Both the position numbers and the translations under genes were made by a program. The notes beneath the pieces were generated by a model. That model was not told where the DNA came from, did not search any database, and saw only the letters and a list, made by a program, of their open reading frames with translations. Below, in pieces: positions 1 through 34,249 of a stretch of 34,249 nt of DNA. This stretch comes from a virus. Where the stretch lies: positions 1 through 34,249 of IMG/VR virus record IMGVR_UViG_3300035698_003740. One strand, written 5' to 3'. How positions within the stretch are numbered: position 1 is the stretch's first letter; each line of letters starts with the position of its first letter.

Positions 1-17
1 ATAATACACAAAATTAT

Positions 18-1343
18 ATGAAAGATAGTATAGAAAGATTATTGGAAGATATGGATAATCACATTGTTGAAATGTTTTTACCAACAACCAAATCATCACA
101 GCAATTAATCAAAGAAAATATAAACGAATCAGAACTTTTAATGGAAGGTGGTGCATACGGACATATGAATCATCCATTTGATACTGAAATCAATTTAACC
201 TTTGGGCAATTAAAAGATATTGTAAATCGTGCATTGGACGGAACGTTAGAATTTACACGAGAAAAAACCGATGGACAGGCACTTGCAGTTTCTTGGGTAG
301 GTGGAAGATTAGTTGCAGCTAGAAACAAAGGACATCTTAAAAACAAAGGTGAGAACGCTTTGGATATAAAAGGTGTAGCAACTAAATTCGCAAATAGAGG
401 TGAATTAGAAAAAGCATACAACTTTGCTATGAAAGACCTTTCGGATTCTATAAAATCTTTATCACAAGCACAAAGAGAGAAGGTGTTTAAGGGAGGTTCT
501 TGTTTTATGAACCTCGAAGTTATCTATCCAACTTCGGTTAACGTAATACCTTATGGACAACCTCTATTAGTACTACATGGTACTATGGAATATGATGAAA
601 GTGGTGTTGCAATCGGTGAAAACGCCGAAGCAGGAAGAATTTTGGCAGGTATGATTAAACAAATCAACAAAGATGTACAAGATAATTACACCATTCAAGG
701 TCCTCCTGTAATTTCTTTACCAAAATCACAAACTTTATCTTCTAAAAAAGGAAAATATACTTCACAAATCTCCAAATTACAAAAAGAATTTGGTTTAAAG
801 GATACTGATGGGGTTGCTGAGTATCATCAAGCATGGTGGTCTCAATGGATTACTAAAAATTCACCATCAACATTGGATAATAAAACCTTAATGGGGTTAG
901 TTAAAAGATTTGCATTCTTTGATAAGAGTTTTAGAATTGATAAAAATACCATTTCAGATGAAAAAACATTAGAATGGGCTTTAAAAACTGATAAAGAAGA
1001 CCAAAGTAAAATTTCAAAACAAAATTTAATGAAATTTGAACAAATCTTCTTAGGTGTTGGTGCAGATGTATTAGAATTTACCTCATCAGTACTTACTGTA
1101 AATCCAGATGAGGCAGTTCGTTCAATTAAAAAAAGAATTGATAAGACAATCCAAGATGTTAAGAAATCAGGTGATGTAAAACAGATAGCAAAACTCAAAT
1201 TAGAGTTAGAAAGATTACAATCTATCGGTGGCCCTTCTAAAATTGTACCAAATGAAGGAATTGTTTTCCAATATAAAGGACATACGATGAAACTAACCGG
1301 AGCATTCGCATCTGTAAACCAATTATTGGGTATATTCTTCTAA
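18..1343 (+). CDS. Nucleotidyltransferase/ligase-fold phage protein (441 aa)
   Basis: No enzyme is assigned by family, but the motifs of the covalent nucleotidyltransferase (RNA/DNA ligase) superfamily appear in order. A KxDG lysine motif is at K83-T-D85-G86, followed by ARNKGHLKN at 101-109. A motif-III-like acidic strand (NLEVIYP) has E167, an EGIVF motif IV starts at E413, and a motif-V-like lysine is K425 (MKLTG). Similar proteins annotated only as hypothetical occur in T4-like cyanophages, from memory. The N-terminus (INESELLMEGG, residues 35-45) carries (I/L)xE steps like those in the head-protein block downstream. The ATG at 18 has no Shine-Dalgarno sequence and an in-frame upstream extension cannot be judged at the window edge. 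The C-terminus ends only 16 residues after motif V, so a separate OB-fold domain is absent. It could be an RNA-repair ligase or a degenerate binding domain. Confidence 0.6.
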   Translation: MKDSIERLLEDMDNHIVEMFLPTTKSSQQLIKENINESELLMEGGAYGHMNHPFDTEINLTFGQLKDIVNRALDGTLEFTREKTDGQALAVSWVGGRLVAARNKGHLKNKGENALDIKGVATKFANRGELEKAYNFAMKDLSDSIKSLSQAQREKVFKGGSCFMNLEVIYPTSVNVIPYGQPLLVLHGTMEYDESGVAIGENAEAGRILAGMIKQINKDVQDNYTIQGPPVISLPKSQTLSSKKGKYTSQISKLQKEFGLKDTDGVAEYHQAWWSQWITKNSPSTLDNKTLMGLVKRFAFFDKSFRIDKNTISDEKTLEWALKTDKEDQSKISKQNLMKFEQIFLGVGADVLEFTSSVLTVNPDEAVRSIKKRIDKTIQDVKKSGDVKQIAKLKLELERLQSIGGPSKIVPNEGIVFQYKGHTMKLTGAFASVNQLLGIFF

Positions 1344-1366
1344 ATTTATCGGTTTCTATATTTTTA

Positions 1367-1376
1367 TATATTTATA
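1367..1376 (+). promoter_or_regulatory. Phage promoter motif TATATTTATA
   Basis: Exact copy of the recurrent intergenic motif, in the 60-base gap before the gene at 1404 and 27 bases upstream of its ATG. It probably starts the unit that runs through the spanin-like pair into terminase. Confidence 0.6.
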
Positions 1377-1403
1377 TATCAAGGTATAACCTAATATGTA
1401 ACA

Positions 1404-2060
1404 ATGAGTAAAGAATTCAAACGAAAATACATGCACCCAACTCGTAGAAAGTTGGTAGATATGGTACAAACTGGTGTGTACGATAAAAACACCAGCATTG
1501 GGTACACTAAGGCAAAGGAAACCCATGAAATTGGGGATGTATGGGAAGATGCACATCACAAATACGAACAAAAAGATGGATTTGTAACTAAGAGTGGTAA
1601 AAACTCCGATGCACTACAAGAAATTCGTAATTATGTTCAAAAAAGAAGTGAATGTAAATCTCCTAATTGTGAAACCATCAAAAAAACTACAAAAGATAAA
1701 ACTTTAATCAAAAAGAGTGGGTTTTGTCTTGATTGTATGATAAAACAAGAACACATCATCAGAACTCGTGGTTTTTGGAAAGAATACGAAGAATATAAGG
1801 TATCAACTAACATGTTGGTATATGGTAAGATGAGATTAGAAGAACTTAACCAAGCTCTTTTAGATGTTAAACCATATTACGAATATATAAACGAAGATGG
1901 TTCTACTGAAAAGTGGGAATTACCAAAATCAGTTGAAGAAACCAAGACAGATATACAAGAAATGATAGATAATGGTACCAAAGAATTAGAAGAGTTGGAA
2001 ACCAAACGAATTATGGCATTTGCAGCCTTAAAGAAAAACAATTTAGAACATTACCTATAA
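1404..2060 (+). CDS. Hypothetical protein with Cys cluster, upstream of terminase (218 aa)
   Basis: I do not recognise a family. The middle holds a four-cysteine cluster, CKSPNC followed about 20 residues later by CLDC, which looks like a zinc-binding knuckle. The C-terminal third is charged and helical, with a likely coiled coil rich in Glu and Lys around residues 165-215. The protein begins with basic residues (MSKEFKRKYMHPTRRK). It sits two genes before the large terminase, with its own promoter motif and no Shine-Dalgarno sequence. By position it could be a small-terminase or other packaging accessory, but no sequence feature proves this. It ends three bases before the next ATG, so the genes are co-transcribed. 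Confidence 0.55.
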   Translation: MSKEFKRKYMHPTRRKLVDMVQTGVYDKNTSIGYTKAKETHEIGDVWEDAHHKYEQKDGFVTKSGKNSDALQEIRNYVQKRSECKSPNCETIKKTTKDKTLIKKSGFCLDCMIKQEHIIRTRGFWKEYEEYKVSTNMLVYGKMRLEELNQALLDVKPYYEYINEDGSTEKWELPKSVEETKTDIQEMIDNGTKELEELETKRIMAFAALKKNNLEHYL

Positions 2061-2063
2061 GAT

Positions 2064-2438
2064 ATGGGAAGTAGTAAGAGTCAATATTTAATTTTAATCG
2101 TTATACTTGGTATAGTGGTTTTTAATTTGTACAATATGAGACAGATTAAAACTGATATTGATGGATTCAACGAAAAAATTGAAAACATTGGTAAAGAAAT
2201 AGATTCTATTCAAGATATGAATACCCAATTAGATAATTTAATAGAATCATTACACACAGAAATTCAATTAATCGATGGTGATATCGATAGAGTTCAAAAT
2301 AACATTTATTCAATAAGGAGAAATACAGATGAGAAAATTAATTCTGTTGATAAGCTTACTATTAGTGAGCTTCAAGAGTTTTTCACAAAACGATACGATA
2401 GTATCTTTGAGGCAACCTATCGTAAAACTGGTAATTAA
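2064..2438 (+). CDS. Membrane-anchored coiled-coil protein, possible inner-membrane spanin (124 aa)
   Basis: One N-terminal transmembrane helix (about residues 8-25, LILIVILGIVVFNLYN) is followed by a long coiled coil with regularly spaced Ile/Leu and acidic residues (about 30-95). This is the plan of an Rz-type inner-membrane spanin: N-in anchor and coiled-coil periplasmic domain. The next gene, which encodes an exported protein, starts inside this one in the +1 frame and overlaps it by 110 bases, as Rz/Rz1 pairs often do. No endolysin or holin is visible nearby, so lysis function is an inference from topology and gene overlap. A virion or membrane-modifying role is also possible. Start chosen at 2064, four bases after the previous stop; no Shine-Dalgarno sequence. 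Confidence 0.55.
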   Translation: MGSSKSQYLILIVILGIVVFNLYNMRQIKTDIDGFNEKIENIGKEIDSIQDMNTQLDNLIESLHTEIQLIDGDIDRVQNNIYSIRRNTDEKINSVDKLTISELQEFFTKRYDSIFEATYRKTGN

Positions 2439-2730
2439 AGATTTAATTAGTGGTGATGGTGCAAAGTTAGAATTACTAAGTACTATTGAACTTTTAAAAT
2501 TAGAACAAAAGAAAGTTGTTTTAAAAGATTCTATCATTGGTAATTTAAATACCAACGTTTTTAATTTGAATACCATCATTTCTAAAAAAGATGAACAATT
2601 TGGATTGGAAGCAGAAAAATCTAAACAATTACTGAAAGAACTAAAATCTGAAAAGAGAAAATCATTCTTATATAAATTGGGTACCTATGTTGGTATTGGA
2701 GCGGTTGGAATTTTAGTACTACAACAATAA
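2329..2730 (+). CDS. Exported helical protein with C-terminal membrane segment, possible spanin partner (133 aa)
   Basis: Residues 1-20 form a clear signal peptide: basic MRKL, hydrophobic core, then LLVSFKSFSQND. Cleavage after SFSQ is a style typical of Flavobacteriia. The middle is helical and charged (about 40-110) and the C-terminus has a second hydrophobic segment (about 114-131, YVGIGAVGILVLQQ). There is no lipobox cysteine, so it is not a standard Rz1-type lipoprotein. The gene begins inside the preceding coiled-coil gene in another frame and has a good AGGAG at 2316-2320, eight bases before its ATG. The signal peptide plus C-terminal anchor resembles small proteins I recall from Bacteroidota phages. 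Lysis function (spanin-like) is inferred only. The next gene, terminase, starts one base after its stop. Confidence 0.55.
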   Translation: MRKLILLISLLLVSFKSFSQNDTIVSLRQPIVKLVIKDLISGDGAKLELLSTIELLKLEQKKVVLKDSIIGNLNTNVFNLNTIISKKDEQFGLEAEKSKQLLKELKSEKRKSFLYKLGTYVGIGAVGILVLQQ

Positions 2731-2731
2731 T

Positions 2732-3562
2732 ATGGCTAAACAATCGTTAAAAGATATAATTAAATTAGAGTATCAGAAGTGTGCCGGAGACCCGATATAC
2801 TTTATGAAAAAGTATTGTATGATTCAACATCCGGTACGAGGAAAGATACCTTTTCACTTATTTCCATTTCAAGAAAAAACCGTAACTCAGTTTCACGAAG
2901 AAAGATATAACATTATTCTAAAATCCCGTCAAACAGGTATCTCTACCTTAACGGCAGGTTTTTCTTTATGGAAAATGTTATTCAACCAAGATTTTAATGT
3001 TCTTGTAATTGCAACTAAACAAGAGGTTGCAAAAAACTTGGTAACCAAAGTAAGGGTAATGAATCAATACCTACCAAGTTGGTTAAAACAAACCACAGTA
3101 GAAGATAACAAACTATCCTTACGATACTCCAATGGTTCTCAGATTAAAGCAACTTCAGCTGCAAGTGATGCTGGTCGTTCTGAAGCACTATCTCTTTTGG
3201 TATTTGATGAAGCAGCATTTATCGATAAAATTGAAGATATATGGGTATCTGCACAATCAACACTATCAACGGGTGGTAACGCAATTATTCTTTCAACTCC
3301 AAATGGGGTAGGTAATTTCTTCCACAAAACTTGGGTAGGTGCAGAAGATGGTTCCAATACCTTCAACACTATCAGATTACATTGGTCAGTTCATCCAGAA
3401 AGAAATCAAACTTGGAGAGATGAACAAGAAGTGCTTTTAGGACCAAAGGGAGCAGCACAGGAATGTGATTGTTTGTGGGGAGATTCTATGGTTACTGTGA
3501 AAAACATTGAAACTGGTAAAATTGAAGAAATTTCATTAGAAGAATTATATGATAATTTATAA
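2732..3562 (+). CDS. terL: Large terminase N-terminal half fused to split N-intein (gp17-like)
   Basis: Residues 1-246 are the ATPase domain of a T4 gp17-type packaging motor. They carry a P-loop KSRQTGIST (64-72), Walker B LLVFDEA (155-161, D159-E160) and the coupling motif LSTP (187-190). The P-loop lacks Lys at the usual GK(S/T) place (I70) and has Lys64 at its start, as in lambda gpA. After ...AAQECD (D246) the protein continues as an intein N-terminus, CLWGDSMVTV, running 30 residues to a TAA at 3560-3562. The rest of the terminase is on a separate ORF at 3786-4979. Trans-splicing would join D246 to the Cys of CDFVSSG and give a 528-residue motor, close to the family length. Start at 2732 follows the previous stop by one base; no Shine-Dalgarno sequence. 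Confidence 0.92.
   Translation: MAKQSLKDIIKLEYQKCAGDPIYFMKKYCMIQHPVRGKIPFHLFPFQEKTVTQFHEERYNIILKSRQTGISTLTAGFSLWKMLFNQDFNVLVIATKQEVAKNLVTKVRVMNQYLPSWLKQTTVEDNKLSLRYSNGSQIKATSAASDAGRSEALSLLVFDEAAFIDKIEDIWVSAQSTLSTGGNAIILSTPNGVGNFFHKTWVGAEDGSNTFNTIRLHWSVHPERNQTWRDEQEVLLGPKGAAQECDCLWGDSMVTVKNIETGKIEEISLEELYDNL
3470..3559 (+). other. Split intein, N-terminal fragment (30 aa, block A only)
   Basis: Starts with the catalytic Cys1 of CLWGDSMVTV, the classical block A pattern (C-L-x-G-D-T/S). It ends with a short helix-like tail, SLEELYDNL, and a stop codon. It contains no block B. The length and the terminase location match the atypically split AceL-TerL type of intein known from metagenomes (N-fragment about 25 residues). 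Confidence 0.9.
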
Positions 3563-3796
3563 TTTTTATACTTACATTACAATTTTAGACATGCGGAAAA
3601 TGGTGGTGAATTTCATATAAAAGAATTGGGATATTATGTTGATGGATATGATGTTGAAAAGAATGTAGTAATTGAAATAGATAAACCACATCATTTTAAT
3701 AGTGATGGTAGTTTAACGAAAAAAGATATTATTTGTGAAAACGAAATAACGAAATTATTAAAATGTAAGTTTGTACGTATTAGATATGAAAAATGA
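3563..3796 (+). pseudogene. Remnant of a Vsr-like homing endonuclease
   Basis: In the same frame as the N-intein ORF, after its stop, 77 sense codons run to a TGA at 3794-3796. They encode a typical C-terminal piece of a Vsr/PD-(D/E)xK-like homing endonuclease: HAENGGEFHIKELGYYVDGY, then NVVIEIDKPHHF, a KKDI..ENEI helix and CKFVRIRYEK. There is no ATG in frame, and the N-terminal helix expected before HAENGGEF is missing. The motif usually reading DExHH has Lys instead of Glu (DKPHH). I therefore call it a decayed gene. Its last 11 bases overlap the C-intein ORF start (ATG 3786), the layout expected if an intact endonuclease ORF once preceded the C-fragment. Family assignment is by remembered pattern and should be searched. 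Confidence 0.75.
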
Positions 3797-4130
3797 TTAT
3801 ACACTTAAACTAAATAAAAAATATAAAATTCTTACGCCAAGTGGATATCAATCATTTGGCGGAATCCGCGTACTTGATAAACCACATCACTATGATATTG
3901 AGTTATCTAATGGCAAAACAGTAAAATGTTCAGATACACATCAATTTATTTATAAGGGAAACAGTTTACTAGCAAATCAATTAACTATCGGCAGTGAAAT
4001 TGATGGAAACGATGATACTATTGTAACGATTGATAAAATTACATATAGAACTGATGTGATTAAGTTATATGATGTTGTTGAAGTGGATAATGGTAATATT
4101 TTCAATGTAGATGGCATTGTTTCACATAAT
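3786..4130 (+). other. Split intein, C-terminal fragment (115 aa, blocks B, F and G)
   Basis: Begins MKNDYTLKLNKKYKILTPSG and contains the block B Thr-x-His (SDTHQFI), a block F-like LYDVVEVDNGN, and block G IVSHN ending in the cyclising Asn115, followed by Cys+1. No endonuclease domain lies inside. The split point between blocks A and B makes it an unusual, asymmetric split intein. Confidence 0.9.
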
Positions 4131-4979
4131 TGTGATTTCGTATCTTCTGGAGATACTGTTATAGACCCTCAACTTCTAATGTTTTACAAAGAAACTTATT
4201 GTCAGCCACCAATTGAAAAGACTGGGTTTGATGGAAACCTTTGGAAATGGGAATATCCAAATTATCAGAAATCTTATATGGTAGTTGCGGATGTTGCCAG
4301 AGGTGATGGAGGAGATTTTTCTTCTGCTCATGTTATTGATATTGAATCTGCAACTCAAGTAGCAGAATATAAAGGAAAGTTAGGAACAAAAGAATTTGGA
4401 AATTTTTTAGTTTCACTCTCAACCGATTATAACAACGCTCTTTTGGTAATTGAAAATGCAAATATTGGTTGGGCAGTAATTCAACAAGTAATTGATAGAA
4501 GTTATCCAAACTTATTTTATATGAGTAAAGATTTAAAGTATGTAGATGTAGAAAATCAACTTACTAACAAATATCGTTCAGAAGATAAAAATTTAAAACC
4601 AGGATTTTCAACTACAACTAAAACACGACCACTTATTATTTCTAAAATGGAACAATATATAAGAGAAAAAACAATTACAATTCGTTCAACTCGTTTGATA
4701 GATGAATTGTTTACTTTTATATGGAATGGAAATCGTGCAGAAGCAATGAGAGGTTATAATGATGATTTGGTAATGGCACTTTCAATTGGGTTGTGGGTAA
4801 GAGATACTGCACTTAGATTAAGACAAGAAGGAATTGATTTAACAATGAATACATTGGGAAGTATAGGACACTCAACAACCGATTTGGGTGGGTTTGGTGG
4901 CAACTCTTCAATGGATTACAATCCTTGGGAAATGAATATTAATGGAAGTCAAGAAGATTTGACTTGGTTGATAAAGTAG
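3786..4979 (+). CDS. terL: Split C-intein fused to large terminase C-terminal half (nuclease domain)
   Basis: Residues 1-115 are the C-fragment of the split intein and residues 116-397 the terminase nuclease domain. Splicing residues are clear: ...DGIVSHN115 followed by C116 (CDFVSSGD), with block B CSDTHQFI at 48-55. The nuclease is RNase H-like with acidic motifs VADVARGDGGD (D169), LLVIENANIG (E223) and GYNDDLVMA (D326/D327), as in gp17-type terminases. It cuts concatemeric DNA at the start and end of head filling. I chose ATG 3786 over the in-frame TTG at 3771 because it leaves the usual compact C-intein. No Shine-Dalgarno sequence; translation may have been coupled to the endonuclease relic whose stop overlaps. 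The C-terminal tail (about 350-397) is Gly/Ser-rich. Confidence 0.92.
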   Translation: MKNDYTLKLNKKYKILTPSGYQSFGGIRVLDKPHHYDIELSNGKTVKCSDTHQFIYKGNSLLANQLTIGSEIDGNDDTIVTIDKITYRTDVIKLYDVVEVDNGNIFNVDGIVSHNCDFVSSGDTVIDPQLLMFYKETYCQPPIEKTGFDGNLWKWEYPNYQKSYMVVADVARGDGGDFSSAHVIDIESATQVAEYKGKLGTKEFGNFLVSLSTDYNNALLVIENANIGWAVIQQVIDRSYPNLFYMSKDLKYVDVENQLTNKYRSEDKNLKPGFSTTTKTRPLIISKMEQYIREKTITIRSTRLIDELFTFIWNGNRAEAMRGYNDDLVMALSIGLWVRDTALRLRQEGIDLTMNTLGSIGHSTTDLGGFGGNSSMDYNPWEMNINGSQEDLTWLIK

Positions 4980-5002
4980 AGTGGTTGATTTTTGTATTTT
5001 AA

Positions 5003-5012
5003 TATACTTATA
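5003..5012 (+). promoter_or_regulatory. Phage promoter motif TATACTTATA
   Basis: C-variant of the recurrent motif, followed by GTA, with 16 bases between it and the ATG of the GIY-YIG endonuclease. It gives this mobile gene its own transcription in step with the structural genes. Confidence 0.55.
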
Positions 5013-5028
5013 GTAAAGAAACTATATT

Positions 5029-5706
5029 ATGAGAAAAGATAAAAAATATCATTTTATTTATAAAACAACAAATCTGCTAAGTGGTAAGTATTATTATGGA
5101 TTACATAGTACGGATAATTTGGAAGATGGGTATTTGGGTAGTGGTAGACGATTACGTTACTCCCTAAACAAACATGGTAAGGATAATCACAAACGAGAAA
5201 TTATAGAATTCTGTAATTCGAGAAAGGAACTATTGATTCGCGAAAAGGATATTGTAACTATTAATGAAATCGCTAAAGAAGATTGTATAAATCTAATTGT
5301 TGGTGGATCATCATCATCACTTGGACATAGCATCGATACTCGTGAAAAAATGAGTTTATCTAAATGTGGAATCAAATTTACTGATGAACATAGATATAAT
5401 ATTAGTGAATCTCTTAAAGGACATATTGTTGCAGATAAGACTCGTAATAAAATAAGAGAATCATTATTGGGTATTGCATTATCAGATGAACGAAAGGAAA
5501 AAATATCAAAAACAAAGAAGATACAGTATTCCGATAAGACAAATCATCCCTTTTTTGGTAAAACTCATAGTGATGTAACTAAGATGAAAATGAGTAAAGC
5601 ACAAATTGGAATTCCTAAGCGAAAACTAACTTGTCCTCATTGTGGTAAGGTTGGTGGGGAGCCTCAGTTAAAACAATGGCACTTTGATAGATGTAAATTA
5701 CTATAA
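5029..5706 (+). CDS. Free-standing GIY-YIG homing endonuclease
   Basis: Residues 8-90 are a GIY-YIG nuclease domain: FIYKTTN (the GIY strand, I10-Y11), YYYGLHS (the YIG strand, Y23-G24), then GSGRRLRYSLNKHG with the catalytic Arg region and IREKDIV with the likely metal-binding E72. Residues about 100-195 hold NUMOD3-like repeats that bind DNA (EKMSLSKCG, EHRYNISESLKG, NKIRESLLG, MKMSKAQIG). The C-terminus has a small zinc finger, C202-x2-C205 with H218 and C222. This is the plan of Seg-type endonucleases of T4-like phages, which copy themselves into a cut allele of a related phage. It lies between terminase and the next head gene, with its own promoter motif. No Shine-Dalgarno sequence. It looks intact. 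Confidence 0.88.
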   Translation: MRKDKKYHFIYKTTNLLSGKYYYGLHSTDNLEDGYLGSGRRLRYSLNKHGKDNHKREIIEFCNSRKELLIREKDIVTINEIAKEDCINLIVGGSSSSLGHSIDTREKMSLSKCGIKFTDEHRYNISESLKGHIVADKTRNKIRESLLGIALSDERKEKISKTKKIQYSDKTNHPFFGKTHSDVTKMKMSKAQIGIPKRKLTCPHCGKVGGEPQLKQWHFDRCKLL

Positions 5707-5717
5707 TTTAATTATTA

Positions 5718-5727
5718 TATATTTATA
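5718..5727 (+). promoter_or_regulatory. Phage promoter motif TATATTTATA
   Basis: Exact motif in the gap after the endonuclease gene. It lies only 6 bases before the ATG at 5734, so a transcript starting downstream of it would miss that codon. This supports the in-frame ATG at 5749 as the true start. Confidence 0.6.
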
Positions 5728-5748
5728 TTGTAGATGGGAGAAAAGATT

Positions 5749-6129
5749 ATGATATCATTAAAAAATATATTATTGGAAGAACAATCCCATTGTATGGAAT
5801 ATGATGTAGATAACTCAGATGATTTGAGAGAATTCGTTGAGTTTATGAAAGAATATAAATCTGATGTCAATGAAGCCGAATATCAAGGTAGAGATGTAAA
5901 ACTTGGCAAACCGATGCAAGGTGATGTTAAGAAATTTAAAGTATATGTTAAAAACCCCACAGGAAACGTAGTAAAAGTAAATTTTGGACAAGGTGGAAAT
6001 GCTAAAGGAGGAACGATGAAAATTCGTAAGAATAATCCAGAAGCAAGGAAATCTTTCAGAGCAAGACACAATTGTGATTCTCCTGGTCCAAGAGACAAAG
6101 CAAGATATTGGTCTTGTAGGAAATGGTAA
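5749..6129 (+). CDS. Small head-block protein with C-terminal Cys/Trp module (126 aa)
   Basis: I recognise a module but no function. The C-terminal half (FKVYVKNPTGNVVKVNFG, then SFRARHNCDSPGPRDK and YWSCRKW) is a conserved domain of unknown role in many marine T4-like phages, usually in structural gene blocks. The N-terminus MISLKNILLEEQSH resembles a T4 capsid-targeting leader, and SDVNEAEYQG (residues 38-47 from this start) holds a VNE/A step like the linkers of the later modular proteins. An in-frame ATG at 5734 exists, but GGGAG at 5736-5740 sits eight bases before ATG 5749 and the promoter motif ends at 5727, so I use 5749. The portal gene follows after 21 bases. A head-internal or decoration role is inferred. 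Confidence 0.7.
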   Translation: MISLKNILLEEQSHCMEYDVDNSDDLREFVEFMKEYKSDVNEAEYQGRDVKLGKPMQGDVKKFKVYVKNPTGNVVKVNFGQGGNAKGGTMKIRKNNPEARKSFRARHNCDSPGPRDKARYWSCRKW

Positions 6130-6150
6130 TTAACATAAATTAAAAACAAA

Positions 6151-7884
6151 ATGGCAGATACTTCATTTTTTGGCAGATTAACTAAACTCTTTCGTTCTCA
6201 AGCAATCGTTACGGTTGATAAGGATGGTAAGAGAAAAGTATATGATACTGATGAAAGACAACAAACAAACTTATCATCTCTAAGAGATAGATACACAAAA
6301 CTTCAAAAAAGTTTTTATGAACAAGCGGGTGGTGCACAGTCAATGGCATACCAACAAGTTCGTAGAGAAGTTTTTAGAGATTATGATGCAATGGATAATG
6401 ACCCTATCCTTGCTTCTGCATTAGATATCTACGCAGATGAATCTACTTTGAAAAATGAATTCGGTGATGTAATGTTAATTCATTCAGATAATGAAAAAGT
6501 TCAAGATATACTTAATAACTTATTTTACGATGTATTGAATGTAGAGTTCAACCTCTGGCCATGGGTTCGTAATATGTGTAAGTATGGTGATTTCTTTTTA
6601 GGTTTAGAAGTTGCAGAAGGTAAGGGCATCGTTAACGTAACCCCACATTCTGTTTACAATACCGAAAGATTAGAAAGAACTGACCCTTCAAATCCAAACT
6701 CGGTAAAATTTAAAATTACTGAGGATCCGAATGGAAAAGAAGCATACGAAAACTTTGAAATTGCACACTTCAGATTATTAGCAGATACCAATTGGTTACC
6801 TTATGGAAAATCAATGATTGAAAATGGTAGAAGATTGTGGAAACAAATATCTTTAATGGAAGATGCAATGTTAATCCACAGAATTATGAGAGCACCTGAA
6901 AAGAGAGTTTTCAAAATTGATATTGGAAATATTGCTCCTACCGAAGTTGATAACTACATGCAAAGAATTATCAATAAGATGAAGAAAGTTCCTTTTGTTG
7001 ATAGAAACACAGGTGATTACAACTTAAAGTATAATATGCAGAACCTAACAGAAGATTTCTTCTTACCGGTTCGTGGTGGTGATAGTGGAACATCTATTGA
7101 AAACCTACCAGGTTTAGATACTCCTTCATTGGATGATATTGATTACTTAAAAAACAAAATGTTTGCAGCTTTAAAAATTCCAAGAGCATATTTGGGATAT
7201 GAAGAAAATGTAAATGGTAAAGCAACTCTTGCGGCAGAAGATGTAAGATTCGCAAGAACGATTGAAAGAATTCAAAGAACAGTAGTTTCTGAGTTATCTA
7301 AAATCGCAATTGTTCATTTATACTCACAAGGTATTACTGATTCAGAAATGACAAACTTTTCATTACAATTGGTAAACCCATCTACAATTTACGAACAAGA
7401 AAAAGTAAATCTTTGGAGTGAGAAAATTAGATTGGCTCAAGATATCCAAGGATTGAATATGTTATCTAAAGATTGGGTATATGAAAATATCTTTAAATTA
7501 TCTGATGGCGAACAAGATGTTCAGAGAGTTAAAATGTTAGATGATTTAAAAGATAGATTCCGTTTCCGTTCTATTGAAGATGAGGGTAACGACCCTGCAA
7601 TGGATAACGAAGAACCGGATGATATTGAAGAATCATTAGAACAACTTAAACAAGAGATTACAAATAAAGGTGGTAGACCAAGAGAAGGTGGAACCTATGG
7701 TAAAGATAAACATCCATATGGTAGAGACCCTTTAGGTGATAAAGAAAGAACTTCTAAAAGAAAGAGAACCTCAGAAGATAAAGCCTTAGAATTTATCAAC
7801 GGAATTGCATCAAAAAAGAAATATTTACACGAAAACGGTAGTATGTTAAGTGAGGATAATATCCTTGAAGATACAGAAAATTAA
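6151..7884 (+). CDS. 20: Portal protein, gp20-like (577 aa)
   Basis: Forms the dodecameric ring at the capsid vertex through which DNA enters and to which the neck binds; it also nucleates prohead assembly. The sequence follows the T4 gp20 family. The N-terminus is MADTSFFGRLTKLFRSQAIV, followed by DNDPILASALDIYADE, a wing/stem region with LWKQISLMEDAMLIHRIMRA and PEKRVFKIDIGNI, and the conserved FFLPVRGGDSG and LKIPRAYLGYEENVNGKATL. The length is slightly above T4 gp20 (about 520). The extra part is a charged C-terminal tail (about residues 500-577) with GGRPREGGTYGKDKHPYG and several basic clusters. The start at 6151 lacks a Shine-Dalgarno sequence. Head-block genes follow, as in T4. Confidence 0.93.
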   Translation: MADTSFFGRLTKLFRSQAIVTVDKDGKRKVYDTDERQQTNLSSLRDRYTKLQKSFYEQAGGAQSMAYQQVRREVFRDYDAMDNDPILASALDIYADESTLKNEFGDVMLIHSDNEKVQDILNNLFYDVLNVEFNLWPWVRNMCKYGDFFLGLEVAEGKGIVNVTPHSVYNTERLERTDPSNPNSVKFKITEDPNGKEAYENFEIAHFRLLADTNWLPYGKSMIENGRRLWKQISLMEDAMLIHRIMRAPEKRVFKIDIGNIAPTEVDNYMQRIINKMKKVPFVDRNTGDYNLKYNMQNLTEDFFLPVRGGDSGTSIENLPGLDTPSLDDIDYLKNKMFAALKIPRAYLGYEENVNGKATLAAEDVRFARTIERIQRTVVSELSKIAIVHLYSQGITDSEMTNFSLQLVNPSTIYEQEKVNLWSEKIRLAQDIQGLNMLSKDWVYENIFKLSDGEQDVQRVKMLDDLKDRFRFRSIEDEGNDPAMDNEEPDDIEESLEQLKQEITNKGGRPREGGTYGKDKHPYGRDPLGDKERTSKRKRTSEDKALEFINGIASKKKYLHENGSMLSEDNILEDTEN

Positions 7885-7901
7885 CTTATCTTATATAAAT
7901 T

Positions 7902-7911
7902 TATATTTATA
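7902..7911 (+). promoter_or_regulatory. Phage promoter motif TATATTTATAGTA
   Basis: Exact motif followed by GTA in the 67-base gap after the portal gene, 40 bases before ATG 7952. It is the only such motif in an intergenic gap between the portal gene and bS21, so it probably drives the whole chain of about 12 tightly packed genes, including the protease. Confidence 0.65.
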
Positions 7912-7951
7912 GTAGGATAATTTTACCATATCATAATTGGAATTAAACAAA

Positions 7952-8818
7952 ATGAAAAAAATTAGACATTCAAAATTTAAAAATACGGGTTTTCTTTTTG
8001 AACTATTAACTCGTCAAATTACACTTGAGGTGTTGAATGGTAGTGAAGAAAAATCAAAGAATATCGTAAAAGAATTCTTTGGTGGAAAAACCGAATTATC
8101 TAAAGAACTTCGTTTATTCACTATGCTGATTAACGAAAAGTATAATACAGAATCTAAATCTGAAAAATTCCTTGATGCTATTTTAGAAGCACATACTCGT
8201 TTAGATTATACTAAACTTAAAAGAGAAAAATACAATTTAGTTAAATCCATTAAGGAAACTTTGGATATTAATACATTTTTATCATCCCCAGTCACTAACT
8301 ATAAAGTACTTGCATCTATTCATAAATTATTTGAAGCAAAGGCAATTAACGTTTTAGATGTTAAAGATGTCTTTGATTCTAAATTAACTTTAGTAGAACA
8401 TATTTCAACTTCAACTCCATCTATTAAGGTAATAGAAGATAAATTGATTGAAGATTATAAAAAACAAGAAAAAGATTTAAGATTACTTACTTTTAAAATC
8501 TTAACTGAATCTTTTAACAAAAAATATACTAACCTTAATGATGACCAAAAGGGATTGTTGAGAGAATATATTAATAATGTTACCAACACTTCTAAATTTG
8601 GTGAATATTATGAGGCAAACTTAATAAAAACTATCACAGAACTTCATACTATCTACAAAGGTATGAGTGATAAAATTACCAAAATTAAATTAAGAGAAAC
8701 TATCAACGTTCTTAAAAAACAAAAAATTGGTAAAAAAATTACAGATGAACAAGTTTCAGCATTGATGCTATCTTATGAATTAATTAAGGAAATCAAAAAT
8801 GTCAATAAAGCAAAATAA
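7952..8818 (+). CDS. Helical protein after portal, unknown function (288 aa)
   Basis: Not assigned to a family. The protein is almost entirely predicted helix, Lys/Glu-rich, with no Cys. It starts MKKIRHSKFKNTGFLFELLT, and this opening (SKFKNTGFLFELL.RQ) is one I recall from hypothetical proteins next to portal genes in marine T4-like phages. It could be a prohead core component by position. The reading frame extends upstream to a TTG at 7937, but ATG 7952 is the natural start: it leaves a basic N-terminus and needs no rare codon. Its last 20 bases overlap the next gene in another frame, indicating translational coupling. Confidence 0.7.
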   Translation: MKKIRHSKFKNTGFLFELLTRQITLEVLNGSEEKSKNIVKEFFGGKTELSKELRLFTMLINEKYNTESKSEKFLDAILEAHTRLDYTKLKREKYNLVKSIKETLDINTFLSSPVTNYKVLASIHKLFEAKAINVLDVKDVFDSKLTLVEHISTSTPSIKVIEDKLIEDYKKQEKDLRLLTFKILTESFNKKYTNLNDDQKGLLREYINNVTNTSKFGEYYEANLIKTITELHTIYKGMSDKITKIKLRETINVLKKQKIGKKITDEQVSALMLSYELIKEIKNVNKAK

Positions 8819-10157
8819 TAAATCATACTTAGATGAAATCATAGATGAAGTCCAAAGTGAGATGGATGAAGCTACAACAACAGGTAATGTTGCAGGGTAT
8901 CAAACTCCAAACGCTTTTTCTGATAATGGTTCCAAAGATAAGAAACGTAAAAAGAAATTAGCTACCCAAGCTGGATATACTCTTGCTGAGGGTTTTGGTG
9001 CTGATTTAGATATTATCAAAACAGGTTCAAAGGATATTGCAGATTTCGTAAGAAAGGTATTATCTAATAAAGATTACAAAGAGGTACGAAGTGATAAAGA
9101 ATTTCACAAGTACCTTAAATCGTTTTATAACGAATCTACTATAAATGAAAGACAGTTAAAAGGATTAGATGGAATTGATTCTAAAACTCCTTTATCAAAA
9201 ATTTCAGATGCACAAAAGTTAAAAATCATACAAGGAACTGGAAATAACATTTCATTTAAAGTTCCAAAGGGATTCAACAGAAACTTTTGGCAAGTATTCT
9301 CCAAAGGAAAAATTAAAAAGAAAAAATCTCTATCAGGAGATATAGTTTATTTTTTACCTGGTAGATTTATAAATTCACCTAATTTTAAATCTGAAAAAGA
9401 TTTGATAAATGGGGTTGACTGGGTGGGTGTTCAACAAACTAGAGAATTCAATGAATCAGTAGTTACTGAAGGTAAATATAAAGTTGGTGATACCATTACT
9501 GTAACAAGAAAGGACGGAAAACTATATAAAGGTAAAGTTGAAAAACTAAACCCACTTAAACTTAGAACCGGACCAAGTGATGTGATAGTAATACCAAACA
9601 ATTATGTTAAATCCGTTTCTATTAATGAATCTGTTAATGAAGGAATTCAATTAACTGATATTGTAGCACTGGCCAACGCTCAAGATAAAGGAAATTTAGA
9701 TACTTCCAAATTAAAAAAACCCTTTAATGTATTAACAAAAACAGGAATTATAAAAGTAACTCCATTTTCTAAGACTACTATGGAAAAAGGACATTTTGTA
9801 ACACATACTTATTTTAAGGTAGCTGGTAAAGAATTTATAAGATTAAGCGGCGTTGTTAAATTATTGAACATCACCGAAAATATAAACGAATCTAAAAAAC
9901 CACAACAACCAGTTAATCGTTGGTTAGAATTAAAAAACGATGAAACCATGCATGCCCACAAAAAAATGGCAATGGGTTTAAAAGAATTAAAATATCAATT
10001 AGGAGAAACTCAAAAGTTTTTTAATTGGTATAATAAGATAAAATCAATGAACGAGTTAGATTCTTCGGATTATTGGAAAAGAACCAATTCTCATATTTAT
10101 AAGATAAAGGAAAGACTTGTTAAAATAGCACGAACCATTCAGGAGATAGAAAAATAA
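8799..10157 (+). CDS. Modular head-block polyprotein with VNE/INE linkers (452 aa)
   Basis: At least five modules can be drawn. Residues 1-24 are a leader ending EMDE/ATTTGNVAG; the step E24-A25-T resembles the capsid protein's processing site LLDE/ATATG. Further candidate steps are TLAE64/G, VTE224/G, SINESVNE281/G and NINE364/S. The module at 225-281 (YKVGDTITVTRKDGKLYKGK) looks like an SH3/KOW-type beta barrel. The piece at about 159-210 has aromatic and basic motifs (FWQVFSKGKIKKKK), and 365-452 is helical. Function is unknown. Its position between portal and gp21-type protease matches the T4 internal core proteins, so I infer a prohead-internal protein cut into fragments. ATG 8799 is preceded by AAGGAAA and lies inside the previous gene. 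Confidence 0.7.
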   Translation: MSIKQNNKSYLDEIIDEVQSEMDEATTTGNVAGYQTPNAFSDNGSKDKKRKKKLATQAGYTLAEGFGADLDIIKTGSKDIADFVRKVLSNKDYKEVRSDKEFHKYLKSFYNESTINERQLKGLDGIDSKTPLSKISDAQKLKIIQGTGNNISFKVPKGFNRNFWQVFSKGKIKKKKSLSGDIVYFLPGRFINSPNFKSEKDLINGVDWVGVQQTREFNESVVTEGKYKVGDTITVTRKDGKLYKGKVEKLNPLKLRTGPSDVIVIPNNYVKSVSINESVNEGIQLTDIVALANAQDKGNLDTSKLKKPFNVLTKTGIIKVTPFSKTTMEKGHFVTHTYFKVAGKEFIRLSGVVKLLNITENINESKKPQQPVNRWLELKNDETMHAHKKMAMGLKELKYQLGETQKFFNWYNKIKSMNELDSSDYWKRTNSHIYKIKERLVKIARTIQEIEK

Positions 10158-10600
10158 TGAAAATATCAAGAAATAGAGTAAAGGAAATCGTTAAAGAAAC
10201 AATGGTTGAAGAAAATGCATACCAAGAATTCTTTAAAAAAGCATTAGAAAAGACTGGAAAATCAATTCCACAAATGTCTGATGAAGAAAAGAAAACATTT
10301 TTCAATAAAATAGATTCTGCCTGGAAAGGTAAAGGAGAGAAGAAAGAATCTATTGGTGAGGGAGAACTTCCACCTGCACTTAAAAAAGCAATTGAAGATA
10401 AAGAAGATAAGAACGAATCGGTAGTAAACGAAGCAGAGATAAAATGGAATGCAGTTGATAACGCAATCGTTAGATATATAAAATACAATGTAAAAGTTTT
10501 AGAAAAACCGATTAAAGCAAGAGATGAAGCTGAAACTAAAAAAATGTTAAAAGGGTTTATCGATGGGTTAGTAAATGCTCAAAGAAATTTAAAGCTTTAA
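10157..10600 (+). CDS. Modular head-block protein, two to three modules (147 aa)
   Basis: Starts with a leader-like helix, MKISRNRVKEIVKETMVEEN. A conserved phage module of unknown function follows (AYQEFFKKALEKTGKSIPQ, with FFNKIDSAWKGKG), then the step SIGE/GELPPALKKAIE, and NESVVNE92/A93 before a helical C-terminal module with two basic helices. The same VNE linker joins modules in the neighbouring genes. AGGAG at 10141-10145 precedes the ATG by 11 bases, and the ATG overlaps the previous stop (TAATG). The protein is probably processed and packaged with the core; this is inferred from position and linkers. Confidence 0.68.
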   Translation: MKISRNRVKEIVKETMVEENAYQEFFKKALEKTGKSIPQMSDEEKKTFFNKIDSAWKGKGEKKESIGEGELPPALKKAIEDKEDKNESVVNEAEIKWNAVDNAIVRYIKYNVKVLEKPIKARDEAETKKMLKGFIDGLVNAQRNLKL

Positions 10601-10630
10601 TCGGTAAATGAATCCAATACAATTGGAAAG

Positions 10631-11038
10631 ATGGCAAAACGATATAAAAACAAAGATAAATTTATATCTGCGTTTTTTGCACATATGAAACAACATTATG
10701 GAGATTCTTTTAAAGATTTTGAAAAAGATAAAAAGTATAGAGATAATGTTGGTGATATGTGGAATGATGCACATGGTATTAAACTAAAAGAATCTAACGT
10801 AAACGAAAGAATTGGTTCAGATAAAGGTGAAGTTGGTAATGCAAACTTTATGAATAGAAGAGATGCATTTAAAACATCACAAGGAATCAACAAAGGAGAT
10901 AATGTTATAGTAAATTATCCTACTTTAAAAGCACCAATCAAAGGTAAAGTAACACAAATACTAAAATCCAATAATGGTAATGTATATGTTATTGGTAAAG
11001 ATGGTGTTTGGGATGAAAAATACGTAACAAAACAATAA
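10631..11038 (+). CDS. Modular head-block protein with VNE linker (135 aa)
   Basis: Two modules are joined by KESNVNE59/R60. The first (MAKRYKNKDKFISAFFAHMK, then YRDNVGDMWNDAHGIK) is helical and basic. Its YRDNVGDMWNDAH run is mirrored loosely by HEIGDVWEDAHHKY in the protein at 1404-2060. The second half (NKGDNVIVNYPTLK, then IKGKVTQILKSNNGNVYVIG) reads as a small SH3/KOW-like beta barrel, like a module in the 452-residue protein upstream. Function is unknown. The weak GGAAAG directly before ATG 10631 is the only initiation signal. One base separates its stop from the following small gene. Confidence 0.66.
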   Translation: MAKRYKNKDKFISAFFAHMKQHYGDSFKDFEKDKKYRDNVGDMWNDAHGIKLKESNVNERIGSDKGEVGNANFMNRRDAFKTSQGINKGDNVIVNYPTLKAPIKGKVTQILKSNNGNVYVIGKDGVWDEKYVTKQ

Positions 11039-11039
11039 A

Positions 11040-11216
11040 ATGACTAAACAAAGATTGTTAGAAATTATAGATGAAGAAATACAACACGTTAAGTGGGGTA
11101 TCATCAACGAAGAAATTACAGAATCTGATGAAAAGAAGATTCGTGAAATGATTCGTACAGAAGTTTCTGCAATTTTCTTTGATTTATTTAAGAAACGAAA
11201 AACTTGGGGTGCATAA
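11040..11216 (+). CDS. Small acidic/basic helical head protein (58 aa)
   Basis: A 58-codon gene that fills the gap between the previous stop and the protease start. The ATG is at 11040, one base after the TAA at 11036-11038, and its own TAA (11214-11216) overlaps the next ATG as TAATG. It begins MTKQRLLEIIDEEIQHVKWG, a leader-like amphipathic helix, then has IINEEITESDEKKIREMIR and ends with a Phe-rich basic tail (FFDLFKKRKTWGA). Short proteins of this shape occur near gp21 in other marine T4-like phages, from memory. It is a candidate gp67/gp68-type core protein by size and place. No homology is claimed. Confidence 0.68.
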   Translation: MTKQRLLEIIDEEIQHVKWGIINEEITESDEKKIREMIRTEVSAIFFDLFKKRKTWGA

Positions 11217-11809
11217 TGAATAACTTATTAATAGAAACCAGATTATTTGAAGGTAAGGTACAAGAAGATGAGGGTGGAAGATCCATCGTTAAAGGTATCT
11301 TACAAAGAGCTGGTGCAGAAAATCAAAATGGAAGAGTCTATCCAAGAGAAATTTTGGAAAGAGAAGCTAAGAAATACGAAGTTCTTATTAAAGAACGTAG
11401 AGCACTTGGTGAATTAGACCATCCAGATTCATCTGTAATCAATTTAAAGAACGTATCCCACAACGTAAGAGAGATTCATTGGGATGGTGATGATTTAGTA
11501 GGAACAGTAGAGATACTTCCTACACCGAGTGGAAACATCCTTAAAGAACTACTCAGAGCAGGTATCCTATTAGGTATTTCTTCTCGTGGTATGGGTTCAG
11601 TAACCAATATCGGAGAAGGTAAAGTAAAAGTAGGTGAAGATTTTGAATTGATTGGTTGGGATTTTGTATCTAACCCTTCAACTCATGGAGCATTTATGAC
11701 TCCAATGAACGAATCTGTGAATAGACAACTACAAGAACAAGCTGCGGTTTGTAATGAGTGGTGTAAAACACAAGATTTGATGAGAGAAATAATAACAGAA
11801 TTAATATAA
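11216..11809 (+). CDS. 21: Prohead core protease, gp21-like (197 aa)
   Basis: Serine protease that matures the prohead by cutting capsid, scaffold and internal proteins after (L/I/V)xE. Family marks: GRVYPREILERE, ALGELDHP with catalytic His69, and GISSRGMG with the Ser nucleophile at 122/123. GWDFVSNPSTHGAFM closes the domain. The length fits T4 gp21 (212). The reading frame opens at a TTG at 11204, but ATG 11216, overlapping the previous TAA, is the natural start and gives MNNLLIETRLFEGKVQE, itself a leader-like sequence with IxE and LFE steps. The C-terminus (MTPMNESVNRQLQEQ) has NESVN and LQE/Q, possible self-processing points. It sits inside the array of its likely substrates, upstream of scaffold and capsid genes. 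Confidence 0.93.
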   Translation: MNNLLIETRLFEGKVQEDEGGRSIVKGILQRAGAENQNGRVYPREILEREAKKYEVLIKERRALGELDHPDSSVINLKNVSHNVREIHWDGDDLVGTVEILPTPSGNILKELLRAGILLGISSRGMGSVTNIGEGKVKVGEDFELIGWDFVSNPSTHGAFMTPMNESVNRQLQEQAAVCNEWCKTQDLMREIITELI

Positions 11810-11821
11810 AAAATAAAACCT

Positions 11822-12088
11822 ATGGAATTTAATAAATTTGGACATCCTGGTAATTTAAAATCATCTACATTAGTAAATGGGGGTGATACCTTACATTGTA
11901 CTGGTTCTATGTATGGTGTTGGTGCCGTAATCAAAGTTGGTAATTATAATGGTGATATAACACTATCTGATGGTGGTGTTGTGAAGGGAAGTCATTTAAC
12001 GGAAGGTGTAATTTACCCATTTTCGGTAAATACTGTATCAGGTGGTGAATTTGGTTCCATATATGTTTTTAAAACACAAACAGTATAA
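11822..12088 (+). CDS. Small beta-rich protein, unknown (88 aa)
   Basis: No family recognised. The sequence is Gly-, Val- and Thr-rich with alternating hydrophobic residues (CTGSMYGVGAVIKVGNYNG, ITLSDGGVVKG, VNTVSGGEFGSIYVF), which predicts a compact beta structure. It lacks the VNE linker and leader of its neighbours, so it may be a decoration or accessory virion protein rather than a protease substrate. The start has no Shine-Dalgarno sequence. The next gene begins one base after its stop. Confidence 0.6.
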   Translation: MEFNKFGHPGNLKSSTLVNGGDTLHCTGSMYGVGAVIKVGNYNGDITLSDGGVVKGSHLTEGVIYPFSVNTVSGGEFGSIYVFKTQTV

Positions 12089-12089
12089 T

Positions 12090-12293
12090 ATGGCATTTAG
12101 TATACAAGATTATCTTAAAGATAATAAAATAGAATTGGGTAAACATACGAAAGAAGTTGGTGATACTCCCTATAAAGGAGGACATAATGATATTCGTAAA
12201 ACCAATTATGAGGTAAAGATTACCGAAGATGGTAAATTAGACCTTTATACTCATAAAACAGTTACAGTAGAAGGTAAATCTAACAAAAAATAA
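12090..12293 (+). CDS. Small hydrophilic protein, unknown (67 aa)
   Basis: Starts MAFSIQDYLKDNKIELGKHT and continues with charged short strands (TNYEVKITEDGKLDLYTHKT) to a basic end, KSNKK. No family recognised. The frame is open upstream to 12042 inside the previous gene, but ATG 12090, one base after that gene's stop, gives a normal N-terminus and no long overlap. It lies four bases before the next gene. The MAFSIQDYLK opening resembles the leader-like starts of other proteins in this block. Confidence 0.58.
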   Translation: MAFSIQDYLKDNKIELGKHTKEVGDTPYKGGHNDIRKTNYEVKITEDGKLDLYTHKTVTVEGKSNKK

Positions 12294-12297
12294 TACG

Positions 12298-13326
12298 ATG
12301 ATAAAATTAGGCGGATTAGTAACCTTGAAACCCATCAATGAAGATGATAGTGATAAATACACTCACATTGGATATGGTAAGTATAAGGAAAAAGGTAAAG
12401 AAAAAGATTCAGATGCACCAACTTTCAAAAAAGATGGTGATAAGTTTGTTCCCACTAAAGGGGATATGGCAGCGAAGGGAGGTGATTCCTCTGCCGGTGA
12501 AACTAAACCTAAAGTAAATATCTTTAACAAAGATAAAGAAAAACCTAAAAAAGCAGATAAGAGTAATCAGTCAGATGCTTCTAAAATGGGAGTTGATAAA
12601 GTAGTATATAATACAAGAACTAAAACAGTTGGTATTGTACGAATGGCAGATGAACGAGGTGAAACTAAAACTGATGCAGATGGTAATGTAAATACATCTG
12701 AATTAGAACCATACAACCCAACCAAATATCCACATCAAAAAGATGCTAAAGTTGCACCATCAACTCAAAAGGAAGTTGATAGTAGAGGTTTATGGAATCC
12801 ATTTTCAAAGGATGGAGATACAACTAAAAAATCAGAACCGGCTAAAGATTCTACTCAAAGTAGAGCTGGTAATCCGGAAACTAATAAAGTAGTTAATGCT
12901 AAAGCAAAAAAATTAGGTATTTCTTTAGATAAGATGGATAAGGATGAGTACCAAATTGCAATGGGACAAGCTGCTTACCAAGCACTTACTGATGCCAACT
13001 TCCATAGTGAAGCTAGAGCATTAATTGCAGTGTTAGAAGATAAACCTGAATTGGCAGAGAAACCAGAATACCCATCAATGGATGACCCTCAATATTCTGA
13101 GAAAATGAAAGTAATTAGAGATAAATATAAATCAGTTTATTCGGAAGATGAAGATGATTCAACTACATTAGGAACTGCTGCATCACAAGAAGCTGGTTGG
13201 GATGGTGTAGAGGCTCTTGATGGTATTGCATATGCTTTAAAAATGGCTGGATTAAAAGATTTTGCTGCAAAGATACAATCGGTAATCAAAGAAAACAAAT
13301 CTACAAAATTAAAAGATTTAGTATAA
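12298..13326 (+). CDS. Acidic/basic low-complexity head-block protein (342 aa)
   Basis: Three parts. The N-terminal module (PINE15/DDSDKYTHIGYGKYKE, then KDSDAPTFKKDGDKF) is a conserved piece of marine T4-like phage proteins, unknown in function. Residues about 55-195 are a Lys/Asp/Ser-rich, probably disordered stretch. The C-terminal 140 residues are helical, with MGQAAYQALTDANFHSEARA, an acidic SEDEDDSTT patch and WDGVEALDGIAYALKMAGLK, the last two looking like paired helices. The protein lies between gp21-like and gp22-like genes and is very hydrophilic, with no Cys, which fits an internal core protein. No Shine-Dalgarno sequence. Confidence 0.66.
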   Translation: MIKLGGLVTLKPINEDDSDKYTHIGYGKYKEKGKEKDSDAPTFKKDGDKFVPTKGDMAAKGGDSSAGETKPKVNIFNKDKEKPKKADKSNQSDASKMGVDKVVYNTRTKTVGIVRMADERGETKTDADGNVNTSELEPYNPTKYPHQKDAKVAPSTQKEVDSRGLWNPFSKDGDTTKKSEPAKDSTQSRAGNPETNKVVNAKAKKLGISLDKMDKDEYQIAMGQAAYQALTDANFHSEARALIAVLEDKPELAEKPEYPSMDDPQYSEKMKVIRDKYKSVYSEDEDDSTTLGTAASQEAGWDGVEALDGIAYALKMAGLKDFAAKIQSVIKENKSTKLKDLV

Positions 13327-13338
13327 TAGGAGAATACA

Positions 13339-14085
13339 ATGAAACTAACTCAACTACTTAAAGAGAACGAACAAAGACCTCTTTCTAACGAAGTTAAAAA
13401 ACACTTTTTAGAAATTGTTTCTACATACAACAAGTATCAAGAAATGATGGATAGAAAATCAGATTTAACTCAAGTTGCTGAAACTCTTGGTGGTATAACT
13501 GAGGCAGCAAGAACTCTTGCAATACACGAAGGTGATGATTGGTTTGATAAACATACCATCAAAAGAAACATGAGTGAGTTAGATAAGTTGGGTAAAGAAT
13601 TTGATAAAGTTGCCGGTGAAGCTAACTCATTAGACCAAAGAATGGCAGGTTTATACGAAGATATGGGACATATCCTTTCTCGTTATTACAAAATGGGAGA
13701 AATCACAGAGGACCAAATGAAATCACGATTGGGTATTAAAGAATCCAAAGGTGGTTGTGGTTGTGGATGTGGTGGTGTAACTGAAGGTGGTTGTGGAGAT
13801 TCGGTTGCTGAACAAGCAGTATTGGTTTCTAAAAGAACCGAAAGTGGTAACATTGTAACTCGTATCAAAGAAGAAAACGAATTAAACGAAGAAGAACGTG
13901 CACTATATGAATTTGGACAAAAAATAGAAACTCTTATGGAGAAAAATTGTCCAACTGATGCTGGTAAATGGTCTGCATCTAAAGCAGCAGCTAAATCTAA
14001 ATTTGATGTTTACCCATCGGCATACGCTAATGGTTGGGCAGCTAAGAACTACAAGGGTAAAGGTGGAACTTGGAAAAAATGTTAA
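13339..14085 (+). CDS. Modular head-block protein with Gly-Cys cluster (248 aa)
   Basis: The leader-like start MKLTQLLKENEQRPLSNE precedes a helical domain (about 20-135, WFDKHTIKRNMSELDKLG). Then comes an unusual GGCGCGCGGVTEGGCGD (138-154) with four Cys, holding VTE149/G. The C-terminal module NCPTDAGKWSASKAAAKSKF and VYPSAYANGWAAKNYKGKGG (204-248) is a widespread phage module seen fused to many head proteins; its function is unknown. Several ITE/A- and VTE/G-type steps make it a likely protease substrate. A strong AGGAG at 13328-13332 lies six bases before the ATG. The Cys cluster could bind metal. Confidence 0.7.
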   Translation: MKLTQLLKENEQRPLSNEVKKHFLEIVSTYNKYQEMMDRKSDLTQVAETLGGITEAARTLAIHEGDDWFDKHTIKRNMSELDKLGKEFDKVAGEANSLDQRMAGLYEDMGHILSRYYKMGEITEDQMKSRLGIKESKGGCGCGCGGVTEGGCGDSVAEQAVLVSKRTESGNIVTRIKEENELNEEERALYEFGQKIETLMEKNCPTDAGKWSASKAAAKSKFDVYPSAYANGWAAKNYKGKGGTWKKC

Positions 14086-14099
14086 AAAAGGAATAGAGT

Positions 14100-15482
14100 A
14101 TGGATTTTGTATTATTTATAGACACAAATAAAGGTAAGAAATTACTTAAAGTATTTAACTCACTTGGAGCAGCAAATATGTTCTTAAACAAGAACACAGA
14201 TAAAATTTTAGCCCAAAGTGGGGTAGAATGGGTTGGTACCATGTCTAAAAAAGAATGGGATACTAAAGAAGCAAAATACGCTATTGAATCAGTAAACGAA
14301 GGAATATCTGTATTTGATGAAAGACATTTCGGTAAAAAAGGTATTATCATTATGATTGATGATAATGGTAAAAAAATATCTGCTATATTCAAAGATAAAA
14401 AGAACGCAGATAAATACAATAGAAATAAACCATCCGATATTCAAGCATTACTTAAAATTGCTAAAACAAAACCATTTGGTAAAGCAATTGATGAATCAGT
14501 AAACGAAGCTAACGAAGAAGATATCATCTTTCAATTAAGAAAAATTGTAAAAGATAAACAAAACGCTTTGATAGTTGATACTAACTCAAAGAAGAAGGTA
14601 AGAGTAGATATACAATCGGCAAATCTAATGTTACAAGTTTACGATGCACTTAAACAACAATCTAATAAAGATAAGTTTATAAAAAGTGGTATTGTAAATA
14701 TGGGACATATGGCTTATAAGTTATTAAAGAAAGAATCGGTAAACGAATCAGCAGGTAAAGAAGCAATGGGTATTGCCGCATTAACTGGTACTCGTGGTTC
14801 GGCAGTTCAAGCTTTTATTGATAAAAATAGAATAAATAGTAGTAAACTATTCAAAGCATTAAAATCAGCAAACCTACAAGGTAGAATGAACTTCGCATCT
14901 GCATTATCTGGTAAACCTGGTAATCCAAATGAAAAACTTACAATCAAACTTTTTGGTGAATCAGTAAACGAATCTGAACTTAAACTTGGTGTTAAATATG
15001 TTAACAAACAAGGAAAAGAAGGATTTATACAAACAGCTGGTTCTAAAAATTCTCAAGATTGGTTTTGGTTTGATGGAAAAGTTAAACATCCATATAATAA
15101 AGTAAAAAAAGAACTAAAACCATCTAAAGACCAAAAGAAAACTGGATTTGGTGATTACCTTAAACAAGGTGGTAGAGTTTCGGATAATGTAAACCCTTCC
15201 AATTCCCCATCAGTAAACGAAGCAAAATTCGGTTATAAAGATTCAACTGCAACTTATATCAACAACCACAAAGATGAATATAAGCAAGCAGAGAAAATGA
15301 ACAAAGGAAACGAAATGAAGTTCTACGATATGTTACAACAGATGGAAGATAATGCAGGTCATGGTAAGACAATGTTATTTATCTCTAATTCATTACGTGG
15401 TTATGGTGTTGATATGTTCAAAGACCCAAAGATTAAAAACCCACAAGATGCACAAGAGGCATTATTCCTATTAAGTAAGTAA
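14100..15482 (+). CDS. Six-module polyprotein joined by ESVNE linkers (460 aa)
   Basis: The clearest case of modular design in the window. Five linkers, IESVNE67/G, DESVNE136/A, KESVNE216/S, GESVNE291/S and PSVNE374/A, split the protein into six pieces of 67, 69, 80, 75, 83 and 86 residues. The pieces are not repeats of each other. Module 3 (ALIVDTNSKKKVRVD, VYDALKQQ) and module 4 (TRGSAVQAFIDKN, SGKPGNPNEK) match modules I recall as scattered among marine T4-like phage proteins. Module 5 is beta-like with QDWFWFDGKVKHPY. The linker fits a gp21-type cut after xNE. I infer that it is a packaged precursor cut in the prohead into six mini-proteins. AAGGAA lies before the ATG; the next gene starts directly at the stop. 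Confidence 0.72.
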   Translation: MDFVLFIDTNKGKKLLKVFNSLGAANMFLNKNTDKILAQSGVEWVGTMSKKEWDTKEAKYAIESVNEGISVFDERHFGKKGIIIMIDDNGKKISAIFKDKKNADKYNRNKPSDIQALLKIAKTKPFGKAIDESVNEANEEDIIFQLRKIVKDKQNALIVDTNSKKKVRVDIQSANLMLQVYDALKQQSNKDKFIKSGIVNMGHMAYKLLKKESVNESAGKEAMGIAALTGTRGSAVQAFIDKNRINSSKLFKALKSANLQGRMNFASALSGKPGNPNEKLTIKLFGESVNESELKLGVKYVNKQGKEGFIQTAGSKNSQDWFWFDGKVKHPYNKVKKELKPSKDQKKTGFGDYLKQGGRVSDNVNPSNSPSVNEAKFGYKDSTATYINNHKDEYKQAEKMNKGNEMKFYDMLQQMEDNAGHGKTMLFISNSLRGYGVDMFKDPKIKNPQDAQEALFLLSK

Positions 15483-15824
15483 ATGAAACTACAATCTCTT
15501 ATAGATGAAATTATAGAAGAAACCACTAACGAAGATTTACGTAATTGGTTTAAATCTAAATGGGTCAATGTTGGAAAAAAAGTGGGTGGTAAACATCCAC
15601 CTTGTGGAACAAGTGGTGAAAAGAGTGGATATGCTAAATGTGTTCCTGCTGCCAAAGCCAAAACCATGAGTAAAAAAGAAAAAGAATCTGCAACTCGTAG
15701 AAAAAGAGCAGCACAAAATAAATCCAATCGTGGTGGTTCTCAATCTGCTGGACAAGGTAAAAAACCAATCAATGTTTCTACCCATACTGGTGGTAAAAAA
15801 TCAGGTACTGGTAAAGGTTCTTAA
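15483..15824 (+). CDS. Basic head-block protein with Cys pair (113 aa)
   Basis: The leader-like helix MKLQSLIDEIIEETTNE17/D is followed by a conserved phage module: DLRNWFKSKWVNVGKK, HPPCGTSGEK, YAKCVPAAKAKTMSKKEK and SATRRKRAAQNK. The rest is a Gly/Lys/Ser-rich tail. The module is known as a domain of unknown function from T4-like phages and other mobile genomes. The strong positive charge suggests binding to packaged DNA or RNA. The start is immediately after the previous stop. It is the last gene of the unit that began at the promoter motif at 7902. Confidence 0.7.
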   Translation: MKLQSLIDEIIEETTNEDLRNWFKSKWVNVGKKVGGKHPPCGTSGEKSGYAKCVPAAKAKTMSKKEKESATRRKRAAQNKSNRGGSQSAGQGKKPINVSTHTGGKKSGTGKGS

Positions 15825-15838
15825 AAAAATAAAATATA

Positions 15839-15848
15839 TATATTTATA
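15839..15848 (+). promoter_or_regulatory. Phage promoter motif TATATTTATA
   Basis: Exact motif in the 54-base gap before the bS21 gene, 30 bases before its ATG. Confidence 0.6.
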
Positions 15849-15878
15849 CACAATCAAGTTTACATTAAAAACTATATA

Positions 15879-16202
15879 ATGGCAAGAAATACAACTAAGG
15901 TTAGGGTAGAAGTTAGAAAAGGTGATATCAACAGAGCCTTAAAAATCTTTAAAAGAAGAGGAATGGATTCCGGTCATCTTCAAAAACTAAAAGATAATAA
16001 ACAATATACCAAACCAAAGACAGTTCGTAGAAAGAAGAAACTTGACGCGATACGTAGAAATAACAAAGAAGTTATGTTTGAAAAATGGGAAAGTGGTGAT
16101 AATACCATAACCCTTTTCAACGAAAAGAAGATAAAATTTAAAAAATCTTCTAATTCAGAAGAAAAAACCATAGAAAACTATGGTTTAAAGTTAGATAAGT
16201 AA
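15879..16202 (+). CDS. rpsU: Phage-encoded ribosomal protein bS21 homologue
   Basis: Residues 7-66 follow the bS21 pattern: VRVEVRKGDINRALKIFKRR, QYTKPKTVRRKKK and LDAIRRNNKE, with the typical FKR and Y-x-KP-x3-R motifs. bS21 binds the 30S subunit near the anti-Shine-Dalgarno end of 16S rRNA. Phage copies are known from metagenomic and cultured viruses and are thought to enter host ribosomes. Unlike cellular bS21 (about 65-70 residues), this one has a 40-residue C-terminal extension (67-107, FEKWESGDNTITLF, then KKIKFKK). It has its own promoter motif, no Shine-Dalgarno sequence, and lies just before the scaffold-capsid operon, where a change in initiation would matter most. Confidence 0.88.
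   Translation: MARNTTKVRVEVRKGDINRALKIFKRRGMDSGHLQKLKDNKQYTKPKTVRRKKKLDAIRRNNKEVMFEKWESGDNTITLFNEKKIKFKKSSNSEEKTIENYGLKLDK
16165..16186 (+). other. Perfect 9-bp hairpin at the 3' end of the bS21 gene
   Basis: AAACCATAG and CTATGGTTT flank an AAAA loop inside the last codons of bS21. It is followed by only a short T run, so it is a weak terminator or an RNA stability/processing element. Confidence 0.4.
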
Positions 16203-16210
16203 TACTTATA
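16201..16210 (+). promoter_or_regulatory. Phage promoter motif (AATACTTATA variant)
   Basis: Nine of ten bases match TATACTTATA. It overlaps the last bases of the bS21 gene, 148 bases before the scaffold ATG, and would give the scaffold-capsid operon a long leader. Confidence 0.5.
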
Positions 16211-16217
16211 TACTAAT

Positions 16218-16278
16218 AACCCACTCAGATGTGGGTTTACTTATTGGTTAATGAATACCCACTAATCTTATGTAGGGT
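16218..16278 (+). promoter_or_regulatory. Leader RNA with mutually exclusive hairpins before scaffold gene
   Basis: ACCCAC (16219-16224) can pair with GTGGGT (16231-16236), extended to a 7-bp stem at 16218-16237. The same GTGGGT can instead pair with a second ACCCAC at 16257-16262, which in turn can pair with GTAGGG at 16272-16277 with one bulge. The rest of the 156-base gap to 16358 is AT-rich, with a small ATTTTC/GAAAAT hairpin at 16302-16317. Confidence 0.4.
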
Positions 16279-16358
16279 CACCAAAAAACCGATTATTTTT
16301 AATTTTCTATTGAAAATCCCTAATATTTTCACAACAAAAAAATAACGAAAGGTAAATT

Positions 16359-17471
16359 ATGGCAAATTCAAATTTGTTAAAAGAAGCCATCGCTGATGCT
16401 AAAGCTGTTAGAGAAACTGCTATTGCAAATGCTAAGATTGCTCTTGAAGAAGCATTTACTCCACGTTTACAATCTATCTTATCTCAAAAACTTCAACAAG
16501 AAATGGCTGAAGAAGATGAAGATGAGGATGAAGTAAACGAAGAGTACGGAGCAGAAGATACTTCTGATGCGGATTCATCAAAAATCGATGGAGACAACAA
16601 AAAACCACAAGACAAAGTAAACAACTCGTCAGATGTGGCAAAAACAAATCCTGATACTGATGTAGAAACTGCAGAAGTTGGTATGGAACCAGATGAAGCA
16701 GAAAAAGCTAAAGTATCTGAGGGTGAAGAAGAAGATGAAGATTCAGATGAAATCACAGAAGAAGATGATATCACTTCTAATGCAGAAGGTGAAGAAATTT
16801 CTGAAGAAGAAGAAGATGAATTAGATTTGGAAGCAATCATTAGAGAACTTGAAGAAGAACTTGATGATGAAGAAGAAGAAGAAGTAGAAGATATCGCATC
16901 TGATGTGGTAGGTGGACACGAAGAAGAAATGCATGAAGAAGATGAAGAAGAAATGGATTCTGATGAAGAATATATGGATTCAGAAGATGACATGGATGAT
17001 GAAATCGACCTTGATGAAATCCTAAGAGAAATGGGATATGGTGAGGAAGAAGAAGAAGTTAATGAAGAAGAAGATGATTCTGAATTAGAAGATACTAAAG
17101 CTGAACTTGGTGAAGCTATCAAAACTATCAAACAATTGAAATCTACTATCAACGAAGTTAACTTGTTAAACGCTAAATTACTTTACACTAACAAATTATT
17201 CCGTTCTTACGATTTAACCAACGAACAAAAAATGAAAGTTGTTGAAACGTTAGACAGAACTGCAAACGTTAGAGAAGTAAAATTAGTATTCTCAACATTA
17301 GCTGAATCATTGAAAATCGGTGGTACTGCTAGAAAACAAAAACAAACGGCTAAATTAACTGAATCATTCGCATCTAAACCAGTTGCTAGTACTGCACCTT
17401 CTAAAAAGGTAATTACTGAATCAACTAACACAATGGCTGATAGATTCAAACAATTAGCAAACATTAAGTAA
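16359..17471 (+). CDS. 22: Prohead scaffold/core protein, gp22-like (370 aa)
   Basis: The main internal scaffold around which gp23-type shells assemble; it is degraded by the prohead protease afterwards. The N-terminus MANSNLLKEAIADAKAVRET is an amphipathic helix. Residues about 50-245 are extremely acidic with long Glu/Asp runs, and the C-terminal 120 residues form a helical domain (KTIKQLKSTINEVNLLNAKL, LFRSYDLTNEQKMKVVETLD) that matches gp22-type scaffolds of marine T4-like phages. VNE and INE steps (EVNE/EYGAE, TINE/VN) would allow protease cutting. AAAGG precedes the ATG. It sits 26 bases before the capsid gene in the same order as T4 21-22-23. The acidic run mirrors as a Ser-rich open frame on the other strand, which is not a gene. 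Confidence 0.9.
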   Translation: MANSNLLKEAIADAKAVRETAIANAKIALEEAFTPRLQSILSQKLQQEMAEEDEDEDEVNEEYGAEDTSDADSSKIDGDNKKPQDKVNNSSDVAKTNPDTDVETAEVGMEPDEAEKAKVSEGEEEDEDSDEITEEDDITSNAEGEEISEEEEDELDLEAIIRELEEELDDEEEEEVEDIASDVVGGHEEEMHEEDEEEMDSDEEYMDSEDDMDDEIDLDEILREMGYGEEEEEVNEEEDDSELEDTKAELGEAIKTIKQLKSTINEVNLLNAKLLYTNKLFRSYDLTNEQKMKVVETLDRTANVREVKLVFSTLAESLKIGGTARKQKQTAKLTESFASKPVASTAPSKKVITESTNTMADRFKQLANIK

Positions 17472-17497
17472 CAATAACATAACAAAGGAAAAATAAA

Positions 17498-19102
17498 ATG
17501 GCAAATTTTGATTTATCTAAACTTATGGAAGGAAGAAACCCACAACAGGTAATGTTGGCTGAAACACGTCAATTACAATCTAAATGGGAAAAAACTGGAC
17601 TTCTTGAAGGTTTAAAAAGTAGAGAGCAATCTCAAATTTCGGTTCTTTTAGAGAACCAAGCAAAACAATTATTAGACGAAGCAACTGCAACTGGTACAAG
17701 TGCAGGTTCTGAAGAGTGGAGTGGTGTAGCCCTTCCATTAGTAAGAAGAATTTTTGGTGAAATTGCATCAAAAGAATTCGTTAGTGTTCAACCAATGAAC
17801 TTACCATCAGGACTTATTTTCTATCTTGATTTTAAATACGGAACTGCTCAATCGGGTAACCCTGCTTACAATGGTACTTCTTTATTCGGTGGTACTGGTG
17901 CAGATTTAGGTTCAACCGATGCTGCTGTAAACGGTCTTTATGGTGAAGGTAGATTTGGATATACTTTAAATGATGTATCTACTCCTACCGTAACTGTTAT
18001 CTCTAACACTTCTGCTTCATGGGATGAAGTAGGATATGATGCAGCATTAGAATCAACTGTTGGTGTATCTGGTTCAGTTGCTAAACTTATCATAGCTCAG
18101 TCTGAATTACCTAATGCTGATTTAGATGCAGTTCGTTCATTTGTAATTTCTGGTTCAGCAATTACAGATTTCTATCCAGCACACTCTAAAGTATCCGGAC
18201 CTAACTTCGTATTCTTTGCAAGTGTAACTGGTGAAGTTACTTCAATTGATAGGGTAGATTACTCTAAACAACCAACCGCTGAAAACAGAGGTGATTTTGA
18301 AGATAAGAGTCCTGTTATAGGAGGTAATCCTTCAGGTGGTGTTGCATTAGATATTCCAGAAGTTGACCTTGAGTTGAAATCTGAGGCTATCGTTGCTAAG
18401 ACTAGAAAACTTAAAGCTGTGTGGACTCCAGAGTTGGCACAAGATTTAAATGCATACCACTCAATTGATGCTGAAGCTGAATTAACTTCTATGTTATCAG
18501 AGTACATCTCTTTAGAGATTGACCTTGAAATCTTAGATATGTTAAAAGCTAACGCTTTAACAACTGAATACTGGTCTGTAACATTAGGTGAAGAGTACAA
18601 CTCTGCAACTGGTGCTTGGGTTTCTGGTGGTTCTGCAGCAGCATACAACAAAAACTCTTGGTTCCAAACTTTAGGAACTAAATTAAACAAAGTATCTAAC
18701 AAAATACACCAATTAACACTTAGAGGTGGAGCTAACTTCGTAGTTGCTTCTCCAGATGTATGTACTATCTTAGAATCTATTCCAGGATTTAGTGTATCTG
18801 CTGATAAAGATGCAATGACTTTCGCAGCTGGTGTTACTACTATTGGTGCTATTGCAAACAGATATACTGTTTACAAAAACCCTTATATGACTTCTAACGA
18901 AATCTTATTAGGATTTAAAGGTTCTAACTTCTTAGAAACTGGAGCAGTTTACGCACCTTACGTGCCATTAATTATGACTCCATTAGTTTATGACCCAACA
19001 AACTTTACACCACGTAGAGGGGTAATGACTAGATACGCTAAGAAGATGGTCCGTCCAGAATTTTACGGTAAAATCTATGTTAAAGATTTAGCTAACGTAT
19101 AA
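17498..19102 (+). CDS. 23: Major capsid protein, gp23-like (534 aa)
   Basis: Forms the hexamers of the icosahedral or prolate shell. The family signature is clear in the C-terminal half: AIVAKTRKLKAVWTPELAQD, LNAYHSIDAEAELTSMLS, FVVASPDVCTILESIPGF and GFKGSNFLETGAVYAPYVPL. The N-terminal 61 residues should be removed by the protease at LLDE61/ATATG, close to the T4 cut at E65/A66. The stretch about 125-265 (GGTGADLGSTDAAVNGLYG onward) is variable, at the place of the gp23 insertion region. AAAGGA lies eight bases before the ATG. A strong terminator follows at 19153. T4 encodes a separate pentamer protein (gp24); none is visible here. Confidence 0.95.
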   Translation: MANFDLSKLMEGRNPQQVMLAETRQLQSKWEKTGLLEGLKSREQSQISVLLENQAKQLLDEATATGTSAGSEEWSGVALPLVRRIFGEIASKEFVSVQPMNLPSGLIFYLDFKYGTAQSGNPAYNGTSLFGGTGADLGSTDAAVNGLYGEGRFGYTLNDVSTPTVTVISNTSASWDEVGYDAALESTVGVSGSVAKLIIAQSELPNADLDAVRSFVISGSAITDFYPAHSKVSGPNFVFFASVTGEVTSIDRVDYSKQPTAENRGDFEDKSPVIGGNPSGGVALDIPEVDLELKSEAIVAKTRKLKAVWTPELAQDLNAYHSIDAEAELTSMLSEYISLEIDLEILDMLKANALTTEYWSVTLGEEYNSATGAWVSGGSAAAYNKNSWFQTLGTKLNKVSNKIHQLTLRGGANFVVASPDVCTILESIPGFSVSADKDAMTFAAGVTTIGAIANRYTVYKNPYMTSNEILLGFKGSNFLETGAVYAPYVPLIMTPLVYDPTNFTPRRGVMTRYAKKMVRPEFYGKIYVKDLANV

Positions 19103-19150
19103 TCACGTTAATTAAGTTAATAACTTAGATATTCCATAGAGTATCAATAA

Positions 19151-19184
19151 TTAAAGGGAACTTCGGTTCCCTTTTTTTATGTCT
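19151..19184 (+). repeat. 34-base direct repeat, copy 1 (terminator)
   Basis: Identical, base for base, to 19927-19960. The two copies bound the two-gene cassette 19275-19872. Confidence 0.9.
19153..19178 (+). terminator. Rho-independent terminator after the capsid gene
   Basis: 9-bp stem AAAGGGAAC/GTTCCCTTT around a TTCG tetraloop, ending in a run of T. Near-ideal intrinsic terminator; an identical copy is at 19929. Confidence 0.92.
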
Positions 19185-19213
19185 AAATTTTAACAAAACT
19201 TTAACATTTGAAA

Positions 19214-19247
19214 TTTGGTAAATATAAAAATATATCGTATATTTACT
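19214..19247 (+). promoter_or_regulatory. Bacteroidota-type promoter for the cassette
   Basis: TTTG at 19214-19217, 20 bases, then TATATTTA at 19238-19245. The Bacteroidota primary sigma factor uses TTTG and TAnnTTTG with about 19-21 bases between; only the last G differs. The second half also resembles the phage motif. It lies 27 bases before ATG 19275. Confidence 0.5.
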
Positions 19248-19274
19248 ATGTAATAAGATTTAAAACTACAAAAT

Positions 19275-19586
19275 ATGACAAGTAAATTTGAAATTTGGTT
19301 AAACAAAGTAAACGAAGAAAGAAAAGATTATTGGAATAAGAACTTTTCTTACAAACCTTACGAACCACTTGAGGTTATAATGGGTAAAAAGTATATTAAA
19401 CTAATGGATAATGGTTCAGTATGGGGATTCATCTCAATGGTGGAAGGTTTTATTCAAGGTTCTCCAATTACCAAAGGAGATTTACTAAAACCAGCAAATT
19501 GGAGAACTCCTGCTAAACATAGTAGAGGTAATATTTTCAAAGGAAATGATAGTTGGAACTTTTATGGTCCTAACTATTTAAAGTAA
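19275..19586 (+). CDS. Moron-like hypothetical protein (103 aa)
   Basis: I recognise the domain shape but no function. KKYIKLMDNGSVWGFISM, then GSPITKGDLLKPANWRTPAK and GNIFKGNDSWNFYGPNYL, form a conserved small phage domain that turns up as a scattered accessory gene in many tailed phages. The N-terminus (TSKFEIWLNKVNEERKDYW) is helical and contains one VNE. The gene is inserted between the capsid and neck genes, with its own promoter and terminators on both sides, as expected of a moron. No Shine-Dalgarno sequence, in contrast to the genes around it. Confidence 0.72.
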   Translation: MTSKFEIWLNKVNEERKDYWNKNFSYKPYEPLEVIMGKKYIKLMDNGSVWGFISMVEGFIQGSPITKGDLLKPANWRTPAKHSRGNIFKGNDSWNFYGPNYLK

Positions 19587-19611
19587 TTTTTATTGATTAA
19601 ATGTTTTACTT

Positions 19612-19621
19612 TATATTTATA
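19612..19621 (+). promoter_or_regulatory. Phage promoter motif TATATTTATAGTA
   Basis: Exact motif followed by GTA in the 55-base gap inside the cassette, 20 bases before ATG 19642. Confidence 0.6.
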
Positions 19622-19641
19622 GTAAATAGGAGAATAAAATT

Positions 19642-19872
19642 ATGATAATAACATTACATTCATTCAAACTATTTAAAGAAGTGGCTGAAAATGCAGAATT
19701 AGTAACTAACAATAAATTTGGTATTATACTATTTAAAGATGAGGTATTCACACCAACTGAAATATCAGAATCGGATTTTGAAAAGTATACACATATAACT
19801 GTGGATAGTAGTGATGTTGTTGATGGATTTATATCATCACACCCCGCATGGCCAATTGTAGCAATTGTATAA
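19642..19872 (+). CDS. Small hypothetical protein, second gene of the cassette (76 aa)
   Basis: No family recognised. The sequence is acidic with a hydrophobic end (MIITLHSFKLFKEVAENAEL, FEKYTHITVDSSDVVDGFIS, HPAWPIVAIV). It has its own promoter motif and an AGGAG eight bases before the ATG, then the second copy of the TTCG terminator. A role outside virion structure is suggested by its independent transcription unit. Confidence 0.62.
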   Translation: MIITLHSFKLFKEVAENAELVTNNKFGIILFKDEVFTPTEISESDFEKYTHITVDSSDVVDGFISSHPAWPIVAIV

Positions 19873-19926
19873 CTAACATTAGATTTAGTAAAGCCTCTTT
19901 CTTAATTGAAACGTAACTAAATAAAG

Positions 19927-19960
19927 TTAAAGGGAACTTCGGTTCCCTTTTTTTATGTCT
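19927..19960 (+). repeat. 34-base direct repeat, copy 2 (terminator)
   Basis: Identical to 19151-19184, offset by 776 bases. Confidence 0.9.
19929..19954 (+). terminator. Rho-independent terminator, second copy
   Basis: Same 9-bp stem, TTCG loop and T run as the terminator at 19153. It ends the cassette and insulates the neck operon. Confidence 0.92.
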
Positions 19961-19983
19961 TATTCTCTCCTTTTTCTTAATCT

Positions 19984-19993
19984 TATATTTATA
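19984..19993 (+). promoter_or_regulatory. Phage promoter motif TATATTTATAGTA
   Basis: Exact motif followed by GTA, 32 bases before ATG 20026 and directly after the second terminator. It should start the neck-tail operon. Confidence 0.65.
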
Positions 19994-20025
19994 GTAGTAT
20001 AATTGTATAATAAGGAGAGAAATAT

Positions 20026-21177
20026 ATGTCTCAAGCTCGTATTTGGACAGGTTCATCATCGTTTACTTCTGGTTCTTCCACTCCTTTCGGTATTTATGAT
20101 TCGGATGTAAGATTCCAATCAGATGCACCGAAAGTAGCAAAATGGTGTGCACAAAGATTGGGATATCCTATCATTGATGTAGAATTGGAACAAGAAAACT
20201 TCTTCGCAGTATTTGAAGAAGCAGTTTCAGAATATTCTGCACAAGTAAACCAATTCAATATCAGAAATAATCTCGGTTCATTAGAAGGACAACCAACCGG
20301 AACCGATTATACTCACCAATCAGTAAATGGTTCGGAGTTAAATAATATTATTGCCATATCGGAACTATACGGAACACTTTCTGGTGTTGGTGGTAGGGCT
20401 GATATTAAGAAAGGTTGGATTGATGTAGATTCTAATTCACAAACTTATGATTTACAAACTCTTTGGGCAGATGTAAGTGAAAGTGGTGAAAGATTAGATA
20501 TTACAACTGTATTTTACGAAGCAACTCCTGCTATTCAACGTTTCTTTGACCCATATTCAGTAAGTGGACAAGGAACCCTTAACTTAATTGATGAATTTGG
20601 GTTCGGTTCTTTTTCACCTGCAGCACAATTTATCTTAATGCCACTTTATGAAGATTTATTAAGAATTCAACAAATTGAAATGAATGACCAGATACGAAAA
20701 TCTGCTCATACTTTTAATATAGTAAATAATAAACTTCAAATCTTCCCAAAACCAACATCAGATTTTAGAATGTATTTTGAATATCTTGTAAAAAAAGATG
20801 TAAGAGAAGCTGGTGCAATTATTTTACCAAATGTAGTATCTGATTATTCAAATATTGGATATGATTTCGCACAATATCAAAATATTAACGATGTTGGTAA
20901 ACAATGGATTAGAAAATACACTCTTGCCCTTTCAAAAGAAATGTTAGGAGCAGTTAGAGAAAAATATTCAACAGTTCCAATTCCAGGTTCAGAAGTTTCT
21001 TTAGATGGTGCAGCTTTACGAGCAGAAGCCCAAACCGAAAAAGATAATTTAGTAGAACAACTGAGAGAAAACTTAAATGAAGTAAGTAAAAAAACAAGAA
21101 TGGAAAACGAAGCAGCGATGGTTGATCAACAACAAACTGTAATGCAGAAGGTTCCATTAGCAATTTATATAGGATAA
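20026..21177 (+). CDS. 13: Neck protein, gp13-like (383 aa)
   Basis: Head-completion protein expected to seal the portal after packaging. Position directly after the capsid genes and before a gp14-like gene, together with the conserved opening DAPKVAKWCAQRLGYPIIDV and ENFFAVFEEAVSEYSAQVNQ, matches neck proteins of marine T4-like phages. A middle part carries the motifs FGFGSFSPAAQFILMPLYED and NNKLQIFPKPTSDFRMYFEY. The C-terminal 60 residues are charged and coiled-coil-like (EKDNLVEQLRENLNEVSKKT). It is longer than T4 gp13 (309). AAGGAG sits seven bases before the ATG. Confidence 0.72.
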   Translation: MSQARIWTGSSSFTSGSSTPFGIYDSDVRFQSDAPKVAKWCAQRLGYPIIDVELEQENFFAVFEEAVSEYSAQVNQFNIRNNLGSLEGQPTGTDYTHQSVNGSELNNIIAISELYGTLSGVGGRADIKKGWIDVDSNSQTYDLQTLWADVSESGERLDITTVFYEATPAIQRFFDPYSVSGQGTLNLIDEFGFGSFSPAAQFILMPLYEDLLRIQQIEMNDQIRKSAHTFNIVNNKLQIFPKPTSDFRMYFEYLVKKDVREAGAIILPNVVSDYSNIGYDFAQYQNINDVGKQWIRKYTLALSKEMLGAVREKYSTVPIPGSEVSLDGAALRAEAQTEKDNLVEQLRENLNEVSKKTRMENEAAMVDQQQTVMQKVPLAIYIG

Positions 21178-21181
21178 TAAT

Positions 21182-21736
21182 ATGCCAAAGTTCTTTAATG
21201 CACGAGATTTGGATTTCATCAAAACAATCGCTGAAGAAGTGGTTGATTATGTGGTAGAACAAGCCGTTGTACTATTCAAAGTATCGGTTGGTGAAACAAA
21301 AACCAACTTATATGGAGAATCTCTCGGTAAAGTTTGGCATGCACCTGCTACTCTAATGACAATTGTAGATAGAGAACCTCAAAATGTAGTATATGAAGGC
21401 TTTGGTGCAGATAAAACACAATTAGTAGAGTTCAGATTCAATAGACAGAGGTTAAGAACTCAAACTCTTCCACAATTACGAGATATAAATGGTACCCTAA
21501 TACCCGCTGATGCAATTCAAAACTCACAATTTGGTTATCCAGAGATTGGTGATGTTATTTTATTCGATGGTTCTTACTATGAGATAGATAATGTTAGACA
21601 ATCTCAGTTAATTGGTGGTTCGCCCGAAATATATAACAAAGAAACTAATACCTTTGAAGATGCCCGAATGAACTTAATCGCAACGGCAATAAAAGTAAGA
21701 AAATCACAAGTACAAATAGAGGATAGAACATACTAA
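21182..21736 (+). CDS. 14: Neck protein, gp14-like (184 aa)
   Basis: Second head-completion protein. Recognised by place and by the pattern FFNARDLDFIKTIAEEVVDY, YGESLGKVWHAPATLMTIVD and PEIGDVILFDGSYYEIDNVR, found in gp14-type proteins of T4-like marine phages; T4 gp14 is somewhat longer (256). The C-terminus (NLIATAIKVRKSQVQIEDRT) is basic. AGGA precedes the ATG, the previous stop is two bases before the ATG, and its own stop overlaps the next ATG, so gp13-gp14-gp15 are translated as one block. Confidence 0.72.
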   Translation: MPKFFNARDLDFIKTIAEEVVDYVVEQAVVLFKVSVGETKTNLYGESLGKVWHAPATLMTIVDREPQNVVYEGFGADKTQLVEFRFNRQRLRTQTLPQLRDINGTLIPADAIQNSQFGYPEIGDVILFDGSYYEIDNVRQSQLIGGSPEIYNKETNTFEDARMNLIATAIKVRKSQVQIEDRTY

Positions 21737-22836
21737 TGGCAGTAGACCCACTAAAAAACACGAATATCAATCGTGGAGAGCAGATAAAACGAGAACCTAT
21801 CGAAACGGGTAGGGGTGTTCGTTTATATGATGTTGATATGGCAATTGCCGAACACATGATAGATACCGTTGTACCCACCGTAGAGGTGTTTAGAGAGAAA
21901 ACTAAGGTTCCGGTGATGTATGGTAACCCCGAACGTTGGAAAGCCGTTAGAAAGGATGGATACCTTAGAGATAAACAAGGCCAAATTCAAATTCCTCTTA
22001 TTATGTTTAAGAGAAATTCAGTTGTTCGTGATGACCAGATGGCTTCTTCAATGAATCGACATGTTTTTTACCCAACTGTTACTAAATTCTCAAAAAAACA
22101 CAAATACGATAGATTTTCTGCAATGTTTGGTACTCAAAGACCGGTTGAACAATATAATATCACCATGCCCGATTACGTAACAATTAGTTATGAGGTAATG
22201 ATATGGACTGATTTCACAGAACATATGAATGCGATAGTTGAGGCGTTCCAATATGCAACTGATGAGTATTGGGGAGATAAAAGTGGGTTCAAATTTAGAG
22301 TTCGTATAGATTCTTTCGATAATACTACCGAAGTTGGAGAAGGTTCTCAGAGAGTGGTTCGTACTACCTTTACAATGGTAGTAAATGCATACCTTCTACC
22401 CGAAAAATTTGATAATGAATTAACTCATAAAAAATCCCTATCACCTAAAAAGGTAGTTTGGGGTATGGAAACTGATTTAACAGGTGGATTGGGTAATCAA
22501 TCTAACCAAACTCAAAAAATGTACAACGAATACTCAGATATAATTGATTTTATGTCAATTAGAGGTTCTAAACAGGCCGAGTTCATTGATAGTGAAACTG
22601 TAAAATTAACAAATGTAGAATTACCAAAACTCCCACCTGAACTTCAAGGTTCTTTTGATACCAATGATTGGTTTAGAGTTTATATTAATGGAGTTCATGC
22701 TAGACATACTACATATACATATTTATATGATTATTCTAATAAAGAAATAGTATTTACCTTTATTCCATTAACATTAGGTTATACTATTGAAAATACTGAT
22801 GAAGTTGGTATGACGGGGAAGTTTATTGAACTATGA
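21736..22836 (+). CDS. 15: Tail terminator/sheath stabiliser, gp15-like, with added C-terminal domain (366 aa)
   Basis: Caps the tail tube and locks sheath to neck. Residues about 55-225 follow gp15: VPVMYGNPERWKAV, IQIPLIMFKR, MPDYVTISYEVMIWTDFTEH followed by MNAIVEAFQYA, and RVVRTTFTMVVNAYLLPEKF. T4 gp15 has the same sequence of a VPITY strand, YELSIFTRYEDDMFQIVEQI and WSLTFEVNGWMYP. The C-terminal part (about 275-366: FRVYINGVHARHTT, IVFTFIPLTLGY, GMTGKFIEL) is extra and resembles the two small genes that follow. The start overlaps the previous stop (TAATG); AGAGGA lies 11 bases upstream. Confidence 0.78.
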   Translation: MAVDPLKNTNINRGEQIKREPIETGRGVRLYDVDMAIAEHMIDTVVPTVEVFREKTKVPVMYGNPERWKAVRKDGYLRDKQGQIQIPLIMFKRNSVVRDDQMASSMNRHVFYPTVTKFSKKHKYDRFSAMFGTQRPVEQYNITMPDYVTISYEVMIWTDFTEHMNAIVEAFQYATDEYWGDKSGFKFRVRIDSFDNTTEVGEGSQRVVRTTFTMVVNAYLLPEKFDNELTHKKSLSPKKVVWGMETDLTGGLGNQSNQTQKMYNEYSDIIDFMSIRGSKQAEFIDSETVKLTNVELPKLPPELQGSFDTNDWFRVYINGVHARHTTYTYLYDYSNKEIVFTFIPLTLGYTIENTDEVGMTGKFIEL

Positions 22837-23165
22837 TAAAAGATTTACAAAAAATACTAAAAGAAGTTCATGAACCGGATGAATATAAGTTGATAGTACA
22901 CAATATGGTACATCCTTTATATTGGATATGGAAACTTGAAAATGGTAAATTAAAAGATTTATCTAAATTTATACGACCATATCGTAATGAACACGCCAGA
23001 TTTGATATATTTATAAATGGTCAGTATATTTTAGAAAAAGATTATATAGCCGAACACATTGGTAAGGATTTTCATATAAAATTCTTAAAATCTAATTTTG
23101 TTGGGGCATATGATTTAGAAATAACTGATGATATAAAATTAGAGGGAGATATTGATTTAGTATGA
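22833..23165 (+). CDS. Small tail/neck protein sharing a domain with gp15 C-terminus (110 aa)
   Basis: No family name. Residues about 45-110 (ARFDIFINGQYILEKDYI, FHIKFLKSNFVGAYDLEI, EGDIDLV) match the C-terminal part of the preceding gene: an F(D/R)xxxNG strand-turn, a DY or YxY step, a hydrophobic strand and a final acidic/Gly strand. Such VxxNGxxxxxxDY folds are common in phage tail and fibre proteins. The start overlaps the previous stop (ATGA), with GGGGA 12 bases upstream. It is probably a tail accessory protein. Confidence 0.62.
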   Translation: MIKDLQKILKEVHEPDEYKLIVHNMVHPLYWIWKLENGKLKDLSKFIRPYRNEHARFDIFINGQYILEKDYIAEHIGKDFHIKFLKSNFVGAYDLEITDDIKLEGDIDLV

Positions 23166-23527
23166 GTAATCTTAAACCAAATATAATAACTCCATTTAAC
23201 GATAAATTAAGATTTAAGAATTTGGTAAATGAAGTAATAAACGATTCATGGATTTATACCTTAATACCTGATTCTATATCTAATAATGGATTATTGTTTA
23301 CTTTAAATCTTATAAACAAAAAATTTGTTTTTGAGGATGTTAAAGTTGATAAATTAGAAGATTATATTGATATATACTTTTCTAACATTAAAATTTCATC
23401 TGATTATTATAATGTGGTAATTAGTGAAAATAATATAATAATAAATTTGGTTGAACCTATTATTAATGATATTAGTGGTATAACTAATGAATTGTTTTTA
23501 ATAAAAGGTAAAATAGTAGGAGTGTAA
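23162..23527 (+). CDS. Small tail protein, related domain (121 aa)
   Basis: The second half (YIDIYFSNIKISSDYYNVVI, NNIIINLVEP and IKGKIVGV) aligns by eye with the same module in the two genes before it. The first half (PNIITPFNDKLRFKNLVNEV) is different. Function is unknown; it is likely a small virion protein at the neck or baseplate. The start overlaps the previous stop (ATGA), with AGGGAG 13 bases upstream. Codon use is AT-richer than in the neighbours (many Ile and Asn codons). Confidence 0.62.
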   Translation: MSNLKPNIITPFNDKLRFKNLVNEVINDSWIYTLIPDSISNNGLLFTLNLINKKFVFEDVKVDKLEDYIDIYFSNIKISSDYYNVVISENNIIINLVEPIINDISGITNELFLIKGKIVGV

Positions 23528-23950
23528 ATGGCAGTATTAATTCAAGATAAACAGGTAAATACTATATCAACTGGTTCATTTAATGAATTGGCAGCATCTG
23601 TATCGGGTTCTTTTAGAACATTTGATACATTTGATTTAATGATATCCGAATCTGCTTCACGTGTTGCAAATAATCAACTAGCTTGGTGTCAAGAAACACA
23701 ACTAACTTATCAAGCTACTAAAACATTCGCCAATTTTGGAGATGAACATGAAGATAGTATTGAATGGAATGGATTTAATGGATTTACCGCTCAAGCTGGT
23801 GATATTGGTTCTGTTACAGCCGGTTCTGGATTATTGGGAGGTGGTTCAAGTGGAGATTTGATTATAACATTAGATACCGGTTCGGCTCATTTTGAAGATG
23901 GTGTAGAAAAAGTTGTAATAGTTACCACATTAGATGGTGGAGATATATAA
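23528..23950 (+). CDS. Small fibre-associated protein (140 aa)
   Basis: Opens MAVLIQDKQVNTISTGSFNE and continues with Ser/Gly-rich fibre-like sequence (SGSFRTFDTFDLM, GSVTAGSGLLGGGSSGDLII, LDTGSAHFEDGV). The LDTGS-x-HF-x-DGV string recurs in the 1974-residue fibre (LDTGSQHFIDGV), and the C-terminus TTLDGGDI matches the end of the fibre gene at 33129. It thus belongs to the fibre array. AGGAG at 23518-23522 sits five bases before the ATG. Confidence 0.68.
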   Translation: MAVLIQDKQVNTISTGSFNELAASVSGSFRTFDTFDLMISESASRVANNQLAWCQETQLTYQATKTFANFGDEHEDSIEWNGFNGFTAQAGDIGSVTAGSGLLGGGSSGDLIITLDTGSAHFEDGVEKVVIVTTLDGGDI

Positions 23951-23966
23951 TAAATAAAATAAGTTA

Positions 23967-23976
23967 TATACTTATA
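23967..23976 (+). promoter_or_regulatory. Phage promoter motif TATACTTATA
   Basis: C-variant of the motif in the 133-base gap before the 983-residue fibre gene, 107 bases before its ATG. Confidence 0.55.
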
Positions 23977-23982
23977 CAAAAT

Positions 23983-24004
23983 AAATCACTATATAGTGGT
24001 TTTT
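23983..24004 (+). terminator. Hairpin with T run, weak terminator or 5' stem-loop
   Basis: AAATCACT and AGTGGTTT pair (one G-T wobble) around ATAT and run into TTTTT. It lies six bases after a promoter motif, so it may be either the end of the neck operon or the 5' stem-loop of the fibre transcript. Confidence 0.45.
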
Positions 24005-24083
24005 ATAATGGGGCAAATGATCCAAAAATTTCAATAAAGGTTTTCGTTAGACTAAATTAAAAACAAAAATAGGAAAAACAAAT

Positions 24084-27035
24084 ATGGCACAAATTATAAG
24101 ACACAGAAAAGGGGTCTTGGAAAGCGTTGCATCTGCTACCAAAAGAAAAGCAGAATTACTTGTAGTAACAGGTTCTTCAGTTTCAGCAATAGACACAGGT
24201 CTATTATTCGTTGGTACAGAAGGTGGAGCGGTAACACCAGCAAACAAGATATTGACAGGAGCAACAACACCAGATTTAACTGGAGCTGCTTATGATACAT
24301 CTATTGATGGTATTCCATTTTACAACACCTCAGAAAAAAAATACTATATCCTTAAAAAGGGTGGTAACGTAGAAGTACAAGCAACTGCAAACACTGGTGG
24401 AACTGGAATCGTTTCTTCTTCTGCACAGATTGATGGACTTGGATTTTTAAAAGTTCAAGGAGATTCAGTAGTTTCTGGTTCTTCTCAAATTACAATTGGA
24501 GATACTACTGGTTTCTCTACATTCTCTTCTTCACTAAAAGCTAGTGATGATGCGCAAGATGTACGATTAGGTAACTTAGAAACATTCTCATCTTCTTTAG
24601 GTGATGGATTTGCTACTGATACTGAATTATCTGCAGTATCTGCTGCATTTGATTCTACAATTGATGCATTAACTACTGATGAAATAGCAGAAGGTACAAA
24701 CCTTTATTATACTGATGTAAGAGTTAAAACTAAATTAACTGCAGAAGGTGTAATTTCTGGTTCATCTCAAGTAGTATTAAATGCTGCTGATTTAACAGGA
24801 TTTGATACTGATGATGTTGCTGAAGGTACAAACCTTTATTATACTGATACACGAGTTAAAACTAAATTAGATGCCGATGGTGTAATCTCTGGTTCTTCTC
24901 AAGTACAGATTGATTCAGTAACTGGATTTACTGCATATTCTTCTTCAGCTGATTCTCGTACTGCTGCTTTAGAATCTGCGGTTGGTGCTGGTTCTAACAT
25001 TGATGGAAGATTAACTTCATTAGAAACATTTAGTGCTTCTGCAGAAGCTAACGATACTGAATTATTCGCTACAGCTTCTAGTCAACAAGCTACATTAGAT
25101 GCAATCTTATTATCATCTGATGCTGATAAAGATTCATTCGCTGAAATTGTAACTTTAATTAACTCAGTAGATACTACAAACGATACAGCATTTGCTGGAT
25201 TTGTAACTTCTTCTAACGCTGCACAAGGTGTTCAAGATGGTAGATTAACTTCATTGGAAACCGAAAGTGGTTCAATTCAATCAGCACAAGGTGTTCAAAA
25301 TGGTAGATTAACTTCATTAGAAGCTGCAACTGGTTCGATTGCAACTGCACAAGGTGTTCAAGATGGTAGATTGGATAATTTAGAATTAACCACTGCTTCT
25401 ATTGATACTGCACAAGGTGTTCAAGATGATAGATTAGATGGTTTAGAATCATTCTCTTCTTCATTGGCAACTGGATTCGAAACAACTGGTAGAGGAATTG
25501 TTTCTGGTTCAACTCAAACAATCGCTCACTTAGTTGGAAACGATATCGTTACAAATGGTATCTCTGGTTCTTCTTTAGATATTACTGGAAACGCTAAAAT
25601 TGATGGTAACCTTGTATTAGGTGGTAACATTACTATTGGTGATGCTACTTCTGATACTATCTCATTTGGTGGTGAAATTACTTCTGATATAATTCCTTCG
25701 GTAACTGATTCTATTGATTTAGGTTCTGCTACTAGAACATTGGCTGAGGTTCATTCAACTAACTTCTTCGGTACTACTAATGGTACAGTAAACGCAACTA
25801 ACAACATAGTTTCTTCTTCTGCTTCAACCGCAAATGTTGAAATGACTGTTTCTGCTGGTGTTGTTTCTGCTGAACTTAAAGGTGGTGTTGTTTCTGGTTC
25901 TGCACAAGTTGTTTCTTTACTTGCTGACCAAGCTACTGATTTCGGTACTGGTAGAGTAAGTGGTGATGATTTTGGAGATACTGCTGGAACTTCAACTTTT
26001 ACGGGTTCATTCCAAGGTGATGGTTCAGGTTTAAGTGGATTAGTAACTGATTTACGTATTTCTGGTTCAACTGGAAACGATGTAGTATCTTTATTAAATG
26101 ATGATTTATCATTTGCTGGTGGAACTGCAATATCAGTTGATGTAACTGATAACACAATTACAGTTAACGCTTCTGATGCTTCTACCGCTGCTAAAGGTAT
26201 TGCTTCATTCTCATCTACCAACTTCGCAGTTGCTAGTGGAAATGTAACAATCGTAGATGGTGGTGTTGCTGCTACTAAATTGAACGCTGATGTAGCTGGA
26301 ACAGGTATCTCTCTTAACGGAGCTGATAACTCAATCGAAGTTGATTATGGTTCATCTGCAGGGAATGCAGTACAAGGTAATACAACAATTTCTGTTAGTG
26401 GAACTGCTAACGAAATTGAAATTACTGGAACTACTTCTCAAGCTATTGGTGGTGGTGTATCTTATACGGTAGGTTTACCTTCCGATGTAACTATTGGAAA
26501 TGACTTATCTGTTACTTCTGATGCAGCTGTTGGTGGAAACTTAACTGTAACGGGTAACCTTTCAGTTTTAGGTACAACTACAACTGTTGATTCAACTACT
26601 GTACAAATTGGTGATAACGTAATCGAATTAAACTATGGTGGTGCACAAACTACTGCTGGTTTATTAGTTACTGATTCAACTGCACCAAATACAGCAAGTG
26701 GTTCTCTACTTTGGAATGGTACTAATGATGTTTGGACAGGTGGGGCTTTGGGTTCTGAAAAAGAATTCGCAAGATTAAATTCTGCACCAACTGCTAACTT
26801 CGTTCAGAAATCAGATGCTAATGGATTATTAGTTGATTCTGTACTTTCTGATGATGGTACTGATGCAACGTTTAGTGGTGATGTTATTGTTGATGGTTTA
26901 TCTACTTCTTCATTCTTATTTGCAGATGCTAACAAACAATTAACTTCAATAGTACCTTCTAACGCTGGTGATGTAATTCAATGGAATGGTGCATCGTTCG
27001 TTGCTTCTAACGAATTGGATGGTGGTACGTTCTAA
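24084..27035 (+). CDS. Tail fibre protein with SGSSQ and coiled repeats (983 aa)
   Basis: The N-terminus (MAQIIRHRKGVLESVASATK, ELLVVTGSS, LLFVGTEGGA) is an attachment module shared in form with the next two fibre genes. Repeats follow: VISGSSQ(V/I) turns, EGTNLYYTDVRVKTKL (twice in this gene), and heptad-like units GVQDGRLTSLE, GVQNGRLTSLE, GVQDGRLDNLE and GVQDDRLDGLE typical of trimeric fibres. The later part has a DSIDLGSATRTLAEVHS module, an IGDNVIELNYGG module also in the next gene, and the end WNGASFVASNELDGGTF. No enzymatic domain is seen. It probably forms a trimeric host-recognition or whisker fibre. AGGAAA precedes the ATG and a strong terminator follows. Confidence 0.85.
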   Translation: MAQIIRHRKGVLESVASATKRKAELLVVTGSSVSAIDTGLLFVGTEGGAVTPANKILTGATTPDLTGAAYDTSIDGIPFYNTSEKKYYILKKGGNVEVQATANTGGTGIVSSSAQIDGLGFLKVQGDSVVSGSSQITIGDTTGFSTFSSSLKASDDAQDVRLGNLETFSSSLGDGFATDTELSAVSAAFDSTIDALTTDEIAEGTNLYYTDVRVKTKLTAEGVISGSSQVVLNAADLTGFDTDDVAEGTNLYYTDTRVKTKLDADGVISGSSQVQIDSVTGFTAYSSSADSRTAALESAVGAGSNIDGRLTSLETFSASAEANDTELFATASSQQATLDAILLSSDADKDSFAEIVTLINSVDTTNDTAFAGFVTSSNAAQGVQDGRLTSLETESGSIQSAQGVQNGRLTSLEAATGSIATAQGVQDGRLDNLELTTASIDTAQGVQDDRLDGLESFSSSLATGFETTGRGIVSGSTQTIAHLVGNDIVTNGISGSSLDITGNAKIDGNLVLGGNITIGDATSDTISFGGEITSDIIPSVTDSIDLGSATRTLAEVHSTNFFGTTNGTVNATNNIVSSSASTANVEMTVSAGVVSAELKGGVVSGSAQVVSLLADQATDFGTGRVSGDDFGDTAGTSTFTGSFQGDGSGLSGLVTDLRISGSTGNDVVSLLNDDLSFAGGTAISVDVTDNTITVNASDASTAAKGIASFSSTNFAVASGNVTIVDGGVAATKLNADVAGTGISLNGADNSIEVDYGSSAGNAVQGNTTISVSGTANEIEITGTTSQAIGGGVSYTVGLPSDVTIGNDLSVTSDAAVGGNLTVTGNLSVLGTTTTVDSTTVQIGDNVIELNYGGAQTTAGLLVTDSTAPNTASGSLLWNGTNDVWTGGALGSEKEFARLNSAPTANFVQKSDANGLLVDSVLSDDGTDATFSGDVIVDGLSTSSFLFADANKQLTSIVPSNAGDVIQWNGASFVASNELDGGTF

Positions 27036-27057
27036 TTAGAATATACTTTTTAAAACT

Positions 27058-27089
27058 AAACCCTTCTCAGAAATGTGAGGGGTTTTTTT
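27058..27089 (+). terminator. Rho-independent terminator after fibre gene
   Basis: AAACCC plus CTCA pair with TGAG plus GGGTTT (a two-base TT bulge on the left arm), loop GAAATG, then TTTTTTT. Confidence 0.85.
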
Positions 27090-27106
27090 ATATCTTTTAG
27101 TTATTC

Positions 27107-27116
27107 TATACTTATA
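27107..27116 (+). promoter_or_regulatory. Phage promoter motif TATACTTATA (distal)
   Basis: First of two motifs before the long fibre gene. A GTGGT/ACCAC stem (27120-27124 with 27140-27144) starts four bases after it. Confidence 0.5.
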
Positions 27117-27158
27117 TAAGTGGTAATATCTTTTTTGGAACCACAATTTCAATACATT

Positions 27159-27168
27159 TATATTTATA
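27159..27168 (+). promoter_or_regulatory. Phage promoter motif TATATTTATA (proximal)
   Basis: Exact motif 24 bases before ATG 27193. TTTG at 27134-27137 is 21 bases upstream, so it could also be read by a Bacteroidota-type sigma factor. Confidence 0.6.
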
Positions 27169-27192
27169 TGTAATAATTAGGAAGAAATTTAA

Positions 27193-30100
27193 ATGGCTAC
27201 AATATTAAAATTAAGAAGAGGTATATCTACCCCAATCTCTCTCGTAGAATCTGAGTTATTTTTTAACCAAAATGATACTACGTTAATAGTAGGTACAACT
27301 TCAGGATTCATAACCCTAGTAAAAATAGGAGAAAACACAGGTAGTATTTCATTTACCGGTGATATCACTGCAAACAATATGATACTTACTGGCGATTTGA
27401 CAGTAAAGGATATAACTTTAAGTGGTAATATCTATGTTGGTGATGAAGTATCTGATACAATTACAGTAACGGGTCAATTTGATTCAAATTTACTACCATC
27501 CTCATCGGCAGAGTTTGATTTGGGTTCCACTTCTAAAAAATGGAATAATTTATATGTAGTTTCTGCATCAATTGAAAATATTTCTTTACCTGATAGTAAT
27601 ATTGTTTCTTCTTCTCAACAAATAAGTGGTTATAATACATTTCTTGAAATTAATGGTGATAATGTAGTTAGTGGTTCTTCTCAAATTAATGTAAATAACA
27701 CAGAAAACTTTACACCATTCTCATCTTCAGTAGATACACGATTTGGTATCTTAAACACATATACATCATCAACTGATTTAAGATTAATCAGCATTGAAAC
27801 TGAAACTGGTTCAATTGAAACCGAACAAGGTATTCAAGATGACAGATTAGATAATATAGAAACATTTACTGCATCACTTTCTACTACATTTGAAGAAATT
27901 GCTTCTTCAACTCATACTTTAGTTAGTGGTTCATCTCAAATTACAAATGGAAGTACTATACTTTCATCTTCTAACGAAAACTTTACAACATTCTCAAGTT
28001 CAGTAGATACTCGTTTAGATGAGGTAGAATCTACAAGTTCTTTGAATGAAACAAATATAACTGAATTATTTTCTACTGCATCTGACCACGAAGGTAGAGT
28101 AGTTGAATTGGAATCAACTGGTTCAGAGCACGAAGATAGAATTGATTTATTAGAATCGTTCTCATCTTCATTAGATGATACATTTGTAACAACTACTGAA
28201 TTACATGAAGCAACTTCATCTTTATCTGCATCATTAACCGAAACTGATGTTGATTTTGAAGATAGAATAGATACTTTAGAAACAACTTTCAGTTCTTCGG
28301 TAGATTCAAGATTAGATGCACAAGAATCATTTTCAGAATCATTAGATAATACATTCTTAAACACGAACGGTGATAATGTTATAAGTGGTTCAGACCAAGT
28401 AACTTCTTCATTAGATTTAAGATATTTAGAAATTAATGGAGATAGTGTAGTTAGTGGTTCAGACCAAGTAACTTCTTCATTAGATTTACTATATGAAGAA
28501 ATTGCATCTGCTACTCATACTTTGATTAGTGGTTCAACTCAATTTACAGATGGAAGTGGAATACTTTCTTCTTCAAACGAAAACTTTACAACTTTTTCAT
28601 CTTCAATTGATGGTAGAGTTGATACAATAGAAACAACCTTTTCAACTTCGGTAGATTCAAGATTAGATGAGATTGAAACGACATTTTCAACTTCAGTAGA
28701 TGACCAACTTACACAAATTCATGCATATACTTCATCACTTAAAACTTCAATTGATGTAAGTGGTAATGATTTAATTGTATTAGGAAACTTAACTGTTCAA
28801 GGAACTCAAACTTCTTTGAATACTACTGAAACTTTTATTGAAGATAAAACTTTAACAATAGCAAGTGGTTCAACTACTTCTGCAGAAGCAGATGGAGCTG
28901 GATTAATTATTGATGGGGCAAACAAATCTATTACATGGAATCATACAGACCAATTATTTGAATTAAATGGAAAAGTTTCATCTTCGGTTGGATTTAAAGG
29001 TGATGGTTCTGAATTAACAGGTGTAACTGCGGATAGTGTTGATTTTACTAATATTACAAACAAACCAACATTAGTGAGTGGTTCATCTCAAGTATCTTAT
29101 GTTGGATTATCAAACATTCCAAATGGAATTGTAAGTGGTTCTTCTCAAGTAAATGCAGATACTATTACCAACTTTGATTCAAATGTAAAAGATAAAATGA
29201 ATCTCGATAATGTAATATCAGGTTCATCTCAAATACTTGATGGGAGTGGATTACTTTCATCTTCTAACGAAAACTTTACAACATTCTCAAGTTCAGTAGA
29301 TATTCGTTTAGATGAGATAGAAACAACCTTCTCAACTTCGGTAGATTCACGATTAGATTTTATTGAAGGAACTTTCAGTTCTTCCGTAGATTCAAGATTA
29401 GATGCACAAGAAACATTCTCGGCATCTTTGGATAACGAGTTCTTAAACACTAATGGTGATAATGTAGTGAGTGGTTCAGACCAAGTAACTCAATCATTGG
29501 ATTTAAGATATGAAGAAATTGGTTCTTCAACCCATACTTTAGTTAGTGGTTCATCTCAAGTAGATTATAATTCTATTCAAAATCAACCAACAACTATTAC
29601 TACCGAACAAGCGAATCAAATAACTTCTAACAACTCAAAGGTTGGTTATACAGATGAGTTAGTTAAAACAAAATTAAATTTAGAAACTGTAATTAGTGGT
29701 TCATCTCAAGTAGATTATAACTCTATTCAAAATCAACCAACAACAATTACAACACAACAATCATCTGATATTACATCTAACAACTCAAAAGTTGGTTATA
29801 CTGATACTTTAGTAAAAACTAAATTAGATTTAGATGGTGTAATATCAAGTTCAGTACAAGTTAATGCTGATTCAATTACTAACTTTGATAATAATGTAAA
29901 AACTAAATTAGATTTAGATAATGTAGTTAGTGGTTCAGTTTATTCATCTGATAATCAAGGTATTTTAACCGCAAGTATTAATGGAATAGAATTTACAACT
30001 GATTTAGGATTATCAATCACATCAGAACCAACTTTTGTTGGATTATCACTAACTTCATTAGATGTTGATTCATCTCAAAATGAATTTACTACTTTATTAT

Positions 30101-33100
30101 TAAGTTCTTCTAATGAAATTATTCAAGCTGAATTAGGTTCAGCTGCATTCTATCATGTATCAAACTCAGTTGATATTAGTTTAGATACTGGTAGTTTTAA
30201 CGATAGTGTTTTATTAACCGCTGGTGCAGTTAAAACATATGTAAATGAATATGTACAAATTGCTGGGGCAGCCGATATTACTGGAGTAACCGCTGGTGAT
30301 GGTTTAAGTGGTGGTGCAGACAGTGGGGAAGCAACTTTAACATTAGATACTGGTTCTCAACACTTTATAGATGGTGTAACTGGTATTGCACCAACTTTAC
30401 CTGATGGATTAGTTAGTGGTTCAGACCAAGTAACTTCTTCACTTGATACACGATATGTAAACGTATCAGGTGATACTATAAGTGGTGATTTAATCATTAG
30501 TGGGGATTTAACTGTAAATGGTACAACTACAACTATTAATACTACAAACTTAAATGTAGAAGATAATGTAATAGAACTTAACTATGGTGGTTCTGCTACC
30601 AATGGTGGTATTTTAGTAAAAGATACTAATGGTACTCTAACAAGTGGTTCTTTATTATGGGATAGTACAACTGATTCTTGGATTGCCGGCCCTTTAGGTT
30701 CTGAAACAAGAATTATAACCACTGCCGATAATGTAATTACTGATTCAAATATTGATTCTAAGATAGATTTAAGATTAGCAGCAGAGAATGTACATAGTGG
30801 TTCTTATTTAGGAACGGCAACTACCTCTGATTTATTTGAAATGACCAATCTTTATTATACCGATTTACGAGTAAAAACTAAATTGGATAATGATGGTGTA
30901 ATTAGTGGTTCATCTCAAGTACAAATAGATTCAGTAAGTGGATTTACTTCATTTTCATCTTCAGTAGATAATAGAATTGATTTATTAGAATCATTCTCAT
31001 CATCTTTAGATACAGGATTTGTAACTGAAACGGAATTAAACACTGCAACCCAATCATTACAAGATTCTATTGATTTAAAATTAGATACAACAACATATAC
31101 AACTGATTCTTCATCATTCGATAGTAGAATTGATTTATTAGAAGGAGTAACTTCCGAAAATCCTTTAACGTTTAGTGATACATCTACTATTGATTTAACA
31201 AGAGTAGGTGATACTATTACCGCAGATGTAATTGGTGGGGTAGTAAGTGGATCATCTCAAATTTCATATCCTTCTATCTTAGATATTCCAAGTGGAATTG
31301 TTAGTGGTTCTTCTCAAGTAATTGGTATATTAGATTCACTTAACACATATACATCATCAAATGATACTTTAAATACTACTCAGAATAGTAGATTAGATAG
31401 TTTAGAAACTTACACTGGTTCAGTTGATTCTTTATATGAAGAAATATCATCTGCTACTCATACGTTGGTTAGTGGTTCGGAACAAATATCATATCCACTT
31501 ATATCAAACATCCCAAGTGGAATAGTTAGTGGGTCATCTCAAGTAATCGATATTTTGAGTTCACTAAACTCATATACATCATCAAATGATACCAATCAAG
31601 GTACACAGAATGTTCGTTTAGATAATATAGAAACATTTACCGCTTCGGTTGATTCTCTATATGAAGAAATTGCTTCTTCAACTCATACTTTAGTTAGTGA
31701 GTCTATTCAAATTACCAACAATAGTGGTATTCTTTCTTCCTCAAATGAAGATTTCACCACATTCTCATCTTCGGTAGATACGAGAATAGATTCATTAGAA
31801 GGTGATATTCATACACATACAAACAAAGCAAACTTAGATACAATAAACCAAAACTTATCAACTACCTCGGATGTAGTATTTAAAGATATACAAATCAATG
31901 GTACTGGTTCTTTTGGTTCTGATGTAACTATTTATGGTGATTTAACTGTATTAGGGACTGAAACTATAATCAATACTACCAATCTTGCTATTGAAGATAA
32001 TATGATTTATCTAAATAGTGGTTCCGGCGATACAAATGTTGATTTAGGTTGGGCAGGTAACTATAATGATGGTACTTATGCTCACGCTGGTATCTTCAGA
32101 GATGCATCCGATGGTGGTATCTTTAAATTCTACGATGGATATACTCCTGAACCTGGAGCTAATATTGATACTACTCATGCTTCATTTAACTTGGCAGATA
32201 TACAAGTAAATACTGGTTCACTCAACCGAATAGAATTAACATCGGGTAGTTTATCTCGTTCGTACATAACATATGATTCTGTTGCCGGAACCGCCATAGT
32301 TTCTGATACTGGTATTTCATTATTAACCGCAGGTGGCGGAGATGGTATAGTAATCTCATCAAATGGTAATACAACTATTTTTGGTGCACTTGCACTAGAA
32401 GATATTCCATCCGCTGGAAGTGCAACTGCTGCTTTTGTAGTAGGTGCTGGAAATATAGTATCTCAAAGAACTCTTGGTTCAAATGCATTTGATTCAACTG
32501 CATACGAACCTGTTGCATCCGCTTCAAATAATTTGGTTAGTGGTTCATCTCAAATATCATATACTGGTATTACGGATAAACCAACTATTCCAACCAACAA
32601 CAACCAATTAACAAATGGTGCTGGGTATATTACTTCATTTGATATCACTACCCAAACCGATGGTAAATATTTAAGAAGTGATACAACTGATACCGCAACT
32701 GGAATTATAACATTCTCAAACACAACTCAATCAACAAATATAACAACTGGTGGAGTTATCGTTAGTGGTGGTGTTGGTATTGCAAAAACTCTTAATGTTG
32801 GTGAAGATGTAATTGCATTCGCATCCTCTGATAGAAGGTTAAAAGATAATATTTTACCAATCCAAAATCCTTTACAAAAAATTAACTCAATTGGTGGGTA
32901 TAGTTTTGATTGGAATGTGGAAAAACAACATATTTATAAAGGTAAGGATTATGGGGTTATTGCTCAAGAAATCGAAGAAATTCTACCTGAATTAGTAGAT
33001 ACGAGAGAAAATGGGTATAAAGCCGTAAAATACGATAAGTTAGTATCACTTTTAATAGAGGGCATTAAAGAATTATCATCAGAAGTAGAACAACTAAAAC

Positions 33101-33117
33101 AACAAATTAACAAATAG
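27193..33117 (+). CDS. Long tail fibre with C-terminal S74 chaperone (1974 aa)
   Basis: The N-terminus MATILKLRRGISTPISLVES, with LFFNQNDTTLIVG, is the shared attachment module. The shaft has about twenty copies of VSGSSQ(V/I) or SGSDQV, runs of ETTFS(S/T)SVDSRLD(E/A), and a 150-base tandem duplication. The last 97 residues (from S1878, SSDRRLKDNILPIQNP, then GYSFDWN, DYGVIAQEIEEILPELV and AVKYDKLVSLLIEGIKEL) are a peptidase S74 intramolecular chaperone. This domain folds the trimer and then cuts itself off just before the conserved Ser-Asp. It is therefore likely a receptor-binding long fibre. AGGAAG precedes the ATG, and two promoter motifs and a terminator lie in the upstream gap. Confidence 0.9.
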   Translation: MATILKLRRGISTPISLVESELFFNQNDTTLIVGTTSGFITLVKIGENTGSISFTGDITANNMILTGDLTVKDITLSGNIYVGDEVSDTITVTGQFDSNLLPSSSAEFDLGSTSKKWNNLYVVSASIENISLPDSNIVSSSQQISGYNTFLEINGDNVVSGSSQINVNNTENFTPFSSSVDTRFGILNTYTSSTDLRLISIETETGSIETEQGIQDDRLDNIETFTASLSTTFEEIASSTHTLVSGSSQITNGSTILSSSNENFTTFSSSVDTRLDEVESTSSLNETNITELFSTASDHEGRVVELESTGSEHEDRIDLLESFSSSLDDTFVTTTELHEATSSLSASLTETDVDFEDRIDTLETTFSSSVDSRLDAQESFSESLDNTFLNTNGDNVISGSDQVTSSLDLRYLEINGDSVVSGSDQVTSSLDLLYEEIASATHTLISGSTQFTDGSGILSSSNENFTTFSSSIDGRVDTIETTFSTSVDSRLDEIETTFSTSVDDQLTQIHAYTSSLKTSIDVSGNDLIVLGNLTVQGTQTSLNTTETFIEDKTLTIASGSTTSAEADGAGLIIDGANKSITWNHTDQLFELNGKVSSSVGFKGDGSELTGVTADSVDFTNITNKPTLVSGSSQVSYVGLSNIPNGIVSGSSQVNADTITNFDSNVKDKMNLDNVISGSSQILDGSGLLSSSNENFTTFSSSVDIRLDEIETTFSTSVDSRLDFIEGTFSSSVDSRLDAQETFSASLDNEFLNTNGDNVVSGSDQVTQSLDLRYEEIGSSTHTLVSGSSQVDYNSIQNQPTTITTEQANQITSNNSKVGYTDELVKTKLNLETVISGSSQVDYNSIQNQPTTITTQQSSDITSNNSKVGYTDTLVKTKLDLDGVISSSVQVNADSITNFDNNVKTKLDLDNVVSGSVYSSDNQGILTASINGIEFTTDLGLSITSEPTFVGLSLTSLDVDSSQNEFTTLLLSSSNEIIQAELGSAAFYHVSNSVDISLDTGSFNDSVLLTAGAVKTYVNEYVQIAGAADITGVTAGDGLSGGADSGEATLTLDTGSQHFIDGVTGIAPTLPDGLVSGSDQVTSSLDTRYVNVSGDTISGDLIISGDLTVNGTTTTINTTNLNVEDNVIELNYGGSATNGGILVKDTNGTLTSGSLLWDSTTDSWIAGPLGSETRIITTADNVITDSNIDSKIDLRLAAENVHSGSYLGTATTSDLFEMTNLYYTDLRVKTKLDNDGVISGSSQVQIDSVSGFTSFSSSVDNRIDLLESFSSSLDTGFVTETELNTATQSLQDSIDLKLDTTTYTTDSSSFDSRIDLLEGVTSENPLTFSDTSTIDLTRVGDTITADVIGGVVSGSSQISYPSILDIPSGIVSGSSQVIGILDSLNTYTSSNDTLNTTQNSRLDSLETYTGSVDSLYEEISSATHTLVSGSEQISYPLISNIPSGIVSGSSQVIDILSSLNSYTSSNDTNQGTQNVRLDNIETFTASVDSLYEEIASSTHTLVSESIQITNNSGILSSSNEDFTTFSSSVDTRIDSLEGDIHTHTNKANLDTINQNLSTTSDVVFKDIQINGTGSFGSDVTIYGDLTVLGTETIINTTNLAIEDNMIYLNSGSGDTNVDLGWAGNYNDGTYAHAGIFRDASDGGIFKFYDGYTPEPGANIDTTHASFNLADIQVNTGSLNRIELTSGSLSRSYITYDSVAGTAIVSDTGISLLTAGGGDGIVISSNGNTTIFGALALEDIPSAGSATAAFVVGAGNIVSQRTLGSNAFDSTAYEPVASASNNLVSGSSQISYTGITDKPTIPTNNNQLTNGAGYITSFDITTQTDGKYLRSDTTDTATGIITFSNTTQSTNITTGGVIVSGGVGIAKTLNVGEDVIAFASSDRRLKDNILPIQNPLQKINSIGGYSFDWNVEKQHIYKGKDYGVIAQEIEEILPELVDTRENGYKAVKYDKLVSLLIEGIKELSSEVEQLKQQINK
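29548..29847 (+). repeat. 150-base tandem duplication in the fibre shaft
   Basis: Two consecutive 150-base units (29548-29697 and 29698-29847), each encoding 50 residues that begin GSSQVDYNSIQNQPTTITT and include NNSKVGYTD. They differ at scattered positions, mostly around codons for TEQANQ versus TQQSSD. A third, shorter, related unit follows. Confidence 0.8.
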
Positions 33118-33128
33118 GGAATAATTAA

Positions 33129-33755
33129 ATGGCTCAAATTATTAAATTAAAAAGAAGTCTTGCACAAGGTTCTAAACCAACCACTTCCGATTTATCCGCA
33201 GGAGAATTAGCAATTAACGTTTATGACGGTAAAGTCTTTCTTCGTAAATCAGGTTCGGTAGATGAAGTACAAGAAATAATTACAAACAATTATAGTGGTA
33301 GTATTAATGTAGATGGTGCAATCACTGCTTCTTTTTTCAAAGGAGATGGTTCTCAGTTAACCAACATAACGGTTGACCAAGCAGCAACAATTAAGGCATC
33401 TTTCTCGGATTCATCAACATGGGTAGTAAATCACAACTTAGATACCGATACTCCATTGGTTCAAGTATATGATGCAGATGATTACCAAATTATACCACAA
33501 TCACTTAGAATTACTAATACCAATACCGTAACCATTACCTTCCCAGCTGCGGCATCTGGTCATGTTGTTGTTGGTAAAGGTGGACATATCGTTAGTGGTT
33601 CAGTTGATGCAAGTAGCATTAGTGGATTTGATAACGCAGTAAAAACAAGATTAGATGCTGAGGCAGTAGTTAGTGGTTCAACTCAATTTTTGGGTGATGT
33701 AACTGGTACTCCTTTTGCAACTGTTATAGCTTCCGTTGATGGAGGAGACATTTAA
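33129..33755 (+). CDS. Short tail fibre-type protein (208 aa)
   Basis: The N-terminal module MAQIIKLKRSLAQGSKPTTS, with LSAGELAINVYDGKVFLRKSG, is the common attachment motif of many marine-phage fibres (GELAIN..DGK). A FKGDGSQLTNITVDQ unit follows (also in the longer fibres as FKGDGSELTGV and FQGDGSGLSGL). A beta-rich middle has STWVVNHNLDTDTPLVQVYD, then two SGS turns. The protein ends VIASVDGGDI, like the small protein at 23528-23950. It sits 11 bases after the long fibre stop with AGGGA before the ATG. Probable fibre subunit or adaptor. Confidence 0.82.
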   Translation: MAQIIKLKRSLAQGSKPTTSDLSAGELAINVYDGKVFLRKSGSVDEVQEIITNNYSGSINVDGAITASFFKGDGSQLTNITVDQAATIKASFSDSSTWVVNHNLDTDTPLVQVYDADDYQIIPQSLRITNTNTVTITFPAAASGHVVVGKGGHIVSGSVDASSISGFDNAVKTRLDAEAVVSGSTQFLGDVTGTPFATVIASVDGGDI

Positions 33756-33793
33756 TAAAAAAATAATATAAACAAAAACAAGGATAAAGAAAA

Positions 33794-34249
33794 ATGATTA
33801 TACACAGTCCCATAATTTCCGGTTCGTTAACGTTCGCAGAAGGTTCTACTTTTACACTACCTGATGGTGGTATTTATAGTGGTTCCTTTAGTGGTTCTAT
33901 ACAAATCGCTGAAGTTCAATCACATTTAATACCCGATACCAACGAAGCTTACGATTTGGGTTCAGCAACACTTAGATTCAGAGATATCTATTTAAGTAAC
34001 AGTACTATCAAAATGCCAAGTGGTTCATTTGGATTTAATAATGGTGCGTTTGCATTTAGTGACCCTAATGGGGATCCTGCTCCAATTAAAACATCTGTTA
34101 TAACATTCCCAACTGCGGATGGTGGTACTACAGAACTTAAAATTACTGATGGACAATTAACAACACAAGTATTTGACTCAACTGGATCATTGAGTGGTGC
34201 TGATTTAGCAGCTCAACTATCTGGTTCATTTACTGGTTCTTTCTTAGGA
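33794..34249 (+). CDS. Tail fibre protein, 5' part (cut by window edge)
   Basis: Open from ATG 33794 to the last base (152 codons) without a stop. It begins MIIHSPIISGSLTFAEGSTF and has SGSFSGSIQIAEVQSHL. The fibre module YDLGSATLRFRDIYLSNSTI also occurs as DSIDLGSATRTL and AEFDLGSTSKKWNNLYV in the two large fibres. It ends in SGSLSGADLAAQLSGSF-type repeats. AAGGA lies eight bases before the ATG. It continues the fibre array; its full length is unknown. Confidence 0.8.
   Translation, partial: MIIHSPIISGSLTFAEGSTFTLPDGGIYSGSFSGSIQIAEVQSHLIPDTNEAYDLGSATLRFRDIYLSNSTIKMPSGSFGFNNGAFAFSDPNGDPAPIKTSVITFPTADGGTTELKITDGQLTTQVFDSTGSLSGADLAAQLSGSFTGSFLG

What the first reader, a model, noticed from the sequence alone, without database searches (positions are those of the whole stretch)
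3470..4130. Atypical, naturally split intein breaks the terminase gene
The terminase is on two ORFs. The first ends with 30 intein residues (block A, CLWGDSMVTV) and the second starts with a 115-residue intein piece holding blocks B, F and G (SDTHQFI, IVSHN/C). The cut lies between blocks A and B, much earlier than in common split inteins. This is the AceL-TerL-like class known from metagenomic terminases, and the present one looks like a distinct member. Essential packaging would depend on trans-splicing between D246 and Cys+1.
Basis: partly seen in the sequence, partly recalled or inferred. Interest (0 to 1): 0.88.

Follow-up and report, generated by a model that had tools for sequence, protein, structure and literature searches.

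The report
Split intein breaks phage terminase gene
A T4-like phage carries its essential DNA-packaging motor gene in two pieces, each ending in half of a self-splicing protein element that is predicted to stitch the motor together after translation, and between the pieces lies the dead remnant of the selfish DNA-cutting gene that sits in this gap in related phages.

Summary
The terL N-ORF (2732-3562) ends in a 30-aa intein N-fragment. A second ORF (ATG 3786 to 4979) starts with a 115-aa intein C-fragment, then Cys+1 and the rest of TerL. The intein is homologous to the AceL/GOS-TerL ("Cat") atypical split inteins (CatC, PDB 6DSL, E=1e-15), with the same A/B split and the same TerL insertion site.

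In 39 related loci that gene is (nearly) full length; a near-identical phage (L006, 99% extein identity) has a larger but broken copy.

Of 114 non-redundant loci, 111 are split at this same spot: 56 carry a GIY-YIG HEG there, 39 an unrelated NUMOD3/DUF559-like HEG, and 16 lack a full HEG but remain split. Seven related records of 54-304 kb contain no other TerL. Intein dN/dS (window vs L006) is 0.10-0.16. Trans-splicing is very likely, though not shown experimentally.

The class is known; cultured phage PX29 is annotated with the same layout. New points: a large second clade, a second HEG type, a HEG-decay series, and a 15-bp copy of the splice-junction DNA beside the HEG in most relatives (absent here).

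The parts
2732..3469 (+). TerL N-extein (ATPase part), 246 aa, ends QECD
   Evidence: PF03237 8e-14, phrog_5989 1e-46; 96% identical to uninterrupted TerL of L047-L049
3470..3562 (+). Intein N-fragment (30 aa, block A, Cys1) and stop TAA 3560-3562
   Evidence: aligns to CatN of 6DSL; 93% identical to L006 IntN with the same stop
3563..3796 (+). Decayed 3' remnant (77 codons) of a homing-endonuclease-like gene, in frame with terL-N after its stop and overlapping the IntC start by 11 nt
   Evidence: homologous to the C-terminus of ~240-aa HEGs in the same gap of L007, L009, L022, L023, L040; 29% of full length
3786..4130 (+). Intein C-fragment (115 aa, blocks B, F, G; ends VSHN)
   Evidence: 6DSL chain B E=1.2e-15, profile 9e-25; dN/dS about 0.15 vs L006
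4131..4979 (+). Cys+1 and TerL C-extein (nuclease part), with stop
   Evidence: phrog_24361 4e-15; 99% identical to L006
5029..5706 (+). Free-standing GIY-YIG/NUMOD3 homing endonuclease gene directly after terL; neighbour, not part of the intein
   Evidence: phrog_314 2.6e-43, NUMOD3 2.4e-9; absent at this place in L006, L047-L049 and L058

Best explanation
terL of this T4-like phage is broken by a naturally split, atypically split (between blocks A and B) intein of the AceL/GOS/Cat-TerL family. TerL-N-IntN and IntC-TerL-C are translated as two proteins. IntN docks into IntC to complete the HINT fold, and class-1 splicing (Cys1, block-B Ser/His, block-G His-Asn, Cys+1) joins D246 to Cys247 and gives the 528-aa motor. 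The break goes with homing endonuclease genes that sit between the halves as separate genes; here that gene has decayed to its last 77 codons, so this is a split intein late in the homing cycle, kept because terL is essential. Shown here: anatomy, homology, purifying selection on both fragments, the HEG remnant and its fuller relatives, absence of another TerL in seven larger relatives. Inferred: splicing activity, order of events, essentiality.
For: 6DSL CatC/CatN matches; catalytic positions C1, S49, H52, D96, H114, N115, C+1 kept; same site and split in 110 other loci; a contiguous relative at the same site models as HINT with VidaL and Cat as best PDB matches; dN/dS IntN 0.10, IntC 0.15-0.16; L006 with a larger broken HEG and 39 loci with (nearly) full HEG in the gap; HEG-plus/HEG-minus near pairs L147/L153, L156/L163, L178/L179 all remain split; only the split TerL in seven records of 54-304 kb.
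Against: No splicing assay. The window record is a 34-kb fragment, so a second terL elsewhere in this genome is not excluded. Part of the low dN/dS may have accrued before these inteins came into this phage pair (intein dS exceeds extein dS). No recognised ribosome-binding site was tested for the IntC start.
Confidence: 0.88

Rival explanations
1. The two TerL halves work as a non-covalent two-chain motor, as reported for HEG-split NrdA of phage Aeh1 and split gp43 of phage 25 (PMC2988022); the intein pieces are inert leftovers.
For: Precedents in T4-like phages; the break lies between the ATPase and nuclease parts of TerL.
Against: Inert leftovers should decay, yet both intein fragments keep the catalytic residues across 111 split loci and show dN/dS of 0.10-0.16.
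Confidence: 0.05
2. The locus is a broken (pseudogene) or misassembled terL, and a functional terL lies elsewhere in the genome.
For: The HEG is truncated and carries changes at conserved positions; the record is a fragment.
Against: L006 has the same stop and open ORFs; the TerL halves have dN/dS about 0.04. All 16 split loci lacking a full HEG still keep both halves. Seven larger relatives have no second TerL.
Confidence: 0.04
3. The gap is bridged at RNA or ribosome level (self-splicing intron, or bypassing as in T4 gene 60) rather than by protein splicing.
For: Introns interrupt terL in other phages, e.g. ICP1 (PMC10448857).
Against: No Rfam match in the window or the gap; the flanks are intein fragments ending in Cys1 and His-Asn/Cys+1; relatives at the same site have gaps from -26 to about 1000 nt, or none, with IntC often in a frame different from IntN.
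Confidence: 0.02

Closest known systems
AceL-TerL / GOS-TerL / Cat consensus atypical split inteins (PDB 6DSL; PMC11766414)
   Same: HINT intein in TerL at the homologous site; short IntN (25-37 aa) and large IntC; split between blocks A and B; Cys+1.
   Different: 37% IntC identity to CatC; different TerL lineage; the gap of this clade holds a NUMOD3/DUF559-like HEG (here a remnant), whereas the Cat-clade gap holds a GIY-YIG HEG.
Aeromonas phage PX29 genes 17A/17B (GU396103) and Vibrio phage VP-1 terL (MH363700)
   Same: Cultured phages with an N-intein, endonuclease and C-intein breaking terL at the corresponding site; in PX29 annotated as such.
   Different: About 38% IntC identity; their endonuclease looks GIY-YIG and is fused to IntC (PX29) or IntN (VP-1) rather than a decayed separate gene of another type.
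'Fractured genes' (Dassa et al. 2009, known to me from memory and from citations; paper not held)
   Same: Split intein with a homing endonuclease gene between the halves.
   Different: Break between blocks A and B; the HEG could not be assigned to the Vsr-like (I-Bth0305I) family described there; in the window it is only a remnant.
I-TevI/II/III operators in T4 introns (PMC2988022)
   Same: A homing-site-like DNA sequence just upstream of the HEG; in T4 it serves autorepression (15/20 nt identity for I-TevI).
   Different: Here found in relatives only (the window lost it), in a split intein and with another nuclease type; binding untested.

Membership tests
Atypical TerL split intein (AceL/GOS/Cat) | Homologous HINT splicing domain | tested here: met
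   6DSL E=1.2e-15, profile 9e-25; contiguous relative L002 models as HINT
Atypical TerL split intein (AceL/GOS/Cat) | Break between blocks A and B, IntN of about 25-37 aa | tested here: met
   IntN 30 aa, IntC 115 aa
Atypical TerL split intein (AceL/GOS/Cat) | Catalytic residues Cys1, block-B Ser/His, terminal His-Asn, Cys+1 | tested here: met
   C1; S49, H52, H114, N115, C116 invariant in A1
Atypical TerL split intein (AceL/GOS/Cat) | Same insertion site in TerL | tested here: met
   QECD|C..CDF vs VEFE|C..CEFLGS
Atypical TerL split intein (AceL/GOS/Cat) | Trans-splicing activity | not testable with these tools
   needs a reporter assay or mass spectrometry
Fractured gene (split intein with intervening HEG) | Endonuclease gene between the two halves | tested here: inconclusive
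   window: remnant only, 29% of full length; (nearly) full in 39 relatives of the clade
Fractured gene (split intein with intervening HEG) | HEG of the Vsr-like (I-Bth0305I) family | tested here: inconclusive
   only weak Pfam MTES_1575/DUF559 hits below cut-off and no significant fold match
Group I or II intron | Intron RNA family match in or around the gap | tested here: not met
   no Rfam match, gathering or E<=1

The most novel reading that the evidence does not exclude
The A|B break of TerL inteins is a product of endonuclease-gene invasion that happened, or was re-occupied, more than once (GIY-YIG in one clade, NUMOD3/DUF559-like in the other). In the second clade the endonuclease gene carries a 15-bp copy of its presumed homing site (CARGARTGYGANTGY, the QECDC codons) beside its start, acting as an operator like that of I-TevI. 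The window shows the end state in which most of the gene and the operator are gone and the split remains.
Probability: 0.35. Interest if true: 0.66.

Novelty: new member of a known kind. Interest (0 to 1): 0.52.

Why it matters
Split inteins are tools for protein ligation and labelling; atypical ones with a short IntN are rare and useful, and this search lists about 50 natural ones in a clade I found no description of. The loci also show, in matched pairs with and without the endonuclease, that a naturally split intein can outlive the selfish gene that sits in its break. That makes the origin and maintenance of naturally split inteins testable, including in cultured phages such as PX29 and VP-1.

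Tried and rejected
Group I/II intron in the gap: no Rfam match. The GIY-YIG HEG downstream of terL as close kin of the Cat-clade gap HEG: 26% identity, E=0.016, not supported. Nuclease fold by structure: model moderate (pLDDT 75, pTM 0.45) and no significant PDB match. Translation of the 15-bp junction mimic as an N-terminal peptide of the HEG: possible in L022, L137 and L149, but in L006, L134, L147, L156 and L178 its frame has no start codon and ends within a few codons. Selection on the HEG remnant (dN/dS 0.11 vs L006) was considered as evidence of retained function and not accepted: most of that divergence may predate the deletion, and two positions invariant in seven fuller copies are changed (E208 to K, R225 to C). 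Junction-mimic search in the Cat clade and in the QE|C-type loci: negative. A bacterial and archaeal genome scan with the IntC profile found no relative. A first dN/dS estimate for the remnant was out of register and was redone.

Full report
OBSERVATION. The terL N-ORF runs 2732-3562 and encodes 246 TerL residues (...AAQECD) followed by CLWGDSMVTVKNIETGKIEEISLEELYDNL and TAA. A second ORF from ATG 3786 (or TTG 3771) to 4979 encodes 115 intein residues ending VSHN, then Cys and the TerL C-half. The TerL identity is clear (PF03237 8e-14; phrog_5989 1e-46; phrog_24361 4e-15). IntC matches the C-fragment of the consensus atypical split intein Cat, PDB 6DSL, at 1.2e-15 (37% identity). IntN aligns to CatN over 29 residues, weakly (E=0.28) as expected for 30 residues.

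THE GAP. Read in the frame of terL-N after its stop, 3563-3796 is open and encodes ...HYNFRHAENGGEFHIKELGYYVDGYDVEKNVVIEIDKPHHFNSDGSLTKKDIICENEITKLLKCKFVRIRYEK. This is the C-terminal part of a phage nuclease family found in 41 loci. Members carry NUMOD3-like motifs and a domain weakly like MTES_1575/DUF559 restriction nucleases, and sit free-standing or inside the TerL intein. In the window it has no ATG and holds 29% of the full length, and two positions invariant in seven fuller copies (E208, R225) are K and C. It is read here as a decayed homing endonuclease gene (HEG).

CLOSE RELATIVES. L006, a contig with 99% identical TerL halves, has the same IntN stop, a longer but internally deleted and frameshifted HEG, and an 84% identical IntC. 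Extein dS is 0.08-0.12 but intein dS is 0.28 (IntN) and 0.51 (IntC), at dN/dS 0.10-0.16. So the intein is under purifying selection, and it has probably been exchanged horizontally between close phages. All 80 contigs nearest by the TerL N-half have an unbroken terL: the element is sporadic.

SURVEY. Scans with IntC and HEG profiles and with CatC gave 114 non-redundant TerL loci with both ends of the intein. 111 are split at the same place and 3 are contiguous (L002, L004, L194). In the AceL/GOS/Cat clade 56 of 59 have a GIY-YIG HEG in the gap (PF01541 7.6e-7 for one). In the window's clade 39 have the NUMOD3/DUF559-like HEG over at least 70% of its length. 16 loci, the window included, are split without a full HEG of either type; two of these (L203, L271) have long gaps that may hold other or partial genes. 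Close pairs show the loss directly: L147 (HEG) and L153 (none, ORFs overlapping by 14 nt), L156 and L163, L178 and L179. On the intein tree, HEG presence changes at least 17 times, and the contiguous forms L002 and L004 lie among split forms; but the tree has only 136 columns and no root, so direction is not settled. In L169 and L237 IntN is fused to the HEG in one frame.

MECHANISM. Larger records with the split form (G001-G007, 54-304 kb) contain only the two TerL halves and no other TerL; their completeness is not certified. Catalytic positions C1, S49, H52, D96, H114, N115 and C+1 are kept. A contiguous relative at the same site (L002) models as a HINT domain at mean pLDDT 93, with VidaL and Cat as best PDB matches. 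The simplest reading is trans-splicing of D246 to C247, as reported for AceL, GOS and Cat-TerL (review PMC11766414). For this phage it is inferred. A non-covalent two-chain TerL (as for Aeh1 NrdA, PMC2988022) is the main rival and does not explain selection on the intein residues.

A FURTHER SIGNAL IN THE RELATIVES. In 25 of 35 window-clade loci with a large HEG, a 15-nt stretch resembling the empty splice-junction DNA (codons Q-E-C-D-C; CARGARTGYGANTGY) lies near the IntN stop, in most 13-26 nt after it and just before the HEG start (p<=0.01 per locus against shuffles). None of 4 loci with the shifted QE|C site and none of 56 Cat-clade loci have it. In 55 loci (915 kb counting both strands) the pattern with up to one mismatch occurs 26 times in this place, 47 times at the junction itself and once elsewhere. 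The pattern was written after seeing the sequences and the loci are related, so these counts are descriptive. The stretch is more conserved than its flanks (1.6 bits against 0.85 and 0.63 per column), occurs in all three frames relative to IntN, and is often untranslatable. T4 intron endonucleases have homing-site-like operators upstream of their genes (PMC2988022). That this stretch is an operator is a hypothesis. The window has lost it together with the HEG 5' part.

PRIOR KNOWLEDGE AND NOVELTY. The class is known (AceL, GOS, Cat). Cultured Aeromonas phage PX29 is annotated with 17A 'contains putative N-intein' and 17B 'contains putative GIY-YIG endonuclease and C-intein', and Vibrio phage VP-1 has the corresponding site. 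The papers found here do not describe the NUMOD3/DUF559-like clade, the two HEG types or the junction mimic, but the primary AceL, GOS and 'fractured genes' papers were not available. I therefore call the window's intein a new member of a known kind.

Noticed in passing
L006, L007, L009, L022, L023, L128, L134, L137, L146, L149, L156, L185 and others; near the IntN stop: A 15-bp copy of the TerL splice-junction DNA (CARGARTGYGANTGY) sits beside the start of the HEG, more conserved than its flanks and in varying frames; possible operator or homing-site mimic.
   Followed up: partly
L174, L189, L193, L194, L198, L237, L271: In these loci the intein appears inserted two codons upstream (QE|C instead of QECD|C), where the downstream Cys codon is replaced, so the upstream Cys would serve as +1.
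   Followed up: partly
window 5029-5706: A free-standing GIY-YIG/NUMOD3 homing endonuclease gene lies directly after terL and is absent at this place in L006 and intein-free relatives; it could co-mobilise the intein whose own HEG is dead.
   Followed up: partly
L169 about 3660-4504; L237 about 3809-4647: IntN is fused in frame to the HEG, with IntC as a separate, slightly overlapping ORF.
   Followed up: partly
L359 (Vibrio phage VP-1) about 2000-2200; L360 (Vibrio phage vB_VmeM-32) about 1730-2160: Cultured phages show further inteins in terL: the end of one just before the Walker A-like region in VP-1, and a contiguous one at another site (DE|C...C-AFIEN) in VmeM-32.
   Followed up: no
L014 1615-2484 and L026 705-1532: Free-standing members of the same HEG family lie directly upstream (L014) or downstream (L026) of terL, in L014 as a second copy beside the intein-borne one.
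   Followed up: no
window 24084-27035 and 27193-33117: Two long repetitive SGS/FSSS-rich proteins, probably structural; the 1974-aa one ends in a sequence that by eye resembles a tail-spike intramolecular chaperone.
   Followed up: no
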